From contig NZ_CP092099.1 in the NCBI RefSeq assembly GCF_022259695.1, forward strand, positions 2,340,471 to 2,404,470: a stretch of DNA of 64,000 bases, in the 5' to 3' direction. The notes beneath the pieces were generated by a model. The model searched no databases, was not told the origin of the DNA, and saw only the letters and a program-made list of their open reading frames with translations. Each line of letters begins with the position of its first letter. The first letter of the stretch is position 1. The position numbers were made by a program, and so were the translations under genes. The DNA is from Flaviramulus sp. BrNp1-15. GTDB taxonomy: Bacteria; Bacteroidota; Bacteroidia; Flavobacteriales; Flavobacteriaceae. Shown here piece by piece: positions 1 to 64,000 of the stretch.

Positions 1-784
1 CTCCAGCAATAAATGCACCTGTACTAGCCATAGACTTTGCAAAAGTTGCAAAATACACATCAATATCGTCTTGAACACCTTGCTCTTCTCCTGCTCCTGC
101 TCCAGTTGCACCTAAAGTTCCAAAACCATGAGCATCATCAACAAATAACCTGAAATTAAATTTCTTTTTTAGTTCTACAATTTCTTTTAAACGCCCTTGC
201 TCTCCACGCATTCCAAAAACACCTTCAGAAATAACTAAAATTCCTCCTCCAGTTTGTTCTGCCATTTTAGTAGCACGTTCTAAGTTTTTCTCAAGACTTT
301 CAACATCATTATGCTTATAAGTAAAACGTTTACCCATGTGTAAACGCACACCATCAATTATACAAGCGTGAGCATCTACGTCATAAACAATAATGTCGTC
401 TTTAGATACCAACGCGTCAATGGTAGACACCATACCTTGGTAACCAAAATTTAAAAGATAAGCAGCTTCCTTTTTTACAAAAGATGCTAATTCATTTTGA
501 AGTTTTTCATGTAAATCAGTATGACCAGACATCATTCTTGCTCCCATAGGGTAAGCAGAACCATATTGAGCAGCTGCCTCAGCATCTACTTTTCTTACTT
601 CTGGGTGATTTGCTAAACCTAAATAGTCATTAATACTCCATGTGATAACCTCTTTACCTTGAAATTTCATTCGGTTAGAAATTTCTCCTTCTAATTTAGG
701 AAATACAAAGTAACCTTCTGCTTGAGAAGCCCATTTACCTAATGGTCCTTTGTCTTTATAAATTTTATCAAATAAATCTTTCAT
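1..784 (-). CDS. PLP-dependent alpha-oxoamine synthase (serine palmitoyltransferase / KBL family), 3' part cut by window edge
   Basis: About 261 N-terminal residues are present; the C-terminus lies before base 1. The family condenses an amino acid with an acyl-CoA and releases CO2; in Bacteroidota such enzymes often act as serine palmitoyltransferase, the first step of sphingolipid synthesis. Visible family features are a SINDYLGLANHPEV-like segment, the DDAHGFGTLG stretch whose Asp contacts the cofactor nitrogen, and a lysine in FATFAKS expected to carry PLP. The start codon is the ATG at 782-784. The exact substrate (serine, glycine or alanine) cannot be read from this fragment, so 2-amino-3-ketobutyrate ligase or 8-amino-7-oxononanoate synthase remain possible. 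Confidence 0.83.
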   Translation of the reverse strand, partial: MKDLFDKIYKDKGPLGKWASQAEGYFVFPKLEGEISNRMKFQGKEVITWSINDYLGLANHPEVRKVDAEAAAQYGSAYPMGARMMSGHTDLHEKLQNELASFVKKEAAYLLNFGYQGMVSTIDALVSKDDIIVYDVDAHACIIDGVRLHMGKRFTYKHNDVESLEKNLERATKMAEQTGGGILVISEGVFGMRGEQGRLKEIVELKKKFNFRLFVDDAHGFGTLGATGAGAGEEQGVQDDIDVYFATFAKSMASTGAFIAG

Positions 785-910
785 CTATTATAAATCAAAT
801 TGCTATTAAACTAAGACATAACTATAACCAGGGAGTTTGCTTTTGTTAAAGGGAATAAACATAAGAAAATGTTTAAAATTTAAGAAACTTTAGCTTTTAG
901 TTAGTTCGTG

Positions 911-918
911 CAAAATTA
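911..918 (-). promoter_or_regulatory. Probable -7 promoter box for the alpha-oxoamine synthase gene
   Basis: On the minus strand this reads TAATTTTG, a match to the Bacteroidota -7 consensus TAnnTTTG. It lies about 130 bases upstream of the start codon at 784. No clear TTG box is seen at the expected upstream distance, so it rests on one element. Confidence 0.4.
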
Positions 919-966
919 AATATTTATATGGTTTGAACATAATTTTTGATGCTCAATTATTGGCAA

Positions 967-1016
967 AATAAAAAAAGAGATAAAATTTTACTGTAATTGC
1001 AAAATATTATCTCTTT
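967..1016 (-). terminator. Probable terminator of the cysteine synthase-family gene
   Basis: Bases 974-983 (AAAGAGATAA) pair with 1007-1016 (TTATCTCTTT) around a 23-base loop. Read on the minus strand, the stem is followed by a T-rich run (rc of 967-976). It lies just past the stop codon of the minus-strand gene at 1034. The long loop makes it less certain than the others in the window. Confidence 0.5.
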
Positions 1017-1033
1017 AATTTATGTTATTTATA

Positions 1034-2074
1034 TTACTTTATGTACTGAATACTTTGTGTTGCCGCCTCATTAACACTATCAAAAAAGCCTTGTTCATTC
1101 ATCCATTTATCACTGTAAACTTTACTCATGTAACGCGAACCATGATCTGGAAAAATAACAACTACATTATCATCTTTTTTAAATCTACCTTCTTCTCCTA
1201 ATTGAAGTATAGCCTGAATAGCTGCACCAGAAGTATAACCAACAAACATACCCTCTTTTTTAGCTATTAAGCGAGCTGTATGGGCGCTGTCTTCATCAGT
1301 AACTTTAACAAACTCATCAATAACATCAAAATCTGTAGCTGTTGGAATTAAATTTTTACCCAAACCTTCAATTCGGTATGGATAAATTTCTTTTTCATCA
1401 AACTCTCTGGTTTCATGATATTTTTTAATGACTGAGCCAAAAGCATCAACACCAATTATTTGTATATCTGGATTTTGCTCTTTTAAATATTTAGCAGTAC
1501 CAGAAATAGTTCCTCCTGTACCACTACAAGCTACAAGATGCGTAATTTCACCTCCTGTTTGTTCCCAAATTTCTGGCCCTGTAGATTTATAATGTGCGTC
1601 AATATTTAATTGATTGAAATACTGATTAATATAAACCGAACCTTTAATTTCTTCGTGCAAACGTTTTGCAACTTGATAATACGATCTTGGATCATCTGCA
1701 CTAACATGAGCAGGACATACATAAACCTTGGCTCCCATTGTTTTCAGCATATCAATTTTATCTGCTGAAGATTTAGAACTCACTGCTAATACACAATCAT
1801 AACCTTTAATAATACTAACCATGGCAATGCTAAAGCCTGTATTACCAGAAGTTGTTTCTATAATAGTATCGCCAGGAGAAAGGATACCCTTTTTCTCTGC
1901 TTCTTCTATAATGTAAAGTGCAATTCTGTCTTTGGAAGATTGTCCAGGGTTAAAAGATTCTATTTTTGCATAAAAGTTTCCTTTAAACTTGGAAGCTATT
2001 TTATTAAGTTTAACAAGCGGAGTATTGCCTACTAAATCTAATACATTATCAAATACTTGATTTCTGTGTTTCAT
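1034..2074 (-). CDS. PLP-dependent cysteine synthase / cystathionine beta-synthase family protein
   Basis: A 346-residue fold-type II PLP enzyme that would form cysteine from O-acetylserine and sulfide, or cystathionine from serine and homocysteine. Lys48 in SSKDR is the expected Schiff-base residue, TSGNTG (75-80) is the substrate-binding loop and GTGGT (185-189) holds the PLP phosphate. It is longer than a typical CysK (about 310) and has no C-terminal CBS domains. It stands alone between two other minus-strand genes with its own promoter and terminator. CysM-like, CysK-like and CBS-like assignments cannot be separated from motifs alone, so no symbol is given. Confidence 0.85.
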
Positions 2075-2103
2075 AAAAGCTATTTATAAACTGCCAATTT
2101 TAA

Positions 2104-2134
2104 CAAAAATAAATGCAGTTTAAAACCGAACAAA
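2104..2134 (-). promoter_or_regulatory. Promoter of the cysteine synthase-family gene, both boxes present
   Basis: On the minus strand a TTTG box (rc of 2131-2134) is followed after exactly 19 bases by TATTTTTG (rc of 2104-2111). This fits the Bacteroidota pattern TTTG-N19-21-TAnnTTTG. The -7 box lies 29 bases upstream of the ATG at 2074. Confidence 0.7.
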
Positions 2135-2153
2135 AATAAAACATTTTTTTTTA

Positions 2154-4214
2154 TTAACCATGAATTCCTTCTAAATCTAATAAAAAAGCATATTCTAAAG
2201 CGACCTCTTTTAAGCTTTCAAAACGCCCTGACGCCCCGCCATGACCGGAATCCATATCGGTATGTAATAATAATTTGTTAGAATCTGTTTTTAATTCTCT
2301 TAATTTTGCCACCCATTTTGCAGGTTCCCAATATTGTACTTGAGAATCATGCAAACCTGTAGTAACCAGCATGTTTGGATAATCCTTTGCTTCAACATTA
2401 TCGTAAGGTGAATAGGATTTCATATAGCTGTAATATTCTTCATGATTTGGATTTCCCCACTCATCATACTCTCCTGTTGTAAGCGGAATAGTATCATCTA
2501 GCATAGTTGTAACTACATCTACAAAAGGTACAGCTGCTAAAATTCCGTTATAAAGCTCAGGATTCATATTAATTATTGCTCCCATTAATAAACCACCAGC
2601 AGAACCTCCATAGGCATATAAATGCTTGTTTGAAGTATACTTTTGCTCTATTAAATATTTAGAGCAATCAATAAAATCGGTAAACGTATTTATTTTGGTT
2701 AGCAGTTTTCCTGTTTCATACCATTCACGTCCTAAATATTCTCCGCCTCTAATATGAGAAATAGCATAAACAAAACCTCTATCTAACAAACTTAAGCGAA
2801 TACTGGAAAACGAAGGGTCTACAGTTGAGCCGTATGATCCATAAGCATATTGTAATAGTGGATTAGTTCCATCTAACTTAATTCCTTTTTTATAAACTAA
2901 GGAAATAGGTATTTTCACTCCATCGCGAGCTGTTGCCCATACTCGTTTTGCTTCGTAGTTTTCTTTATTATATTTACCTCCTAAAACTTCCTGCTCTTTC
3001 TTGATTTCGCGTTGCTTAGTCTTAAAATTGTAATCAACAACAGCACTTGGTGAAATTAAAGAGTTAAAACCATAGCGTAGTACATCGCTGTTAAAATCTG
3101 GGTTATTACCAATATATGTTGTATACGTTTCAGAACTGAAGGGTAAATAATAATCTTCTGTCCCATCCCAACTTATAATTCGCAAATTATTGAGTCCGTT
3201 TTCACGTTCATTTATAACTAAATAGTCCTTGAATATTTCAATATCTTCTATTAAAACATCTTTCCTGTGCGGAATTAAATCTTTCCAATGTTTTAATTCC
3301 GTAGTTTCTTCATTGGTTTTTGAAACCTTAAAATTGGTAGATTTATCATTATTTGAAATGATATAAAAATGATCACCATAATGAGCAATAGAGTATTCTA
3401 AATCTGTTATACGAGGTTGAAAAACTTTAAATGTTTCATCTGGAGTATCGGCATTTAATATTCTATATTCAGAAGATAATGTGCTAGACGACCCAATTAC
3501 AATATATTTTTTCGACTTAGTTTTATAAACAAAGGTGTTAAAAGTTTCATCAGTTTCATGATAAACTTCAATATCTTCTTGAGGATCTGTATGTAATTTA
3601 TGTTTAAATATTTTATTAGAACGTAGCGTTATTACATCCTTCATGGTGTAAAACAATGTTTTATTATCGTTTGCCCAAGTAGCTCGCCCTGTTGTATTTA
3701 AAATCTTATCTGAATAAATCTCACCAGTTTCTAAATTTTTTATTTGAATGGTGTATTGTCTTCTACTAACAGTATCGGTTGAATAAGCTGCTAGTTTATT
3801 ATCTGGACTAATAGAAATACCACCTAAATTAAAATAGGAATGGCCTTTAGCCATTTCGTTACAGTCAAACAAAACTTCTTCTGGTGCGTCTAAAGTCTCT
3901 TTTTTACGTAAATAAACAGGGTAATCTTTACCTGTTTCGTAGCGCGTAATGTACCAATAACCATTTAATTTGTAAGGAACCGTGGTATCATCCTCTTTAA
4001 TTCTACCTTTCATCTCTTCAAATAACTGGTTTTGAAAAGCTTCGGTATGCTTCATTACGTGATTTGTGTACTCATTTTCAGCATTTAAATACGCAATAAC
4101 CTCGGGATTTTCTCTATCATTTAACCAATAATAATTATCTATTCTAACATCGTTATGAATCTTTAATTCTTTAGATATTTTTCTAGCTACTGGAATTTTA
4201 ATGTCTTTTTTCAA
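2154..4214 (-). CDS. ptrB: Oligopeptidase B (S9 family serine peptidase)
   Basis: A 686-residue S9A peptidase that cleaves short peptides after basic residues. The N-terminal two-thirds is the beta-propeller that limits access, and the C-terminal third is the alpha/beta hydrolase domain. The catalytic triad is visible: Ser538 in GGSAGG, Asp623 in GLHDSQ and His658 in SGHGG. The RGGEYLGREWYETGK segment is typical of oligopeptidase B rather than prolyl oligopeptidase. There is no obvious signal peptide, so it is probably cytoplasmic. Length matches the family. It is divergent from ybaB on the other strand. Confidence 0.92.
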   Translation of the reverse strand: MKKDIKIPVARKISKELKIHNDVRIDNYYWLNDRENPEVIAYLNAENEYTNHVMKHTEAFQNQLFEEMKGRIKEDDTTVPYKLNGYWYITRYETGKDYPVYLRKKETLDAPEEVLFDCNEMAKGHSYFNLGGISISPDNKLAAYSTDTVSRRQYTIQIKNLETGEIYSDKILNTTGRATWANDNKTLFYTMKDVITLRSNKIFKHKLHTDPQEDIEVYHETDETFNTFVYKTKSKKYIVIGSSSTLSSEYRILNADTPDETFKVFQPRITDLEYSIAHYGDHFYIISNNDKSTNFKVSKTNEETTELKHWKDLIPHRKDVLIEDIEIFKDYLVINERENGLNNLRIISWDGTEDYYLPFSSETYTTYIGNNPDFNSDVLRYGFNSLISPSAVVDYNFKTKQREIKKEQEVLGGKYNKENYEAKRVWATARDGVKIPISLVYKKGIKLDGTNPLLQYAYGSYGSTVDPSFSSIRLSLLDRGFVYAISHIRGGEYLGREWYETGKLLTKINTFTDFIDCSKYLIEQKYTSNKHLYAYGGSAGGLLMGAIINMNPELYNGILAAVPFVDVVTTMLDDTIPLTTGEYDEWGNPNHEEYYSYMKSYSPYDNVEAKDYPNMLVTTGLHDSQVQYWEPAKWVAKLRELKTDSNKLLLHTDMDSGHGGASGRFESLKEVALEYAFLLDLEGIHG

Positions 4215-4265
4215 AATGGGGTTTTATTCTTAAAAATTTAAGCCCTCAAAAATAGAAAAATTAAA

Positions 4266-4273
4266 TAGTTTTG
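4266..4273 (+). promoter_or_regulatory. Probable -7 box for ybaB
   Basis: TAGTTTTG fits TAnnTTTG and ends 26 bases before the ATG at 4300. No TTG box is evident at 19-21 bases upstream. Confidence 0.45.
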
Positions 4274-4299
4274 TAATGTAAAACTAAAATTATAAAATT

Positions 4300-4614
4300 A
4301 TGTTTGGAGATATGATGAATATGATGGGTAAACTAAAAGAAACCCAAAAGAAAGTAGAAGAAACTAAAAAACGTTTAGATACAGTTTTAATTGATGAAAC
4401 TAGTAATGATAACAAGCTTAAAATTACCTTAACTGCTAATAGAACCATTAAATCTATCGAAATCGATGATGAATTGCTTGAAGATAAAGAACAACTTGAA
4501 GATTATTTAATTCTTACACTTAATAAAGCTATTGAAAAAGCTACTAAAGTTAATGAAGCTGAACTCGCTGCAGTTGCAAAAGAAGGGATGCCAAATATTC
4601 CTGGAATGGATTAG
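4300..4614 (+). CDS. YbaB/EbfC family nucleoid-associated protein
   Basis: A 104-residue protein with the YbaB layout: a Met-rich N-terminus ([12 protein letters not shown]), a charged helix, a central beta region and an acidic C-terminal helix. Members are dimeric DNA-binding proteins that coat the nucleoid. In many bacteria the gene sits next to dnaX and recR, but here its neighbours are ptrB (divergent) and ltaE (convergent). Length is normal for the family. Confidence in the family is high; the regulatory role in this organism is not known. Confidence 0.9.
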
Positions 4615-4644
4615 TTTAAGTAGATTGTTAGATTTCTTAGAATA

Positions 4645-5667
4645 TCAGATTGTTTGAGTTTTTAGAGTTTTGATTAGTGTTTCATGCATCGCATCAGTGT
4701 AATTATAATGGGTTACCATACGTAGCTTACCACCTCCCATGCTGATAACATAAATACTTTTATCAGCTAGATTTTTCACAAAACGTTCTTCATCAACATA
4801 TTTATTTAATTCGAAAATCACAATATTGGTTTCAATAGGTTCAACCGATTTAACTATTGATAATTTGGTTAACTCCTCACCTATTTCCTTTGCTTTTTTA
4901 TGGTCTTCGGCTAAACGTTCTATATTATTATCTAGAGCATAAAGTCCGGCAGCAGCTAAATAACCTGCTTGTCTCATATTTCCTCCAAAGATTTTCCGAA
5001 TTCTGATAGCATTTTGCATAATATTAGAATCTCCAATCAAAACCGAACCTATAGGGCAACCTAAACCTTTACTTAAACACACCGAAATAGTATCAAATAC
5101 TTCTCCATACTGTTTAGCGGTTTCATTTTTAGCTACTAAGGCATTCCAAATACGCGCACCATCTAAGTGATAACCCAACTCGTTTTCATCACAAACAGCT
5201 TTAATCTTTTTAATTTCATTAAAATCCCAACAACTTCCACCTCTTCTATTAGCTGTATTTTCAATTTCAACTAAACTTGTTTTACTATAATAATAAGCAT
5301 TTGGATTTATAGCTTTTAAAACATCTTCGGCTGTAAACATGCCGTTGTTTTCATCTAAAAGCTTACAGGAAATTCCGCTATTAAACGAAGCACCACCAGA
5401 TTCGTAATTATAAATGTGAGCATATTTATCACAAATCACTTGATCTCCAGGGTTTGTATGCAACTTTAAAGCGGTTTGGTTAGCCATAGTACCACTAGGA
5501 AAAAATAAAGCTTCTTCTTTACCAAACATATTAGCAATACGCTGCTCTAATAGATTAACAGTTGGGTCTTCTCTAAATACATCATCTCCTACTTTAGCTT
5601 GCATCATAGCATCCAACATTCCTTTTGTAGGTTTTGTAACAGTGTCGCTTCTTAGGTCTATTATCAT
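4645..5667 (-). CDS. ltaE: Low-specificity L-threonine aldolase
   Basis: A 340-residue PLP enzyme that splits threonine or allo-threonine into glycine and acetaldehyde. The N-terminal IDLRSDTVTKPT stretch is diagnostic, GYHLDGARIW gives the cofactor-binding Asp, and Lys200 in CLSKGLGCP is the expected PLP lysine. The first 22 codons (5603-5667, except that the copy ends inside codon 22) are duplicated exactly at 8229-8293. The gene therefore now begins at the left edge of an inserted segment and has lost its original upstream region, which is expected to lie right of 8293. No strong minus-strand promoter was found in 5668-5772. The coding sequence itself looks intact. Confidence 0.93.
   Translation of the reverse strand: MIIDLRSDTVTKPTKGMLDAMMQAKVGDDVFREDPTVNLLEQRIANMFGKEEALFFPSGTMANQTALKLHTNPGDQVICDKYAHIYNYESGGASFNSGISCKLLDENNGMFTAEDVLKAINPNAYYYSKTSLVEIENTANRRGGSCWDFNEIKKIKAVCDENELGYHLDGARIWNALVAKNETAKQYGEVFDTISVCLSKGLGCPIGSVLIGDSNIMQNAIRIRKIFGGNMRQAGYLAAAGLYALDNNIERLAEDHKKAKEIGEELTKLSIVKSVEPIETNIVIFELNKYVDEERFVKNLADKSIYVISMGGGKLRMVTHYNYTDAMHETLIKTLKTQTI
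5603..5667. repeat. 65-bp perfect direct repeat, left copy (5' end of ltaE)
   Basis: Identical base for base to 8229-8293, offset 2626. Identity stops at 5602/8228 on one side and 5668/8294 on the other. The left copy is part of intact ltaE; the right copy is an orphan. The arrangement resembles a target duplication or attachment-site pair around the segment 5668-8228. Confidence 0.95.
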
Positions 5668-5683
5668 AAAATCTAATTATATG

Positions 5684-5691
5684 TATATTTG
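5684..5691 (+). promoter_or_regulatory. Probable -7 box for the CapK-like gene
   Basis: TATATTTG matches TAnnTTTG and lies 81 bases upstream of the ATG at 5773, inside the inserted segment. No TTG box is seen at the usual distance; that region is the start of ltaE. Confidence 0.45.
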
Positions 5692-5772
5692 CGGCTTATA
5701 AAAGTATAATTATTTATTTAAATATAAATTTTCATTTCAATTTTAAGCCCAAAACCTACTTAGACTAACTAC

Positions 5773-7083
5773 ATGAATTATTTAAACTATTTAAGAAATA
5801 AATCTTTTTGGTTAATAGATGCTTTAAAAGGAAGGTTGATTAAAAATCATCTAAAAGAAGTTAGTTTGATTCTTAAAAACCCCACGAGCGAACAATCAAA
5901 AAACATAAGAAAAAAACATATAGAGAATTTACTGCTTCATGCTTGTAAAACAACTCTATACTATTCATCCTTTATCAATAATAAAGATATTGTTGAATTT
6001 CCTGTGATAAAAAAAACAGATATTCAACAAAATTTTGAAGCGTTTAAATCAAGTAAATTTAAAGAAAAGACTAATTATAAAGTAGCTACAAGTGGCTCAA
6101 CTGGAGTTCCTTTTTTCTTATTTCAAGATACTAATAAAAGACAGAGAAATACTGCTGACGTTTTATATTTTTCAAAGGAATGCAATTTCACACTTGGAAA
6201 TAGATTGTATGAGTTAGAAGTTTGGAGAAAACATAACAAAAAAAGCAGGTTTAAATCATGGATTCAAAATATAAAGCAATTCGATATTTCTAAGTTATCC
6301 GATACTCGAATAGAAGAATTTTTACAACTTTTGAAAACTTCAAAACAAAAAAAGACCATTCTTGGTTTTGCTTCCTCTTATGAACAAATATGTCAATATT
6401 TAGATAAATCAAAAAACAAAATTGAAGATTACAAGATTAGTTCCATAATTGCAAATTCTGAATATTTAAATCTTAATACTAAAAAATCAATGAGTAACTA
6501 TTTTAATGCTCCTGTATTATCAAGATATTCAAGTGAAGAGATTGGTATAATTGCTCAACAAACTATTAAATCTCCAGATTATTTCATTATTAATCATGCA
6601 AGTTACCATGTTGAATTATTAAGTTTAGAAGAAGATACACCTGTTAAAGTTGGAGAAATTGGTCGTATTGTTGTTACAGACTTATTTAATTATGCAATGC
6701 CTATTATAAGATATGACACAGGTGATATAGCAAAGTTAATTGAAGATGATGGTATTACTAAATTTGAACATATAGAAGGAAGAAAAATGGATTTAATATA
6801 TGACACAAAAGGTAATATAATATCATCATTCGTTGTTTATACTAAATTCTACAACTACTATAAACACTTAAATCAATATCAATTTATACAAGAAGGTGAT
6901 AAAAAATACCATATAAAACTAAACATACATGATGAAAACTTTCCTTTTGAAAAGGAGTTAATAGAAGATATTAAAAAAGATTTTGGTTTTGATTCAATTA
7001 TAAAAGTAACTTACGTTAAAGAAATACCTACACTTTCATCAGGAAAAAGAAAGAAAGTTTTAAATACTTTTCATAAAAATTAA
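5773..7083 (+). CDS. CapK/PaaK-like adenylate-forming enzyme
   Basis: A 436-residue member of the phenylacetate-CoA ligase-like branch of adenylate-forming enzymes. The ATP-binding P-loop TSGSTGVPF lies near residue 107, an aromatic/acidic stretch SRYSSEEIG follows mid-protein, and YDTGDIAKL with the C-terminal SSGKRKK lysine region completes the family pattern. Relatives without a defined acid substrate are common in capsule and surface polysaccharide loci (CapK). It is convergent with the ATP-grasp gene, sharing four bases at the stops, and both lie within the segment flanked by the 65-bp repeat. The pairing suggests a joint acid-activation or ligation pathway; this is inference. Confidence 0.82.
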   Translation: MNYLNYLRNKSFWLIDALKGRLIKNHLKEVSLILKNPTSEQSKNIRKKHIENLLLHACKTTLYYSSFINNKDIVEFPVIKKTDIQQNFEAFKSSKFKEKTNYKVATSGSTGVPFFLFQDTNKRQRNTADVLYFSKECNFTLGNRLYELEVWRKHNKKSRFKSWIQNIKQFDISKLSDTRIEEFLQLLKTSKQKKTILGFASSYEQICQYLDKSKNKIEDYKISSIIANSEYLNLNTKKSMSNYFNAPVLSRYSSEEIGIIAQQTIKSPDYFIINHASYHVELLSLEEDTPVKVGEIGRIVVTDLFNYAMPIIRYDTGDIAKLIEDDGITKFEHIEGRKMDLIYDTKGNIISSFVVYTKFYNYYKHLNQYQFIQEGDKKYHIKLNIHDENFPFEKELIEDIKKDFGFDSIIKVTYVKEIPTLSSGKRKKVLNTFHKN

Positions 7084-8207
7084 CTAAACTTAGCCAAAAT
7101 CACATTTTTAGTTCTCCAAATAAACTTATAAATCATTGGTAATGGATCTTTAATTGCAAATTTTAAAGGTGTATTAGCAATTATAAATTTGAAGTTAAAA
7201 AGAGTAGTTTTCTTTATCTTAATTTTTTTAATTAAACCTTTTAAATTTAAATACTCAATATTTTTGTAATCAGGCTTTATAAAATTTTGGTTTAAACTTG
7301 CTAAGCAATATAGATGTGGAAAATTTACTCCAGAAATTAATGATGCATCTAACGAAACCCAGTAACGTGTGTTTATTTCTATTACTTTAAATTTTTCGTC
7401 ATGTTTGTCATATCTCATATCAATGTGAGCAATACCTGACCAATTAAGAGATTTCATTAACTTTTCTACTACTTTATATAACTCTTCATTATGAAGAAAT
7501 TCTAACCCCACTTGAGGTGAAAATTCATTTTTACCTAAAAGATTCCCTTTTTGAATTGTATATGCCAAAACTTCTCCATTTTTACATAAAACACTACAAT
7601 CTATATCATAACCTTCAATATAATCTTGAACTAAATAAGGATAATTAAATTTATTTTCATCAAAAAAATGATCTATTTGTTTTTTAGAATTAAATACTTT
7701 TATTCCCATTCCTCCGCCAAATCCTTCCATAGGTTTTATTAAAGCAGGCAATTTAATTTCCTTTTCACTTGTAGTCGCTCCTGGTAAAATAACTACTCCT
7801 TTTGGATGTGGTAAATTATTAGTTTTTAAATGTTCGGCTAAACACCCTTTATTAATAGCTATATTGAATACTGAAAAACTAGGTAAAAGTCCTAATTTAG
7901 ATTTATTATTTACTAAATTTTCATGCTTTATAATTGTTCTTATTCCGTCTTCAAAAATTGGCATAACAACATCTATATCATATCTAATAAGTTCTTTATT
8001 TATATTATAAATCCAATCTATTTCATTCGTTTTTTCAAAAAAAGAAAAGTTATAAATATATCTAGATAATCTCATTGGATTACTGTTTTTGTTTGACATA
8101 ACAAAAATTTTCAATCCTTTAATTTGAGCTAAACAATTGACCACATAAATTAAAAGATGACTTTCACCATCTGGAATTAATACTGAAATATTATTATTAG
8201 TTTTCAT
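7080..8207 (-). CDS. ATP-grasp domain protein (carboxylate-amine/thiol ligase type)
   Basis: A 375-residue protein resembling CarB-like ATP-grasp ligases, which activate a carboxylate as acyl phosphate and join it to a nucleophile. Visible are LPALIKPMEGFGGGMG (nucleotide-binding lysine and glycine-rich loop), YLVQDYIEGYDIDCSVL, and the metal-binding IEINTRYW near residue 275. The N-terminal part (1-105) looks like a pre-ATP-grasp domain. The start at 8207 follows a purine run (AAAAAAGG). A 24-codon orphan ltaE fragment ends 11 bases upstream, so transcription may come from the old ltaE promoter. Substrates are unknown. Confidence 0.82.
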   Translation of the reverse strand: MKTNNNISVLIPDGESHLLIYVVNCLAQIKGLKIFVMSNKNSNPMRLSRYIYNFSFFEKTNEIDWIYNINKELIRYDIDVVMPIFEDGIRTIIKHENLVNNKSKLGLLPSFSVFNIAINKGCLAEHLKTNNLPHPKGVVILPGATTSEKEIKLPALIKPMEGFGGGMGIKVFNSKKQIDHFFDENKFNYPYLVQDYIEGYDIDCSVLCKNGEVLAYTIQKGNLLGKNEFSPQVGLEFLHNEELYKVVEKLMKSLNWSGIAHIDMRYDKHDEKFKVIEINTRYWVSLDASLISGVNFPHLYCLASLNQNFIKPDYKNIEYLNLKGLIKKIKIKKTTLFNFKFIIANTPLKFAIKDPLPMIYKFIWRTKNVILAKFS

Positions 8208-8218
8208 CCTTTTTTACT

Positions 8219-8293
8219 TTAACTATAAATCATAGCATCCAACATTCCTTTTGTAGGTTTTGTAACAGTGTCGCTTCTTAGGTCTATTATCAT
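8219..8293 (-). pseudogene. Orphan 5' fragment of ltaE, 24 codons
   Basis: Reads the first 21 residues of threonine aldolase exactly plus the start of the next codon, then diverges and stops at a TAA at 8219-8221. Bases 8229-8293 are the right copy of the 65-bp repeat. The stop lies 11 bases before the ATG of the ATP-grasp gene, so the fragment could be translated as a leader peptide. It is most simply explained as the part of ltaE left behind, or copied, when the two-gene segment was inserted. Confidence 0.88.
8229..8293. repeat. 65-bp perfect direct repeat, right copy (orphan ltaE start)
   Basis: Perfect copy of 5603-5667. It marks the right boundary of the inserted segment. The sequence to its right probably is the ancestral ltaE upstream region shared with prfB. 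Confidence 0.95.
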
Positions 8294-8314
8294 TATAAAA
8301 GTTAATAAGTAAAT

Positions 8315-8340
8315 ATCCTCTAAAGCTAGCCTTAGAGGAT
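8315..8340. other. Perfect hairpin between the ltaE remnant and prfB
   Basis: Bases 8315-8323 (ATCCTCTAA) pair with 8332-8340 (TTAGAGGAT) around the loop AGCTAGCC. On the plus strand it is followed by an AT-rich but not U-only stretch, so it is a weak terminator at best. It could be an operator or an old terminator in the ltaE-prfB intergenic region. Confidence 0.6.
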
Positions 8341-8383
8341 TTAAATTTTAATTATTGAGTAAAGCTATAAAATTATATTAAGA

Positions 8384-8418
8384 TTTGTTTTCTGCTGTAT
8401 CTTTAAATTCTATTTTTG
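8384..8418 (+). promoter_or_regulatory. Probable prfB promoter
   Basis: TTTG at 8384-8387 and TATTTTTG at 8411-8418, a match to TAnnTTTG. The 23-base spacer is slightly longer than the usual 19-21. The -7 box ends 18 bases before the ATG at 8437. Confidence 0.5.
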
Positions 8419-8436
8419 TTTAAAATAAATTTAACT

Positions 8437-9547
8437 ATGATTACATCAGATCAAATTAAAGATCTTAATACCCGCCTTGACAAACTAAGGCACTATCTTT
8501 GACATAGATGCCAAACTTATAGAAATACAAAACGAAGAAGAAAAAACCTTCGACCCTAATTTCTGGAACGATTCCAAACAAGCAGAATTAGTCATGAAAT
8601 CTCTTAAGGAGAAGAAAAGTTGGGTTCAAGACTACAAAACCTCCAAAACTTTTATTGAAGATTTAGAAGTTATTTACGAGTTTTTTAAGGAAGAGGAAGC
8701 TACAGCCGAGGATGTTCAAGATCGTTACGATAAAGCTATAAATCTCATTGAAAAACTAGAGTTTAAAAATATGCTTTCTGAAGAAGGCGATGCACTTAGT
8801 GCTGTTCTTCAAATTACTGCAGGAGCTGGTGGTACCGAAAGTTGCGATTGGGCAAGTATGCTTATGCGCATGTACTTAATGTATGCAGAAAAAAACGGAT
8901 TTAAAGTAAAGGAACTTAACTTTCAGGAAGGCGATGTTGCAGGAATAAAAACCGTGACTTTAGAAATTGAAGGCGACTATGCTTTTGGTTGGCTTAAAGG
9001 TGAAAATGGTGTACACCGTTTGGTAAGAATCTCCCCTTTTGATAGTAACGCTAAACGACATACTAGTTTTGCTTCGGTTTATGTATACCCACTTGTTGAT
9101 GATACTATTGAAGTTGAAATAAACCCCGCAGATATAGAAATTACAACAGCACGTTCCAGTGGTGCTGGCGGACAAAATGTTAACAAGGTAGAAACTAAGG
9201 TTCAACTAACGCATAAACCAACGGGAATTCAAATTCAATGTTCCGAAACGCGTTCGCAACATGATAATCGTTCCAGAGCCATGCAAATGCTTAAATCTCA
9301 GCTTTACGAAATAGAACTCCAAAAACAATTAGCACAACGCGATGATATTGAAGCTGGTAAAATGAAAATTGAATGGGGAAGTCAAATTCGTAACTACGTT
9401 ATGCATCCTTACAAACTGGTTAAAGATGTTAGAACAAGCCATGAAACTGGTAACGTAGATGCTGTTATGGATGGAAATATTGATGAGTTTTTAAAGGCCT
9501 ATTTAATGATGATGGGGCAAAAAGTAGAAGACGATAATCAATTATGA
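8437..9547 (+). CDS. prfB: Peptide chain release factor 2, with programmed +1 frameshift
   Basis: RF2 ends translation at UGA and UAA. The true start is the ATG at 8437: frame 0 gives 21 codons ending CTT and then an in-frame TGA at 8500-8502. Skipping T8500 continues at GAC (8501) and runs to 9547, giving about 369 residues, the normal RF2 length. CTT TGA C after AAGG matches the classical autoregulatory slippery site: low RF2 allows slippage and more RF2. The SPF stop-codon recognition motif (VRISPFDSN) and the GGQ hydrolysis motif ([11 protein letters not shown]) are both present. An ORF starting at the internal ATG 8594 would wrongly lose the N-terminus. Confidence 0.95.
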
Positions 9548-9633
9548 AATGAGTCGTAATATTTTGTTGAAATCAGTCAAAATGTCTATCGACGAATTAC
9601 ATCTGACTTATTTAATTCAATAAAAACTAACAG

Positions 9634-10251
9634 ATGAATAAAATAGATACTATAATTTTCGATCTTGGAGGAGTTTTAATTGATTGGAATCCTGAATATG
9701 TTTTTTTAGATGAATTTAATGGAGACCGAAAAAAAATGCAATGGTTTTTTGATAACATCTGTACTAGCGATTGGAATGAAAACCAAGATGCAGGCTACCC
9801 TTTACAACAAGCCACAGAAGATTTAGTTAATCAATTTCCAGAATACGAACGATTAATCAGATTATTTTACGGCAATTGGGAACAAATGCTAGGTGTCGCC
9901 ATTGAAGGCACCGTGAAAATTTTAGATGCATTTGTAAAAAATAAAAATTACAAAGTCGTAGCACTAACCAATTGGAGTGCAGAAACCTTTCCTATTGCTT
10001 TAGAACGTTTTGAGTTTTTACATTGGTTTGAAGGTATTATTGTTTCAGGCGAAGAAAAAACCAGAAAACCTTTCAAAGAAATTTATCAAATCACTTTAGA
10101 TAGATTTAATATTGAAGCACAAAGTTCAATTTTTATAGATGATAATCTAAGAAATATTGAAGCTGCTAATGCATTAACCATTAATGGTATACATTTTAAA
10201 TCACCAAAAGAACTCATTCAACAATTAAAAGCTTTTAATATCCATATATAA
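9634..10251 (+). CDS. HAD family hydrolase (YihX-like phosphatase)
   Basis: A 205-residue HAD subfamily IA protein. Asp10 in FDLGGVLID is the nucleophile; as in YihX and epoxide-hydrolase-type members, the second acidic residue of the usual DxD is replaced by Gly. Motif 2 is ALTNWS, the motif 3 lysine is in KTRKPF, and the motif 4 acids are in FIDDNLRNIEAA. Members usually remove phosphate from sugar phosphates or other small molecules. The stop codon overlaps the arsC-like start by one base (TAATG), so the two are probably co-translated. Substrate unknown. Confidence 0.88.
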   Translation: MNKIDTIIFDLGGVLIDWNPEYVFLDEFNGDRKKMQWFFDNICTSDWNENQDAGYPLQQATEDLVNQFPEYERLIRLFYGNWEQMLGVAIEGTVKILDAFVKNKNYKVVALTNWSAETFPIALERFEFLHWFEGIIVSGEEKTRKPFKEIYQITLDRFNIEAQSSIFIDDNLRNIEAANALTINGIHFKSPKELIQQLKAFNIHI

Positions 10252-10592
10252 TGATAAAAATTTACCATAACAACAGATGTAGCAAATCAAGATGTGGACT
10301 GGAATTACTAGAAAATTCTGGTAAAGATTATGAAATAGTAAAGTATTTAGAAGATGTTCCAACTAAAACCGAATTAAAAAACATCATTAAACTTTTAGGT
10401 ATAAAACCCATAGAACTTGTTAGAAAAAATGAAGCTGTTTGGAAAACAGAGTTTAAAAACAAAGACTTAACAGATGACCTAATAATTGAAGCTATGGTTA
10501 ATAACCCAAAGCTTATTGAACGACCAATTGTAATTAACGGAAACAAAGCAGTTATTGGCAGACCTACCGAGAAAATCTTAGAAATAATTTAA
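10251..10592 (+). CDS. arsC: ArsC/Spx-family arsenate reductase-like protein
   Basis: A 113-residue thioredoxin-fold protein of the glutaredoxin-linked ArsC type. Cys10 in NNRCSKSR gives the CxxxR active-site pattern, and ERPIVINGNKAVIGRP carries the conserved Arg-Pro and the C-terminal Arg of the anion site. It would reduce arsenate to arsenite, but related proteins without an ars operon may serve other redox roles. No arsenite pump or ArsR is nearby. It starts on the last base of the HAD gene stop. Confidence 0.82.
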   Translation: MIKIYHNNRCSKSRCGLELLENSGKDYEIVKYLEDVPTKTELKNIIKLLGIKPIELVRKNEAVWKTEFKNKDLTDDLIIEAMVNNPKLIERPIVINGNKAVIGRPTEKILEII

Positions 10593-10658
10593 GTTTTATT
10601 TAACAATATCAAGTTAAACCATGCTTAATTTTGGCAGTCTAATTGCCAAAACATAACC

Positions 10659-13205
10659 ATGACCAAAAGTATATTTTCCTTTCTTTTATTTTTTAGTTTT
10701 ATAGTATTTGTAAATGCACAACCTCAAAAAAAAGAAACAAAAAATCCAGAAATTTCTGTTTTAAAAGAGATTACAATTACAGGTAAAGTATTAGACAAAG
10801 AAACAAATGAACCTTTAGAATATGCTACAATTGCTTTTTTTAGCAAAGAAGAAAACAAAATTGTTACAGGTGGTATTACAGATGCAAATGGAGCTTTTAA
10901 TCTCACAATAAAACCAGGAATTTACGATATTACCATAGAATATATTGCTTTTAAAACACAAACTATTCCCAATAAAAATTTAACCAAAAATGAAGATATT
11001 GGTGTCTTTCTATTAGAAATTGATACAGAATCTTTAGATGAAGTAGAAATTATTGCCGAACGAACTACGGTTGAAATAAAACTTGATAAAAAAATATACA
11101 ACATAGGTAAAGACCTAACCACAGCTGGTGGTACTGTAAGTGATGCCCTCAATAATGTACCTTCTGTTTCTGTAGATGTAGAAGGTGCTATTAGTTTAAG
11201 AGGAAACGAAAATGTTAGAATTTTAATTAACGGAAAACCATCTGCCATGGCAGGCTTTGGTGACACCAATGTCTTAAGTCAATTACCCGCAGAAGCTATA
11301 GAACGTGTTGAAGTTATTACCTCGCCATCTGCAAGATATGATGCCGAAGGTACTGCTGGAATTTTAAATATAATTTTAAGACAAAAAGAAACTTTAGGGT
11401 TTAATGGCTCATTAAATTTAACTTTAGGTAATCCAGATAACGCAGGTTTATCAGCCAATTTAAATTACAGAACCGAAAAATTTAATCTGTTTTCAAATTT
11501 AGGTTTTAGATATTTTAGTTCACCAAGAAATAGTTTTAGTGATACAGAATATTTTAATGCCACAGAAGAGGATTTCAATAGAATTCGAGAAGACCAAGAA
11601 GTAGAGCGTTTAAACAGAAATTACAATGCTAGTTTAGGTATGGAATATTTCCTGTCTAAAAAAACCTCTTTATCCGGAACTTTATTTTACAGATATGGAC
11701 AGGATAGAGATAAATCGCTTAACAATAGCGACCGATTTAATGATGGAGATATTGTTGAAAAAACATTAAGAACAGAAAGACAGCATGAGGATGGTAATAA
11801 TTATCAAGTCGCTTTAAACTACATTACTAAGTTTAATGATAGTGGGCATGAGTTAACTGCCGATATTCAATTTGAAAAAGGTTATGAAGAGCAACTTACC
11901 TTTATAGATGAGAATTATATTGTTACAAATAAAACTAATCCAGACCCTTTTCAAATGGAAAATGTAATAGAAATTGAAGATGAAAAAGAATCTTTATTTC
12001 AAATAGATTATGTACTACCCATAGGAGAAAACACAAGGTTTGAAGCTGGTTATAGAGGCAACTTTGAAAATTCTGTTTCAAATTACACTTTAGAACAAGA
12101 AGACCTAAATGATGGAAGTTTTTTTATAAATGATACAATAACTAATATTTTTGATTACACCGAAAATGTAAATGCCTTTTATACACAATACGGAACTAAA
12201 TTTGGTGAATTCTCTTTTCTTTTGGGTTTACGATTAGAAAATACACAATTAAAAGGAAAAATTGATTCCAGATTAACCGATGAAGAAATACAAGAAGCCT
12301 TTGGTTTTTCTATTGATACAGACTTTAACAGAAATTACTTAGGGCTTTTCCCTACAGTAAATCTAATATACAATTTAGGAAAAGACGACGATACAGAAGA
12401 AAGTATAACATTAGGTTATAACAGAAGAATTAATAGACCTCGAGGTTGGTTTATTAATGCATTTCCTTCTCGTTCTAGCCGAACAAATGTGTTTCAAGGA
12501 AACCCAAATATAAATCCGGCTTTTGCCAGTGCTTTCGATTTGGGCTACTTAAAACGTTGGGAAAAACTAACTTTTACTACATCGGTTTATTATCAGCATG
12601 AAACTGAATCATTTGAGTTTATTCAGGAAAACACAGGTCAGCAAACATCTGATGGTATAGATATTATTAGAAGAATCCCTGTAAACTTATCCACTAGAAA
12701 ACGAACTGGTGGTGAATTTGGTATTCTTTATAATCCTGAAAAATGGTTAAGATTAAACACCAGCTTTAACATATTTCAATTTGAAAATGATGGTGAATTT
12801 AATGGTATAGATTACAGCGCAAAAAATACAAGCTGGTTTGCACGTTTTAGCAGTAAATTAACACTGCCTTCTAATATAGATTGGCAAACTAACATGTTTT
12901 ATAGAGGTGCAAGTGAAAATGCGCAAAGTAAAAACAAAGGTATTTTTTCTATAGATTTAGCTGTCAGCAAGGAGATTTTTGATAACAATGCTACAATTTC
13001 TTTAAATGTAAGAGACTTGTTAAACTCCAGAAAAAGAATCTCTACAACGACAACAGATACTTATGAAAGTTATGGTGAGTTCCAATGGAGAGAACGTCAA
13101 ATAAATCTATCGTTTATGTATCGTTTTAATCAACAAAAGAAACGCAATGGACGAAGAAATGGAAATCAAGGTGGTGGTGACGATGATTTTGATTTTGGAG
13201 GTTAA
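10659..13205 (+). CDS. TonB-dependent outer-membrane receptor with N-terminal carboxypeptidase-regulatory-like domain
   Basis: An 848-residue outer-membrane protein. Residues 1-20 are a signal peptide ending VNAQ. Residues about 37-110 form a carboxypeptidase-regulatory-like beta-sandwich (ITGKVLDKETNEPLEYATI), then a plug domain (NVPSVSVDVEGAISLRGNE, IERVEVITSPSARYDAEG), and the rest is a beta-barrel with many aromatic alternations. The tail is basic then acidic (NGRRNGNQGGGDDDFDFGG), unusual compared with the usual terminal aromatic. It belongs to the outer-membrane beta-barrel type 3 group rather than SusC. There is no SusD partner. The ligand is unknown. A strong terminator follows. Confidence 0.88.
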   Translation: MTKSIFSFLLFFSFIVFVNAQPQKKETKNPEISVLKEITITGKVLDKETNEPLEYATIAFFSKEENKIVTGGITDANGAFNLTIKPGIYDITIEYIAFKTQTIPNKNLTKNEDIGVFLLEIDTESLDEVEIIAERTTVEIKLDKKIYNIGKDLTTAGGTVSDALNNVPSVSVDVEGAISLRGNENVRILINGKPSAMAGFGDTNVLSQLPAEAIERVEVITSPSARYDAEGTAGILNIILRQKETLGFNGSLNLTLGNPDNAGLSANLNYRTEKFNLFSNLGFRYFSSPRNSFSDTEYFNATEEDFNRIREDQEVERLNRNYNASLGMEYFLSKKTSLSGTLFYRYGQDRDKSLNNSDRFNDGDIVEKTLRTERQHEDGNNYQVALNYITKFNDSGHELTADIQFEKGYEEQLTFIDENYIVTNKTNPDPFQMENVIEIEDEKESLFQIDYVLPIGENTRFEAGYRGNFENSVSNYTLEQEDLNDGSFFINDTITNIFDYTENVNAFYTQYGTKFGEFSFLLGLRLENTQLKGKIDSRLTDEEIQEAFGFSIDTDFNRNYLGLFPTVNLIYNLGKDDDTEESITLGYNRRINRPRGWFINAFPSRSSRTNVFQGNPNINPAFASAFDLGYLKRWEKLTFTTSVYYQHETESFEFIQENTGQQTSDGIDIIRRIPVNLSTRKRTGGEFGILYNPEKWLRLNTSFNIFQFENDGEFNGIDYSAKNTSWFARFSSKLTLPSNIDWQTNMFYRGASENAQSKNKGIFSIDLAVSKEIFDNNATISLNVRDLLNSRKRISTTTTDTYESYGEFQWRERQINLSFMYRFNQQKKRNGRRNGNQGGGDDDFDFGG

Positions 13206-13230
13206 TTTTCTTCATATAATAAACAAAAAA

Positions 13231-13258
13231 AAGGAAGCTAAATTAGCTTCCTTTTTTT
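13231..13258. terminator. Bidirectional terminator after the TonB receptor gene
   Basis: AAGGAAGCT (13231-13239) pairs with AGCTTCCTT (13245-13253) around five bases, with an A-run before and a T-run after. It can serve both the plus-strand receptor gene and the minus-strand small gene at 13279. Confidence 0.85.
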
Positions 13259-13278
13259 ATATAAATTCTATATGTTTT

Positions 13279-13455
13279 TTATTGAGCGTTACGCTTTGCT
13301 TTCTTTTCTTCTCTAATTTCTTTTAATCTTTCAATTAAAGAACCACCAATCCAATAAGGGATTACAAAAGTTAATAAAAATATCATTAACCAAAACCCAA
13401 TTGTTAAAATGGTTAAGAATGCTAAAAAGCCTAAATACTGATCAAATTCAAACAT
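13279..13455 (-). CDS. Small membrane protein, 58 residues, function unknown
   Basis: Starts at ATG 13453-13455 and stops at 13279-13281. The sequence has an acidic-aromatic start (MFEFDQYLGF), one long hydrophobic segment from about residue 9 to 36, and a very basic tail (ERLKEIREEKKAKRNAQ), which predicts a single membrane span or hairpin with a cytoplasmic basic end. It fills an otherwise empty stretch between a terminator and the peroxiredoxin gene. I do not recognise a family. Coding is supported by the coherent membrane topology and third-position AT bias. Confidence 0.65.
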   Translation of the reverse strand: MFEFDQYLGFLAFLTILTIGFWLMIFLLTFVIPYWIGGSLIERLKEIREEKKAKRNAQ

Positions 13456-13550
13456 GATTAAATGTGTCTTTTAATAAATCTTATGCAAAGATAATGTAAA
13501 CAGTTTTGTTAAACAATAAGAAATTTAAGAATTATTAACAACTTATCAAT

Positions 13551-14186
13551 TTAATTTGGTTGTGGTGTCATTCTTAAATATGGTCTTATTTCGTCAACGC
13601 CTTTTGTAAAAATTCCCTTTGCATCTGCTGTTGAAATTGCAGGACTAATTACTACATCTTCACCATGTTTCCAGTTAGCAGGCGTAGCTACTTTATGGTA
13701 GGCTGTTAACTGTAATGAATCAATTACTCTTAAAAGTTCATCAAAATTTCTACCAGTAGATGCAGGATAAGTAATTATTAATTTTACGGTTTTATCTGGA
13801 CCTATTACAAATACAGAACGTACAGTAAAATTTGCGTCCGCATTAGGGTGAATCATATCATACAACTCTGAAACCTTTCTGTCTTCATCTGCTATTATAG
13901 GGAAATTAACCGTTGTATTTTGGGTTTCATTAATATCTTTTATCCATCCATGATGCGAATCAATACCATCAACACTAAGTGCCATAACTTTTACGTTACG
14001 CTTTTTAAATTCATCTGTGTATTTTGCTAATGTTCCCAATTCTGTAGTACATACAGGTGTATAATCAGCCGGATGAGAGAATAAAATACCCCAGCTATCA
14101 CCTAAATATTCATGAAAATTAATTTTTCCTTCGCTTGTATTAGCATTAAAATCTGGGGCAATATCCCCTAACCTAATTGTTGCCAT
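13551..14186 (-). CDS. 1-Cys peroxiredoxin (Prx6 type)
   Basis: A 211-residue thiol peroxidase that reduces hydrogen peroxide and organic peroxides. The peroxidatic Cys46 lies in HPADYTPVCTTELG, the Prx6 signature. No other cysteine is seen, so there is no resolving cysteine and reduction must come from an external thiol. The C-terminal extension (residues about 165-211) fits the Prx6 length. The protein has no signal peptide and should be cytoplasmic. It is divergent from fumC, sharing a 170-base intergenic region. Confidence 0.93.
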   Translation of the reverse strand: MATIRLGDIAPDFNANTSEGKINFHEYLGDSWGILFSHPADYTPVCTTELGTLAKYTDEFKKRNVKVMALSVDGIDSHHGWIKDINETQNTTVNFPIIADEDRKVSELYDMIHPNADANFTVRSVFVIGPDKTVKLIITYPASTGRNFDELLRVIDSLQLTAYHKVATPANWKHGEDVVISPAISTADAKGIFTKGVDEIRPYLRMTPQPN

Positions 14187-14324
14187 AATATTATTTTTTT
14201 ATTAAATTTAATCCTACTAAATTAATAGGAATTATAGACTTAATAAAATTTCAAATGTTATTTATCTGTTAAAAAAACTTATAAAAACAAACATTTATCA
14301 TAATAATAAACATTTTAAAACAAT

Positions 14325-14332
14325 TAACTTTG
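14325..14332 (+). promoter_or_regulatory. Probable -7 box for fumC
   Basis: TAACTTTG matches TAnnTTTG and ends 24 bases before the fumC ATG at 14357. A clear TTG box is missing at the expected distance. Confidence 0.5.
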
Positions 14333-14356
14333 TAACTTAAATTAAATGATTTAAAG

Positions 14357-15754
14357 ATGAGTTTCAGAATAGAAAAAGATACCATGGGCGAGGTAAAAGT
14401 ACCTGCTGATAAACTTTGGGGAGCACAAACAGAACGCTCAAGAAATAATTTTAAAATAGGTCCTTCTGCATCTATGCCTTTAGAAATTGTATATGGTTTT
14501 GCTTATTTAAAAAAGGCAGCTGCTTACACTAATTGCGAACTAGGTGTTTTACCAATTGAAAAACGCGATTTAATTGCTCAAGTTTGTGATGAAATATTAG
14601 AAGGAAAACATGATGACCAATTTCCTTTAGTCATCTGGCAAACTGGTTCTGGTACACAAAGTAATATGAACGTTAATGAGGTTGTGGCTAATCGAGCACA
14701 ACAATTAGCTGGTAAAGTAATTGGTGAAGGTGAAAAAGTTATTCAACCAAACGATGATGTTAATAAATCTCAGTCTTCAAACGACACCTTCCCTACCGGA
14801 ATGCATATTGCTGCTTATAAAAAAATAGTAGAAACAACAATTCCTGGTGTAAAACAATTACGTAATACACTTCATAAAAAATCTGAAGCATTTAAAAATG
14901 TTGTTAAAATTGGGCGTACTCATTTAATGGATGCTACACCATTAACATTAGGCCAAGAACTTTCTGGTTATGTTGCTCAGTTAGACCACGGTTTAAAAGC
15001 ACTTGAAAATACCTTATCGCATTTAAGTGAATTAGCATTAGGTGGAACTGCTGTAGGAACAGGTTTAAATACCCCAAAAGGTTATAGCAAACGCGTTGCA
15101 GAATACATCGCTAAATTTACAGAATTACCTTTTATAACTGCACCTAATAAATTTGAAGCACTAGCAGCACATGATGCACTTGTAGAAACTCATGGTGCTT
15201 TAAAACAATTAGCAGTTTCTTTAAATAAAATTGCAAATGATATTAGAATGATGGCTTCTGGACCACGTAGTGGTATTGGAGAAATTATTATTCCTGCTAA
15301 CGAACCAGGTAGTTCTATTATGCCAGGAAAAGTAAACCCAACACAATGTGAAGCTTTAACAATGGTTTGTGCACAAGTTATGGGGAATGATGTTGCTGTT
15401 TCTGTTGGTGGTTTACAAGGACACTATGAATTAAATGTTTTTAAACCTGTTATGGCTGCTAACGTTTTACAATCTGCACAATTAATTGGTGATGCTTGTG
15501 TGAGTTTTGATTTAAACTGTGCAGTAGGTATTGAACCAAATCATGAGGTTATCACAAAACTATTGAATAACTCATTAATGTTGGTAACTGCTTTAAATAC
15601 TAAAATAGGATATTATAAAGCGGCAGAAATTGCAAATACTGCTCATAAAAACGGAACCACTTTAAAAGAAGAAGCTATTAATTTGGGTTATGTAACAGCA
15701 GAAGATTATGATGCTTGGGTAAAACCAGAAGATATGGTTGGTAGTTTAAAATAA
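14357..15754 (+). CDS. fumC: Fumarate hydratase class II
   Basis: A 465-residue iron-independent fumarase of the TCA cycle that converts fumarate and malate. [15 protein letters not shown] is the superfamily signature with the catalytic serine loop; [14 protein letters not shown] and [16 protein letters not shown] are the other two conserved substrate-site regions. Length and all three regions are typical of class II. It stands alone with its own promoter box and a strong terminator. Confidence 0.96.
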
Positions 15755-15779
15755 GATTTATTAAATACCACAAATAAAA

Positions 15780-15810
15780 AAGCAGGTAAAATAAATTACC
15801 TGCTTTTTTT
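15780..15810 (+). terminator. fumC terminator
   Basis: AAGCAGGTAA (15780-15789) pairs with TTACCTGCTT (15796-15805) around AATAAA and is followed by a T-run. The stem is perfect. Confidence 0.88.
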
Positions 15811-15896
15811 GGTTAGTTAGCTATCAATCCTCTATATTTTTGAAAGGAAATCAAGTCAAATATATAATTTAACATTTTTAGAATGGTTAACAAATG

Positions 15897-16478
15897 TTAA
15901 TCATCATCAATTTTTTTACGAATTCTGCTTAATTGTACTGGTGTAATACCCAAATATGAGGCAATATGATATTGTGGAATTATATCATCTACATTTGGAA
16001 TTTTCTTTTTAAGTTCTAGATATCGGTCTTTAGCTTCCATAGAAATTAATTCCAAAAGCCTAGTTTCATATCTTGTATAAATAGATTCCAAAACACTAGA
16101 ATAGAGCAAATTAACCTCTAGGTTTTTTTCACATAAATCTTTAAACCTTAAGAAATCAACTTCATAGATTTCTGAATCTATAAGTGTCTCAAAAACAAAT
16201 ATCGAAGGCTTACTATGAATTAAAGATGTTAAAGGACCAACAACATTTACTGGTAAATAAAAACTTTTATTAAACTCTTTACCAGATTCTGTTATAAGAT
16301 AACATCTAATAATTCCAGACATAATCATGTATGCCTTTGTTGGAACTTCTCCTAATTTAATTAATTGAGTTCCTGCTTTTACTTTCTTTAACTCTGAAAT
16401 CTTTAAAAGAGATTCTATGTTCTTATCAGAAACCTTAGTGAATGAATTCAAAAAATCTACCCCAGGAACTATTTCCAT
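15897..16478 (-). CDS. Crp/Fnr family transcriptional regulator
   Basis: A 193-residue protein with an N-terminal cyclic-nucleotide-binding beta-roll (about 25-115, KAGTQLIKLGEVPTKAYMI) and a short C-terminal helix-turn-helix (YHIASYLGITPVQLSRIR, about 168-186). No Fe-S cysteine set of the Fnr type is present. Flavobacterial proteins of this layout are often orphan regulators. The effector and targets are unknown; location next to fumC does not by itself show that it controls fumC. The HTH keeps the usual recognition pattern. Confidence 0.87.
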   Translation of the reverse strand: MEIVPGVDFLNSFTKVSDKNIESLLKISELKKVKAGTQLIKLGEVPTKAYMIMSGIIRCYLITESGKEFNKSFYLPVNVVGPLTSLIHSKPSIFVFETLIDSEIYEVDFLRFKDLCEKNLEVNLLYSSVLESIYTRYETRLLELISMEAKDRYLELKKKIPNVDDIIPQYHIASYLGITPVQLSRIRKKIDDD

Positions 16479-16672
16479 ATTAATTTACAATTTACAATAT
16501 AACTTGTTTAAAATGAGGGATTCACGAGAGAGAAAATAAAGCAATCTTAACGTGAGGAGCTAAAATTACATTTTTAATTAATAGTATTGATAATTATTAT
16601 ATTATATACAAATAAAATGGTTAAAGTGTAATTATTTTGCATTATATATTGGAATTATATAATTTTTACTAC

Positions 16673-16708
16673 ATAAAAAAAACCTTAAACAATTCAATGT
16701 TTAAGGTT
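16673..16708 (-). terminator. Terminator of the coiled-coil membrane protein gene
   Basis: AACCTTAAAC (16681-16690) pairs with GTTTAAGGTT (16699-16708) around eight bases. On the minus strand it is followed by a T-run (rc of the A-run at 16675-16680). It lies 28 bases after the stop at 16736. Confidence 0.82.
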
Positions 16709-16735
16709 TTCAAAAAATTAAGTGTTATAAATAAA

Positions 16736-17620
16736 TTACTTTAAAGTAAATTCTGAAGTTGATACTAAATCTTTTTCATTAAATACATTAACAACGTAAC
16801 GCCCTTTTTCAAAGTTATTATCTCCTTTTGCAGTTACAAACTCGCAAATATTAAGATTAGCATTTTCATAGTTAAACTTACTAATTAAGCTATAGTTTAA
16901 AGTTTTTTCATCAAAAGATACTTGCTCGTTTAAACCTAAAGTGTTGTTTTTAGGATCTATAACTTGAACATACAATTCTTGTTCTCCAGCTTGTATTAAT
17001 TTGTTTTTAGCAACAATAAAGCATACTCTAATTTTATCACTTCTACTAGCTCTTTCTGTTGGCACAACTTTACCTGAAGTTCTTACTATTACACCAGAAG
17101 CTTTTAAATCTACAGCAGATAAAACTGATGCATCAGAAACTACTTCTGCTAAAGCATTATTTTGTACTAATAACGAATCTGTAAAAATAGTACGCTCTTC
17201 TAAACGTACACGAGTACTATCTAAAGATGTAGCTAAATAAGAGTTTTCTACTCTTAAAGAATCGTTTTGTGCTAATAACACATCCATTTCTTTTTGAAGC
17301 GATACATACTTTTGCTTATATCTCCATAAGCTTTTTACGTTTGTTTCAGAAATTTTTAACGAATCTATTAACCCTTGAATACGCGCTCTAGCTTCTATTA
17401 AATTATTGTTAGCTACTTCATTCTCACCTATAGCCTCATCATATTGTTTTGCCATAGCGTTTAAATCATTCATTACTAACTGTTTTTGCTCAGTTAATTC
17501 TTTTTTGTCATCGTTAGATTTTTTGTAAAGATTCATAGAATAAAAACCTGTAGCTAAAAATAAAACTACCGCTATTCCTAATGCAACTTTAAGACCCATA
17601 CTACTTTTGTTACTTTCCAT
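16736..17620 (-). CDS. Membrane-anchored coiled-coil protein, function unknown
   Basis: A 294-residue protein. Residues 9-29 form one transmembrane helix after a short basic N-terminus, residues about 30-165 are a long heptad-rich coiled coil with repeated NDSLRVEN-like turns, and residues about 180-294 form a compact beta-rich domain (VRTSGKVVPTERASRSDKI, LYVQVIDPKNNTLG). The topology suggests an inner-membrane anchor with a periplasmic coiled coil and sensor or adhesive domain. It has its own terminator and faces the arginase-family gene divergently. I do not recognise a functional family. Confidence 0.75.
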   Translation of the reverse strand: MESNKSSMGLKVALGIAVVLFLATGFYSMNLYKKSNDDKKELTEQKQLVMNDLNAMAKQYDEAIGENEVANNNLIEARARIQGLIDSLKISETNVKSLWRYKQKYVSLQKEMDVLLAQNDSLRVENSYLATSLDSTRVRLEERTIFTDSLLVQNNALAEVVSDASVLSAVDLKASGVIVRTSGKVVPTERASRSDKIRVCFIVAKNKLIQAGEQELYVQVIDPKNNTLGLNEQVSFDEKTLNYSLISKFNYENANLNICEFVTAKGDNNFEKGRYVVNVFNEKDLVSTSEFTLK

Positions 17621-17738
17621 AATTACTTGTTTTTAGTGTTGTTAAAAGTTAAATCTTGTTTTAATTTTAATACTATTTTTTTAATGCTTCTAAATAAATA
17701 ATGATGTATTTTTAAAACTCAAAAATTTATTTACTCTT

Positions 17739-18758
17739 ATGGATAAACTTGTTTTATTTAATAATACTACTCGAAATAAACTATTAAACAAACGCTCTGG
17801 TGAATCCAAGTTTGGCCAACATGTTCAAATATTAACCAGCATTTCCAATATATACGAACAACTTAAAAATTTAGATGTTACTCATGTAATTTTAGGTTTA
17901 CCAGAAGATGTAGGTGTATTTGCAAATCATGGAAATACTGGAACAGCAAAGGCTTGGGAAGCCACACTTAAAATTTTGTTAAACATACAAAGTAATCAAT
18001 TTACAAAAGCAAAACAGGTTTTAATATTGGGACATTTAGATTTTAGTGATGAATTATTAAAAATTTCAAAACTAAATCCGTCAAAGAAAAAAGATTTAAT
18101 AAAAGCCAGAAAATTAGTTGAAGATATTGATGAAGCTGTTACAAATATTGTTTATCAAATTGTTTTGGCAGGGAAAAAACCTATAATTATTGGAGGTGGG
18201 CATAACAATGCTTACGGGAATATTAAAGGCTCAAGTTTAGCTTTGGGCAAACCTATTAATGTAGTTAGTTTAGATGCTCATTCAGATTTTAGACCAGAAG
18301 AAGGCAGACACAGTGGTAATGGTTTTACTTACGCTTTCGCGGAAGGATTTTTAGGAAACTATTTTATTTTTGGACTACACGAAAATTATACTTCAGATAA
18401 AGTTTTTAAAACACTCGATAAATCAAAATCTATTAAATACAATACTTTTGAAGACATACAAGTAAGGAAAAAATTAAAATTTAAAAGTGAATTAGAAAAG
18501 GCATTAAAACATATTTCTAATAACCCATTTGGCATTGAAATAGATTGTGATGCTATTGAAAACATAGCTAGTAGTGCCATGACACCAAGTGGATTTAGTG
18601 TAAACAAAACCAGAAATTTTATAAATTACTTTGCTAAACATTCTAATGCTACTTATTTACATATATGTGAAGCTGCACCAACTAAAAAAACAGTAAATCA
18701 AATTGGAAAGCTCATTACCTATTTTATTACCGATTTTATAAAAGTTAATGATGATTGA
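17739..18758 (+). CDS. Arginase/agmatinase-family enzyme, likely formimidoylglutamase
   Basis: A 339-residue ureohydrolase-fold protein. The binuclear manganese site is visible: GGGHNNAYG, SLDAHSDFRP and IEIDCDAIE provide the His and Asp ligands in the standard order. Similar flavobacterial proteins are generally called formimidoylglutamase (HutG), which releases formamide and glutamate in histidine breakdown. No other hut genes are in the window, so the substrate is not proved. The stop region overlaps the following GNAT gene by 11 bases, implying co-translation. Confidence 0.82.
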   Translation: MDKLVLFNNTTRNKLLNKRSGESKFGQHVQILTSISNIYEQLKNLDVTHVILGLPEDVGVFANHGNTGTAKAWEATLKILLNIQSNQFTKAKQVLILGHLDFSDELLKISKLNPSKKKDLIKARKLVEDIDEAVTNIVYQIVLAGKKPIIIGGGHNNAYGNIKGSSLALGKPINVVSLDAHSDFRPEEGRHSGNGFTYAFAEGFLGNYFIFGLHENYTSDKVFKTLDKSKSIKYNTFEDIQVRKKLKFKSELEKALKHISNNPFGIEIDCDAIENIASSAMTPSGFSVNKTRNFINYFAKHSNATYLHICEAAPTKKTVNQIGKLITYFITDFIKVNDD

Positions 18759-19215
18759 AATAACAACTTTTAACAAACAATACGAAAAAGAATTTTATGA
18801 ATTAAATGTAGAATGGTTAAAAACATTCTTTTATGTTGAACCTTATGATGAAGAGGTTTTAAGTAAACCAACAAAGTATATTATAAATAAAGGCGGACAC
18901 ATATTTTTCGCAAAACTAAACGGTAATATTGTTGGAACGGTTGCCTTAATGCCAATTGCTAATGAAGGTTTATTTGAATTAACAAAAATGGCGGTTTCAC
19001 CTAAACATCGTGGTTTTAAAATTGGGCAAAAACTTATGCAATATTGTATAGACTTTGCTAAAAATGAAATGAAATTACCAAAGCTTATACTCTACTCCAA
19101 CACCAAACTAGAAAATGCTATTTACATTTATAGAAAATATGGTTTTATTGAAATTCCTATTGAAGAAAACTCACCGTACAAGCGTAGTAATATTAAAATG
19201 GAGTTGGTGTTTTAA
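18748..19215 (+). CDS. GNAT family N-acetyltransferase
   Basis: A 155-residue acetyl-CoA-dependent acyltransferase. Motif A is visible as LTKMAVSPKHRGFKIGQKL (acetyl-CoA pyrophosphate loop), followed by the motif B region with LENAIYIYRKYGFIEI. The N-terminal part binds the acceptor, which cannot be named. It starts 11 bases inside the arginase-family gene, so the two are translationally linked and may share a pathway. Confidence 0.86.
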   Translation: MMIEITTFNKQYEKEFYELNVEWLKTFFYVEPYDEEVLSKPTKYIINKGGHIFFAKLNGNIVGTVALMPIANEGLFELTKMAVSPKHRGFKIGQKLMQYCIDFAKNEMKLPKLILYSNTKLENAIYIYRKYGFIEIPIEENSPYKRSNIKMELVF

Positions 19216-19360
19216 TACTAATTTTAAATTTTTATTCAATTTTGGCAAGGTTGATTCTACAATTTTTTTAATTAATTTTTTTAAATTTACTAGAGTTTCA
19301 AGAGTTTTTACAATACTTTTTTATTAGGTTGTTCATTCACAATATAGGCTTACTGTAAAT

Positions 19361-19615
19361 CTATCTACTAGCCCATAAAACGGATTGATAAATTCCAAGA
19401 ACGATTATAATCAAGAACAGAAAAAGGATATACTTTTTAAAAGTCTTGATAGTTATTTCATCGTTTGTGGAGAAAATAGTTTTTCCTTTTAAATAGTCAT
19501 TTATCAGATTACCATTTTTATTTATGATTATGGAGATTTTTAGAAAAAAATAAATCCAAAATAATATTAAAAGTAGCTTAATTATAATTTCCATATAATT
19601 TCTTTGTTTTGTCAA
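19361..19615 (-). CDS. Small two-span membrane protein, function unknown
   Basis: An 84-residue ORF with two hydrophobic segments (about 9-30 and 60-80) around a polar loop. The start at M8 (MEIIIKLL) is an alternative. It lies 69 bases downstream of the minus-strand series that ends at 19685 and could be its last member, but the coding evidence is only length and topology. AT content is very high. I do not recognise it. Confidence 0.5.
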   Translation of the reverse strand: MTKQRNYMEIIIKLLLILFWIYFFLKISIIINKNGNLINDYLKGKTIFSTNDEITIKTFKKYILFLFLIIIVLGIYQSVLWASR

Positions 19616-19684
19616 ATGTGCTACAACTAGTTAATAAGCGTTATAAAGTTTATATACATTAAATAAAAACTGAAAGTAGATTTA

Positions 19685-19957
19685 TCAATTCATAAAATAG
19701 TAAAACGAAATACAAAGAATCAGAAATATTATTATTAATAATAAATAGTTCCTCAATCTTTCCTTCTTCTTTTTTAATCTAATTTCAGTTTTTAATCTTT
19801 CAACTTTAGATTTTTGAAAAGTAGGAAAATCAAATTCAGATGGATTTTCATATGAGTTATCAAGCAGTTTTCTCTTATCAAACCTACCCTCCGCTTTTTC
19901 TAAGCGTTGTTTACGTCGTTGCAAAGTATCTTTAAAATGTCCTAAACTACCATCCAT
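19685..19957 (-). CDS. Tail-anchored small basic protein, function unknown
   Basis: A 90-residue protein with a highly basic N-terminal two-thirds (KDTLQRRKQRLEKAEGRF, RLKTEIRLKKKKERLR) predicted to be helical, and one C-terminal transmembrane helix (about 69-88). This is a tail-anchor layout with the charged part in the cytoplasm. It follows the 564-residue membrane protein gene by six bases, so it belongs to the AAA+ series. Function unknown. Confidence 0.68.
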   Translation of the reverse strand: MDGSLGHFKDTLQRRKQRLEKAEGRFDKRKLLDNSYENPSEFDFPTFQKSKVERLKTEIRLKKKKERLRNYLLLIIIFLILCISFYYFMN

Positions 19958-19963
19958 ATTGTT

Positions 19964-21658
19964 TTAATTTTCAATAGCTTTTAAAGAATCAATCTGCTTT
20001 TGTAGCTTCTCAAGTAATTCAGCTTTTTCATCTTTTACAGGAATTACTTTACTAATAGAATCCTGGACAGTTTCAGCTAAGTCTATGTTTTTAGTTTCTT
20101 CAGCAAAATAATATCCAATGCCTTCGCTGGCTCTCCAAGCTTCATTTAATTGATCATAAACTGTTTTATCCCATTGGCTTGGGTGTTTTACATCTATCCA
20201 TACTACATCTCTGTATTCACTATCAATAAGCGCTAAATCTGGAGTAGCAGAACCATCAAAATTATCAGATCCTTCTCGAATTGCAGAAATGGTTCCTAAG
20301 AAAAATAAACGCTTTCTTCCTGCTATATCTTTTATATACGGACGGAATTCCACAGGTTTATTAACCGACCAATCAAACTCCTTACGAGATTCAATTACTT
20401 TTAAAGGCATTGCCGAAACACCCGCATATCCTTGCTTTTTTAATGCATGGTCGTAATAATACAGCTTGTCGCTACCATCTGCCGGAATAAAAACACTATA
20501 TGTTAAACTAGTACGCTCATCGCCAACTGGTTCTAATCCAAACCAATGGTAAAGCCCGCTATAGGCTCCTGTACTTGTATCTGAAAAATCAAAATCGGTT
20601 ACAAAAGGTTGCTGATTTTGGTCGTCTGGTAAATCTGGTATTTTAACTGCAGTTTCCATATTCCAAGGTAACGGATCGCTAAAACCACCTAAAAACTTTA
20701 AAGATTCGGCTTGTAAACGCGATACTTTTTCAGCTAAAGTGTTTTGTCCAATTAAATATGGATAATTTTTCATTTTTTCGGGACTTATATAAGTGCCTTT
20801 TCCTATTAAAATACGTTCTATATAATCATTAAAATCGTGCTCACCACTATCTATAACCATTACACCACCAAAAGTTGGATATGGAAATAAAAATCCTTTC
20901 CATTTTATTAAACTTACCACTTCTACCCATTGTCCTGTATCATTTTTCATATAATACGTATCGCTAGGTTCCATCGTGAATAATTGAAAAAAGTTAAAAC
21001 GTTGCACCACAGCATTATAGGTGTTTCTGCTAAATTTTAAAGATTCTCCTATAGAAAAGGTTACAGGAATTCTGTTTTCACTTGAAAATCTTGGAAATGG
21101 TGTGGTGCTAGATACAGCAAAAACTTCTTCGGTATTATCGGTCATACCTTGCCACATATACTTTTCGGTTGGTTGAATAGCCATCGTCCATTTGTTTTCA
21201 CTACCTATTCTAACTAAATGTGGTAACGATACATCTTTGGTTTCACCAACACTTTCATTGGCCATTGAAAACACATTACGTAAGGGTTGAATACGCTCAT
21301 TTTGGGTTAATGGCAATTCATTTATTTCTACTCGATTTAAGTTATTAAATACATTGTAGGTTTTCATATAATCGTACATTTTAAAATGCCATCCTACAGC
21401 ATATAAAATTCCAAAGAAAATGAGTAATAATGCCAAAATACCTAGTCTACCTCCAGTACTTGCAGAGCCTCTAAACTTTCGTAAACCAAAGAATAATACT
21501 ATTGCACTGAGTAGAATTATAAAAATGTATTTTCTAATGAATAGTAAAGCTGGTTGATAATCGTCTCGTAAAACAAATAAAGCAATGAGTAAAATTAACG
21601 CAACAATAATGGTTATTGTTTTTTGCTTTTTTCCTTTGTTCCAGTAGTTTTTAATCAT
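19964..21658 (-). CDS. Large membrane protein of the AAA+ series, function unknown
   Basis: A 564-residue protein with three hydrophobic helices at about 15-30, 40-60 and 70-95, followed by about 440 soluble residues. The soluble part carries many Trp, Tyr and Pro and ends in a short coiled coil (ELLEKLQKQIDSLKAIEN). With a basic first end (NYWNKGKKQK) the N-terminus is expected in the cytoplasm and an odd number of spans would put the large domain outside the membrane. It sits 11 bases after the 62-residue membrane protein gene and 6 bases before the tail-anchored gene. I do not recognise a domain family. Confidence 0.75.
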   Translation of the reverse strand: MIKNYWNKGKKQKTITIIVALILLIALFVLRDDYQPALLFIRKYIFIILLSAIVLFFGLRKFRGSASTGGRLGILALLLIFFGILYAVGWHFKMYDYMKTYNVFNNLNRVEINELPLTQNERIQPLRNVFSMANESVGETKDVSLPHLVRIGSENKWTMAIQPTEKYMWQGMTDNTEEVFAVSSTTPFPRFSSENRIPVTFSIGESLKFSRNTYNAVVQRFNFFQLFTMEPSDTYYMKNDTGQWVEVVSLIKWKGFLFPYPTFGGVMVIDSGEHDFNDYIERILIGKGTYISPEKMKNYPYLIGQNTLAEKVSRLQAESLKFLGGFSDPLPWNMETAVKIPDLPDDQNQQPFVTDFDFSDTSTGAYSGLYHWFGLEPVGDERTSLTYSVFIPADGSDKLYYYDHALKKQGYAGVSAMPLKVIESRKEFDWSVNKPVEFRPYIKDIAGRKRLFFLGTISAIREGSDNFDGSATPDLALIDSEYRDVVWIDVKHPSQWDKTVYDQLNEAWRASEGIGYYFAEETKNIDLAETVQDSISKVIPVKDEKAELLEKLQKQIDSLKAIEN

Positions 21659-21669
21659 TTTGTAATGTT

Positions 21670-21858
21670 TTAGTTTTCTCCGTGTTTTTTAACATGATTT
21701 ATAGATAATATCATAGCTATAATCATTAATACTGGAGAAAGTAATCTTAATGCGTTTTTCCATTGTAAACCATTTTCATAATCAAAATTGAACAACTCTA
21801 CAGCTATTACAATAGTAAAAAGCATAATTAATATATATCTAAATTTATTTTTATTCAT
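21670..21858 (-). CDS. Small two-span membrane protein of the AAA+ series
   Basis: A 62-residue protein with hydrophobic segments at about 8-25 and 38-54 separated by a polar loop (DYENGLQWKNALR), ending in a basic tail (NHVKKHGEN). It is packed one base after the 174-residue membrane gene and 11 bases before the 564-residue one. The tight spacing supports that it is a real gene. Function unknown. Confidence 0.68.
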   Translation of the reverse strand: MNKNKFRYILIMLFTIVIAVELFNFDYENGLQWKNALRLLSPVLMIIAMILSINHVKKHGEN

Positions 21859-21859
21859 T

Positions 21860-22384
21860 TTACAATAACCCTTTATCTTTTAAACGCTCTCTAGCACTTT
21901 TTTCTTCTGATTTTGGAGCTTCATTTATTTCTTTTTTGGCTTCTTCAACTACTTTAGCATCTTTGGTTTTTAAATCTTCTATAAAGTCTTTTCCTTTTTC
22001 AATGGTATCATGCACCATATCTTCTATTGAATCGCTTTTTTCATCTATAACCTCACTAGATTTAAATATAAGAGTTGCTAAATATGTTCCAGCTATTGTT
22101 CCTACAATCATAGAAGCAAAAATGGAAATAGTTGCTAAATCTATTGGAATTAAAAAACGGGTTATAACAATACCTATTAAAAACAAAAAGCCTATAAAAA
22201 CCAATCTAACAATAAATTTTTGCTGATATACAAACCCTGTTTTATCAGTAGATTTCATTTGTAGTTCTTTGGAATACATGAGTTTATTAAAAAATCTATA
22301 TAAACCATTTCCATGAGATTCTCTCCAATAAATTAAGGCTCCAAATAATATTGAAGCTATAAAAACAATTAGTTCTAGTGTCAT
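21860..22384 (-). CDS. Membrane protein with long amphipathic tail, AAA+ series
   Basis: A 174-residue protein: one hydrophobic segment at about 4-20, two further spans at about 56-75 and 80-110, then a charged helical tail (MVHDTIEKGKDFIEDLKT, EEAKKEINEAPKSEEKS) of 60 residues. The tail resembles YtxH- or apolipoprotein-like amphipathic helices that lie on membranes or bind partners; this is a resemblance only. It is followed one base later by the 62-residue gene and preceded by the 411-residue gene with a 45-base gap. Confidence 0.7.
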   Translation of the reverse strand: MTLELIVFIASILFGALIYWRESHGNGLYRFFNKLMYSKELQMKSTDKTGFVYQQKFIVRLVFIGFLFLIGIVITRFLIPIDLATISIFASMIVGTIAGTYLATLIFKSSEVIDEKSDSIEDMVHDTIEKGKDFIEDLKTKDAKVVEEAKKEINEAPKSEEKSARERLKDKGLL

Positions 22385-22429
22385 AATTTTAAGTTTGTGG
22401 TTACCCTTTATAAAATTAGTCTATTATTA

Positions 22430-23665
22430 TTAAATATTGTTACTAATGGTTTCAATTACCCAATCTTTAAGCGAATCATCCCAAGTTTCAAAATTTTTAT
22501 AAAAATCTTCTTTATCGTACCAATACCAAAACAATACATCTTTTGGTGAAATATTGACTAGTAATTTCCAAATTAAATCTTGGTGTTTTGCTTCTAATGA
22601 TGAATGTGGCTGATGTAAAGCTTCAAAGATTTTTACATCAACAATATCAGCAATCTTAAACTGATTACTAGTTTCTAATTTTTCTAAATAACGCTCAACA
22701 CTCATTATCTTTTTTCGTGAGTCTATGTCTAATTTATTTAGATAACTTTTATATAAAATGGGATCGTTTAAAATATCTCTAACTGGATGCTGAGTTTTTT
22801 TTAAATATTGAGCCATTTCAAATTTTTTGATGCGCTCGTATCTTTTTGTTTTAACTACTTTTTCTAAATCGTATTCAATAATAACATGGTCGCGTAACTT
22901 ATCCATAAGTTCTGGTTGCACGATATGATACAATAAAACCTCATAGTTTGTGTCTTTAATGGCTTCTTTATACCATTTTTCGTCTTCAAAAACCACAATA
23001 GGTGTTATAAAGTCTCGTAACACATAAACACCACCAAAAGCCTTGGTGTAAAAGGAATCTGTTGTGAATTGAAGCTCGTGTAAATTTAGATCTCTATTAC
23101 GTAAATCTCCATATTGTTTTGCAGAATCTAACAACTGTTGGTGTATGGTTTCGTCAATAAAATTATTATCTCTTTTAAACGTTTCTACTAATTGTAATTG
23201 TTGTTTTTGAATGTTTTTAAGGTTATTAATTAAATGAAAATGAATAGTTACTTCGTTGTATTTTAAAACATCTAAAGGTTCGTAAAATGCATCAATACCT
23301 TGATCAAAATCCAGACAAATGGCACAATCTCGAGTAATATCTTTTATTTTTTCACCATGAATTTTGAAGACAAATTTCATGATATCTCTATCAAAAGTAT
23401 GCACAGGGTTGTAAACAGGCTTACCTTTTTGTAACGGAGAGATTATAATTCCATGAGGATTAGCTTCGCCATTATTTAAGTAGTAATTGTTCTTTTTTTC
23501 TTCGGCTACTTCTGGACTCCAACCTATTCCATCTATATGAAACGTTTTAAGTTTCGTTTCTGCAAATCCGAGTTTTACCAAGCATTTGTTGTAACGCTCA
23601 ACAAGTTTACCACTTACCGGAATAAGCTCACTTCTATATAATTTGGTTTGTTTTAGTTTTTGCAT
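22430..23665 (-). CDS. Soluble protein of the AAA+ series, function unknown
   Basis: A 411-residue protein without signal peptide or membrane span. It starts MQKLKQTKLYRSELIPV and contains regions rich in aromatic and charged residues, for example HDRDI-type and WYWYDKEDFYKNFETW near the C-terminus. No catalytic motif that I recognise is present. The gene starts one base after the NUDIX stop, so it is translated with it. It may be a client-binding or regulatory subunit, but that is speculation. Confidence 0.75.
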   Translation of the reverse strand: MQKLKQTKLYRSELIPVSGKLVERYNKCLVKLGFAETKLKTFHIDGIGWSPEVAEEKKNNYYLNNGEANPHGIIISPLQKGKPVYNPVHTFDRDIMKFVFKIHGEKIKDITRDCAICLDFDQGIDAFYEPLDVLKYNEVTIHFHLINNLKNIQKQQLQLVETFKRDNNFIDETIHQQLLDSAKQYGDLRNRDLNLHELQFTTDSFYTKAFGGVYVLRDFITPIVVFEDEKWYKEAIKDTNYEVLLYHIVQPELMDKLRDHVIIEYDLEKVVKTKRYERIKKFEMAQYLKKTQHPVRDILNDPILYKSYLNKLDIDSRKKIMSVERYLEKLETSNQFKIADIVDVKIFEALHQPHSSLEAKHQDLIWKLLVNISPKDVLFWYWYDKEDFYKNFETWDDSLKDWVIETISNNI

Positions 23666-23666
23666 T

Positions 23667-24251
23667 TTAATCTAAAAACATATGAATTTGTGCATACTGC
23701 AATAATAAAATGGTTTTTGCATCGATAATCTCAAAATCATCAACCATAGCTAATGCTTTTGAAAATGGTATTTCTAAAACTTCAATTTCTTCATTTTCAA
23801 CCTCTAAACCGCCTCCATCATTTATTTTCATAGAATCATTATACTCAGCTATAAACAAATACATTTTTTCGGTTACAGCACCCGGTGATGTATAACACTC
23901 TAAAACCTTTTTTGTGCTTGAAATTTTATAACCAACCTCTTCCTCTACTTCTCTTATTATACAAACTTCTGGGTCTTCATTTTTATCTATAGCACCAGCA
24001 CAAACCTCAATAGACATACCTTCTTTTGGGTTATTTACATAAGCAGGCATTCTAAACTGTTTGGTTAAAATAACTGTTTGTTTTTCTTTGTTATAAAGTA
24101 AAATACCTGTACCATTACCTCGATTGTAACTTTCTCGCGATAATCGTCTCCACTGTCCATCTTCAAACTTATAATCATAATCAACTCTATCTAAAGTTGC
24201 CCATTCATCAGAAAGAACATGATGCTTAATGTTTCTTAGCTTATCTTCCAT
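23667..24251 (-). CDS. NUDIX hydrolase (NudK / GDP-mannose pyrophosphatase-like)
   Basis: A 194-residue protein starting at the ATG 24251 (MEDKLRNIKHHVLSDEW), chosen because NudK relatives start at this point; an upstream start at 24281 adds ten residues. The NUDIX box is complete: G-x5-E-x7-REVEEEVG in GAIDKNEDPEVCIIREVEEEVGY (reported here as motif only). The family splits nucleoside diphosphate-linked compounds such as GDP-mannose or ADP-ribose. The start overlaps the AAA+ gene by 11 bases, so it is part of the same transcript. Its place inside the ATPase series is unusual. Confidence 0.86.
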   Translation of the reverse strand: MEDKLRNIKHHVLSDEWATLDRVDYDYKFEDGQWRRLSRESYNRGNGTGILLYNKEKQTVILTKQFRMPAYVNNPKEGMSIEVCAGAIDKNEDPEVCIIREVEEEVGYKISSTKKVLECYTSPGAVTEKMYLFIAEYNDSMKINDGGGLEVENEEIEVLEIPFSKALAMVDDFEIIDAKTILLLQYAQIHMFLD

Positions 24252-26205
24252 CCTCAAAAGTTTTTCTAGCCTCAGTCTCAATGTTTAGTTGGTTTACTCT
24301 AGCATCTACTTTTCTTTTAAAGTCGGTATCTGCAATGGTTGCTACATTATCTAAATAGCGTACTACTTCCTGACGACGAATTTCAGAAAAATCCAAGCCT
24401 TTCATATTAGCACGCATCAATTCTTGCAGCATATTAAATTTTTTATCGTACTCTTGTTTAAAGTAAATTTCTGGATTTTCAAACCAATCTTCTTCCAAAT
24501 CAAAATCTGTTAAACGTAAAGAGACCGCACTTTGAATATTTCTAACATCTCGCGAAGAAAAGAATGGAAATGCCTTTTGCATGTCTTTATACAAGTTAGC
24601 ATAAAATAAATGCTGATTGGTTTTAAATTGTTTTTCTACTTTATCGTAAATATCATGAACACGCTCTTCGGTTGGTTTATCTGTAACGTTTAAAATCTCA
24701 CCCATATTTTTAGCTAATCCTTGGTCTTGCAAATAGGCATAATTTTCTGGTCCTTGCATGTTTACAAAATCGGGCATGGTTTCATCCAATTTACGCCACC
24801 AAAGATGATCTTGATCTAAAAAGTCGTGTTCGGTGCGAGCACCATCAATTTTAAATCGACCTTGAACACGAGAAATCACAGCTTTATCCAACATTTCTGG
24901 AAGATTTGTAAATAATCCAATAGAACTGTTACCATAATTCACTGCGTAAGCGCCTTCGGTATATCTTAAAAACACACCTATTACTTCTTTTACACCTGCC
25001 GAAACCCCTTGAGCTGTACGCTCTTGTAAATTATTTTCGGCATCATCAATTGGTGCGAAAATAAGTTTAGTTGGGTCTTGTAAAGGCTTCATCCATTCTA
25101 CCATTTTTTCTGCAGAACCACCTTGAAAAGTTGAAATTAGAGTATCTGGCATCGGATGAAACAAAAACGGGATATCCAAGGTGTCACAATGTTCTTTTAA
25201 ACGAGTAGCTATGGCTGCAATAAGCATACTTTTTCCAGTTCCAGGAATACCATAACCCATAAAAACAGGCATAAAACCACCAAGTTCTTGAAATGGGTTC
25301 TTTTTTGCTGTAAAATCGTAACTTAACATACGCTCAGTTAAACGACGCGCAAAGTGTTTTGCATCACGATTACCTACAATTTGTTCAAATTGAATTTTAT
25401 TGAACTCTACGCTTTTGGCTGTGCCTTGAAACACATTACTCCAACCCGAAACAGCAAATTCAGATTTTTCTAACTTATACGTTCTATCTACAATCGTTTC
25501 GGTATACTCTAAACTACTTTTACGCAATTGAATTTCATCAATTAAGCCTTCAAAATATACCACTGTAAAATCGATAACATCTTTATCAGATTTTACAATT
25601 TCTGGGTGCCCTAAATATTTATCATAATAATATAAACAACAGGAAATACCTTTTAAAGGTGATAATAAAGACACCTCTGGAATGCCTGCGAATTTTTGTT
25701 TCATGACGCTTAAATCGTCTGATGCATGTGGTTTTAAGTCGTTTAATATTTTGTAAGCAGAAGCAAATAACATAAACGCAGTTGCTGTATGCATTTTGCT
25801 TTCAAACTCACGTTTTCCGTTATTATCTAAAGCCGATTTATTTTCATTTAAGCTAGACAATCCTGAAGAATCGTAGTAACTATCTTTTACCCAAATACCT
25901 AAAGTTATGCCTTCTTGTACTGCATAAAGTGTTTGATTTAAATAAATGGGAATCGCAACAGAATCTGGTAATAAACGCTTTTTTAAAGCTAGAATCGTTT
26001 TTGAAACTGATGTGATTTCAGCAGTATTTGTTCCGTTGTTTGCACGTGACAAATACAGTAAAATAGATTCATCTTTAGCATCTTTATCTCTGTTTTTCGC
26101 ACGAGCACCTTGCTCCCATTGTACACTTTTTAAATAGGATGCTGCTTCATCACGAAGTACATCGAGTTCGCTTAATTTTATTGGGAAAGTTGAGTTGTGT
26201 TCCAT
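24241..26205 (-). CDS. AAA+ ATPase, central gene of the minus-strand series
   Basis: A 654-residue protein with a single AAA+ core. Walker A is GYGIPGTGKS (317-326) with Lys325, Walker B is LIFAPIDDAE (381-390), and a sensor-1/Arg-finger region follows (SIGLFTNLPEM, VISRVQGRFK). Residues 1-300 form an all-helical N-terminal domain with no recognised motif, and about 470-654 a helical C-terminal part. AAA+ proteins of this shape remodel protein complexes using ATP. It is preceded by a lipoprotein gene and followed by the NUDIX gene with overlap. Its clients are unknown. Confidence 0.85.
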   Translation of the reverse strand: MEHNSTFPIKLSELDVLRDEAASYLKSVQWEQGARAKNRDKDAKDESILLYLSRANNGTNTAEITSVSKTILALKKRLLPDSVAIPIYLNQTLYAVQEGITLGIWVKDSYYDSSGLSSLNENKSALDNNGKREFESKMHTATAFMLFASAYKILNDLKPHASDDLSVMKQKFAGIPEVSLLSPLKGISCCLYYYDKYLGHPEIVKSDKDVIDFTVVYFEGLIDEIQLRKSSLEYTETIVDRTYKLEKSEFAVSGWSNVFQGTAKSVEFNKIQFEQIVGNRDAKHFARRLTERMLSYDFTAKKNPFQELGGFMPVFMGYGIPGTGKSMLIAAIATRLKEHCDTLDIPFLFHPMPDTLISTFQGGSAEKMVEWMKPLQDPTKLIFAPIDDAENNLQERTAQGVSAGVKEVIGVFLRYTEGAYAVNYGNSSIGLFTNLPEMLDKAVISRVQGRFKIDGARTEHDFLDQDHLWWRKLDETMPDFVNMQGPENYAYLQDQGLAKNMGEILNVTDKPTEERVHDIYDKVEKQFKTNQHLFYANLYKDMQKAFPFFSSRDVRNIQSAVSLRLTDFDLEEDWFENPEIYFKQEYDKKFNMLQELMRANMKGLDFSEIRRQEVVRYLDNVATIADTDFKRKVDARVNQLNIETEARKTFEDGR

Positions 26206-26243
26206 TGTTTAATTAAAAGTTAAGTATTTCGCAATACATAATA

Positions 26244-26771
26244 CTAGTTCCAAAAACTTATTAAATCGTCAATATCTATATCATTACCTATATAAATATT
26301 ACCCCACAAAATTTCATCATTTGCTTTTATAAAGATTTTGTAATAGCCAAAACTTACATTCTCTAAATTTAAATTGATATTTGATCCACTTAATTCAGAA
26401 AAATTTAGTGTTGAATTTGATAAAAGCTCTGTTTCTTTATATAAATTACTGTTAAGAACTTTTGAAAAATCTACACTTTGAAATGTTTTCTGTGGATTAC
26501 CTTCAACTAACCAAACATCTGTAATTACAGTATCAACAGAACCTTTTATGTTTAAAAACCCTATTGCTGGGTTTGGATACATAAGTATATGACTTGAAAA
26601 CACATTAGGGTTTCCCAATAAAATTGAAGATCCAAATTCTGAAGCTCTTGCTTCCATTCCTGTGATGAGTTTTAAATCTGTTTCACCACTTTTATTAGTG
26701 GTGGAATCATCTCCACTTTGGCAAGAAACCAGAAATAATACTATTATTCCTAAAATTAAATTTAGCTTCAT
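26244..26771 (-). CDS. Lipoprotein with a T9SS-tail-like beta domain, AAA+ series
   Basis: A 175-residue protein. The signal ends in the lipobox LVSC (Cys17), so it is lipid-anchored. The mature part contains MYPNPAIGFLNIKG and later GYYKIFIKANDEILWG, which resemble the YPNP start and the strand pattern of type IX secretion C-terminal domains, but here at an internal position in a lipoprotein. It overlaps the upstream gene by four bases (ATGA). Role in the series is unknown; a cell-surface or periplasmic partner is likely. Confidence 0.72.
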   Translation of the reverse strand: MKLNLILGIIVLFLVSCQSGDDSTTNKSGETDLKLITGMEARASEFGSSILLGNPNVFSSHILMYPNPAIGFLNIKGSVDTVITDVWLVEGNPQKTFQSVDFSKVLNSNLYKETELLSNSTLNFSELSGSNINLNLENVSFGYYKIFIKANDEILWGNIYIGNDIDIDDLISFWN

Positions 26772-27829
26772 ATTTTATCTATTTTTAATTCAGCTATTTG
26801 AATTGGCGGTTTAGCCAACTTATTCATAATATCTGGAGTTTTATTGTATAATAATTGGATGATTCGATGTGGTGCAAAAACATACATTTGTTTAAATACC
26901 TCGTCCCATTTTTGGAGGATTTGTTTACTAAAAAAACCACCTTCTTTAAATTCGCTTTTCGATTTTACTTCATTTATTTCAAAAGAAATAGCGTACGATT
27001 CTAAAGGAATTTCCTTTTTACCAATTCCCTCTAAAATAGCATGAGTAACTTCGTTTTCATCTTTTGCAAAAACATTATGAATAGGTCCTAAACCTATACG
27101 TTTAATTAGCTTTGGCGATACTTTTGGTAACTTTCTATCTATAGTATATGCCATGATATCTAAACTCATATCTCTGTCTGAAGTCGTTTTTAAAACCTCA
27201 TAAATTTCATCTTTATAATCGTTTACTCTACTTCCATCATAATTAAAGTACATGAAACAGATAAACGGTCTGTTGTGTGACACATCAAAAAAGCTCCAGC
27301 TAATTAATAAATCTGCAGGTGAACCCTCTGGGGCACTTAATATTTTTCCTTGTACAAACCGGTTAAAGATAAATTGCTTGTTTACCGAAGAATAATATAC
27401 TATTGATGCTGCTTGAAAAAGTTTACTACGTTTAATAGGTTGCTTTTTATGCATCAATGTTTCTAAAAACTCTTCTTTTAAAGTTGCTATTGGGGTTAAT
27501 TTACCTATATATTCATCACGTAATTCTAAATCGTTAAACAAATACCTGAACTCTAAATAATTTGGAAATCCAGAGTCTGTTAAATCTACTTTCATATTAT
27601 CCTCTTCGTCATACATATATTTAATACGCATGGCTTCAATAGAATACAACAGTAGATCACAATATTGCTTAAACAATTGTACTTCCTGCTCATTACAAAG
27701 TTTTTGGCGTTGTACGGCTACAATAAGTTCTTTAAAAGCAAAGTCTACCATTTTATGATAAAATACATAATGCTCTTTGGAATCGAGTATTGCAGAATCT
27801 AATGGTGTTACTATGTGATTTATGGACAT
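26768..27829 (-). CDS. Soluble protein of the AAA+ series, function unknown
   Basis: A 353-residue protein with a helical N-terminal half (1-160) and a mixed C-terminal half. No signal peptide or membrane helix is seen. Conserved-looking stretches are FPNYLEFRYLFNDLELRDEY and SWSFFDVSHNRPFICFMYFN, but I do not recognise the domain. It follows the coiled-coil gene after a 224-base gap holding a palindromic repeat, and overlaps the lipoprotein gene by four bases. Confidence 0.75.
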   Translation of the reverse strand: MSINHIVTPLDSAILDSKEHYVFYHKMVDFAFKELIVAVQRQKLCNEQEVQLFKQYCDLLLYSIEAMRIKYMYDEEDNMKVDLTDSGFPNYLEFRYLFNDLELRDEYIGKLTPIATLKEEFLETLMHKKQPIKRSKLFQAASIVYYSSVNKQFIFNRFVQGKILSAPEGSPADLLISWSFFDVSHNRPFICFMYFNYDGSRVNDYKDEIYEVLKTTSDRDMSLDIMAYTIDRKLPKVSPKLIKRIGLGPIHNVFAKDENEVTHAILEGIGKKEIPLESYAISFEINEVKSKSEFKEGGFFSKQILQKWDEVFKQMYVFAPHRIIQLLYNKTPDIMNKLAKPPIQIAELKIDKI

Positions 27830-27866
27830 TTATTTAATTGATAATTGACAATTATTGATTATTTAG

Positions 27867-27976
27867 GCGTTACCACAAGGGTCGGGCTTTTCGCTATATC
27901 TTTTTATTGGTTCTCGATATAATGCTACGCATCACTCGAACTGACATAAAAAGGATGTCGCTACAATCCCTAACGC
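27867..27976. repeat. Imperfect palindromic intergenic repeat, about 110 bp
   Basis: The outer arms are GCGTTA(ccacaa)GGG on the left and CCCTAACGC on the right. Inside, ATATCTTTTTAT pairs with ATAAAAAGGAT and TGGTTCTCGA with TCGAACTGA, so the whole can fold into one long imperfect hairpin. Similar GC-rich 'gggtcgggctttt...aatccctaacgc' sequences are, from memory, common between genes in Flavobacteriaceae. Only one copy is seen in this window. Confidence 0.7.
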
Positions 27977-28015
27977 AGAAACACAGAACTAATTAAACTT
28001 TGAGTTTCTTTTAAT

Positions 28016-28047
28016 GAGATTGCCACGTCGTACCTCCTCGCAATGAC
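28016..28047. repeat. Second short intergenic repeat-like element
   Basis: GAGATTGC and GCAATGAC frame a GC-rich centre (CACGTCGTACCTCCTC) with ATTGC/GCAAT arms of five bases. From memory this short element also recurs between genes in Flavobacteriaceae. It lies directly after the palindromic repeat and before the stop of the coiled-coil gene at 28054. Confidence 0.5.
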
Positions 28048-28053
28048 AAAAAT

Positions 28054-29397
28054 TTAAGACAACAAATCGTCTTCGCTTGCCTCTGGTTTTGGCTTACCTG
28101 CAGGTTCACCATCGTCACCAGATGGTTTATTAGCATCGGCTTTATAATAATCTTCAAAAATTTCTTTCATATCAATACCATAACGCTCTGCAAAATTCTT
28201 TTGAATTTCACCGTCTTTAGCACGAATTTCCTGTAAAGCCTCTGCATAACTGCTGTAAACACCTTGCATAACTTTTTCATGAACTGGAATATTATCCATC
28301 ATATCTTGACGGGCTTTAGCACTAGCCGTATGCATTGATGCTAAGGTTTCACCAATATGCTCATCGGTTTTTACTCCTAAATGCTCTAAAATAGCTGCAA
28401 ATTCCTGATCTGTTCTAGCTTTTAAAGCCACTACATAACCATCGTAATATTTAAGACGCTCTTCGGTATCAGACTTTAATTTTGCACGATGCGTTTGTAA
28501 ATTACTACGTAAAGACGTTAATACTTTAATAGTTAAGTTGTGTTTATGCACAAAACTATCCTTACTGGCAGCTAAAGTGGTGTAAGCATTTTTAAGACCT
28601 TCAAGCTCTTCTACTTTTTGCTCTAAAGAAGTTACTTTACCAACAGCCTGAGCATAATCAGCAGATTGCTTGTCTACAATATCTTCAAGTTCTTGACGTG
28701 CTTGTTTTAATAACGCATATTGCTCCTCAAGTTTCGCCTCTACCTCTTTCTTTTTTTCAAGTGCTTTTGTGTGATTTTTTGTAGCTTCAACAATAGCATC
28801 TTGTAACTTATCTTCTACTTCTTTAATCTCTACTTCTCTATTTTTTAAACGTGTTACAGCAGCTTGAGATTTATAAGACAACTCACTTAAAAGTGTTTGC
28901 ACATCGGCACTTTCTATACGCTCTTGGAACATAGCTTTTGCTTTATTATCGGCAGCAGCTCTAACTTTTTCAGCTTCTTTAAGGGCATCTTGTGCTTTTT
29001 TAATTTTACTTTTTCTTCCCCAAAGGTTGTTCCACCAAGTATCTGGTTTAGCTTCGGCATCTTCAAGTTCTATTTTTGCGCGCTCTAAAGCTTTTTGTGC
29101 ATCATCAATTACTTTTTGCTCAGTAGCATTTAATGATGAGAATTTTTCAAAAATGATTCCGACTTCATCTTGATAATCGGTTAAGTCTTTAATAGCATCT
29201 AAAAGTGTCGTTCTGTCTTTTTCTGCCATATGCACCACATCATCTAAAGTGGCATTAAGGATTTTTTGACGGACTTCTGGATCGTCTTCCTGCGATAATT
29301 TAGATTTCATAGTATCAATGGCTTTTCCCCAATTGACATCTACTTTTTCGCTTTTTTCGTTTGAAGAGGTTTCTAATAAATCAAAATCATCGGACAT
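28054..29397 (-). CDS. Large soluble coiled-coil protein, first gene of the AAA+ series
   Basis: A 447-residue protein. After an acidic start (MSDDFDLLETSSNE) it forms long helices: about 75-130, then a WWNNLWGRKSK insertion near 118-130 rich in Trp, then a coiled coil from about 130 to 340. The C-terminal tail (DGEPAGKPKPEASEDDLLS) is disordered and acidic. The build resembles PspA- or TelA-type stress proteins, but no diagnostic motif confirms that. It is transcribed first, followed by a 224-base gap with a repeat, so the downstream genes may be partly separate. Confidence 0.75.
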   Translation of the reverse strand: MSDDFDLLETSSNEKSEKVDVNWGKAIDTMKSKLSQEDDPEVRQKILNATLDDVVHMAEKDRTTLLDAIKDLTDYQDEVGIIFEKFSSLNATEQKVIDDAQKALERAKIELEDAEAKPDTWWNNLWGRKSKIKKAQDALKEAEKVRAAADNKAKAMFQERIESADVQTLLSELSYKSQAAVTRLKNREVEIKEVEDKLQDAIVEATKNHTKALEKKKEVEAKLEEQYALLKQARQELEDIVDKQSADYAQAVGKVTSLEQKVEELEGLKNAYTTLAASKDSFVHKHNLTIKVLTSLRSNLQTHRAKLKSDTEERLKYYDGYVVALKARTDQEFAAILEHLGVKTDEHIGETLASMHTASAKARQDMMDNIPVHEKVMQGVYSSYAEALQEIRAKDGEIQKNFAERYGIDMKEIFEDYYKADANKPSGDDGEPAGKPKPEASEDDLLS

Positions 29398-29604
29398 GGT
29401 ATGTTAGTGTTTTAAGTTGAACAATTTTACGGACAAGCAATTTCGATAAAAAAAATCATTTCTAAAAGTAAATGAATAGTTACTTTAAAGATTTGACTTT
29501 AAATTTTGGTTACTTAAATTATTGGTATAAGAAATTATTAAAATGTTACATTTTTTAATTCTGAGTAAAAAAATTATCTTTATAAAAACTTCAATATTAA
29601 AAAG

Positions 29605-30384
29605 ATGAAACTAAAAATAACTCTAATCCTAATTTCATTTATTTGTTTTACAAACTGTAAAAAGAAAGTGGATAATACCACTGAAGAAAGTAAAGTTATT
29701 GCTGAAAATATAGAAAAACCTGTAGCAAAAATACACCCAATAGAACATGCTAGCACCGTTATTGAATTTAATGACAAAACCATTTATATAGATCCAACTC
29801 TTGGCGCCGAACCTTATAAAACTTACAAAACTCCAGATTTTGTTGTGATTACAGACATTCATGGCGACCACATGAATATTGAAACTTTAAAAGCTTTAGA
29901 TTTAAGTCATGCTAAAATTATTGCTCCAAAAGCTGTTGCAGATCAGTTAGCAAATGAATTAGACTCTAATATTACAGTTATAAATAATGGAGATTTAAAA
30001 GATTTTGATGTGTTTAAACTTGAAGCTATACCCATGTACAATTTACGTGAAGACGCTTTAAAATTCCACCCAAATGGTCGTGGTAACGGTTATGTTTTTA
30101 CATTTGGGAATGAACGTGTTTATTTTTCTGGTGATACAGAAGACATTCCAGAAATGAGAGCTTTAAAAAACATAGATAAAGCTTTTGTTTGCATGAATTT
30201 ACCATATACAATGACTGTTGAAAGTGCGGCTAGTGCTGTATTAGATTTTAAACCAAAAAAAGTATATCCTTATCATTACAGAGGTACAAATGGGTTAAGT
30301 GATGTAGAGAAATTTAAAAAGATAGTTAATGCTTCAAATTCTGAAATTGAAGTTGTTCAACTTAATTGGTATCCAACACGTTAA
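29605..30384 (+). CDS. MBL-fold lipoprotein with DxHxDH metal motif
   Basis: A 259-residue protein. The signal ends in the lipobox FTNC (Cys19), so it is an envelope lipoprotein. The metal motif reads TDIHGDHMN, that is D-x-H-x-D-H where the usual first His of HxHxDH is Asp. Other ligands are in FSGDTEDIPEM and YPYHYRG. It resembles UlaG-like metal-dependent hydrolases. The substrate is unknown. It is divergent from the AAA+ series with a 207-base gap. Confidence 0.82.
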   Translation: MKLKITLILISFICFTNCKKKVDNTTEESKVIAENIEKPVAKIHPIEHASTVIEFNDKTIYIDPTLGAEPYKTYKTPDFVVITDIHGDHMNIETLKALDLSHAKIIAPKAVADQLANELDSNITVINNGDLKDFDVFKLEAIPMYNLREDALKFHPNGRGNGYVFTFGNERVYFSGDTEDIPEMRALKNIDKAFVCMNLPYTMTVESAASAVLDFKPKKVYPYHYRGTNGLSDVEKFKKIVNASNSEIEVVQLNWYPTR

Positions 30385-30448
30385 AAATAAATCTAATCTT
30401 TTTTGTAAGGAAAATAATAGTATCTTTGGACAGCTATTGACCTGACTT

Positions 30449-30691
30449 ATGTATAATTTAATCACTTTTACATCTCTAATTTTTCTTATCAATCAATCAG
30501 ATATTGTTACAGGACTTATTGTAGTAGTCATTTTCTTTGCAATACTTTTACTCTTAGGTGTTAGAAAATCTTATAAGCTTAAAAAAGAAAATGAGCGTTT
30601 AGAGGCTTTAAACAATGACATGGGTGATGACGATGAAGATAAGCCTTATAAAGATTTTACAGAAGGGCATTTATACGACAATAACAACTAA
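30449..30691 (+). CDS. Small single-span membrane protein, function unknown
   Basis: An 80-residue protein with a hydrophobic N-terminal part (about 1-40, one or two spans) and a charged C-terminal tail (DMGDDDEDKPYKDF). The gene lies 64 bases after the MBL lipoprotein and ends directly at a strong bidirectional terminator, which supports it being real. I do not recognise a family. Confidence 0.65.
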   Translation: MYNLITFTSLIFLINQSDIVTGLIVVVIFFAILLLLGVRKSYKLKKENERLEALNNDMGDDDEDKPYKDFTEGHLYDNNN

Positions 30692-30718
30692 AAAGCTCAC
30701 TTAAAAGTGAGCTTTTTA
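30691..30718. terminator. Bidirectional terminator between the small membrane gene and ettA
   Basis: AAAAGCTCAC (30691-30700) pairs with GTGAGCTTTT (30707-30716) around six bases, with A- and T-runs at each side. It overlaps the stop of the plus-strand gene and lies before the ettA stop at 30726. Confidence 0.88.
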
Positions 30719-30725
30719 TATTATA

Positions 30726-32417
30726 TTATCTTACAAGTTTCTTATACTTTATTCGTTTTGGCATTAAATCGCCACCTAGACGTTTTTTCTTGTTTTCTTC
30801 GTAATCACTAAAACTTCCTTCAAAGAAATACACCTGGCTATCACCTTCAAAAGCTAATATGTGTGTACAAATACGGTCTAAAAACCAACGGTCGTGACTA
30901 ATTACCACAGCACAACCTGCAAAGTTTTCTAAACCTTCCTCTAAAGCTCGTAATGTATTTACATCAAGGTCGTTTGTTGGCTCATCCAAAAGCAATACAT
31001 TGCCTTCCTCTTTAAGTGTCATCGCTAAATGCAAACGGTTACGTTCACCACCAGATAGTAATTTTACTTTTTTGTTTTGCTCACTTCCGCTAAAGTTAAA
31101 TCGACTTAAATAAGCTCGAGAATTTACCTGCTTACCTCCCATCATAATTAACTCCTGCTCATCACTAAAGTTTTGCCAAATAGATTTTTCTGGATCTATA
31201 TTAGAATGACTTTGATCTACGTAGGCTATCTTAGCTGTATCACCTACAATAAATTCGCCCTTATCTGGAGCTAACTCTCCCATTATCATCTTAAAAATTG
31301 TTGTTTTACCAGCACCATTTGGTCCAATAATTCCAACTATTCCTGCTTGTGGTAAATTAAAGTTTAAGTCATCGTATAATAATTTATCATCAAAAGCTTT
31401 ACTTACATGTACAGCTTCAATAACATTAGTTCCTAAACGAGGTCCATTTGGAATGTATATCTCTAATTTCTCGTCAAGTTGTTTTTGATCTTGACTCATT
31501 AACTTATCGTAATTTTTTAAACGTGCTTTTTGCTTGGTTTGTCTTCCTTTTGCACCTTGACGAACCCATTCTAACTCGCGTTCTAACGTTTTTTGACGTT
31601 TAGAAGCTGTTTTTCCTTCTTGTGCCATACGCTTAGATTTTTGGTCTAACCAAGATGAGTAGTTTCCTTTCCATGGAATGCCTTCTCCTCTATCTAATTC
31701 TAAAATCCAACCTGCAACATTATCTAAAAAGTATCTATCGTGAGTTACTGCTATAACCGTTCCTTTGTATTGTGCTAAATGATGCTCTAACCAATGAACA
31801 GATTCAGCGTCCAAGTGGTTTGTAGGCTCATCTAATAATAAAACATCTGGCTCTTGTAATAATAAACGACATAAAGCTACGCGACGACGCTCACCTCCAG
31901 ATAAAACTCCTATTTTTTTATCACCATCTGGAGTACGTAATGCATCCATAGCTATTTCTAATTTGGTATCGAGTTCCCAAGCGTTTGCAGCATCAATTTG
32001 GTCTTGAAGTTCTGCTTGTCTATTCATAAGCTTCTCCATTTTATCAGCATCAGAATAGACTTCTTCTAAACCAAACATATCATTTATTTTGTTATATTCA
32101 TCAAGAATAGCAACAGTTTCAGCTGCACCTTCGCGTACAACTTCCATAACTGTTTTGTTATCATCTAGCTTGGGTTCTTGCTCTAAGTACCCAACTGAAT
32201 AGTCTTGAGAAAAAACCACATCACCCTGATAATTTTTATCTACACCAGCAATTATTTTAAGTAATGTTGATTTACCCGACCCGTTAAGACCAAGAATACC
32301 AATTTTTGCTCCATAGAAGAAACTCAAATATATATTTTTTAATACTGGTGTATTTGCACTTTGAAATGTCTTGGTTACACCAGACATTGAAAAAATTATT
32401 TTTTTATCGTCACTCAT
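30726..32417 (-). CDS. ettA: Energy-dependent translational throttle protein EttA (ABC-F)
   Basis: A 563-residue ABC-F protein that binds the ribosomal E site and gates the first elongation step according to ATP level. Two ABC domains are seen: Walker A GLNGSGKST near 44 and GPNGAGKTT near 364, each with an LSGGE signature (LSGGERRRVALC, LSGGERNRLHLA) and DEPTNHLD/DEPTNDLD Walker B. The region between them holds the P-site linker, and the arm subdomain lies in the first ABC domain. It lacks membrane domains. It overlaps the upstream small membrane gene by one base. Confidence 0.95.
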   Translation of the reverse strand: MSDDKKIIFSMSGVTKTFQSANTPVLKNIYLSFFYGAKIGILGLNGSGKSTLLKIIAGVDKNYQGDVVFSQDYSVGYLEQEPKLDDNKTVMEVVREGAAETVAILDEYNKINDMFGLEEVYSDADKMEKLMNRQAELQDQIDAANAWELDTKLEIAMDALRTPDGDKKIGVLSGGERRRVALCRLLLQEPDVLLLDEPTNHLDAESVHWLEHHLAQYKGTVIAVTHDRYFLDNVAGWILELDRGEGIPWKGNYSSWLDQKSKRMAQEGKTASKRQKTLERELEWVRQGAKGRQTKQKARLKNYDKLMSQDQKQLDEKLEIYIPNGPRLGTNVIEAVHVSKAFDDKLLYDDLNFNLPQAGIVGIIGPNGAGKTTIFKMIMGELAPDKGEFIVGDTAKIAYVDQSHSNIDPEKSIWQNFSDEQELIMMGGKQVNSRAYLSRFNFSGSEQNKKVKLLSGGERNRLHLAMTLKEEGNVLLLDEPTNDLDVNTLRALEEGLENFAGCAVVISHDRWFLDRICTHILAFEGDSQVYFFEGSFSDYEENKKKRLGGDLMPKRIKYKKLVR

Positions 32418-32599
32418 TATACGCGTCCTTTTAAAGCATTAAAAACCCAGGCAATACAGAAGAAACCAAAACCTACTGTACCAAATCCCCAGCCTGCAAC
32501 TTCTTGATATCTATAAACACCCATTAAAATTAGCACAACTCCCATTATTACCATTAACGTAGTAGCCCAAGCTAATACTGTATTTTTATTCATTGCCAT
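32417..32599 (-). CDS. Small two-span membrane protein, CAL67264-type
   Basis: A 60-residue protein with two hydrophobic spans (about 8-28 and 36-55) and a basic end. From memory it matches a short flavobacterial membrane family named CAL67264, often found beside ettA. The stop overlaps the first base of ettA, so it is translated together with it. Function unknown. Confidence 0.75.
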   Translation of the reverse strand: MAMNKNTVLAWATTLMVIMGVVLILMGVYRYQEVAGWGFGTVGFGFFCIAWVFNALKGRV

Positions 32600-32653
32600 A
32601 TATAACTTAATTATTTTTCTTAGTTAGTAGAAAGACAAATATCGTATTTTCTA

Positions 32654-32681
32654 TAAAAAAAGCATCCAAATATGGATGCTT
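32654..32681 (-). terminator. Terminator of the OmpA-type porin gene
   Basis: AGCATCCA (32661-32668) pairs with TGGATGCT (32673-32680) around AATA. Read on the minus strand it is followed by a T-run (rc of 32654-32660). It lies 50 bases past the stop at 32731. Confidence 0.82.
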
Positions 32682-32730
32682 ATTTTAATTTTTTGAAAAC
32701 ATAAATCTCTTATCTCTTAAAATTATTGTT

Positions 32731-33906
32731 TTAAAACTTAACGATTTTAATTTCAGATCTTCTGTTTTCTTTATGTTTAGCTTCTGAGCATTTAGTATTA
32801 TCATCACACTCGTTTAAAAGTTTTTCTTCTCCATGTGCTTTTCCAATAATTTTATCTTCAGACACTTGTTTTTCTAATAAATACTTGATTGTAGATTTAA
32901 GTCGTTGTTCAGACAATTTTTGATTATATACAGCAGAACCTCTAGAATCTGTATGTGAACTAATTTCTATAATCAACTCTGGATAATCATTTAAAATTGT
33001 TATTAATTCTGAAAGTGTGTTTTTTGAAAGAGTATTTAGATTAGATGAATCAAAATTAAAATTGATTTTGTCTAAGGCATCAATAGCTTTTTTAATAGTG
33101 TTTTCCTTCTTAATTAAAGCTTCTTGTTTTTCTTTTTCTAATTGTGCTAATCTTTCCTTTTCTTTTACTTGAGCAAATTTTTCCTCTAATTCTTTATTTT
33201 TTTGCTCAACTTCTGCCACAAAAGCTAAAGAATCTTTAATTCTAGTATTCTCTTTTTCTAATTCATTGATTAAATCAAGCTTCTTTTTACCTTTCTTAGT
33301 TAAATCTTTTTCTGCTTTAAACCTATACACAACACCTATGGCATGTTGCAAATGATTTGTTGTGTTATTATTCATTCTCCATTTTCCAGAAGAATTAAAA
33401 TCTAATCCAACTCGGTCTGAAAACCAAGTTCTAAAACCTATTACGCCATTATAGGTTCCTCGCGATCCATCATTTGCATGTGTATAACCAAGACCTACAC
33501 CAACATATGGGTCAAACCAACCTGTTTCTCCAATAATTTTATTTAAATCGTAACTTAAACGTGAATCAATAGAAAAATAATTTTTATTTTCTTCAAGAAT
33601 AGTAATCCCTACTTCCTTACCTTTTTTATATTTATTATATGCCAATATAGCTTCTAATCCTATTCCGTTTTTAAAATATCTTCCTATACTTAAACGAGAT
33701 GGGTAAGGCACTGCATTCCAAGCATCTTTTATATCGAACAATTTTCTAAAAGCATCTTCTGAATCATCAATAGCATGAAAACCTATTCCAGCTATCCAAG
33801 AACTCACTACTGTAGAATCTTTTTTTGAAAGCGCTGTATTTTGCGTAAAAACTGTATGTGAAGTTATACATAACAAGACTAACAAAAGTCTTTTTTTTAG
33901 TATCAT
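32731..33906 (-). CDS. OmpA-family outer-membrane protein with beta-barrel
   Basis: 391 residues from the ATG at 33906, chosen because it starts a clean signal peptide (MILKKRLLLVLLCITSHTVF); a longer ORF from 34017 only adds a leader without signal features. Residues about 35-190 form an eight-stranded barrel, about 200-265 a coiled coil (KELEEKFAQVKEKERLAQL), and about 275-390 the OmpA peptidoglycan-binding domain (FDSSNLNTLSKNTL, SHTDSRGSAVYN, NRRSEIKI). It ties the outer membrane to peptidoglycan. It has its own terminator. Confidence 0.9.
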   Translation of the reverse strand: MILKKRLLLVLLCITSHTVFTQNTALSKKDSTVVSSWIAGIGFHAIDDSEDAFRKLFDIKDAWNAVPYPSRLSIGRYFKNGIGLEAILAYNKYKKGKEVGITILEENKNYFSIDSRLSYDLNKIIGETGWFDPYVGVGLGYTHANDGSRGTYNGVIGFRTWFSDRVGLDFNSSGKWRMNNNTTNHLQHAIGVVYRFKAEKDLTKKGKKKLDLINELEKENTRIKDSLAFVAEVEQKNKELEEKFAQVKEKERLAQLEKEKQEALIKKENTIKKAIDALDKINFNFDSSNLNTLSKNTLSELITILNDYPELIIEISSHTDSRGSAVYNQKLSEQRLKSTIKYLLEKQVSEDKIIGKAHGEEKLLNECDDNTKCSEAKHKENRRSEIKIVKF

Positions 33907-34025
33907 GGTTAATAAATTTGGGTTGTTACTACAAATTTTGCTTAAAAAGAACTGTTTATAAAATAAAAACTTTAAAAAGTAAATATTGACGATAAGTTGA
34001 CCTTTAGGTATTCTCAATTATAAAT

Positions 34026-34058
34026 AAAACAAAAAAGCACCCTCTTAAGGATGCTTTT
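34026..34058 (-). terminator. Terminator of the pirin gene
   Basis: On the minus strand AAAAGCATCC (rc of 34049-34058) pairs with GGGTGCTTTT (rc of 34033-34042) with one U-G wobble, followed by a T-rich run. It lies 21 bases past the pirin stop at 34080. Confidence 0.78.
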
Positions 34059-34079
34059 GCTATTAATCAATTCAAAGAA

Positions 34080-34799
34080 TTAATTTAATGGGACTTCTAT
34101 AAATAAAAGTCCAGAATCGTCATTTGTAGTTATTGTAAAACTATCGGTATCATAAACTGCTACAGCATCTCTAGTTTGTAAAGTATTACCATTAATGTTA
34201 TTATCACCATAAATAGTCATAACATATACGCCATGGTTTTTGCTTTTTAATTTATAATCGAAGGTTTTTCTTTTATCTAAATCAATTCTAGAAATTACCG
34301 CATCTTGATGAATTTTTAAACTCCCATCGTGATTTTCATCAATAGATGTTACCAAAGTTTGAAGTTTGTTTTTTCTTCCAGCTTCATCAAATTTTTTCTG
34401 ATCGTAACGTGGCTCAACATTTGTCTTATTTGGAATAATCCAAATTTGAAATAAACTCAAGTGTTCGCTTGATGAACCATTAATCTCAGAGTGTTGTACT
34501 CCTGTTCCTGCACTCATAATCTGTACTTCTCCTGGAACAACAGGAATCCACTCATCTCCCATATTATCACGATGTTTTAAAACACCCTTTAGCGGAATGG
34601 TAATAATTTCCATGTTGTCATGCGGATGTGTACCAAAACCCATGCTAGGAGCAATAATATCATCGTTTAAAACACGTAAAGCCCCAAATTGTACTTTATC
34701 TTTATTATAAAAGTTTGCAAAACTGAATGAATGATTAGCTTGCAACCATCCATGATTTGCATGTCCTCTATCTTCTGCTTTGTGAATTATAGTTTTCAT
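34080..34799 (-). CDS. Pirin family protein (YhhW-like)
   Basis: A 239-residue bicupin. HPHDNMEIITIPLKG and SAGTGVQHSE give the metal-binding His and Glu residues of the N-terminal cupin; the C-terminal cupin (about 150-239) is less conserved. Bacterial YhhW/YhaK relatives include quercetin 2,3-dioxygenase activity, though the natural role is often unclear. It is the last gene of a three-gene operon with a MarR regulator and an FMN reductase, which points to a role in redox or quinone-related stress. Confidence 0.9.
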   Translation of the reverse strand: MKTIIHKAEDRGHANHGWLQANHSFSFANFYNKDKVQFGALRVLNDDIIAPSMGFGTHPHDNMEIITIPLKGVLKHRDNMGDEWIPVVPGEVQIMSAGTGVQHSEINGSSSEHLSLFQIWIIPNKTNVEPRYDQKKFDEAGRKNKLQTLVTSIDENHDGSLKIHQDAVISRIDLDKRKTFDYKLKSKNHGVYVMTIYGDNNINGNTLQTRDAVAVYDTDSFTITTNDDSGLLFIEVPLN

Positions 34800-34815
34800 T
34801 TTTCTTTTTCTTATT

Positions 34816-35253
34816 TTATCTCATTTTATCTAGCAGATTGCTTAATTGCTCTGCTTCTGCTTCGTTTAAGTTTTTAATTAAATCACTGTTTAAATCTTTT
34901 GGAATCGTTTTTAAAAGCGATACACCTTCTTTAGTTATAACTATTTTAACAACACGTCTATCTTCAGGACATGGTAAGCGTTCTATATACTTTTTTGCAC
35001 AAAGTTTATCCATTAATCGTGTTGCGTTTGGTGAACGCTCTATCATCCTATCCTTTATCACCTGAACACTCAATGGTTCTTTTGCACCGTTTAAAATCCT
35101 TAAAATATTGTATTGTTGTGGAGAAATACCATAAGCTTTAAAAAACTCATTTTGATGACTAGAAATCCAATTAGCTGTGTAAAGAATGTTTAGCAACGCC
35201 TTTACTCTACTATTTGGAAATTTAGAATTGATATCTTTACTTATGTCTCCCAT
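34816..35253 (-). CDS. MarR family transcriptional regulator
   Basis: A 145-residue winged-helix protein. The recognition region is VQVIKDRMIERSPNATRLMDKL and the wing carries PEDRRVVKIVI, the DxR signature of MarR. Cysteines in KLCAKKY and RLPCPED could sense oxidation, which is inference. It lies three bases after the FMN reductase gene and 16 bases before pirin. A perfect palindrome at 35829-35846 in front of the operon is the likely binding site. Confidence 0.9.
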   Translation of the reverse strand: MGDISKDINSKFPNSRVKALLNILYTANWISSHQNEFFKAYGISPQQYNILRILNGAKEPLSVQVIKDRMIERSPNATRLMDKLCAKKYIERLPCPEDRRVVKIVITKEGVSLLKTIPKDLNSDLIKNLNEAEAEQLSNLLDKMR

Positions 35254-35256
35254 TTT

Positions 35257-35787
35257 TTATAAGCTTTCTTGAAATTTTTCTACAGATTGCTTTAATTGAT
35301 TATCCAAATCTTCGTTTATAATTTTACCATCTTTAAAGTTCTCACCAAAAGAAGGTAAAGAGAATGTAGAAATTATATTTCCATCATGCCAAGGGAATCT
35401 AGCTTGAGCTATTTCTAATCCAGTTAATCCTCCTCTTTCTCCTGGCGAAGTTGCCATTAACAACATGGGCTTTCCAAAAAACATTTTTCCTTCAATTCTT
35501 GTTAACCAATCAAAAAGATTCTTAAAAACTGTAGCATACGTTCCGTTATGTTCAGCTAGTGATAAAATAATACCGTCTGTGTTTTTTAAGATTTCTAAAA
35601 ATTTATGAGCATCATCAGGAATTCCCTCTTCATTTTCTAAATCCATTCCATATAATGGCAAATTATAATCATTTAAATCTAAAACGTTTACGTCAACATT
35701 GTCCACTAAGGTTGAAGCATAAACTGCTAGTTGTTTATTTATCGATTGTTTGCTGTTTGAACCTGCAAAGGCTATTATATTTTTCAT
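35257..35787 (-). CDS. NADPH-dependent FMN reductase family protein
   Basis: A 176-residue flavodoxin-like protein. The N-terminal AGSNSKQSINKQL loop binds the FMN phosphate, and DGIILSLAEHNGTYATVFKNL with ATSPGERGG forms the flavin site. Members reduce FMN, quinones or azo compounds. It is the first gene of the operon with MarR and pirin and lies next to the predicted operator. Confidence 0.9.
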   Translation of the reverse strand: MKNIIAFAGSNSKQSINKQLAVYASTLVDNVDVNVLDLNDYNLPLYGMDLENEEGIPDDAHKFLEILKNTDGIILSLAEHNGTYATVFKNLFDWLTRIEGKMFFGKPMLLMATSPGERGGLTGLEIAQARFPWHDGNIISTFSLPSFGENFKDGKIINEDLDNQLKQSVEKFQESL

Positions 35788-35828
35788 AGTTTAAATTTAT
35801 TACACTACAAATATATGTAGAAAATATT

Positions 35829-35846
35829 TATATTCCAAGGAATATA
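35829..35846. promoter_or_regulatory. Predicted MarR operator
   Basis: TATATTCC-AA-GGAATATA is a perfect inverted repeat of eight-base arms with a two-base centre, typical in size for a MarR site. It lies 42 bases upstream of the first gene of the MarR operon and 87 bases from the divergent acyl-CoA carboxylase gene. Confidence 0.6.
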
Positions 35847-35932
35847 ATTCCATGTTATATAATTTATGATTTCATTAAGAAACTCAATTATAAATTTTGA
35901 AACTTTTGTACATTAGCACAAACTAATTATTA

Positions 35933-37561
35933 ATGGACATTAACTTCAATAAAAACGAAGATCATAATAAACTTTTACTATCAGAACTAAACAAACGCTT
36001 AGTAAAAGTAAAATTAGGTGGTGGAAAAAGTAGAATTGAAAAACACCACAATAAAGGTAAAATGACTGCCAGAGAACGCATTGATTATCTATTAGATTCA
36101 AAATTAAAATCTATAGAAATTGGAGCATTTGCTGGAGAAGACATGTATAAAGAACATGGTGGATGTCCTTCTGGTGGTGTAGTTGTAAAAATTGGCTATA
36201 TAAAAGGAAAACAATGTATTGTAGTTGCGAATGATGCTACTGTTAAAGCTGGTGCTTGGTTTCCTATTACTGGAAAAAAGAATTTAAGAGCTCAAGAAAT
36301 TGCTATTGAAAACAAACTACCAATAATTTATCTAGTAGATTCTGCTGGAGTGTATTTGCCTTTACAAGACGAAATTTTCCCAGACAAAGAACATTTTGGA
36401 CGTATTTTTAGGAATAATGCGGTGATGAGCAGTATGGGTATTACACAAATTGCTGCTGTAATGGGCAGTTGTGTAGCTGGTGGGGCTTATTTGCCTATTA
36501 TGAGTGATGAGGCTTTAATTGTTGACAAAACCGGTAGCATTTTTCTTGCTGGTAGTTATTTAGTAAAAGCAGCTATTGGAGAAACTATAGATAATGAAAC
36601 TCTGGGAGGTGCTACTACACATTGTGAAATATCTGGAGTTACTGATTATAAAGCAAAAGATGATGCTGATGCCTTAGATACCATTAAAAACATTATAGAT
36701 AAAATTGGTGATTATGACAAAGCTGGATTTAACAGAACAGATGCTCAAAAACCAAAAGAAAAACCCGAAGATATTTATGGAATTCTGCCAAAATCCAGAG
36801 CAGATCAATACGATATGTATGAGATTATTAAACGCTTAGTTGATAATTCTGAATTTGATGAATATAAAGCTGGTTATGGTAAAACTATTATAACATGCTA
36901 CGCCAGAATTGATGGTTGGGCAGTTGGTATTGTAGCAAATCAACGTAAACTAGTGAAAACTAAAAAAGGCGAAATGCAGTTTGGTGGTGTTATTTATAAC
37001 GATAGCGCAGATAAAGCCACACGATTTATTGCTAATTGTAACCAAAAGAAAATCCCATTAGTATTTTTACAAGACGTTACAGGGTTTATGGTAGGCAGTA
37101 AAAGCGAACATTCTGGAATTATAAAAGATGGTGCTAAAATGGTAAATGCCGTTAGCAATTCAGTGGTTCCTAAATTTACTGTTGTAATAGGAAACAGTTA
37201 TGGTGCAGGTAATTATGCCATGTGTGGAAAAGCCTATGACCCAAGGTTAATTGTTGCGTGGCCAAGTGCAGAACTAGCTGTTATGAGCGGAAACAGTGCA
37301 GCTAAAGTATTATTGCAAATTGAAAAGGCTTCTCTTGAAAAACAAGGCGAAAAATTCACAAAAGAAAAAGAGGAAGAACTTTATAATAAAATTAAAGATA
37401 GATACGATAATCAAGTATCTCCGTATTACGCAGCTGCACGACTATGGACAGATGCCATTATTAATCCTTTAGATACCAGAACTTGGATTAGCATGGGAAT
37501 TGAAGCAGCTAACCACTCGCCTATTGAAAAGAAATTTAATTTGGGCGTTTTACAAGTGTAA
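35933..37561 (+). CDS. Acyl-CoA carboxylase beta subunit (methylcrotonyl/propionyl type)
   Basis: A 542-residue carboxyltransferase subunit. It moves CO2 from biotin to an acyl-CoA. N-terminal KMTARERIDYLLD, the glycine-rich GSCVAGGAYLPIMSDE oxyanion region and C-terminal GNSYGAGNYAMCGKAYDP are family features. The IFPDKEHFGRIF stretch favours methylcrotonyl-CoA carboxylase, part of leucine breakdown, over propionyl-CoA. The biotin-carrying alpha subunit is not in the window. It is followed one base later by a membrane protein gene. Confidence 0.9.
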   Translation: MDINFNKNEDHNKLLLSELNKRLVKVKLGGGKSRIEKHHNKGKMTARERIDYLLDSKLKSIEIGAFAGEDMYKEHGGCPSGGVVVKIGYIKGKQCIVVANDATVKAGAWFPITGKKNLRAQEIAIENKLPIIYLVDSAGVYLPLQDEIFPDKEHFGRIFRNNAVMSSMGITQIAAVMGSCVAGGAYLPIMSDEALIVDKTGSIFLAGSYLVKAAIGETIDNETLGGATTHCEISGVTDYKAKDDADALDTIKNIIDKIGDYDKAGFNRTDAQKPKEKPEDIYGILPKSRADQYDMYEIIKRLVDNSEFDEYKAGYGKTIITCYARIDGWAVGIVANQRKLVKTKKGEMQFGGVIYNDSADKATRFIANCNQKKIPLVFLQDVTGFMVGSKSEHSGIIKDGAKMVNAVSNSVVPKFTVVIGNSYGAGNYAMCGKAYDPRLIVAWPSAELAVMSGNSAAKVLLQIEKASLEKQGEKFTKEKEEELYNKIKDRYDNQVSPYYAAARLWTDAIINPLDTRTWISMGIEAANHSPIEKKFNLGVLQV

Positions 37562-37562
37562 A

Positions 37563-39551
37563 ATGAAAAGAAAGCAACTTCTTATAACAGGTATAGTTAT
37601 ACTTATTGGTTTTTTAATTTATCTAACCTATATCTTTTTAATAGATAACAACGATAACATAAAATCCATTTATCTAATTCCAGAAGATGCTGTTTACATT
37701 ATTGAATCTCAAAAGCCTTTAGATGATTGGAATGCTATTAGCGAAAGTGATATTTGGAGCCATTTAAACACCAACTCCTATTTTAACGAACTTTCGGTTA
37801 ATCTCAACACTCTTGATACTATTTTTAAAAAGGAAAAGAAGTTGTTAGATTATATTGGTAATCGAGAAATTCTTATATCTGCTCATATTTACGCGCCAAA
37901 AAAGTACAGTTTTTTCTATGCTATAGATTTGCAAAAAATAGCTAAACTCAATGTTGTTAAATCTCATTTAAACACGTTTATCAACAGCAATTTTAAAGTA
38001 AGTAAGCGCATTTATCATCAGCATGAAATAATCGAAATTTATAGTAAAAAAACACGAGAAACCCTACATATAAGTTTTATTAAAAATCAAATGATTTTGT
38101 CTTATGTGCATAGTCTTATTGAAGCTGCCATAGATCAATACAAAACACCAAAAATTGGTAGGGATTTAAATTTTATTGAAGTTAACAAAGCCGTTAGCTA
38201 TGGTAATATGTTTAGATTGTTCTTTAACTTTAAACACTTAAAAGAATTTTCGAATGTATTTTCAAATGAAAATTCTGAGTACATTACCCTTTTTAACAAT
38301 AGCTTAAACTGGAGTGGTTTTAGCTTCGATCTTGACGAAAACAACATAACCGCTAATGGTATTGCTAATATTAATATAGATGCCTCAATATACTTAAAAG
38401 CATTGCAAAAATCTGGAAGTTCAAAACGCACTATTTATAACATCGCCCCAAAGCAAACTGCACTTTATACAAGTTTTACATTTAGTGATTTTTCAGATTT
38501 TTATTCAAATTTTGAAACTATCCAAAAAGAAAACACGGAACAATTTAGAGCATATCTCGATGGCACGGAACAGGTTGAAAACCTTTTAAACATCAAACTA
38601 AAAGACCACTTTTTTAGCTGGATTGATAACGAAATAGCTCTATTGCAAATGCATTCTACCGTTAGTCAATCTAACAAAGATATTGCTTTGATACTAAAGA
38701 CTAATGATATTGATGATGCCAAAGAGAATTTAGATTTTATATTAAATCAAATCAAAAAAAGAAGTCCCGTAAAATTTAAAGCGGTGAATTATATGGGTCA
38801 TGACATCAATTACATGTCTATTAAAGGTTTTTTTAAAATTATACTTGGTAATTTATTTAAGAACATTGAAAAGCCATATTTTACCATTATTGAAGATTAT
38901 GTGGTATTTAGTAATAGCCCTAACACATTAAAAACCATAATAAAAAATTATAAGGAAAAAGAAACTCTGGCTTTTTCTGAAGATTTTGAAGATTTTAACG
39001 ACCGTTTTGATACCAGAACCACTATGTTTGTTTATGCCAACATGCCTTATCTCTATAACAATCTGTATTATTTTTCGAATAATGACACCAAAGTTAGTTT
39101 GAAAAAGAATAAGGATTATTTTATTTGTTTTCCTCAAGTTGGACTACAATTATCGCCAAATAAAGATGTTTTTAAAATGAGACTAGCTATTGATTATGAA
39201 GATATTGATCTTGTTAAATCAAAATATAAATTAAACTCAGTTTCATCAACAAAAAACAATTCTATCACCACAGAAAAGGAAATTAACAACACTATGAACC
39301 CTGATGTTGTTTTTACTATCCCTGAGATTTATCCAACAGACTTAACCGCCAAAAGTTTTACAAAAAAAAATAGTGATGGCACAACCAAATTTTCAGTAGA
39401 ATTAAAAGATGGAAAGCCTCATGGAAAGTATAAAAGCTATTACAAAAATGGCAGTTTAAAACTCTCAGGAAAGTTTAAAAAAGGTGAGCAAAATGGCATA
39501 TGGCGTGCTTATAATTTTAAGGAAGAGTCTGTTTTAAAGAAACGTTTTTAA
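37563..39551 (+). CDS. Membrane-anchored protein with C-terminal MORN-like repeats, function unknown
   Basis: 662 residues from the ATG at 37563, chosen because it directly precedes a signal anchor (MKRKQLLITGIVILIGF) and follows the carboxylase stop by one base; an upstream ORF start at 37500 would overlap the carboxylase gene. After the anchor at about 6-26 there is a large periplasmic region. The last 65 residues hold two YwqK/MORN-like units (GKPHGKYKSYYKNGSLKL, SGKFKKGEQNGIWRAY). I do not recognise the main domain. Confidence 0.75.
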   Translation: MKRKQLLITGIVILIGFLIYLTYIFLIDNNDNIKSIYLIPEDAVYIIESQKPLDDWNAISESDIWSHLNTNSYFNELSVNLNTLDTIFKKEKKLLDYIGNREILISAHIYAPKKYSFFYAIDLQKIAKLNVVKSHLNTFINSNFKVSKRIYHQHEIIEIYSKKTRETLHISFIKNQMILSYVHSLIEAAIDQYKTPKIGRDLNFIEVNKAVSYGNMFRLFFNFKHLKEFSNVFSNENSEYITLFNNSLNWSGFSFDLDENNITANGIANINIDASIYLKALQKSGSSKRTIYNIAPKQTALYTSFTFSDFSDFYSNFETIQKENTEQFRAYLDGTEQVENLLNIKLKDHFFSWIDNEIALLQMHSTVSQSNKDIALILKTNDIDDAKENLDFILNQIKKRSPVKFKAVNYMGHDINYMSIKGFFKIILGNLFKNIEKPYFTIIEDYVVFSNSPNTLKTIIKNYKEKETLAFSEDFEDFNDRFDTRTTMFVYANMPYLYNNLYYFSNNDTKVSLKKNKDYFICFPQVGLQLSPNKDVFKMRLAIDYEDIDLVKSKYKLNSVSSTKNNSITTEKEINNTMNPDVVFTIPEIYPTDLTAKSFTKKNSDGTTKFSVELKDGKPHGKYKSYYKNGSLKLSGKFKKGEQNGIWRAYNFKEESVLKKRF

Positions 39552-39566
39552 ATATTTGTTTCAAAT

Positions 39567-39597
39567 AAAAAAGCGACTTAAAAGTCGCTTTTTTATT
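39567..39597. terminator. Bidirectional terminator after the MORN-like gene
   Basis: AAAAGCGACTT pairs with AAGTCGCTTTT across a two-base centre, with A- and T-runs on each side, so it can act for both the plus-strand gene and the minus-strand plug-VWA gene at 39602. Confidence 0.85.
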
Positions 39598-39601
39598 TTA
39601 T

Positions 39602-41908
39602 TTACAGATTTTGATATGTAGAAACTAACCGAATAAATTCTGCTCTATAACCATCTTTATCTTCACCTCTACCAGATTCAGCCATATTAATAACATCTCC
39701 AATTTTTGATTTATTATGATATTTTGATTGACGTAATTGCATACCAAATAAGGCCACCGATGAGGCAAATTTTAAATCTTTAGAAGCTTCTTGAACTCCG
39801 TCTTTTTGAACATGAAGCATTTCAACACTTTTATCGCCATCCGGTTTTTTATACCTGAATTTTACTGTAAACAACTCATTTGTATATGATCTGGATATTT
39901 GTGACTGGGTATATTTTAAATCTGCAACATCTTTTAGATATTCACTTTTTACTCCAACTGGAATTACTTCGTATAAAGCAGTAACAGTGTGTCCACTTCC
40001 TAATTCACCGGCATCTTTAGTGTCATCAACAAAATCTTCATCAGTAAGCATTCTGTTTTCATAACCAATTAATCTATAAGCTTGCACTTTACTAGGATTA
40101 AATTCTATTTGAATTTTCACATCTTTAGCTATTGTAAATAGCGTGCCTCCAAATTCTTTTCCGAATACTTTTTGTGCTTCTTGCATATTATCAATATAAG
40201 CATGATTTCCATTTCCTTTATCTGCTAAGATTTCTAATTTTGAATCTTTATAATTACCGTAACCAAATCCTAAAACTGATAAAAATACTCCTGATTCACG
40301 TTTTTCCTCTATTAACTTTTGCATATCCTTATCACTTGATGCACCAACATTAAAATCGCCATCTGTTGCCAGAATAACTCTATTATTACCATTATTATTA
40401 AAATGTTTTTCTGCTAATTTGTAAGCCAGCTGAATGCCTTGTCCTCCAGCTGTAGAACCGCCAGCATTTAAATTATCTAAAGCTGATAATATTTTTTCTT
40501 TTTTCTTTCCTGATGTTGGCTCTAAAACTACTCCTGCTGCACCTGCATAAACTACTATGGAAACTTTATCTTGTTCTCTTAGTTGATTAACTAAAAGTTT
40601 GAAAGCCGATTTTAACAATGGTAATTTGTTTTGTGAACTCATGGAACCGGAAACGTCTATTAAAAAGGTAAGGTTTGATGGAGGTAATTCTTTATTATTA
40701 TAAGTTTTACCTTGTAGTCCAATTTTAACAATTTTAGTATCCTTATTCCAAGGTGTTTTTGCAACTTCTGTGCTTATCGAAAATGGATGCTCACCTGTTG
40801 GTTGTGGATAATTATAATCAAAATAATTAACCATTTCTTCAATTTTAACGGCATCAGATTCAATATATTCCCCATTATTTATCATTCTTCTTACATTACT
40901 GTATGATGCTTTATCTACATCTATAGAAAATGTTGACAGTGGTGACAATGTGGTTCTTTCAAAATTATTCTCGTCAATAACCGCATAACTTTCGTTATTG
41001 AGAATTCTAAAATTTCCTTGATTAGTAGTAATAACAATACATCCATTTTTTGCGATTTTGCCGAATTTCTTTTTAGCTTCAGTTCCTTTATATTCTGTTT
41101 TACTATCAATATCAGTTTCTGAAATACTTTCAATTATGTAATTATGTTCTTTTTTAATTGGTACTCCATCAACAATGTATAACGGGTTTTCTATGGTTTG
41201 AAGAGTATTTTTTGTTGAAATAATAATAACACCATGACTTGCACGACTTCCATAAAGTGAGGTTGCACTTGCATCTTTTAATACATCAATATTTTTTATA
41301 TTGTTTGGATTGATACTTCCTAAATTGTCATAATTTGATACAATACCATCTACAACCACTAAAGGTTTTTTGTTTTGCGAAATTGAAGACAACCCTCTAA
41401 TTAAAATTCGAGAATTTGTTCCTGCATTACCAGAGTTATTATTTATTTGAACACCAGCAGCTTTTCCCGAAAGTGCTTGAACAGGTGTAGATTGAATTTG
41501 ACCCGCCAACTTATTATGATAAGCTTTTCGCTTTTGGCGTTTTATTTGAGATACAGAAGCTGTATAAGATTTCCTTGTTGTAGTTCCATAAGCAACTACA
41601 ACCACTTCGTCTAACTTAGAGACATCTTCTTTTAAAGTAACTGTTATTACATTAGATTTTCCAACAATAATTTCTTTTGTTATATAACCTATATAAGCAA
41701 AAACCAATGTATCAGTAGTTTTTGCTTTTATTTGATATTTTCCATCAAAATCGGTATTTGTACCATTGTTAGAATTTTTAACCAAGACCGTTGCTCCGGG
41801 TAAAGGATAATTTGAATTATCAAATACTTTTCCGTAAATCGTCTTTTCTTGAGCTTGAATTTGTATTGTAATAAATAATACTAGGCAAAAATTTATAAGC
41901 GTTTTCAT
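39602..41908 (-). CDS. Plug-domain/VWA fusion protein (YfbK-type) with CarboxypepD_reg-like domain
   Basis: A 768-residue secreted protein. 1-20 signal peptide, 22-95 carboxypeptidase-regulatory-like domain, 130-232 a SusC-type TonB plug (LIRGLSSISQNKKPLVVVDG, IDVLKDASATSLYGSRA), 240-297 a second plug-like unit (YIVDGVPIKKE, KIAKNGCIVITT), 320-370 the VWA N-terminal segment, 415-590 a VWA domain with MIDAS DVSGSMS (418-424), and a YfbK-type C-terminal domain. There is no beta-barrel, so it is not a transporter. The plug units may bind other proteins or be inherited from a receptor. Confidence 0.87.
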   Translation of the reverse strand: MKTLINFCLVLFITIQIQAQEKTIYGKVFDNSNYPLPGATVLVKNSNNGTNTDFDGKYQIKAKTTDTLVFAYIGYITKEIIVGKSNVITVTLKEDVSKLDEVVVVAYGTTTRKSYTASVSQIKRQKRKAYHNKLAGQIQSTPVQALSGKAAGVQINNNSGNAGTNSRILIRGLSSISQNKKPLVVVDGIVSNYDNLGSINPNNIKNIDVLKDASATSLYGSRASHGVIIISTKNTLQTIENPLYIVDGVPIKKEHNYIIESISETDIDSKTEYKGTEAKKKFGKIAKNGCIVITTNQGNFRILNNESYAVIDENNFERTTLSPLSTFSIDVDKASYSNVRRMINNGEYIESDAVKIEEMVNYFDYNYPQPTGEHPFSISTEVAKTPWNKDTKIVKIGLQGKTYNNKELPPSNLTFLIDVSGSMSSQNKLPLLKSAFKLLVNQLREQDKVSIVVYAGAAGVVLEPTSGKKKEKILSALDNLNAGGSTAGGQGIQLAYKLAEKHFNNNGNNRVILATDGDFNVGASSDKDMQKLIEEKRESGVFLSVLGFGYGNYKDSKLEILADKGNGNHAYIDNMQEAQKVFGKEFGGTLFTIAKDVKIQIEFNPSKVQAYRLIGYENRMLTDEDFVDDTKDAGELGSGHTVTALYEVIPVGVKSEYLKDVADLKYTQSQISRSYTNELFTVKFRYKKPDGDKSVEMLHVQKDGVQEASKDLKFASSVALFGMQLRQSKYHNKSKIGDVINMAESGRGEDKDGYRAEFIRLVSTYQNL

Positions 41909-42003
41909 AATAGTTGATTTTTAAGTTTAGCATAAAACTAAGCTCTAATACTAGGTTGTAAAACCAACAATGAGTGAAGCCCCTGTTTGAATGAGTAAAG
42001 CAT

Positions 42004-42037
42004 AAAAAAAGACCAAACTTTCGTTTGGTCTTTTTAT
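42004..42037. terminator. sppA terminator
   Basis: GACCAAAC (42011-42018) pairs with GTTTGGTC (42023-42030) around TTTC, with A- and T-runs at both sides. It lies just past the minus-strand sppA stop at 42054. Confidence 0.85.
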
Positions 42038-42053
42038 AATTATGTTTTTGTTT

Positions 42054-43817
42054 TTATTTAATATCTGTACTGTAAGGAAATAATAATTGAATTCCTTTTT
42101 TCTGAGACAAGGCTTTTATTTCTTTATACATCTGGTAATTTTCTTCGCCTAACTCTTCTTTTAGAATAGTTTCTTTAGTTTTAGCTAAGCCAAAATCTTC
42201 TAACATTTTATCAAGATCTTTTTCAAATACAGGAAACTCTTTTATTTGATAATCAGTAATATTAGCAGCTTCTATTGCTCGTTGTATGGCTAAATCCAAT
42301 CCGCCTAACTCATCAACTAATCCGTTTTTTAAAGCATCGGCGCCTGTCCAAACACGTCCTTGAGCAATCGCCTTAACATCATCTTGCTGCATATTTCTAC
42401 CAACAGCTACTCTACTGGTAAATAATTCATATATATCTATAATACCTTCTTTTAAAAAGGCACGCTGTTCATCATTTAATGGTTCAAAAAAACTATATGA
42501 AACTGCATTTTTATTAGTAACAACTTGTTCTGCATTAATACCCATGTTATTTGCTAATTGATTACCATTTGGTAATACCCCAAAAACACCTATACTTCCT
42601 GTTATAGTTGTTGGTTCTGCAATAATTTTATCAGCATTACAAGCGATATAATAACCCCCGGAAGCTGCTAAATCTCCCATAGATACAATTACAGGTTTTA
42701 CTTTTTTAGTAAGTTCTATTTCTCTCCATATAAGCTCGCTAGCTAACGCGCTTCCTCCCGGTGAGTTTACACGTAATACTACCGCCTTTACTTTATCATC
42801 TTCTCTAGCGTCTTTTAAAGATTTATTCATACTGCCCTGACCAACAGTGTTTTCATCACCTTCTCCATAAATGATATCACCCTGCGCATAAATAACAGCT
42901 ATCTTATTCTTTACTGAATAATTTTTTAGTTTAGGCGCAGCGTATTTTGCGTAATCTTTTATAGTAACTATCTTTAAATCATCTTTACTTTCAACATTAA
43001 TAGCCTGTTTTATTCCGTTAACATATTCATCGTAATAGCCTACTTTATCTATAAGTTGCGATGATTTTGCTAAAATTGGAGTTCTTGCCAATAAACTATC
43101 TGCAATGGTATTTAATCTATCTACAGGAATGTTTCTACTTTTAGAAATGTCTTGTTTTATTTCATCCCAAAGTGAATTTAAATACACTGAAATTTGCTCT
43201 CTGTTTTCATGACTCATATTATTCTCTAAAAACGGCTCTACGGCACTTTTATATTTTCCGAAGCGAACCACTTCCATTTTAAGCCCTGTTTTTTCTTGGA
43301 AATCTTTAAAATACAATTGCTCTGAATACAACCCTTTAAACTCCATAATCCCAACCGGACTTATATAAATAGTATCAGCTACAGAACTTAAGTAATAATC
43401 TTTTTGTGTATAAAGATCGGAGTATGCTACAACAAATTTACCAGATTCTTTAAACTTTAATAAAGCGCCTCTTAAGGCTTTAGTTTGAGAAATTCCAGCG
43501 TTTATGAAATGATTATTTATAGATATGCCTTTTATTTTATCATCGGTAGCTGCATAATTTATAGCATCAATAATATTAAAAAGTCCATTTTTCTTGTTTT
43601 CATTTAAAAATGGGTAATCTGAAAACACTGTTTTTCCTGCATAATCTTTTATAGGAAAATCTAATTTTAATTCTAAAACAGAATTGGTCTTAACTTGAAC
43701 AACATCATCAGAATTTCCTCCAAATAATGCTCCCAATAAAATTAAGCCAAAAAAACAGATAATTAGAAATACAAAAATTCCTGTAACTGTTGATAAAACA
43801 CGTTTAATAAAGTTCAT
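42054..43817 (-). CDS. sppA: Signal peptide peptidase SppA, 67-kDa type
   Basis: A 587-residue membrane-bound serine peptidase that degrades left-over signal peptides. An N-terminal anchor lies at about 8-35. Two repeated domains follow; the first carries the general-base Lys in FGKYKSAVEPF and the second the nucleophilic Ser in DLAASGGYYIA with the ITGSIGVFG stretch. Length and two-domain build are those of the long SppA form. A TAACTTTG promoter box lies at 43852-43859. It has its own terminator, so it is separate from menE. Confidence 0.94.
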   Translation of the reverse strand: MNFIKRVLSTVTGIFVFLIICFFGLILLGALFGGNSDDVVQVKTNSVLELKLDFPIKDYAGKTVFSDYPFLNENKKNGLFNIIDAINYAATDDKIKGISINNHFINAGISQTKALRGALLKFKESGKFVVAYSDLYTQKDYYLSSVADTIYISPVGIMEFKGLYSEQLYFKDFQEKTGLKMEVVRFGKYKSAVEPFLENNMSHENREQISVYLNSLWDEIKQDISKSRNIPVDRLNTIADSLLARTPILAKSSQLIDKVGYYDEYVNGIKQAINVESKDDLKIVTIKDYAKYAAPKLKNYSVKNKIAVIYAQGDIIYGEGDENTVGQGSMNKSLKDAREDDKVKAVVLRVNSPGGSALASELIWREIELTKKVKPVIVSMGDLAASGGYYIACNADKIIAEPTTITGSIGVFGVLPNGNQLANNMGINAEQVVTNKNAVSYSFFEPLNDEQRAFLKEGIIDIYELFTSRVAVGRNMQQDDVKAIAQGRVWTGADALKNGLVDELGGLDLAIQRAIEAANITDYQIKEFPVFEKDLDKMLEDFGLAKTKETILKEELGEENYQMYKEIKALSQKKGIQLLFPYSTDIK

Positions 43818-43851
43818 AAAAACTATTTTCTATTAGTAATAAAAAAGCATG

Positions 43852-43859
43852 CAAAGTTA
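43852..43859 (-). promoter_or_regulatory. Probable -7 box for sppA
   Basis: On the minus strand it reads TAACTTTG, matching TAnnTTTG, and lies 34 bases upstream of the ATG at 43817. No upstream TTG box is certain. Confidence 0.45.
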
Positions 43860-43869
43860 CAATTCGTTT

Positions 43870-44940
43870 TTACAAATTTAATACCTGCATTGTTTTTTTT
43901 CGGTGAATTTTTCCAGAAGAGGTTTCTACAAACTTTGCTATTTTAAAAACTTCTTTTGGTTTTTCGTATTTATCTAAAACTTCAAAAACCGAAGTATCGA
44001 AATCTTCTTTTTTAGTCTCAACAACCAATATTAATTTCTCACCCAAAGTATCATCTGGTGTAGATGCTACAAAAAATTGCTCAGCAATTTTACTTTGAAG
44101 CTTCCTTTCTATTTGCTCTGGATATAATTTAATCCCTCCAGAATTGATTACATTATCATAACGCCCTAGCCACTCAAAAGTAGTATCAGAATGAATTTTA
44201 GCTATATCGTTAGTAACTATTTTTTCATCCGAAAGATGTGGCGCATCAATAACTAAACAACCTCTATCATCTAGAGAAACTGTAATTTTTGGAAGCGTTT
44301 TAAAGTACTTATCTGCCTCAGAACCATTAAAATTATTTAATTTTTTAACGGCTACATGAGATACTGTTTCAGTCATTCCATAAGTTTCGTAAACATGTGG
44401 CTTTTTATCTTGAATAGATTCTACAATAGGTTTCGACACCATACCACCTCCAACAATTACTGTTTTTATGCTCTTTAAATATTTTGCAAAGTTTTTAAGT
44501 TGCATAGGTGTAAAGGCACAAAAAGCATAATCTTTCTCATAGTCTATTAAAGGTAGTGCTTTAGGTTCTACCATATCTAATTCTAAACCTAAAATGATGG
44601 CTCTTACAATCATCATTTTACCCGCAATAAAGTTTGAAGGCAAACAATGCAATACTTTATCTCCTGGTTTTAAATTAAAAAAATCTCCTGTAGCTAAAGC
44701 AGAATTTACCATAACTTCTTTTTTAATTTTAAGCTTTTTGGGCTTTCCTGTAGATCCTGAGGTTTTTACTTTTATGTAATCCTTATTATCTAACCAATCA
44801 AGTAAAAAATTACCTAGCTCTTGTTGATAAGGCAAACCCTCTTTAACATAACTGTAAGCAACTTCCATTAAATCATCATACTTATAACTTAAACCGTCTA
44901 GTTTAAATTTTACATGTACATTGGTGTAGTTTGGAGTCAT
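43870..44940 (-). CDS. menE: o-Succinylbenzoate-CoA ligase-type AMP-binding protein
   Basis: A 356-residue adenylate-forming enzyme, shorter than typical MenE (about 450), as is usual in Bacteroidota. The P-loop is KTSGSTGKPKKLKIKK near 60-75, the A5 motif is YGMTETVSHVA, and WLGRYDNVINSGGIKLYPE with SSGKIHRKK near the end complete the set. In menaquinone synthesis it makes o-succinylbenzoyl-CoA. Presence of menC nearby and menA/menB in the same region supports the role. It follows the CPBP protease gene by four bases. Confidence 0.85.
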   Translation of the reverse strand: MTPNYTNVHVKFKLDGLSYKYDDLMEVAYSYVKEGLPYQQELGNFLLDWLDNKDYIKVKTSGSTGKPKKLKIKKEVMVNSALATGDFFNLKPGDKVLHCLPSNFIAGKMMIVRAIILGLELDMVEPKALPLIDYEKDYAFCAFTPMQLKNFAKYLKSIKTVIVGGGMVSKPIVESIQDKKPHVYETYGMTETVSHVAVKKLNNFNGSEADKYFKTLPKITVSLDDRGCLVIDAPHLSDEKIVTNDIAKIHSDTTFEWLGRYDNVINSGGIKLYPEQIERKLQSKIAEQFFVASTPDDTLGEKLILVVETKKEDFDTSVFEVLDKYEKPKEVFKIAKFVETSSGKIHRKKTMQVLNL

Positions 44941-44944
44941 AATC

Positions 44945-45877
44945 TTATTCTAAAATTTTATAATCTTCTTTTGGTGGTTCAATAACTTTTCCTGTTAATT
45001 TATCTTTCCAATTAGTCCAATTATATTTTTTTGAAAGGATAATTAATATAATAGGATAAAAAATTAATACAGGAACTAATATTTCTATAGCTGTAGTATT
45101 AGCTTCTTCTGCAGTATATTTAAAAATCGCATCTGTTTGAAGTGCAGACCAATCGCTAGTAACTAAAAGCGCTGCTAGTAAATTATTCCCTAAATGAAAC
45201 CCTAAAGCTAATTCTAAGCCTTCATCCATTAAGGTCATTATTCCTAATAGCAAACCTGTTCCAATATAAAACACCATGGTTATAAACCCCATTTCTGCAA
45301 CTTCTGGGTTTGCACTATGTGCTAAACCAAACAAAATAGATGTAAAAATTAATGGAAACCATTTATTCTTTACCATTATACCTATATGTTGCATGAAATA
45401 TCCTCTAAACAAGTATTCTTCTAAACCTATTTGAAATGGAAAAAGAATGATACTTATTAGAAAAAGTATAGCAAATTTAATCGGATTAAATTGTAATTCA
45501 ATCTGACTTGGATCTGAATAATACGTGATAGCAAAAGAAACTATAGTTAAAACAACTATTAAACTGAAAGAGAATACGATACGATTCCAATCTACCTTTT
45601 TTCTTGCTGTAGTTAATGATAATATGCTTCTACCATGTAAATAACGTACTAGAATGAATAATAGACCTAATAAAAAGGCAAATGGTAAAAGGTTAATTAT
45701 TAAAGATAAATTTGCAGGTATCGATTTCATCATTTCATAAGCAGCATCCATGTCTTCATCAGATGAAAATAAATAAACTATAAAGTTCATTATAAAAATG
45801 CCAGAAATTAATATTGATGTCAACAAAAACATCCATATTTCCTTTTTTCCTTTGTAGGCTTGTTGTATATAATTCAT
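44945..45877 (-). CDS. CPBP family intramembrane metalloprotease
   Basis: A 310-residue membrane protein with about seven spans. The family motifs are present: EEYLFRGYFMQHIG (Glu-Glu-x3-Arg), FGLAHSANPE (His) and HLGNNLLAALL (HxxxN). The family includes prenyl-protein proteases and bacteriocin-immunity proteins; the role here is unknown. It sits between menC and menE, one base and four bases away, so it is carried in the same operon as the menaquinone genes. Confidence 0.88.
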   Translation of the reverse strand: MNYIQQAYKGKKEIWMFLLTSILISGIFIMNFIVYLFSSDEDMDAAYEMMKSIPANLSLIINLLPFAFLLGLLFILVRYLHGRSILSLTTARKKVDWNRIVFSFSLIVVLTIVSFAITYYSDPSQIELQFNPIKFAILFLISIILFPFQIGLEEYLFRGYFMQHIGIMVKNKWFPLIFTSILFGLAHSANPEVAEMGFITMVFYIGTGLLLGIMTLMDEGLELALGFHLGNNLLAALLVTSDWSALQTDAIFKYTAEEANTTAIEILVPVLIFYPIILIILSKKYNWTNWKDKLTGKVIEPPKEDYKILE

Positions 45878-45878
45878 G

Positions 45879-46913
45879 TTATAAATTAAAGTTCCAATTC
45901 ATTTTATTATTGTACTGCAATGTACCATTTTTTACTTGTAATGGGCTATCAAAATTATTAGTAAATAAACTCCCAGTTCCAAGACCTTGCGGTAATTCAC
46001 TTTGTTTATTATAAGTGTATTGAGCAATGGCATTCAAGCCAACATTACTTTCTAATGCACTGGTAATCCACCAATCAATATTCTGATTTTCTGCTAATTT
46101 AATCCATTCATCACTTCCATTAAAACCTCCTACTAAACTAGGTTTTAATATAATGTATTGTGGCTTTATAGTTTGTAATAATTCTTGCTTTTTTGTTACA
46201 GTAAAAACACCTATTAATTCTTCATCTAAAGCAATTGGTAATGGTGTTTTAGAACAAAGATTTGCCATAACTTCCCATTGCCCTTGTTTTATAGGCTGTT
46301 CAATGGAATGTAAATCGAATTTAGATAATATTTTTAATTTTTCTAAAGCTTCTGAAGGCGAAAATGCTCCGTTAGCATCAACTCGTAATTCTATATCTTT
46401 TGAAGAAAATTGCTTTCTTATAGATTGTATAAGATTTATTTCTTGCTGAAAATCTATAGCTCCTATTTTCATTTTAATACAACTAAAACCTGCATCAAGC
46501 TTTTCTTTTATTTGTTGCTTCATAAAAGCTTCACTTCCCATCCAAATCAATCCATTTATAGGAATTGAATCTTCTCTTTGTGTGAATTTTGAAGGAAATA
46601 ATTCAAATGAATCTTTACTTTCTAATGATTTAAAAGCCATCTCTAAACCAAACTGAATACTTGGAAACTCAATTAATTCATTCAGTAAAACATTTAAACC
46701 TAAATCTATATTTTCACAAACCCATTTAAGCTTTTCTTCATAATCTGGTCTATCATCTACAGACAGTCCTCTAAATAAACCACACTCTCCAATTCCTTTC
46801 TTTTCCTCAGCTTTTATTATAATAAACCAAATTTCTTTAGTCTTTAATATACCACGAGACGTACCGCTGGCTTGTTTAAAATTTAGAATGTATTTATGGT
46901 AAGTTGCTATCAT
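45879..46913 (-). CDS. menC: o-Succinylbenzoate synthase
   Basis: 344 residues from the ATG at 46913 (MIATYHKYILNFKQASGTSRG); a GTG 30 bases upstream is less likely. It is an enolase-superfamily enzyme that dehydrates SHCHC to o-succinylbenzoate. The catalytic Lys in FSCIKMKIGA, the metal ligands in RVDANGAF, IEQPIKQG and LDEELIG, and the second Lys in ILKPSLVGG are all seen. A TATTTTTG box 8 bases before the ATG suggests a leaderless or near-leaderless message. It is divergent from the sterol-desaturase-type gene. Confidence 0.9.
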   Translation of the reverse strand: MIATYHKYILNFKQASGTSRGILKTKEIWFIIIKAEEKKGIGECGLFRGLSVDDRPDYEEKLKWVCENIDLGLNVLLNELIEFPSIQFGLEMAFKSLESKDSFELFPSKFTQREDSIPINGLIWMGSEAFMKQQIKEKLDAGFSCIKMKIGAIDFQQEINLIQSIRKQFSSKDIELRVDANGAFSPSEALEKLKILSKFDLHSIEQPIKQGQWEVMANLCSKTPLPIALDEELIGVFTVTKKQELLQTIKPQYIILKPSLVGGFNGSDEWIKLAENQNIDWWITSALESNVGLNAIAQYTYNKQSELPQGLGTGSLFTNNFDSPLQVKNGTLQYNNKMNWNFNL

Positions 46914-46920
46914 TGAGTGC

Positions 46921-46928
46921 CAAAAATA
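46921..46928 (-). promoter_or_regulatory. Probable -7 box for menC
   Basis: Minus-strand TATTTTTG fits TAnnTTTG and ends just 7 bases before the ATG at 46913, which would make the 5' leader extremely short. No clear TTG partner. Confidence 0.4.
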
Positions 46929-46976
46929 CTCAATTAATTTCACTATTTTTAGCTCTAAATTAAGTTTAGATTTAAA

Positions 46977-47876
46977 ATGACAGAGTTCCCAGATATTATT
47001 CTTTATGCTATTCCTTTTTTTATACTTTCTATGATTATAGAATTGTATGTTACCATAAAAGAAGGCATAAAAACCTACGAAACTAAAGACGCTTTTTCTT
47101 CCATAGCTATGGGTTTAGGCAATGTATTCTTAGGTTATTTTAGTAAAGCTTTAGTGCTTCTATCCTTTTTCTTTATTTATGAGAATTTTAGGCTATTTAC
47201 TATTCCTGTAGTGTGGTGGAGTTTTATATTACTCTTTTTTTTAGATGATTTTGCTTATTATTGGTTTCATAGAATTAGCCATGAATGCAGATTGTTTTGG
47301 GCTTCGCATGTAGTACACCATTCTTCGCAACACTACAATTTAAGTACAGCCTTAAGGCAAACTTGGTCTGGTGGTTTTTACTCCTTTATATTCTGGTTGT
47401 GGTTACCACTTCTAGGATTTCACCCTGGAATGATTATGCTACAAATGTCTGTTAGTTTATTATATCAATTCTGGATACATACCGAAGCTATTAACAAATT
47501 ACCAAAATGGTTTGAGGCTATAATGAATACGCCTTCACACCACAGGGTGCATCATGGTAGCAATCCCTTATATTTAGATAGAAATCATGCCGGAATTTTA
47601 ATTATCTGGGATAAAATGTTTGGTACATTTCAACCAGAGCTGGATGAAGAAAAAGTAATTTATGGTTTAGTTAAAAACATAAACACATATAACCCTATTA
47701 AAATTGCGTTTATTGAATGGATAAATATGTTTAAAGATGCCTTTTCTGGTAAAAAATCATTAAAAAACAGACTGCTTTATTTGATAAAACCACCAGGTTG
47801 GAAACATGATGGAACCGGACAACTGAGTAATGATTTAAGAACCGAATGGATTAAAGAAAACCAACATGACATTTAA
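46977..47876 (+). CDS. Sterol desaturase / fatty acid hydroxylase family protein
   Basis: A 299-residue membrane di-iron enzyme. The three histidine clusters are HRISHE, HVVHHS and HRVHHG, separated by membrane helices (about 7-25, 60-100, 140-165). Members hydroxylate or desaturate fatty acids, sterols or carotenoids. The substrate is unknown. The end overlaps an SDR gene by 11 bases, so the two may act on the same lipid. Confidence 0.9.
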   Translation: MTEFPDIILYAIPFFILSMIIELYVTIKEGIKTYETKDAFSSIAMGLGNVFLGYFSKALVLLSFFFIYENFRLFTIPVVWWSFILLFFLDDFAYYWFHRISHECRLFWASHVVHHSSQHYNLSTALRQTWSGGFYSFIFWLWLPLLGFHPGMIMLQMSVSLLYQFWIHTEAINKLPKWFEAIMNTPSHHRVHHGSNPLYLDRNHAGILIIWDKMFGTFQPELDEEKVIYGLVKNINTYNPIKIAFIEWINMFKDAFSGKKSLKNRLLYLIKPPGWKHDGTGQLSNDLRTEWIKENQHDI

Positions 47877-48657
47877 TAATAAAGTAGTTTGGATTACTGG
47901 TGCTTCAAGTGGTATTGGTGAAGGTTTAGCTTTGCAACTCGCTGAACAAAACTGTAAACTCATCTTGTCTTCCAGAAGAAAAGATGTGTTAGAATATGTA
48001 AAGAATAATTGTTCTAATCCAGAAAACATTGCTGTACTTCCTCTAGATCTATCAGAAATAAATGTAATGAAAGCACATGTTGATGAAGCTATCAGTCTAT
48101 TTGGCAAAATAGATATACTTATTAATAATGGTGGTATTAGCCAACGTTCTCCAATAATAGAAACCTCTATTGAAGTTGATAAAAAACTCATGGAAATAGA
48201 TTATTTGGGAACTGTTGCACTTTCTAAAGCTCTTTTACCTCATTTTGTTGCGAATAAATCTGGACATTATGTTGTAGTTTCTAGCCTTATGGGAAAATTT
48301 GCTTCTTCATACAGATCTGCATATTGTGGAGCAAAACATGCTTTACATGGTTTCTTTGATGCGTTGCGTTTAGAACATGATAAGGATAATATTAAAGTTA
48401 CTATGATTTGTCCTGGGTTTGTAAATACAAACGTAGCCAAAAATGCTTTAACAGCTGATGGAAGTAAACAAGGTTATCAAGATGAAATGACCGACAAAGG
48501 TCTAGATGTTAATGCTTTTGTAAAACGAATGATAAAAGCTATTCGTAAAGAAAAATTTGAAGCCTACATTGGTAAATTTGAAACTTTTGGTGTATATGTT
48601 AAACGGCTCTCACCAAGACTAATACACAAATTGGTTTTACGCAGTAAGGTGAAATAA
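47866..48657 (+). CDS. SDR family oxidoreductase
   Basis: A 263-residue short-chain dehydrogenase. The NAD(P)-binding TGASSGIGEG loop, the NNGG motif (ILINNGGISQ) and the catalytic Ser with Y-x3-K (VSSLMG, YCGAKHAL) are present. The C-terminus (VYVKRLSPRLIHKLVLR) is basic and may touch the membrane. It starts 11 bases within the fatty acid hydroxylase gene. Substrate unknown, probably a lipid alcohol or ketone. Confidence 0.9.
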   Translation: MTFNNKVVWITGASSGIGEGLALQLAEQNCKLILSSRRKDVLEYVKNNCSNPENIAVLPLDLSEINVMKAHVDEAISLFGKIDILINNGGISQRSPIIETSIEVDKKLMEIDYLGTVALSKALLPHFVANKSGHYVVVSSLMGKFASSYRSAYCGAKHALHGFFDALRLEHDKDNIKVTMICPGFVNTNVAKNALTADGSKQGYQDEMTDKGLDVNAFVKRMIKAIRKEKFEAYIGKFETFGVYVKRLSPRLIHKLVLRSKVK

Positions 48658-48662
48658 AATTA

Positions 48663-49127
48663 TTACTTTATTAATTTTTTTATGAGTATTATTTGGCCTA
48701 AATGATAATAAGAATGCTCTATAAGTACATCTATATTCCTGAAATAGTTTCCATACTTTTTATCAAAAAAATCTATTTCTAAATCTTTATCAGATAAATT
48801 CTTAACTGCCTCAATAAATTGTTTTGAATCTTCACAGAACTTATTAACTAATATTTTCCAATCTGTTTCATTTTTTATTGGTTCATAGTCAAAACTATAC
48901 TTATCTCTTATTTCTAATTTCCCTCCTTTTAGAACATTAAGAAGTCCAGAAATATAATAATCGATGTGAAATGTTAAATCCGCTATGGTATTTAAAGACT
49001 TATACTTTTGAATTGCTATTTTCCAATCTAAATCAAATATTTCGTTTTTAACATTGGTTCCTGCAACCCATTTGCCATCAAGTAGTACTTCGTTTAATCT
49101 GTTTGCAAGTGTTAATGACAATCTCAT
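48663..49127 (-). CDS. DinB-like four-helix protein
   Basis: A 154-residue protein of the DinB/YfiT four-helix fold. The metal-binding His residues are suggested by DLTFHIDYYISG (first) and EHSYYHLGQI (second and third). Such proteins often act as thiol-dependent transferases. Substrate unknown. It is the downstream neighbour of the MBL hydrolase gene, 12 bases away. Confidence 0.8.
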   Translation of the reverse strand: MRLSLTLANRLNEVLLDGKWVAGTNVKNEIFDLDWKIAIQKYKSLNTIADLTFHIDYYISGLLNVLKGGKLEIRDKYSFDYEPIKNETDWKILVNKFCEDSKQFIEAVKNLSDKDLEIDFFDKKYGNYFRNIDVLIEHSYYHLGQIILIKKLIK

Positions 49128-49139
49128 TTTTAAGTAATC

Positions 49140-49817
49140 TTACAACTCAATACTCTCTCCTATCCCTAATAGCATTAAATCTTTATCTTTATCAAAAAAC
49201 TTGCGTTTTGCTTCTTCATGGTTAATTTCTATATAACCAAAAGTATCATAATGACACCCTAAAATTTTGTCGCATTCTACAAAATCACTTGCTAAAATAG
49301 CATCATCTACACCCATGGTAAAATTATCACCAATAGGTAAAATAGCTAAATCTAATTTTGTTTGTAATGGTATAAGCTTCATATCCATTGTTAATGCAGT
49401 ATCTCCAGCTATATAAATGTTTTTGTGCTCACCTTCAATAACAAATCCTCCTGGTTGCCCACCATAACTTCCATCTGGAAAAGACGATGTGTGTATAGCA
49501 TTCACATATTTAACTGTTCCGAATTCAAAATCCCATGAACCTCCATGATTCATTGGATGGTTTTCAAAACCTTTATTCCCATAATGCGATGCTATTTCGA
49601 AATTAGATATAATAACAGCATTAGTCCTTTTAGCTATAGCTTCTACATCAACAATATGATCTTGATGTGCGTGAGTTACTAGAATATAATCAGCTTTAAG
49701 CGTATTTATATCTATTGCTGATGCTTTAGGATTAGCTGAAATAAATGGATCTACAAGCAAGTTGACATCACCAATTTTAATACCCAAACTGGCATGTCCA
49801 TAAAATGTTATTTTCAT
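49140..49817 (-). CDS. UPF0173-type metal-dependent hydrolase (MBL fold)
   Basis: A 225-residue metallo-beta-lactamase-fold protein. The intact HxHxDH is VTHAHQDHIVD; further ligands are in YIAGDTALTMDM and GCHYDTFGYI. It has no signal peptide. The family has no settled substrate. It lies between menA and the DinB gene and may be co-transcribed with menB-menA (35-base gap). Confidence 0.88.
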   Translation of the reverse strand: MKITFYGHASLGIKIGDVNLLVDPFISANPKASAIDINTLKADYILVTHAHQDHIVDVEAIAKRTNAVIISNFEIASHYGNKGFENHPMNHGGSWDFEFGTVKYVNAIHTSSFPDGSYGGQPGGFVIEGEHKNIYIAGDTALTMDMKLIPLQTKLDLAILPIGDNFTMGVDDAILASDFVECDKILGCHYDTFGYIEINHEEAKRKFFDKDKDLMLLGIGESIEL

Positions 49818-49852
49818 GAAATGAATAGTTAAAACATTAAATTACAAAAAAA

Positions 49853-50755
49853 TTATAATATGTGACCTATTCCCATTAAAATTGCTAACAAAACAGTTGT
49901 TAATGCTAATTTTTTTAACTCTGGATTCAATAACTTAGGCTCTTTATTTTTATTTACTTTTTTTAAGTGAATAAGTAAAGGGATATAAGCAATAATAAAA
50001 ATAAGGTTTATAGGTTTTGTATAGTATAATATACCAAATAAGCTAGATAAAACTATTGCGAGTACAATCAATATGTTATGGTAACTCTTAATTTTCTTCT
50101 CTCCAAATTTAACTGCTAAAGTAACTTTATTTGATACTTCATCTGATATTCTGTCACGCATATTATTAAGGTTTAAAACCGCAGTGCTTAAAAGTCCAAT
50201 AGTACAAGCTGGTAAAAAAGTTACATGGTGTACTTGTTTTGCAAATAGAACATAACAGCCCATAACACTAACTAAACCAAAAAAAATAAATACAAAAATA
50301 TCTCCTAAACCTCTGTAACCATAAGCATTGTCACCAATTGTATAACGTACAGCGGCAACAACAGAGCCTAAACCTAAAAAAAAGAAAGTTATTGTTAGCA
50401 AAAAATGCTTTACACCAAATGCCGAAAAAACGAGCAAAAATGACAAGCATATAGATAACAAAACATTTATTTTGATAGCATTTAACAACTCTTCTGGTGT
50501 TATTTTACCTGTTTGTATAGCACGTTCTGGACCTATTCTATTATTATTGTCTGTACCCTTAATACCATCACCATAATCGTTGGCTAAGTTTGATAAAATT
50601 TGAAAACTTAATGTTGTTAAAATGGCTAATAAGAAAATATGCCATTTAAAAACTCCATTATAATATGCCAAACATGAGGCCAAAATAATACCAGATATGG
50701 ATAAAGGAAGTGTTCTTAAACGAATAGCTGAAACCCAAATAGAAATGTTTTGCAT
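49853..50755 (-). CDS. menA: 1,4-dihydroxy-2-naphthoate polyprenyltransferase
   Basis: 300 residues from the ATG at 50755; an ATG 12 bases upstream is possible. This start overlaps the menB stop by one base (TAATG). It is a UbiA-type membrane prenyltransferase that attaches the isoprenoid tail to make demethylmenaquinone. The two Asp-rich motifs are NDYGDGIKGTD and NNMRDRISDE, and about eight helices are visible. It follows menB directly. Confidence 0.93.
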   Translation of the reverse strand: MQNISIWVSAIRLRTLPLSISGIILASCLAYYNGVFKWHIFLLAILTTLSFQILSNLANDYGDGIKGTDNNNRIGPERAIQTGKITPEELLNAIKINVLLSICLSFLLVFSAFGVKHFLLTITFFFLGLGSVVAAVRYTIGDNAYGYRGLGDIFVFIFFGLVSVMGCYVLFAKQVHHVTFLPACTIGLLSTAVLNLNNMRDRISDEVSNKVTLAVKFGEKKIKSYHNILIVLAIVLSSLFGILYYTKPINLIFIIAYIPLLIHLKKVNKNKEPKLLNPELKKLALTTVLLAILMGIGHIL

Positions 50756-51600
50756 TATGGAATCCATTTTTTATCAAAGTTAGGCTTACGCTTTTCTAAG
50801 AAAGCATTTCTTCCTTCTTTTGCTTCATCAGTCATGTATGCTAAACGTGTTGCTTCTCCTGCAAAAACTTGTTGCCCAACCATACCATCATCAGTTAAAT
50901 TCATTGCGAATTTTAACATTTTTATTGATGTAGGTGACTTTGCTAATATTTCCTGAGCCCATTCGTAAGCTGTATTTTCTAATTCATCATGCGGTATTAC
51001 AGCATTTACCATACCCATTTCAAAAGCTTCCTGTGCAGAATAATTTCTTCCTAAGAAAAAGATTTCTCTAGCCTTTTTTTGTCCAACCATTTTAGCTAAA
51101 TAAGCAGAGCCATAACCTCCATCGAAACTGGTAACATCGGCATCTGTTTGCTTAAAAATAGCATGCTCTTTACTTGCTAGAGTTAAATCGCAAACGACGT
51201 GTAAACTGTGGCCGCCACCAACTGCCCAACCTGGAACAACAGCAATTACTGCTTTTGGCATAAAACGTATTAAACGTTGAACTTCTAAGATATTTAATCT
51301 GTGATATCCATCCTCGCCGACATAACCTTGATGTCCTCTAGCCTTTTGATCACCACCACTACAAAATGAATACACTCCATCTTTACTTGAAGGTCCTTCT
51401 GCTGATAGTAAAACAACTCCAATATTTACATCTTCATTAGCATCATAAAATGCATCGTATAGTTCGCTGGTTGTTTTTGGTCTGAATGCATTACGTACAT
51501 CTGGTCTATTAAAAGCAATTCTTGCCACACCATTACACTTATTGTACGTTATATCTTGATATTCTTTTGCTATAATCCAATTAAGTTGGTTCATCTTCAT
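50755..51600 (-). CDS. menB: 1,4-dihydroxy-2-naphthoyl-CoA synthase
   Basis: A 281-residue crotonase-fold enzyme that closes the naphthoquinone ring from o-succinylbenzoyl-CoA. FCSGGDQKARG forms the oxyanion region, and GWAVGGGHSLHVVCDL and TSFDGGYGSAYLA are conserved active-site segments. Length is normal. A TATTTTTG box ends 10 bases before the ATG, again giving a very short leader. It is the first gene of menB-menA. Confidence 0.95.
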   Translation of the reverse strand: MKMNQLNWIIAKEYQDITYNKCNGVARIAFNRPDVRNAFRPKTTSELYDAFYDANEDVNIGVVLLSAEGPSSKDGVYSFCSGGDQKARGHQGYVGEDGYHRLNILEVQRLIRFMPKAVIAVVPGWAVGGGHSLHVVCDLTLASKEHAIFKQTDADVTSFDGGYGSAYLAKMVGQKKAREIFFLGRNYSAQEAFEMGMVNAVIPHDELENTAYEWAQEILAKSPTSIKMLKFAMNLTDDGMVGQQVFAGEATRLAYMTDEAKEGRNAFLEKRKPNFDKKWIP

Positions 51601-51610
51601 TTATTTTAGT

Positions 51611-51618
51611 CAAAAATA
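51611..51618 (-). promoter_or_regulatory. Probable -7 box for menB
   Basis: Minus-strand TATTTTTG matches TAnnTTTG and ends 10 bases before the menB ATG. No clear TTG partner. The 346-base gap 51601-51946 also holds the plus-strand promoter at 51829-51859; otherwise it is very AT-rich and I see no gene in it. Confidence 0.45.
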
Positions 51619-51828
51619 AATTTTATTTTATTAAATAAGAGATATAATGATAAATTAATGTCCTTTAAACACAATTAGTATAAAATTAAACTTGTAAAAA
51701 TTTAATTAAGATTTATTACAATAAAATGTACAGTAAATAAAATTATTCATAATTTTTTAAGAAATTAATAAAATGAAATATTAAGGTATAAGTAATTCAT
51801 AAAAAATAAAACTAGGTACAAGTACGTA

Positions 51829-51859
51829 TTGCTTTACATTTTTTTATTTCATATATTTG
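51829..51859 (+). promoter_or_regulatory. Promoter of the tandem small membrane protein genes, both boxes present
   Basis: TTG at 51829-51831 and TATATTTG at 51852-51859 are 20 bases apart, a perfect Bacteroidota spacing. The predicted leader is about 80 bases and contains GAGTT-TGTT-AACTC, a small inverted repeat, and a second TTGTTAAC copy. Confidence 0.72.
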
Positions 51860-51946
51860 CAACAGAGTTTGTTAACTCTTAATAATTGTTAACAATTTTT
51901 TGTTTTATCGATTAAATTTGTTTTTTATCGAAATTTTCAATCCCGA

Positions 51947-52129
51947 ATGCCTATGTTATTAACAATTACTATTTCACTTTTTGTACTAGTTGCAATTAAT
52001 TTATTGTTGTTAAAGTTTAGCTGTAATAAAACTTTAAAGCCTACGGAAGTTAATAAAAAACCTGTTGTCTTAAGACCCCAAATTCAAATTAAATCTGTTG
52101 AATTAACTTTAGCTCCTACAGGTAGCTAA
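51947..52129 (+). CDS. Small membrane protein, LLKFSCNK type, copy 1
   Basis: A 60-residue protein: one hydrophobic span (about 4-23), then LLKFSCNK, a polar linker, and KKPVVLRPQIQI. The same order (span, LLKFSCNK, basic linker, KPPVVL) occurs in the next gene, so the two are paralogues. The Cys right after the span could be a lipidation or metal point, but no signal-peptidase motif supports this. A good promoter precedes it. Function unknown. Confidence 0.75.
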   Translation: MPMLLTITISLFVLVAINLLLLKFSCNKTLKPTEVNKKPVVLRPQIQIKSVELTLAPTGS

Positions 52130-52201
52130 TTAGTTTTTTAAATCTTTTAAATCGGTCAATGTGACCAATTTATATTATTCGTGTCAAATATCTACTAAAG
52201 T

Positions 52202-52393
52202 TTGTTTGATATGTTTTATATAGTTATTCCTGCTATTTTACTTTCTCTTATTGTCTTTAATTTTTTATTATTAAAATTTAGTTGTAATAAAATTAAAAAA
52301 AAGGCTGAAAATAAAAACAAACCGCCTGTAGTTTTAAGTCATCATGTTACAATTGAAAATGAACATAAAATACTAGCAAAAACAGCTAGTTAA
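52202..52393 (+). CDS. Small membrane protein, LLKFSCNK type, copy 2
   Basis: A 63-residue paralogue of the upstream gene: span (about 5-25), LLKFSCNK, a more basic linker (KIKKKAENKNK), PPVVLSHHVTIENE. The linker differs from copy 1 while the span end and PVVL part are kept. It follows after 72 bases containing a small hairpin (GGTCA-ATG-TGACC). Function unknown. Confidence 0.75.
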   Translation: MFDMFYIVIPAILLSLIVFNFLLLKFSCNKIKKKAENKNKPPVVLSHHVTIENEHKILAKTAS

Positions 52394-52407
52394 TTTTCAA
52401 AAAGCTT

Positions 52408-53073
52408 TTACCAGTTTACTTCTTTAGTATTTATACCTTTTAATATAGTATTAGCTTTACTAAAATGCTTGTTACCAAACCAATACCCTCTATTTGCACT
52501 CAATGGAGATGGATGACCAGACATTAATATATGATGCTTATTTTCATTTATTAATTTTGCTTTTTTCTTAGCATAACCTCCCCATAGCAAAAAAACTACT
52601 CCTTCTTTTTTATCACTTATCAATTTTATTACTGCATTTGTAAAGGTTTCCCAACCTTTATTTTGATGGCTCCCTGCTTGATGAGCTCTTACCGTCAAAG
52701 TAGCGTTCAATAACAAAACACCTTGATCTGCCCATCTTGATAAATTGCCACTTACTGGATAAGGTGTTCCTAAATCACTTTCTATTTCTTTAAATATATT
52801 AATTAACGATGGTGGATGATCAATACCATCATTTACCGAAAAACAAAGTCCGTTTGCTTGACCATAGTTATGATAAGGATCTTGACCAATAATAACTACT
52901 TTAACATCGTCAAAATTACAATGATTAAATGCATTGAAAATTTGATTCCCTGGAGGAAAACAAGTATAAGTCTTGTATTCTGATTTTACAAAATTTACTA
53001 AATCTTTAAAGTAAGGTTTGTTAAACTCGTCTTCTAAATAATGCTTCCAACTCTGGTGAATATCTACATTCAT
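52408..53073 (-). CDS. ung: Uracil-DNA glycosylase
   Basis: A 221-residue family 1 enzyme that removes uracil from DNA. The water-activating loop is GQDPYHNYGQANGLCFSV and the minor-groove loop is GHPSPLSANRGYWFG with the catalytic His. Length is normal. It lies nine bases after holA, so both may be on one transcript. Confidence 0.97.
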   Translation of the reverse strand: MNVDIHQSWKHYLEDEFNKPYFKDLVNFVKSEYKTYTCFPPGNQIFNAFNHCNFDDVKVVIIGQDPYHNYGQANGLCFSVNDGIDHPPSLINIFKEIESDLGTPYPVSGNLSRWADQGVLLLNATLTVRAHQAGSHQNKGWETFTNAVIKLISDKKEGVVFLLWGGYAKKKAKLINENKHHILMSGHPSPLSANRGYWFGNKHFSKANTILKGINTKEVNW

Positions 53074-53082
53074 TCAAAAATG

Positions 53083-54087
53083 TTAATTTAAAATCTTTAC
53101 TAATAATTCTTTGAGTAAATCTCCTTGAGGAACTGAGTTTGCTCCAACACCTTTACTTTTAATATCAAACTCTCTTAATGTCGCCACCACAGTACTTACT
53201 TTTCGCATTGGGTAATATTTTGCTGCAGTAATGTATTCATTTACGAAATAGGGATTTATTTTTAATGCAGAAGCAACACTTCTAGGAGATTTATCTTTTA
53301 ATCCATGAAAATGAAGTAATTGTGAGAAAAAATTAAACAGTAAAGCAACAGTTACAACCATTGGATTATCCTTTGGGTTTTCAGCAAAATAATTTACAAT
53401 TTTAAATGCTTTTACAGTGTTTTTTTCTCCTATGGCTTTTCGTAATTCAAAATTGTTGTAATCTTTACTAATGCCAATGTTTTCTTCAATATGTTCTGGA
53501 GTAATTTGAGTGCCTTCAGGTAAGATTATTTGTAGTTTTTCTAATTCGTTATTAATTTTACTTAAATCTGTTCCTAAAAACTCCACTAACATTTGTGCCG
53601 CTTTAGGTGAAATGGTATATTTTTTAGAAGACAAAACACGACGAATCCAATCGGCTACCTGATTTTCGTAAAGCTTTTTACTTTCATAAATAACTCCTGT
53701 TTTCTTTAAAGATTTATAGAGTGCTTTTCGTTTATCAATTTTCTTGTACTTATAATTTACAACCAAAACTGTTGTAGGTTGTGGATTTTCAACATACGAT
53801 GCCAATTTTTCAATGGTTCTAGATAAATCTTGAGCTTCTTTAACAATAACCACTTGATATTCTGCCATCATTGGATATCGTTTTGCATTTCCAACAATAT
53901 CATCAATAGTCACATCACGTCCATACAATACCATTTGATTAAACCCACGTTCTTCTTCGGCTAAAACTGTATTTTCAATAAAATCAGATATTTTATCTAT
54001 ATAATAAGGTTCTTCACCCATTAAAAAATAAATGGGTTTTAAATTACCATTTTTTATATCTGTTACTAATTGTTTTACTTCGTCCAT
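53083..54087 (-). CDS. holA: DNA polymerase III delta subunit
   Basis: A 334-residue clamp-loader subunit that opens the sliding clamp. Family features are the N-terminal YFLMGEEPYYIDKI, the AAA-like but ATP-site-less core, and the C-terminal collar with NPMVVTVALLFNFFSQLLH. It faces the HsdR_N-type gene divergently across only 26 bases. It is followed by ung. Confidence 0.93.
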   Translation of the reverse strand: MDEVKQLVTDIKNGNLKPIYFLMGEEPYYIDKISDFIENTVLAEEERGFNQMVLYGRDVTIDDIVGNAKRYPMMAEYQVVIVKEAQDLSRTIEKLASYVENPQPTTVLVVNYKYKKIDKRKALYKSLKKTGVIYESKKLYENQVADWIRRVLSSKKYTISPKAAQMLVEFLGTDLSKINNELEKLQIILPEGTQITPEHIEENIGISKDYNNFELRKAIGEKNTVKAFKIVNYFAENPKDNPMVVTVALLFNFFSQLLHFHGLKDKSPRSVASALKINPYFVNEYITAAKYYPMRKVSTVVATLREFDIKSKGVGANSVPQGDLLKELLVKILN

Positions 54088-54113
54088 TAAAAAAAAATCA
54101 CCAAATTTGTGCA

Positions 54114-54560
54114 GTGCAAAAACTAAATTTCCCTACATATTCGTTTCGATTCAAAAGTAACGAAAATAAAATTTCTATTTTTGATAGTATTCGCAAAAAG
54201 TTTGTGGTTTTACAACCCGAAGAATGGGTGCGTCAACATTGTGTTGAGTTTTTAATTAATGAAAAAGGTTACCCTAAATCTTTAATAAATATTGAAAAAG
54301 AGCTAACTATCAACTCTTTAAAAAAGCGATACGATATTGTTGTTTTTAACTCAAATGGGAGTATTCATTTAATTGTAGAATGTAAAGCGCCTAAAATTGA
54401 TATTAAACAAGATACATTCGATCAAATAGCACGATATAATTTGGAGTTAAACGCTACCTATTTAATGGTTACTAACGGATTAAATCATTATTATTGCCAA
54501 ATGGATTTTAAAAATGAACGCTATCAATTTTTAAAGGAGATTCCAGCTTATACAAAATGA
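54114..54560 (+). CDS. Standalone HsdR N-terminal-type (restriction endonuclease-like) protein
   Basis: A 148-residue protein starting with GTG at 54114 (MQKLNFPTYSFRFKS), chosen because relatives start there. It matches only the N-terminal endonuclease-like part of type I HsdR: KRYDIVVF and LIVECKAP give the PD-(D/E)xK-like Asp and Glu-x-Lys pair. There is no helicase part or HsdM/HsdS. Such single-domain proteins are common in flavobacteria and their role is unknown. It overlaps the glycosyltransferase gene by four bases (ATGA). The leader is very short. Confidence 0.85.
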   Translation: MQKLNFPTYSFRFKSNENKISIFDSIRKKFVVLQPEEWVRQHCVEFLINEKGYPKSLINIEKELTINSLKKRYDIVVFNSNGSIHLIVECKAPKIDIKQDTFDQIARYNLELNATYLMVTNGLNHYYCQMDFKNERYQFLKEIPAYTK

Positions 54561-55546
54561 AAATAGCTATAGCCATACTAAACTGGAATGGGAAAGAGTT
54601 GCTTCAAAAATTCTTACCATCTGTTGTTGAGCATTCAAAAGAAGCCTCAATTTACATAATAGATAATGCTTCTACAGATGATTCTGTTGCCTTTGTAAAT
54701 GCTCAATATCCAAACATTAAAACCATTCAAAACATTGAAAATGGCGGATATGCAAAAGGCTATAATGACGGATTAAAACATATTGACGCTGACGTATTTT
54801 GTCTTTTAAATAGTGATGTTGAAGTTACTAAAAATTGGCTTAAACCTATTATTGAAAGTTTTAAAACTGATTCTAACACAGCCATTATTCAACCTAAATT
54901 ATTAGACTATAAAAAGAAAGATTTTTTTGAATACGCTGGTGCTGCAGGTGGTTTTATAGATAAATATGGTTATCCGTATTGCAGAGGTAGAATTTTTAAT
55001 ACCCTGGAAAAAGACCTTGGACAGTATAATGATACAACAGAAATTTTTTGGGCTTCGGGGGCATGTTTATTTGTCAAAAAAGATGTTTTTAATGAGTTAA
55101 ATGGTTTAGATGAACATTTTTTTGCTCATATGGAAGAAATAGATTTATGCTGGCGTGCAAAAAATTTAGGTTATTCAGTTAAATATGTCGGAGGTTCAGA
55201 AATCTACCATGTTGGAGGAGCTACATTAAGCAATACAAATTCTAAAAAAACCTATCTCAATTTTAGAAATAGCCTCTATGCATTAACTAAAAATGCAAAA
55301 GGTTTAGTACTAGGACTATTATTTATTCGATTGATTCTTGATGGTATTGCAGGATTAAAATTCTTACTAGAATTTAAACCCAAACATACTTTAGCTATTT
55401 TAAAAGCTCATTTTGCTTTTTATGCCCATTTTAGCTATTTATTAAAACAAAGAAAATCCACAAAAAATAAAATAAAATACTACCAAAGAACATCCATAGT
55501 GTTCGATTATTTCGTAAATAAAAAAACGAATTACAAAAGTTTATAA
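54557..55546 (+). CDS. Glycosyltransferase family 2 protein
   Basis: A 329-residue GT-A enzyme. LNWNGKELLQKFLPSV and IIDNASTDDSV begin the nucleotide-sugar domain, LLNSDVEVT gives the DxD-like metal site, and GLDEHFFAHMEEIDLCWR is typical of rhamnosyltransferase-like members. The C-terminal 70 residues contain hydrophobic stretches. It should add a sugar to an envelope glycan; acceptor unknown. The gene overlaps the HsdR_N-type gene by four bases. Confidence 0.9.
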   Translation: MKIAIAILNWNGKELLQKFLPSVVEHSKEASIYIIDNASTDDSVAFVNAQYPNIKTIQNIENGGYAKGYNDGLKHIDADVFCLLNSDVEVTKNWLKPIIESFKTDSNTAIIQPKLLDYKKKDFFEYAGAAGGFIDKYGYPYCRGRIFNTLEKDLGQYNDTTEIFWASGACLFVKKDVFNELNGLDEHFFAHMEEIDLCWRAKNLGYSVKYVGGSEIYHVGGATLSNTNSKKTYLNFRNSLYALTKNAKGLVLGLLFIRLILDGIAGLKFLLEFKPKHTLAILKAHFAFYAHFSYLLKQRKSTKNKIKYYQRTSIVFDYFVNKKTNYKSL

Positions 55547-55595
55547 CTAGTTAGTAAAAGTTTTGTTAAAATGTTAAAAACAACCGATTTTTATA

Positions 55596-55603
55596 TACTT
55601 TTG
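55596..55603 (+). promoter_or_regulatory. Probable -7 box for the OmpA lipoprotein gene
   Basis: TACTTTTG matches TAnnTTTG and ends 35 bases before the ATG at 55639. No TTG at the right distance. Confidence 0.45.
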
Positions 55604-55638
55604 TGCAAACAATTTAAAAAAACAATCCTTAAATAATT

Positions 55639-56499
55639 ATGAAAAAAGTTTTATTATTTAGTGCATCTGTAATGTTGTTATTGAGCTCATGTGTTTCAAA
55701 AAAACAATTTACAGACCTTCAAGCAAAACAAAAAGAAACTCAAGATTTACTTAATTCTGCTACTGTAAAATTAAATTCTTGTTTAGAAGAAAGAGCTTCA
55801 GCTACTGCTAGACTTGAAGGTTTACAAGAACAACTTGCAGATTTACGTAAAACTAATCAGGATTTAATTGATACAAAAGGAAATTTAACAACCTTAACTC
55901 AAAAAGGTGCTGAAAACCTTGAAAAATCTTTAGAAAGCTTAAAAGAAAAAGATTTAAAAATTACTCGATTACAAGATGCGCTTACTAAAAAAGATAGTGT
56001 AACACTAGCTTTAGTTACCAGTTTAAAACGTGAAGTAGGTATAAACGACCCAGACATTGAAGTAAATGTAGAAAAAGGTGTGGTATTTATTTCTATTGCA
56101 GATAAATTATTATTCCAAAGTGGAAGCTACAATGTAACTTCAAGAGCTAAAGAAGTTCTTGCTAAAGTTGCTAAAGTTGTTAATAGCAAACCAGATTTTG
56201 AATGTATGGTTGAAGGACATACTGATAATGTTCCTTACAGAAAAGAACCTTTATTAGACAACTGGGATTTAAGTGTTAAGCGTTCAACTTCTATTATTAG
56301 AGTTTTACAAGACTTAAATGTAAACCCATCTCAATTAATCGCTGCAGGACGTAGTCATTATGTACCTTTAGTAGATAACGATACTGCTGAAAATAGAGCG
56401 AAAAACAGACGTACACGTATTGTTGTGTTACCTAAAATCGATCAGTTTTACGACATGATTGAAAAAGAAATGAAAAACTTAGCAGCTGGTACAAATTAA
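55639..56499 (+). CDS. OmpA-family lipoprotein (Pal-like) with coiled coil
   Basis: A 286-residue lipoprotein. The signal ends at the lipobox LSSC. Residues about 25-130 are a coiled coil (LEGLQEQLADLRKTNQDL), and about 145-270 the OmpA/MotB domain with LFQSGSYNVTSRAKEVLAK, GHTDNVPYRK and ENRAKNRRTRIVVLP for peptidoglycan binding. It links the outer membrane to the wall. It has a promoter box and a terminator of its own. Confidence 0.93.
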   Translation: MKKVLLFSASVMLLLSSCVSKKQFTDLQAKQKETQDLLNSATVKLNSCLEERASATARLEGLQEQLADLRKTNQDLIDTKGNLTTLTQKGAENLEKSLESLKEKDLKITRLQDALTKKDSVTLALVTSLKREVGINDPDIEVNVEKGVVFISIADKLLFQSGSYNVTSRAKEVLAKVAKVVNSKPDFECMVEGHTDNVPYRKEPLLDNWDLSVKRSTSIIRVLQDLNVNPSQLIAAGRSHYVPLVDNDTAENRAKNRRTRIVVLPKIDQFYDMIEKEMKNLAAGTN

Positions 56500-56520
56500 T
56501 TAGCCAAGAAAAAAATTATA

Positions 56521-56550
56521 AAGCTCAATCGAAAGATTGGGCTTTTTTAT
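56521..56550 (+). terminator. Terminator of the OmpA lipoprotein gene
   Basis: AAGCTCAATC (56521-56530) pairs with GATTGGGCTT (56535-56544) around GAAA, with one U-G wobble, followed by six T. It touches the 3' end of the VOC pseudogene on the other strand. Confidence 0.85.
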
Positions 56551-56888
56551 TTATCAGACCAAACAGCAAGTTCATTTCCAGCAGGATCTAAAAAATGAAA
56601 TCTTCTTCCTCCAGGAAATGAAAAAATAGCTTTTGATATTTTACCGCCGTATTGAATGATTTTGCTTTATATATTATCTAAATTTTCATGATAAAGAATT
56701 ACCAAAGCACCATTTGTAATTTCTGCATCAGACTTTTCAAACCCTCCTTCTACTCCACTTTCTGAAAAAGCTATATATGTTGGCCCGTAATCTGTAAACT
56801 TCCAATTAAATGATTTACTATAAAAAGTTTTTATAGCTTCTAAATTAGCTGCTTTAAATTCAACATAATTAATATGATTATTTTCCAT
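56547..56888 (-). pseudogene. VOC (glyoxalase/bleomycin resistance) family gene broken by an in-frame stop
   Basis: Reads through 113 codons as a normal VOC protein: YVEFKAANLEAIKTFYSKSF at the start and FPGGRRFHFLDPAGNELAVW at the end. A TAA at 56667-56669 splits it after HENLDNI. The reading frame is kept on both sides, and CAA to TAA would restore DNIQSKIIQYGGKI, so a single nonsense change is enough. The upstream half (73 residues) lacks the last strand and should not fold as a full module. A sequencing error is the main alternative. Confidence 0.82.
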
Positions 56889-56906
56889 AATTAAAAAAAG
56901 AACACA

Positions 56907-57527
56907 TTAAAAAATCTCTAAACTACCTTTACCTTCTCTAACAACAATAGGTTCTTCTTCAGATAAGTCAATTACTGTAGAAGGTTCATTGTCTCCATAT
57001 CCACCATCAATTACCAAATCAACCAGATTATCCCATTTTTCTAAAATAAGTTCTGGGTCTGTGGTATATTCAATAACTTCATCTTCATCACGAATAGAGG
57101 TTGATATTATTGGGTTACCAAGTTTTTTTACAATTTCTCTGGCAATATTGTTATCAGGAATTCTAATACCCACAGTTTTTCTTTTTTTAAAAGGATTTGG
57201 TAACGACTTAGATCCCGGAAGAATAAACGTATAAGGTCCTGGAAGCGCTCGTTTTAGTATTTTAAAAACCGAAGTATCAATTTGCTTTACATAGTCACTT
57301 AAATTACTTAAATCATAACAAACAAAAGAGAAGTTAGACTTTTCTAATTTTACTTGTTTAATTCTTGCAACGCGTTCTAAAGCTTTTATATTAGTTATAT
57401 CGCAACCCAAACCATAAACCGTATCTGTTGGATAAATAATTAGTCCACCTCTTTTAAGAACTTTCACTACATGCTCTATGTCTTTAGGATTGGGGTTTTC
57501 GTTATATAATCGTATAAATTCAGCCAT
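56907..57527 (-). CDS. Sua5/YciO/YrdC family threonylcarbamoyl-AMP synthase-type protein
   Basis: 206 residues from the ATG at 57527 (MAEFIRLYNENPNPKDIEH); a longer ORF from 57707 adds 60 residues with no family features and overlaps the opposite-strand esterase gene. The YrdC core is clear: GGLIIYPTDTVYGLGCDI, LPGPYTFILPGS, and IRIPDNNIAREIVKKLGNPI. The enzyme makes threonylcarbamoyl-AMP for t6A tRNA modification, or is a YciO-like relative. No Sua5 C-terminal domain is present. Confidence 0.9.
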   Translation of the reverse strand: MAEFIRLYNENPNPKDIEHVVKVLKRGGLIIYPTDTVYGLGCDITNIKALERVARIKQVKLEKSNFSFVCYDLSNLSDYVKQIDTSVFKILKRALPGPYTFILPGSKSLPNPFKKRKTVGIRIPDNNIAREIVKKLGNPIISTSIRDEDEVIEYTTDPELILEKWDNLVDLVIDGGYGDNEPSTVIDLSEEEPIVVREGKGSLEIF

Positions 57528-57573
57528 AATAACTATATTGTAATCTCGTTTAAATGTAAATATTATTTTTATT

Positions 57574-58440
57574 ATGAAAGGAATATTTAAGAATTTCTTC
57601 ATCTTATTTTCTATAATTTTTCTATCAGGTTGTTCTAACGAAACTGTCACCGAAGATAATCCTGTTAATGTTTTAGACGCTTCTATTTCATATGAAGAAT
57701 TAAACATTAGTTATGGAGATGACGTAAATCAAAAATTCGACCTCTACTTACCTGCAAATAGAACCACTTCGACAAAAACCATAATATTAATTCATGGTGG
57801 CGGATGGGTTTCTGGTGATAAAAGCGATATGGACGCTATTAAAAATTTAATTAAACAGGATATACCAAATTTGGCTATTGCAAACATAAATTACAGATTA
57901 GCAAATGATAACAACAAGCCCTACCCCATGCAAATTGAAGATATTACTTCTGTTACAAACTATTTAAGAGAAGAAAAATCAAATTACACCATTTCTGAAG
58001 ATATTGGTTTTATTGGTACTAGTGCGGGCGCACATTTGTCTCTTTTATGGAGTTACGCTTTTGATTCTGATAAAAAAGTTGATATGGTTTGTAGCATTGT
58101 AGGTCCAACAAATTTTACTGATCCCGCATATTTAAATAACACAAACGCAGAACTACAAGAATTACTGGATTTGTTTGGAGAAGAGCCTTCAACAGCATTT
58201 CTGGAAGAAGCTAGTCCTTATCATCAATTAACATCTCAAGCGCCTCCTACTATTTTATTTTATGGCGGACAAGATCCACTTATCCCAACTACGCAAGGAA
58301 CAGATTTACGTGATAAATTACAAACACTTGGTGTTACACACGAGTTTACTTTATATGAAGATGAAGGACACGGTTGGGTTGGTTTAAGCTTGCTAGATAC
58401 TTGGTTGAAACTTAAAGTTTTCATAAATAATTATTTGTAA
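57574..58440 (+). CDS. Alpha/beta hydrolase lipoprotein (esterase, BD-FAE-like)
   Basis: A 288-residue protein. The signal ends at lipobox LSGC. HGGGW forms the oxyanion hole (LIHGGGWVSGDKSD), GTSAGAH the nucleophile elbow with Ser, then Asp in YGGQDPLIPTTQ and His in YEDEGHGWVG. It should be an esterase or acetyl esterase in the periplasm or on the outer membrane. No neighbouring polysaccharide gene points to a substrate. Confidence 0.88.
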   Translation: MKGIFKNFFILFSIIFLSGCSNETVTEDNPVNVLDASISYEELNISYGDDVNQKFDLYLPANRTTSTKTIILIHGGGWVSGDKSDMDAIKNLIKQDIPNLAIANINYRLANDNNKPYPMQIEDITSVTNYLREEKSNYTISEDIGFIGTSAGAHLSLLWSYAFDSDKKVDMVCSIVGPTNFTDPAYLNNTNAELQELLDLFGEEPSTAFLEEASPYHQLTSQAPPTILFYGGQDPLIPTTQGTDLRDKLQTLGVTHEFTLYEDEGHGWVGLSLLDTWLKLKVFINNYL

Positions 58441-58483
58441 GCTATGTAATGTAACATTTCATTTTTAAATTAGTCTTACATAT

Positions 58484-59452
58484 ATGCTAAGGTTATTTTA
58501 TTTCATACTATTTTTTTCGATTTGCATCCCTCTGGTTCATGCAAAAGATGATTTATCTAACCCTATTCTATTCTCTAATGCTGAAGTTTTAAATGAGTAC
58601 ACCACCAGAATCCCTTTTAAACTGGTAGACCATTTAATTGTTGTTGAAGCAGAACTGTTGGACAAAAAAGGAAATTTTATCATCGATACTGGTTCAGAGA
58701 GAATGATACTTAATTCGGTTCATTTTTCTAACCTCTATGAGCATCAAAGAAAATACGAAAGCACTTCTGGTGTTATGCACTCTATTGAAAACTCTTATGA
58801 AAAGCAAATAAAAGCCTTTGCCTTACAAGACTTTACGCTGGAGAATAAAAATTCTGATGTTATCAACTTATCACATATAGAAAAAAGCAAAAAAATTAAG
58901 CTTTTAGGCATTATTGGTTACAGTATTTTAAAGGATTATGAGGTTTTTATAGATTTGCACTTAAACCAAATAACACTTACTAAAGTAGATAAGTTTGGTA
59001 ACAAACTAAATAAAAATGTTTACTTAGAAAAAATTGTTGATAGCCTAGATTTTTATTTAAAAAATCATACCATTGTAGTTAATGCATTCATCAACTATCA
59101 AAAAGTTAGGTTAGGTGTAGATACCGCGGCAGAATTCAATCAAATTAATAAAAGTGTAAACAAAAGAGTTTTACAATATTTTGTACCCAAAAAACGATTA
59201 AAACTCCAAGGTGCAAGCAATAACACTATTAAAGTTATGGCAGGAAAATTGCATCGTGTAAAACTAAGTAATACTATTTATTTTGGGCCTATGAATACTA
59301 TTGTAACCAATTTAAGTAAAATGAATGAAGCTTTTGGCACTCAATTAGATGGTATTTTGGGCTATGAATTTTTTGCACAAAAGAGAACTATTATTAATTA
59401 TAAAAAAGAGAAACTATACTTTATAAATTATCCTATAAAACACATTGAATAA
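58484..59452 (+). CDS. Secreted retropepsin-like aspartic protease
   Basis: A 322-residue protein with signal peptide 1-20 (ending VHA). The first active-site motif is FIIDTGSERM (Asp68), the second VRLGVDTAAEFN (near 207) in a DTA form. Two copies of the half-barrel suggest a single-chain pepsin-like arrangement built from retropepsin units. It may act in the periplasm on surface proteins. It is followed with an 8-base overlap by the triple CBM48 gene. Confidence 0.8.
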   Translation: MLRLFYFILFFSICIPLVHAKDDLSNPILFSNAEVLNEYTTRIPFKLVDHLIVVEAELLDKKGNFIIDTGSERMILNSVHFSNLYEHQRKYESTSGVMHSIENSYEKQIKAFALQDFTLENKNSDVINLSHIEKSKKIKLLGIIGYSILKDYEVFIDLHLNQITLTKVDKFGNKLNKNVYLEKIVDSLDFYLKNHTIVVNAFINYQKVRLGVDTAAEFNQINKSVNKRVLQYFVPKKRLKLQGASNNTIKVMAGKLHRVKLSNTIYFGPMNTIVTNLSKMNEAFGTQLDGILGYEFFAQKRTIINYKKEKLYFINYPIKHIE

Positions 59453-60413
59453 ACTTATATTACATATCATCATTATCATTACAGGTTTTGTAACCTTTAA
59501 TAGTTATGCACAGAAAAGTGACTTTAAAGGTTATAGAATTGAAGGTGATACTATTGTGTTTGCTTTTGATAAACGTGATTACAATAAGATTTCAACAGAT
59601 AATTACGGACTAAAACGCGATTTCGATGATTTAGATATTGAAAGTGTAGTGGTGTCTGGTGAATTCAACAATTGGTCTAAAGATAAATGGCGAATGACCA
59701 AAATTGATGAAAACCGATACGAGCTAAGAAAAAAAATTGATGATTTTACAGACGAATTCACTTGGGAATTTAAATTTGTAATTAACGATTATTATTGGGC
59801 AGAACCTTCTAAATCTTATCCAAACATAGCCAAATCAACTAAAGATGGGATGCGTTTAAACAACACTTATAATTTAAAAATGTATACCGCTTACCCAAGT
59901 AAAGATGGCAATGCTTATTTTAAGTTAAAGGGGTACGATGATGCTAAAAAAGTTATTGTTGCTGGTTCTTTTAATAAATGGGACGAAGAGCTTTTTAAAA
60001 TGACAAAAACCAAAGATGGCTGGGAACTTACATTACAAATTAAACCAGGTGTATATCAATACCGTTTTATTGTAGATGGTCATTGGATGGAGGATCCACA
60101 CAACCCACATAAAACAAGAAATGAGTTTAGTGAATACAACTCTGTATTAGATATAAAAGAATACACTGCTTTTAAACTAAGAGGTTATACTAATGCCCAA
60201 AAAGTAATTCTTTCGGGCACTTTTAATAACTGGAATGAGCATGAACTGGTTATGCGAAAAATGGATTATGGCTGGAAATACGTAATCCCTTTAACTGGAG
60301 GTAAACATCATTATAAATTTATTGTAGACGGACAATGGATTGTAGACCCAAACAACAGTGTTAAGGAATATGATGGAGAAGGTCATATCAATTCGGTTTG
60401 TATGGTGAAATAA
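59445..60413 (+). CDS. Secreted protein with three tandem CBM48-like domains
   Basis: 322 residues from a TTG start at 59445 that overlaps the aspartic protease stop by eight bases. The signal peptide ends near SYAQ. Three AMPK/isoamylase-type glycogen-binding units follow: VVVSGEFNNWSKDKWRMTK, VIVAGSFNKWDEELFKMTK and VILSGTFNNWNEHELVMRK, each ended by a FI/FV-DG/ND W-x-DP-like stretch. No catalytic domain is attached. Probably a periplasmic or surface glucan-binding or structural protein. Confidence 0.82.
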   Translation: MNKLILHIIIIITGFVTFNSYAQKSDFKGYRIEGDTIVFAFDKRDYNKISTDNYGLKRDFDDLDIESVVVSGEFNNWSKDKWRMTKIDENRYELRKKIDDFTDEFTWEFKFVINDYYWAEPSKSYPNIAKSTKDGMRLNNTYNLKMYTAYPSKDGNAYFKLKGYDDAKKVIVAGSFNKWDEELFKMTKTKDGWELTLQIKPGVYQYRFIVDGHWMEDPHNPHKTRNEFSEYNSVLDIKEYTAFKLRGYTNAQKVILSGTFNNWNEHELVMRKMDYGWKYVIPLTGGKHHYKFIVDGQWIVDPNNSVKEYDGEGHINSVCMVK

Positions 60414-60533
60414 TGTTTTCAACAAGTTTTTTAGTTTCTTTCATCACATTTAAACTTTTAATATTATTTTAGAAGTGTTGTTATACCTTAGTTGTATGTC
60501 ATTTAAAAACACGTATTTCAAGAAAACTTATCA

Positions 60534-61223
60534 ATGATTAAACGTTTGAAAAAAATTTTATCAAATCAGAAAACGAAACGTTTGAAAAATGATTTAAAAA
60601 AGTCATTGATAGAAAATGATTTGGCAAGAGAATCAGATATTGAAACTGTGCATAATTTATGGATAAGATTTCAAAAAAGAAAAGACCATAAATATGATGA
60701 ATTCTTTAATGTTTGCCTATATTCTTCAATTGTAGGTCGTGATATATCAATTTTATGGAATAATTATTCATTGACCGAAACTTACAGTCAAAAAAATCTT
60801 TATGGACGATTATTGAGTATGACATTAATTGAATTTCTAGATGACATTAATGGACTTCTAGGGAAAAAACTTCGATTAGAGCTTAAAAAAAACTCAATGA
60901 ATAGGTTTGTAGAAGATTTAAATAAGATTAATAAAGAGTTTGCTGCGGTTAAAAAACAACATAATCTCGAATTAAGAAAGATTCGTAATAATTGTTCAGC
61001 GCATAAAACAAAAAAAGCCATAGACTTAATTGATTTTACAAAAAAAACACATTTCGAAAATTTACACGAAATTTCAGCAGATACCTCCAAAATAAATATC
61101 AAATTAACTCAATTGACTACTAAAATAATTTACGGAATAAATGATGAACAAAAAGTAAAACTTGCTGAACTTCAATTAAAATTAGAAGGGATGAAAAAAA
61201 ATTCCATACACTACATTATGTAA
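60534..61223 (+). CDS. Soluble helical protein with HEPN-like RNxxxxH motif, function unknown
   Basis: A 229-residue all-helical, very basic protein. LRKIRNNCSAHKTKK near residue 160 fits the R-x4-6-H motif of HEPN RNases, with the polar residue directly after Arg. No clear partner antitoxin gene is adjacent. The N-terminal 40 residues are highly basic. I cannot assign a family; the HEPN link is a motif-level idea. Confidence 0.6.
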   Translation: MIKRLKKILSNQKTKRLKNDLKKSLIENDLARESDIETVHNLWIRFQKRKDHKYDEFFNVCLYSSIVGRDISILWNNYSLTETYSQKNLYGRLLSMTLIEFLDDINGLLGKKLRLELKKNSMNRFVEDLNKINKEFAAVKKQHNLELRKIRNNCSAHKTKKAIDLIDFTKKTHFENLHEISADTSKINIKLTQLTTKIIYGINDEQKVKLAELQLKLEGMKKNSIHYIM

Positions 61224-61293
61224 AAATTGCTACTTTTAGCTAAACCAATGTTAGTTGCTCATTTACTACAATTTGTAATAACCAAAACCACAT

Positions 61294-61761
61294 ATGAAAA
61301 CACATTTAAAAATATTGGTTTCCATTTTCTTATTTCTTTTATCAATAAATCAAATTTTTGCACAGGACGCCACGAAAGCTCACAAGGATTCATTAGAAAC
61401 AATTATTAAAAAATATTATGATTTAAATCTTAAAATCTTTCAAGTAAATTCTAAGGTTGAGGACATTGATAGAACTTTTAAACTTTTTACGGACGACTTT
61501 ACTTACATCCATCCGAAATATGGTGGATTATATACCAGAGAAGATTTGTATAACGGATATGTCAGAAATCAAAAAAACGGAGGTTACGACGGAAATATCA
61601 CAGATATTAAAATAATTAACAAAATTGTTGGACTGAACGCTGTCGTTGTGCAAAAATGTTTTGTGGAAAAAAAAGATGATAAAATGCAAGATGGAGAACC
61701 AGAAATGACACTTTTTGAATTTAGAAATGGTAAAATATCACGAATCTTTGAATATTGGTAA
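61294..61761 (+). CDS. Secreted NTF2-like (SnoaL-type) protein
   Basis: A 155-residue protein with a signal peptide (ending IFAQ) and an NTF2-like cone: YYDLNLKIFQ, LFTDDFTYIHPKYGG, NGYVRNQKNGGY, and MTLFEFRNGKISRIFEYW at the end. Such folds bind small ligands or act as isomerases. Function unknown. It lies 35 bases before the DinB-like gene, so the two may be one operon. Confidence 0.8.
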   Translation: MKTHLKILVSIFLFLLSINQIFAQDATKAHKDSLETIIKKYYDLNLKIFQVNSKVEDIDRTFKLFTDDFTYIHPKYGGLYTREDLYNGYVRNQKNGGYDGNITDIKIINKIVGLNAVVVQKCFVEKKDDKMQDGEPEMTLFEFRNGKISRIFEYW

Positions 61762-61796
61762 TTAACTAAAAAACATATAAACAAAATTAAAATTCC

Positions 61797-62339
61797 ATGA
61801 AACACATACTTATTCTAACAACTATATTTATGTTTAGTTCACTTAAATCTCCTGTGTTTGCACAACAAAATAGCTTTATTAAAGACTATCTAGAGCGATT
61901 AGAAAATTCGAGAAAGTATTTAGTTTTAGTAGCAGAAACAATGCCTGAAGAAAAATACAATTTTAAAGCATCTCCAGAATCACTAACCTTTGCAGAAAAT
62001 TTAATGCATATAGGATATGCTATAGATTGGCATAGTCAATCTTTGTTGGGTGGTAGAGAATCTAGAGATTGGAAAACCGATACAGTTTTTAAGGTTGATA
62101 ATAAATCTAAAGAAGAAATGATTTCAATAATTGATAAAACATTCGATGAAACCATAAAACTGATTAAACATTTTGATACTACTCAACTAGAAAATAAGCT
62201 AGACTATTTTGGTTTAGATAGGACTAAACGACAAATTTTCTTATTACTAGCTGACCATATTACTCACCACAGAGGGCAAATGCTAGTTTATATGAGACTA
62301 AATGGTCTTGTTCCTCCTAGATATGTTTTGTTTCAATAA
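61797..62339 (+). CDS. Secreted DinB-family protein
   Basis: A 180-residue DinB-fold protein with an N-terminal signal peptide (ending VFAQ). The metal-binding His set is NLMHIGYAIDWH and DHITHHRGQML. A secreted form is typical in Bacteroidota. Role unknown. A remnant of another gene follows directly after the stop. Confidence 0.85.
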   Translation: MKHILILTTIFMFSSLKSPVFAQQNSFIKDYLERLENSRKYLVLVAETMPEEKYNFKASPESLTFAENLMHIGYAIDWHSQSLLGGRESRDWKTDTVFKVDNKSKEEMISIIDKTFDETIKLIKHFDTTQLENKLDYFGLDRTKRQIFLLLADHITHHRGQMLVYMRLNGLVPPRYVLFQ

Positions 62340-62443
62340 CTTGGAATAGACCATATAAATACGAAATAACTGAAAATGGAAAAGGATTTTTAATTACATC
62401 AGCTGGTTATGACGGACAATTTGGAACTGAAGATGATAATTAA
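62339..62443 (+). pseudogene. 3' remnant of an unidentified gene
   Basis: An open 34-codon stretch without start ends at TAA 62441-62443 and reads TENGKGFLITSAGYDGQFGT, then EDDN. The YDGQFGTEDDN end resembles C-termini of the 'GxDGxxGTxDDI' kind found in some secreted proteins. No matching upstream part is present, so it is probably the tail of a gene lost by deletion when the DinB gene took this place. Confidence 0.55.
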
Positions 62444-62452
62444 ATCTAACTA

Positions 62453-63190
62453 ATGAATAATATGGAAAAAACAGTATCAGAAGCTATTGCTTATAGACGA
62501 TCAGTGAGAGTATATAAAGACGAATCCATCGATTCTGAAAAAGTAAAACAATGCTTGGTTAATGCCTCATTAGCTCCAACGAGTAGTAATCTTCAACTTT
62601 GGGAGTTTTATCACATTACCAATAAAGAAACTTTAGATGAAATGGCTAAAGCTTGTTTTAACCAGAGTGCGGCAAAAACAGCGCAACAATTGGTTGTTGT
62701 AGTAGCTCGTAAAGATTTATGGCGAAAAAGAGCAAAAGCCAATCTAAATTTTTTAAACAAAGTGTATGATAAAGAAGGCCTTAGTGATGGCGATTTAAAG
62801 CGAAAAAAAATGGCTTCTAATTATTACAGTAAATTGATTCCAACTATTTATACAGATTTTTTAGGAATACTAGGTTTCATCAAATATTTAGTCTTTCAAA
62901 TTATTGGTCTTTTCAAACCTATATACAGGCAAACCCGATTAAGTGATATGCGTATTGTAGCTCATAAAAGTGCTGGATTAGCTGCTGAAAATTTTATGAT
63001 AAGTATGGCAGCAATTGGCTATGACACCTGCCCTATGGAAGGCAGTGATACATTAAGAGTAAAAAGAATTTTAAAGCTACCTAGAAATGCTGAAATAACT
63101 ATGGTTATTGGCTGTGGGTTAAGAGATGATAAAGGAATCTATGGGAAAAGGTTTAGAATTCCATTTGATGAAGTATATTACGAGATTTAA
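62453..63190 (+). CDS. Nitroreductase family protein
   Basis: A 245-residue FMN-dependent NAD(P)H oxidoreductase; ATG at 62462 is an alternative start. AIAYRRSVRVYKDESI and SLAPTSSNLQLWEFYHI bind FMN phosphate and ring, and AAIGYDTCPMEGSD and MVIGCGLRDDKG are conserved family ends. A 60-residue insertion near 110-165 with a hydrophobic stretch (GILGFIKYLVFQIIGLF) is larger than usual and may touch the membrane. Substrate unknown. Confidence 0.88.
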   Translation: MNNMEKTVSEAIAYRRSVRVYKDESIDSEKVKQCLVNASLAPTSSNLQLWEFYHITNKETLDEMAKACFNQSAAKTAQQLVVVVARKDLWRKRAKANLNFLNKVYDKEGLSDGDLKRKKMASNYYSKLIPTIYTDFLGILGFIKYLVFQIIGLFKPIYRQTRLSDMRIVAHKSAGLAAENFMISMAAIGYDTCPMEGSDTLRVKRILKLPRNAEITMVIGCGLRDDKGIYGKRFRIPFDEVYYEI

Positions 63191-63214
63191 GTAATTTCTA
63201 ACCTTAACTAAAAA

Positions 63215-63859
63215 ATGAAAGAAGAAGTAAAAAAATATTTGAGTGCACAAAAAAAATGGAATTTGGAATTAACCAAACTTAGAGAAATTGTATTGGATTG
63301 CGGACTCACAGAAGATTTTAAATGGCGAAACCCTTGTTATACTGATAATGATAAGAACATTGTTTTAATTGGTGCTTTTAAAGATTACTGTTTAATTAGT
63401 TTTTTAAAAGGAGCTTTACTAAAAGACCCTGATAAAATCCTTGAAAATATTGGAAAAAACACAAAATCAGCAAAACTAATAGCTTTTAAGTCATTAAATG
63501 ATATTGATAAACTTGAAAATACACTAAAAGTATATATTAAGGAAGCTATTGATGTGGAACGAAAAGGTTTAAAAATTGACACTAAAAATGATGAACTAGA
63601 ATATCCCTTAGAATTATTAAAAAAATTTAATGAAAATCCTGAATTTAAATTAGCTTTTACAAATTTAACAAAAGGGCGCCAAAGAGGTTATCTTTTACAT
63701 TTTTCTGGAGCTAAACAGTCAAAAACTCGTACTTCAAGAATTGAAAAATATGAAAAGCGAATCTTTAACGGTAAAGGCATAATGGACTGTGTTTGCGGAC
63801 TTTCAAAACGTATGCCTAATTGCGATGGTTCTCATAAACAATTAGAAAACATCGTATAA
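63215..63859 (+). CDS. YdeI/DUF1801-type protein fused to a CDGSH iron-sulfur domain
   Basis: A 214-residue protein. Residues 1-190 are YdeI/DUF1801-like (TEDFKWRNPCYTD, ISFLKGALLKD, KGRQRGYLLHFSGAKQ, TRTSRIEKYEKRI). The tail (about 190-208) reads DCVCGLSKRMPNCDGSHK, a perfect C-x-C-x2-S-x3-P-x-C-D-G-S-H motif of CDGSH proteins, which binds a [2Fe-2S] cluster. The fusion would couple a stress-protection fold to a redox cluster. It is convergent with uvrD/pcrA, 23 bases apart. Confidence 0.85.
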   Translation: MKEEVKKYLSAQKKWNLELTKLREIVLDCGLTEDFKWRNPCYTDNDKNIVLIGAFKDYCLISFLKGALLKDPDKILENIGKNTKSAKLIAFKSLNDIDKLENTLKVYIKEAIDVERKGLKIDTKNDELEYPLELLKKFNENPEFKLAFTNLTKGRQRGYLLHFSGAKQSKTRTSRIEKYEKRIFNGKGIMDCVCGLSKRMPNCDGSHKQLENIV

Positions 63860-63882
63860 CTACATTTTAAAATCCAAAAAAA

Positions 63883-64000
63883 CTACCCAACAACTTCCAA
63901 CTTAGCAAAGCGTAGCAATAACTTTTTAACGCCACCATGCTGAAAATTAATTTCAGCTTTAGTATCTGCTCCAACTCCTTCAATTTTTAGAACTTCACCT
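63883..64000 (-). CDS. ATP-dependent DNA helicase UvrD/PcrA, C-terminal end only
   Basis: The last 38 residues and stop (TAG, 63883-63885) read on the minus strand: GEVLKIEGVGADTKAEINFQ, then HGGVKKLLLRFAKLEVV. This matches the C-terminal Tudor-like end of PcrA/UvrD that binds RNA polymerase. The rest lies beyond base 64000. The family call rests on a short stretch. Confidence 0.7.
   Translation of the reverse strand, partial: GEVLKIEGVGADTKAEINFQHGGVKKLLLRFAKLEVVG

Follow-up and report, generated by a model that had tools for sequence, protein, structure and literature searches.

Gene gain at integrase-free bacterial hotspots is mostly inferred from the statistics of flanking core genes. 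According to the portion of PMC5635113 used here, recombination at such genes operates in many hotspots that have no mobile elements, and illegitimate recombination has been discussed as an origin of variable segments (PMC2884548, available text). Homology-facilitated illegitimate recombination (HFIR) has been reported from three competent species and usually removes resident DNA (PMC3240628, in the sections drawn on here). In the E. coli HFIR assay of the same source, 56 of 60 clones carried partial duplications of the anchor, which measured 109-950 bp in 14 sequenced clones and for which the authors invoke a single crossover of circles. Two further accounts, also taken from excerpts, concern long duplications: restriction-modification genes of Helicobacter pylori can be inserted with a long target duplication (PMC1643837, PMC4978471), and transformation can give large tandem duplications (PMC3784515).

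The ltaE-prfB locus described here is a clear new case of a known kind of event. Like HFIR, it is read as having one end homologous within an anchor gene and the other end illegitimate, it has no mobility gene, and content was added beside a core gene. However, HFIR generally comes with deletion of resident DNA in the consulted part of PMC3240628, whereas here the join lies inside the anchor gene and a stump is left; HFIR is also experimental in other organisms, while our reading comes from sequence. The single crossover of a circularised fragment gives the same map, with a direct duplication of part of the anchor around new DNA, but that excerpted case concerned lacZ in a laboratory conjugation assay in E. 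coli (PMC3240628), and the present one is a natural locus with a 65-bp repeat. The long target duplications of H. pylori resemble our case in their long direct repeats and in involving genes without a known transposase, although the cargo here is not restriction-modification and a mirror case at a related locus (L137, see below) resembles two alleles and not a self-copy. As in the hotspots of PMC5635113, variable cargo lies between two conserved core genes and no integrase was seen; the model in that excerpt is, however, homologous recombination at both flanks, and no stump is described in it. Finally, addition of T6SS effector-immunity modules in Vibrio cholerae is proposed to follow a mechanism akin to HFIR, which uses part of a conserved gene as anchor and leaves remnants of resident genes, but these are immunity genes kept downstream (PMC5361080), in contrast to the housekeeping-gene stump seen here. 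Our literature search found no paper on prfB as a genomic island or hotspot in flavobacteria, none linking CapK and ATP-grasp with polysaccharide, and none on illegitimate recombination with partial duplication of the flanking gene at a genomic island, results that do not prove absence.

The repeated ltaE start and its surroundings

Within the window (the whole 64-kb stretch of DNA that was analyzed), positions 5603-5667 and 8229-8293 form a perfect 65-bp direct repeat (Table 1). The first-pass annotation had described the left copy as the start of intact ltaE and the right copy as an orphan, and sequence comparison confirmed this. It was the sole direct repeat of at least 36 bp reported in the window (exact seed of 14), and only these two copies were reported across the one-contig genome (3,580,797 bases; 3.58 Mb); further copies, which the annotation had suggested looking for, did not appear. 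The identity starts exactly at the ltaE ATG, and the left copy covers codons 1 to 21 plus the first two bases of codon 22. In the right copy the same 65 nt give way at base 8229 to cargo-ward DNA unrelated to ltaE, producing a 24-codon frame before the stop, made up of 21 codons from ltaE, a changed 22nd and two new ones; this frame may be translated. The best match to these 65 nt of ltaE among 100 relatives' loci was 58/65 (median 54), and in 20 further loci it was 55. Since relatives reach at most 58/65, chance is excluded as the source of the repeat. On the other side, prfB begins at 8594 in the ORF list owing to an in-frame stop, which we take to be its programmed frameshift site.

Table 1. 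Features of the ltaE-prfB locus, in window positions
Feature	Position	Strand	Basis
ltaE, intact threonine aldolase-family gene, 340 aa; anchor gene	4645..5667	-	ORF list, family matches
Left repeat copy, opening 65 nt of intact ltaE, ATG onward	5603..5667	-	sequence comparison
New spacer, ltaE-capK; without likeness to ancestral spacer of the 33 empty-site loci compared	5668..5772	.	
CapK/PaaK-like adenylate-forming ligase gene (capK), 436 aa; cargo	5773..7083	+	
Cargo gene for a 375-aa ATP-grasp ligase, convergent with capK	7080..8207	-	
Join, orphan ltaE / ATP-grasp gene; purine-rich stretch ahead of ATP-grasp ATG	8208..8228	-	
Mini-ORF from join, 24 codons; ends 11 nt before ATP-grasp ATG	8219..8293	-	
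Right repeat copy, orphaned opening 65 nt of ltaE	8229..8293	-	sequence comparison
Ancestral prfB-ltaE spacer, now adjoining orphan	8294..8436	.	
TTTATAGCTTTA, promoter-like motif	8360..8371	-	motif scan of relatives' loci
prfB (peptide chain release factor 2), other flanking gene	8437..9547	+	ORF list, family matches

Between the copies lie two convergent ORFs with a 4 bp overlap, and the ORF list and family searches bore out the earlier description: one gene is CapK-like, the other encodes an ATP-grasp protein, and no mobility gene accompanies them. No other ORF of at least 80 aa was present between the copies, neither of the two is an integrase or recombinase by family searches, and no tRNA was detected anywhere in the window. 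The ATP-grasp product matched Pfam ATPgrasp_Ter and ATP-grasp_3 above cut-off. The capK product matched NCBIfam PA_CoA_ligase (2e-14) and the DVU1553 family (5e-21), both below cut-offs, and no Pfam family at 0.001. The predicted role of the cargo is probably modification or building of surface polysaccharide.

The two spacers were compared with those of relatives whose ltaE-prfB interval is empty. Against 33 empty-site loci, the spacer next to the orphan outscored every one of 50 shuffles in 23, and the spacer upstream of intact ltaE did so in none (one tie). The motif TTTATAGCTTTA, picked after the empty sites had been seen, occurred in 21/33 empty, 9/64 filled and 1/13 other loci and in 65/2400 shuffled sequences. 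It is thus present in most empty-site relatives, mostly ~30 nt ahead of ltaE, and it is missing from the new spacer. By these comparisons the orphan copy stands in the ancestral context and the intact ltaE has new upstream DNA. Both the spacers and the relatives support the earlier view of an insertion that separated ltaE from its original start, with a further copy of the 5' end making the gene whole again.

The ltaE-prfB interval and comparable stumps in relatives

The 80 top-scoring ltaE matches from named genomes were compared: 30 had a short spacer between ltaE and prfB (empty), one had ~480 bp, 40 were filled with varied cargo of ~1.2-8.9 kb and nine were not measurable. The interval is a turnover spot, with variable cargo between fixed core genes, and the comparison at this locus that the first-pass annotation had called for revealed both empty sites and other cargo. 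The relatives do not share one set of genes and repeat; the repeat is rare and the cargo varies. Transposase and integrase families were absent from the 26 cargo proteins scanned from other loci, a minority of the cargo ORFs. At this locus one relative (L186, genome G061) also carries an ATP-grasp gene, but no stump.

To locate second gene starts, 299 family genomes were scanned with the first 48 ltaE residues, which matched in 259, and with 91 prfB residues, which matched in 291. Double ltaE-start matches were limited to the source genome and G138, whose second match covered 21 residues in a different open frame, at the end of a contig; double prfB matches were limited to G066, whose second match was a long 381-aa frame on another contig, and G088. 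A second ltaE start beside ltaE was therefore present only in the source genome, and a second prfB start beside prfB only in G088. Given this rarity, conservation of the repeat across the family was rejected. Of 76 other distinct loci searched, 74 lacked a stump and two (L065, L137) had one; short matches such as those in L085 (27 nt) and L102 (21 nt) were dropped as chance.

L065 contains a decayed ltaE stump of ~170 bp, with stops, amid other cargo. L137 is the mirror image of the ltaE case with different cargo: a 468-bp stump of the prfB 5' end, 97% identical to its own prfB, starts 3 nt before the ATG, and 661-aa and 192-aa ORFs, neither with a Pfam family, lie between the stump and prfB. 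Against a same-genus genome, the spacer at the L137 stump scored 88 (best of 100 shuffles, 40), indicating that it is ancestral, and the spacer at intact prfB scored 24 (shuffles, 37), indicating that it is not. Over 118 codons, 8 of 10 substitutions between the two prfB copies were synonymous (neutral expectation 19-22%, P 6e-5 to 2e-4). Because the differences are mostly synonymous, the copies resemble two functional alleles, and one of them is probably of donor origin. Compared with the same-genus locus L126, the copies matched at 399/462 and 398/464 positions, neither being clearly closer.

Origin of the inserted segment

We consider it probable, if well short of certain, that the cargo genes arrived by homology-anchored capture, with homology at one end and illegitimate joining at the other. 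In the donor molecule, the cargo would have been attached to the beginning of an ltaE nearly identical to the resident one. Homologous recombination inside ltaE would fix one end, and the resident gene would gain the donor 5' end together with the DNA upstream of it. At its opposite end the molecule would join without real homology inside resident ltaE, 65 nt past the start of its start codon, so that the resident ltaE start would stay behind, orphaned but still in its former spacer and next to its former promoter. The route may have been HFIR of a linear fragment or a single crossover of a circularised fragment, which give an identical map. Afterwards the ATP-grasp gene would be read from the old ltaE promoter via the 24-codon stub, and ltaE would be transcribed from the new upstream DNA. 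This suggests that a captured gene can immediately come under a housekeeping promoter.

As expected for one-ended capture, one junction falls within a gene that the resident genome shares (ltaE here, prfB in L137), and the window, L065 and L137 can all be read in this way. The two window copies are identical, so no donor allele is visible here; the donor step is inferred, and the donor must have been almost conspecific. The comparison covered one genome of this genus. Several observations count against capture. The stump is rare (2/76 other loci; singletons among 299 family genomes), and no loss of resident DNA, which is usual in HFIR, is visible at the ltaE locus. No Ku was found in the genome, and a Competence-family protein is encoded, but the same family matches 10 of 14 control genomes, including E. 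coli, so this match is uninformative on DNA uptake. One tested species of the bacterial family, Flavobacterium johnsoniae, was not competent in the account excerpted from PMC7965970. In addition, the shared part ends at, or no more than 3 nt from, the start codon in both clear cases, which the capture model does not require and treats as a coincidence. An entry process that targets gene starts, swapping the ltaE or prfB promoter and leaving the old promoter and first codons to lead the newcomer, would account for it, and captured genes would then be expressed at once; we regard this as improbable.

Insertion with a long target duplication, in which one event copies the resident target to both sides of the insert, would give the same map and identical copies as in the window, and the pattern has been named in print (Nobusato 2000, as cited in the excerpts of PMC1643837 and PMC4978471). 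The mostly synonymous differences in L137 are unlike a self-copy followed by decay, a point that bears on L137 and not on the window, and we judge this explanation unlikely. Identical copies would also follow from tandem duplication of cargo and ltaE start in a cargo-bearing strain and then a deletion leaving one cargo and the stump, and paired capK-like and ATP-grasp genes, though divergent, occur in L079. This would need two events, and the cargo-free ancestral spacer observed at the orphan would not be predicted without a third; it appears very unlikely. An assembly artefact would be at odds with the single-contig genome, with a repeat far shorter than a long read and with the ancestral spacer beside the orphan. 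Nor would a repeat of 65 bp be a likely cause of misassembly in such a genome, and we give an artefact almost no credence.

Perfect direct repeats at a gene start, with the gene restored, also fit a cassette that lacks an integrase and is mobilized in trans, integrating site-specifically at a 65-bp attachment site located at the start of ltaE. Some integrating elements do have attachment sites several dozen bp long. However, repeat lengths vary (65 bp, ~170 bp, 468 bp) and the mirror case is on prfB, so a single attachment site does not explain the footprint; nor does a stump in only two of the 76 other distinct loci, or the lack of another 65-bp copy, favor it. The 2,561-bp segment had no DNA match in 72,556 plasmid records. 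ATP-grasp protein matches in plasmid records were below 60% identity in 38 (20.9-26.4% among the 20 listed), and CapK-like matches in phage records were remote (17.8-24.6% identity, in 3). With no integrase either, a mobile element was rejected and we hold such a cassette to be quite improbable. The likeness to an element integrating at a gene end and the movement in trans, both raised by the first-pass annotation, are disfavored by the same unequal stumps and prfB case. Its other proposal, recombination between ltaE starts, comes closest to homology-anchored capture, in which, however, homology is favored at one end only and the other join is illegitimate. The ltaE stump has the look of a trace left when DNA was taken up and recombined, rather than of mobile-element work. 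Stumps on both sides of the hotspot, each accompanied by its own cargo, record single events directly: they reveal the resident copy, in L137 suggest that the other copy came from a donor allele, and could be searched for systematically to count one-ended captures.

Cargo families near ltaE

ATP-grasp genes from ltaE neighborhoods clustered on their tree (3 changes; shuffled mean 9.1, 0/500 as low), and CapK clustered weakly (5 changes versus 6.6, 33/500). The rows of these trees came from two different searches, and in two ATP-grasp rows, L053 and L135, the gene is located 3' of ltaE; thus, this mixed test gives only a hint that the cargo families may keep to the ltaE locus. The nearest CapK relatives (69% and 66%) are from Flavivirga jejuensis and Jejuia pallidilutea (L039 and L079), less than 10 kb upstream of ltaE, with prfB outside the DNA examined there. 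The region upstream of ltaE in L079 has capK-like and ATP-grasp genes, two of each, and each pair is divergent in sequence, which argues against recent duplication.

The duplicated ltaE start and its upstream DNA

The first-pass annotation described a 65-bp duplication around a two-gene segment without a mobility gene, and this description was right. Bases 5603-5667 and 8229-8293 are identical throughout, a search of the single contig of this genome (3,580,797 bases) detected no third copy, and no mobility gene was found between the two copies (5603-8293). The enclosed genes form a convergent pair and, at 25% G+C, are poorer in these bases than the window (30%), ltaE (34%) and prfB (37%). The orphan copy gives rise to a frame of 24 codons; 11 nt separate the end of its stop from the ATG of the ATP-grasp gene.

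Features of the duplicated segment in window coordinates
Feature	Position	Strand	Remark
Intact ltaE	4645-5667	-	Left repeat copy is its start
CapK/PaaK-like adenylate-forming ligase gene	5773-7083	+	Between repeat copies
ATP-grasp ligase gene	7080-8207	-	Between repeat copies
Orphan ltaE start	8229-8293		Opens with same ATG; 65 nt kept, then other DNA

The 143-nt stretch from the orphan to prfB resembles the spacers of empty sites (loci with a short ltaE-prfB spacer): it outscored every one of 50 shuffles in 23 of the 33 empty-site relatives compared. For the 105 nt preceding intact ltaE this was so in none of the 33, with one tie. A promoter-like motif, TTTATAGNTTTA (at most one mismatch), which was picked after inspection of empty sites, was present in 21/33 of these, 9/64 filled loci (with cargo genes between ltaE and prfB), 1/13 others and 65/2400 shuffled sequences. 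The window has it 78 nt upstream of the orphan but not upstream of intact ltaE. The spacer matches and the motif position indicate that the orphan occupies the ancestral place and that intact ltaE has new upstream DNA. The old orphan-prfB spacer also contains a near-perfect 24-nt inverted repeat (8316-8339), for which a terminator and a later insertion are both candidates; none was noticed by eye in the empty-site spacers viewed.

Turnover and scars between ltaE and prfB in relatives

The 80 best of 233 ltaE matches, a selection made on ltaE similarity without regard to content, were fetched with their surroundings. Among these 80 loci, the ltaE-prfB interval was ~89-215 bp in 30, ~480 bp in one and ~1.2-8.9 kb in 40, and prfB lay beyond the fetched DNA in nine. 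Forty family-genome loci were added, selected partly by closeness and partly by wide gaps and thus not a fair sample; removal of 10 duplicates left 110 distinct loci. Cargo included glycosyltransferase clusters, DUF5117/DUF4953 metalloprotease, DUF7467 proteins, CapK and ATP-grasp genes, and a trio with circularly permuted ATP-grasp. No transposase or integrase family was matched by the 26 cargo proteins scanned, which are a minority of cargo ORFs. The 3' side of ltaE was variable as well. Loci L053, L055, L056, L060, L105, L135 and others had ~1-4 kb of extra DNA between ltaE and ybaB; in L053 and L135 this DNA includes an ATP-grasp gene.

Stumps, the 5' pieces of a flanking gene left beside cargo, were sought in the ltaE-prfB gaps of 65 out of 100 loci, of 20 further loci and of L186, which together make 76 distinct loci; nine of the 76 had no prfB in the fetched DNA, so that only ltaE stumps could be sought there. 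In L186 (genome G061), an ATP-grasp gene (3638-4771, 51% identical) lies between prfB and ltaE, and no stump was found. Two of the 76 loci had one. L065, from a Seonamhaeicola MAG, has a decayed ltaE start with stop codons (~5971-6145) amid other cargo. L137 (genome G088) has a prfB 5' stump of 468 bp (6994-7460), 97% identical to intact prfB and beginning 3 nt before its ATG; this scar lies on the opposite flank and mirrors that of ltaE in the window. The cargo between this stump and prfB consists of two ORFs, of 661 and 192 aa, for neither of which a Pfam family was found.

In 299 family genomes, a probe of the first 48 ltaE residues had two matches only in this genome and G138, and a prfB probe only in G088 and G066. 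The second match in G138 was rejected as a stump, and that in G066 was a 381-aa frame on another contig, not beside prfB. With one true second match per flank, the scar appears rare (1/299 genomes per flank), although decayed stumps may escape these probes.

On comparison with a same-genus genome, the spacer beside the L137 stump proved similar (score 88; best of 100 shuffles, 40) and that of intact prfB did not (24; best shuffle, 37). The two prfB copies differ by 10 substitutions over 118 codons, a tract that starts after the initial 67 nt, past the frameshift site, and ends ahead of a 1-nt insertion. Eight of the 10 are synonymous, against an expected share of 19-22% without selection (P 6e-5 to 2e-4), and this excess makes it likely that the copies come from two functional alleles, as after donor import. 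The copies were 399/462 and 398/464 identical to the same-genus genome; neither being clearly closer, this comparison does not tell which is foreign.

Possible route of insertion

The proposal of an insertion held, but the likeness to an integrating element was not supported: with stumps on either flank, one-ended homology capture, in which homology acts at one end and an illegitimate join at the other, is the most likely explanation. Donor DNA would consist of cargo joined to a flanking gene, and recombination within that gene would fix one end. The other end would have to join where neighbors are spared: a join in the spacer would leave no trace, and one within the resident gene, upstream of the crossover, would leave a stump. 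Such joining would yield the map of the window and would allow stumps to vary freely in length and scars to fall on either side; a single crossover of a circularized fragment would produce the same map. Both fresh scars begin at or close to the start codon (0 nt away in the window, 3 nt in L137), which this mechanism does not call for.

The window copies being identical, a donor step there is suggested by analogy with L137. A self-copy there, that is, an insertion with long target duplication of the kind reportedly described by Nobusato in 2000, is possible. As a case of one-ended homology capture, the event is a clear instance of something already known. The new aspects are that mirror scars occur at one hotspot and that one of the two bears signs of a donor allele. 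Single crossovers of circles in an E. coli assay made partial anchor duplications (109-950 bp in 14 sequenced clones), and homology-facilitated illegitimate recombination is reported from three transformable species (PMC3240628). Hotspots that lack mobile elements and whose flanking core genes recombine have been described (PMC5635113), and a comparable mode of addition has been proposed for T6SS clusters of Vibrio (PMC5361080). Within the family, natural transformation is reported for Riemerella and was reportedly absent under the same conditions in Flavobacterium johnsoniae. The Competence-family (ComEC) protein of this genome says little on uptake because 10/14 control genomes, E. coli included, also encode one; Ku was not found in the genome.

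Relatives of the cargo genes

The closest CapK relatives were in Flavivirga jejuensis (69%) and Jejuia pallidilutea (66%), both ≤10 kb upstream of ltaE with prfB beyond the fetched DNA. In J. pallidilutea a 211-aa ORF separates the CapK and ATP-grasp genes; its locus has two CapK-like and two ATP-grasp genes in differing orientations upstream of ltaE (2011-8331). In L112 the two genes are adjacent and convergent upstream of ltaE. A convergent pair with a 14-bp overlap also occurs away from ltaE, near a threonyl-tRNA synthetase-like gene (L187, genome G040, 9006-11424), which may mark another site where this pair inserted.

The window's own genome has two CapK paralogues (46% identical, at 2.302 and 2.311 Mb) and a remote third match. 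Both paralogues are in a polysaccharide-type cluster (2.300-2.320 Mb), some 33-44 kb ahead of the ltaE locus, with a Bac_transf sugar transferase, a glycosyltransferase, an epimerase and two ATP-grasp genes. Judging only by this company of CapK and ATP-grasp genes, the cargo may decorate a surface polysaccharide.
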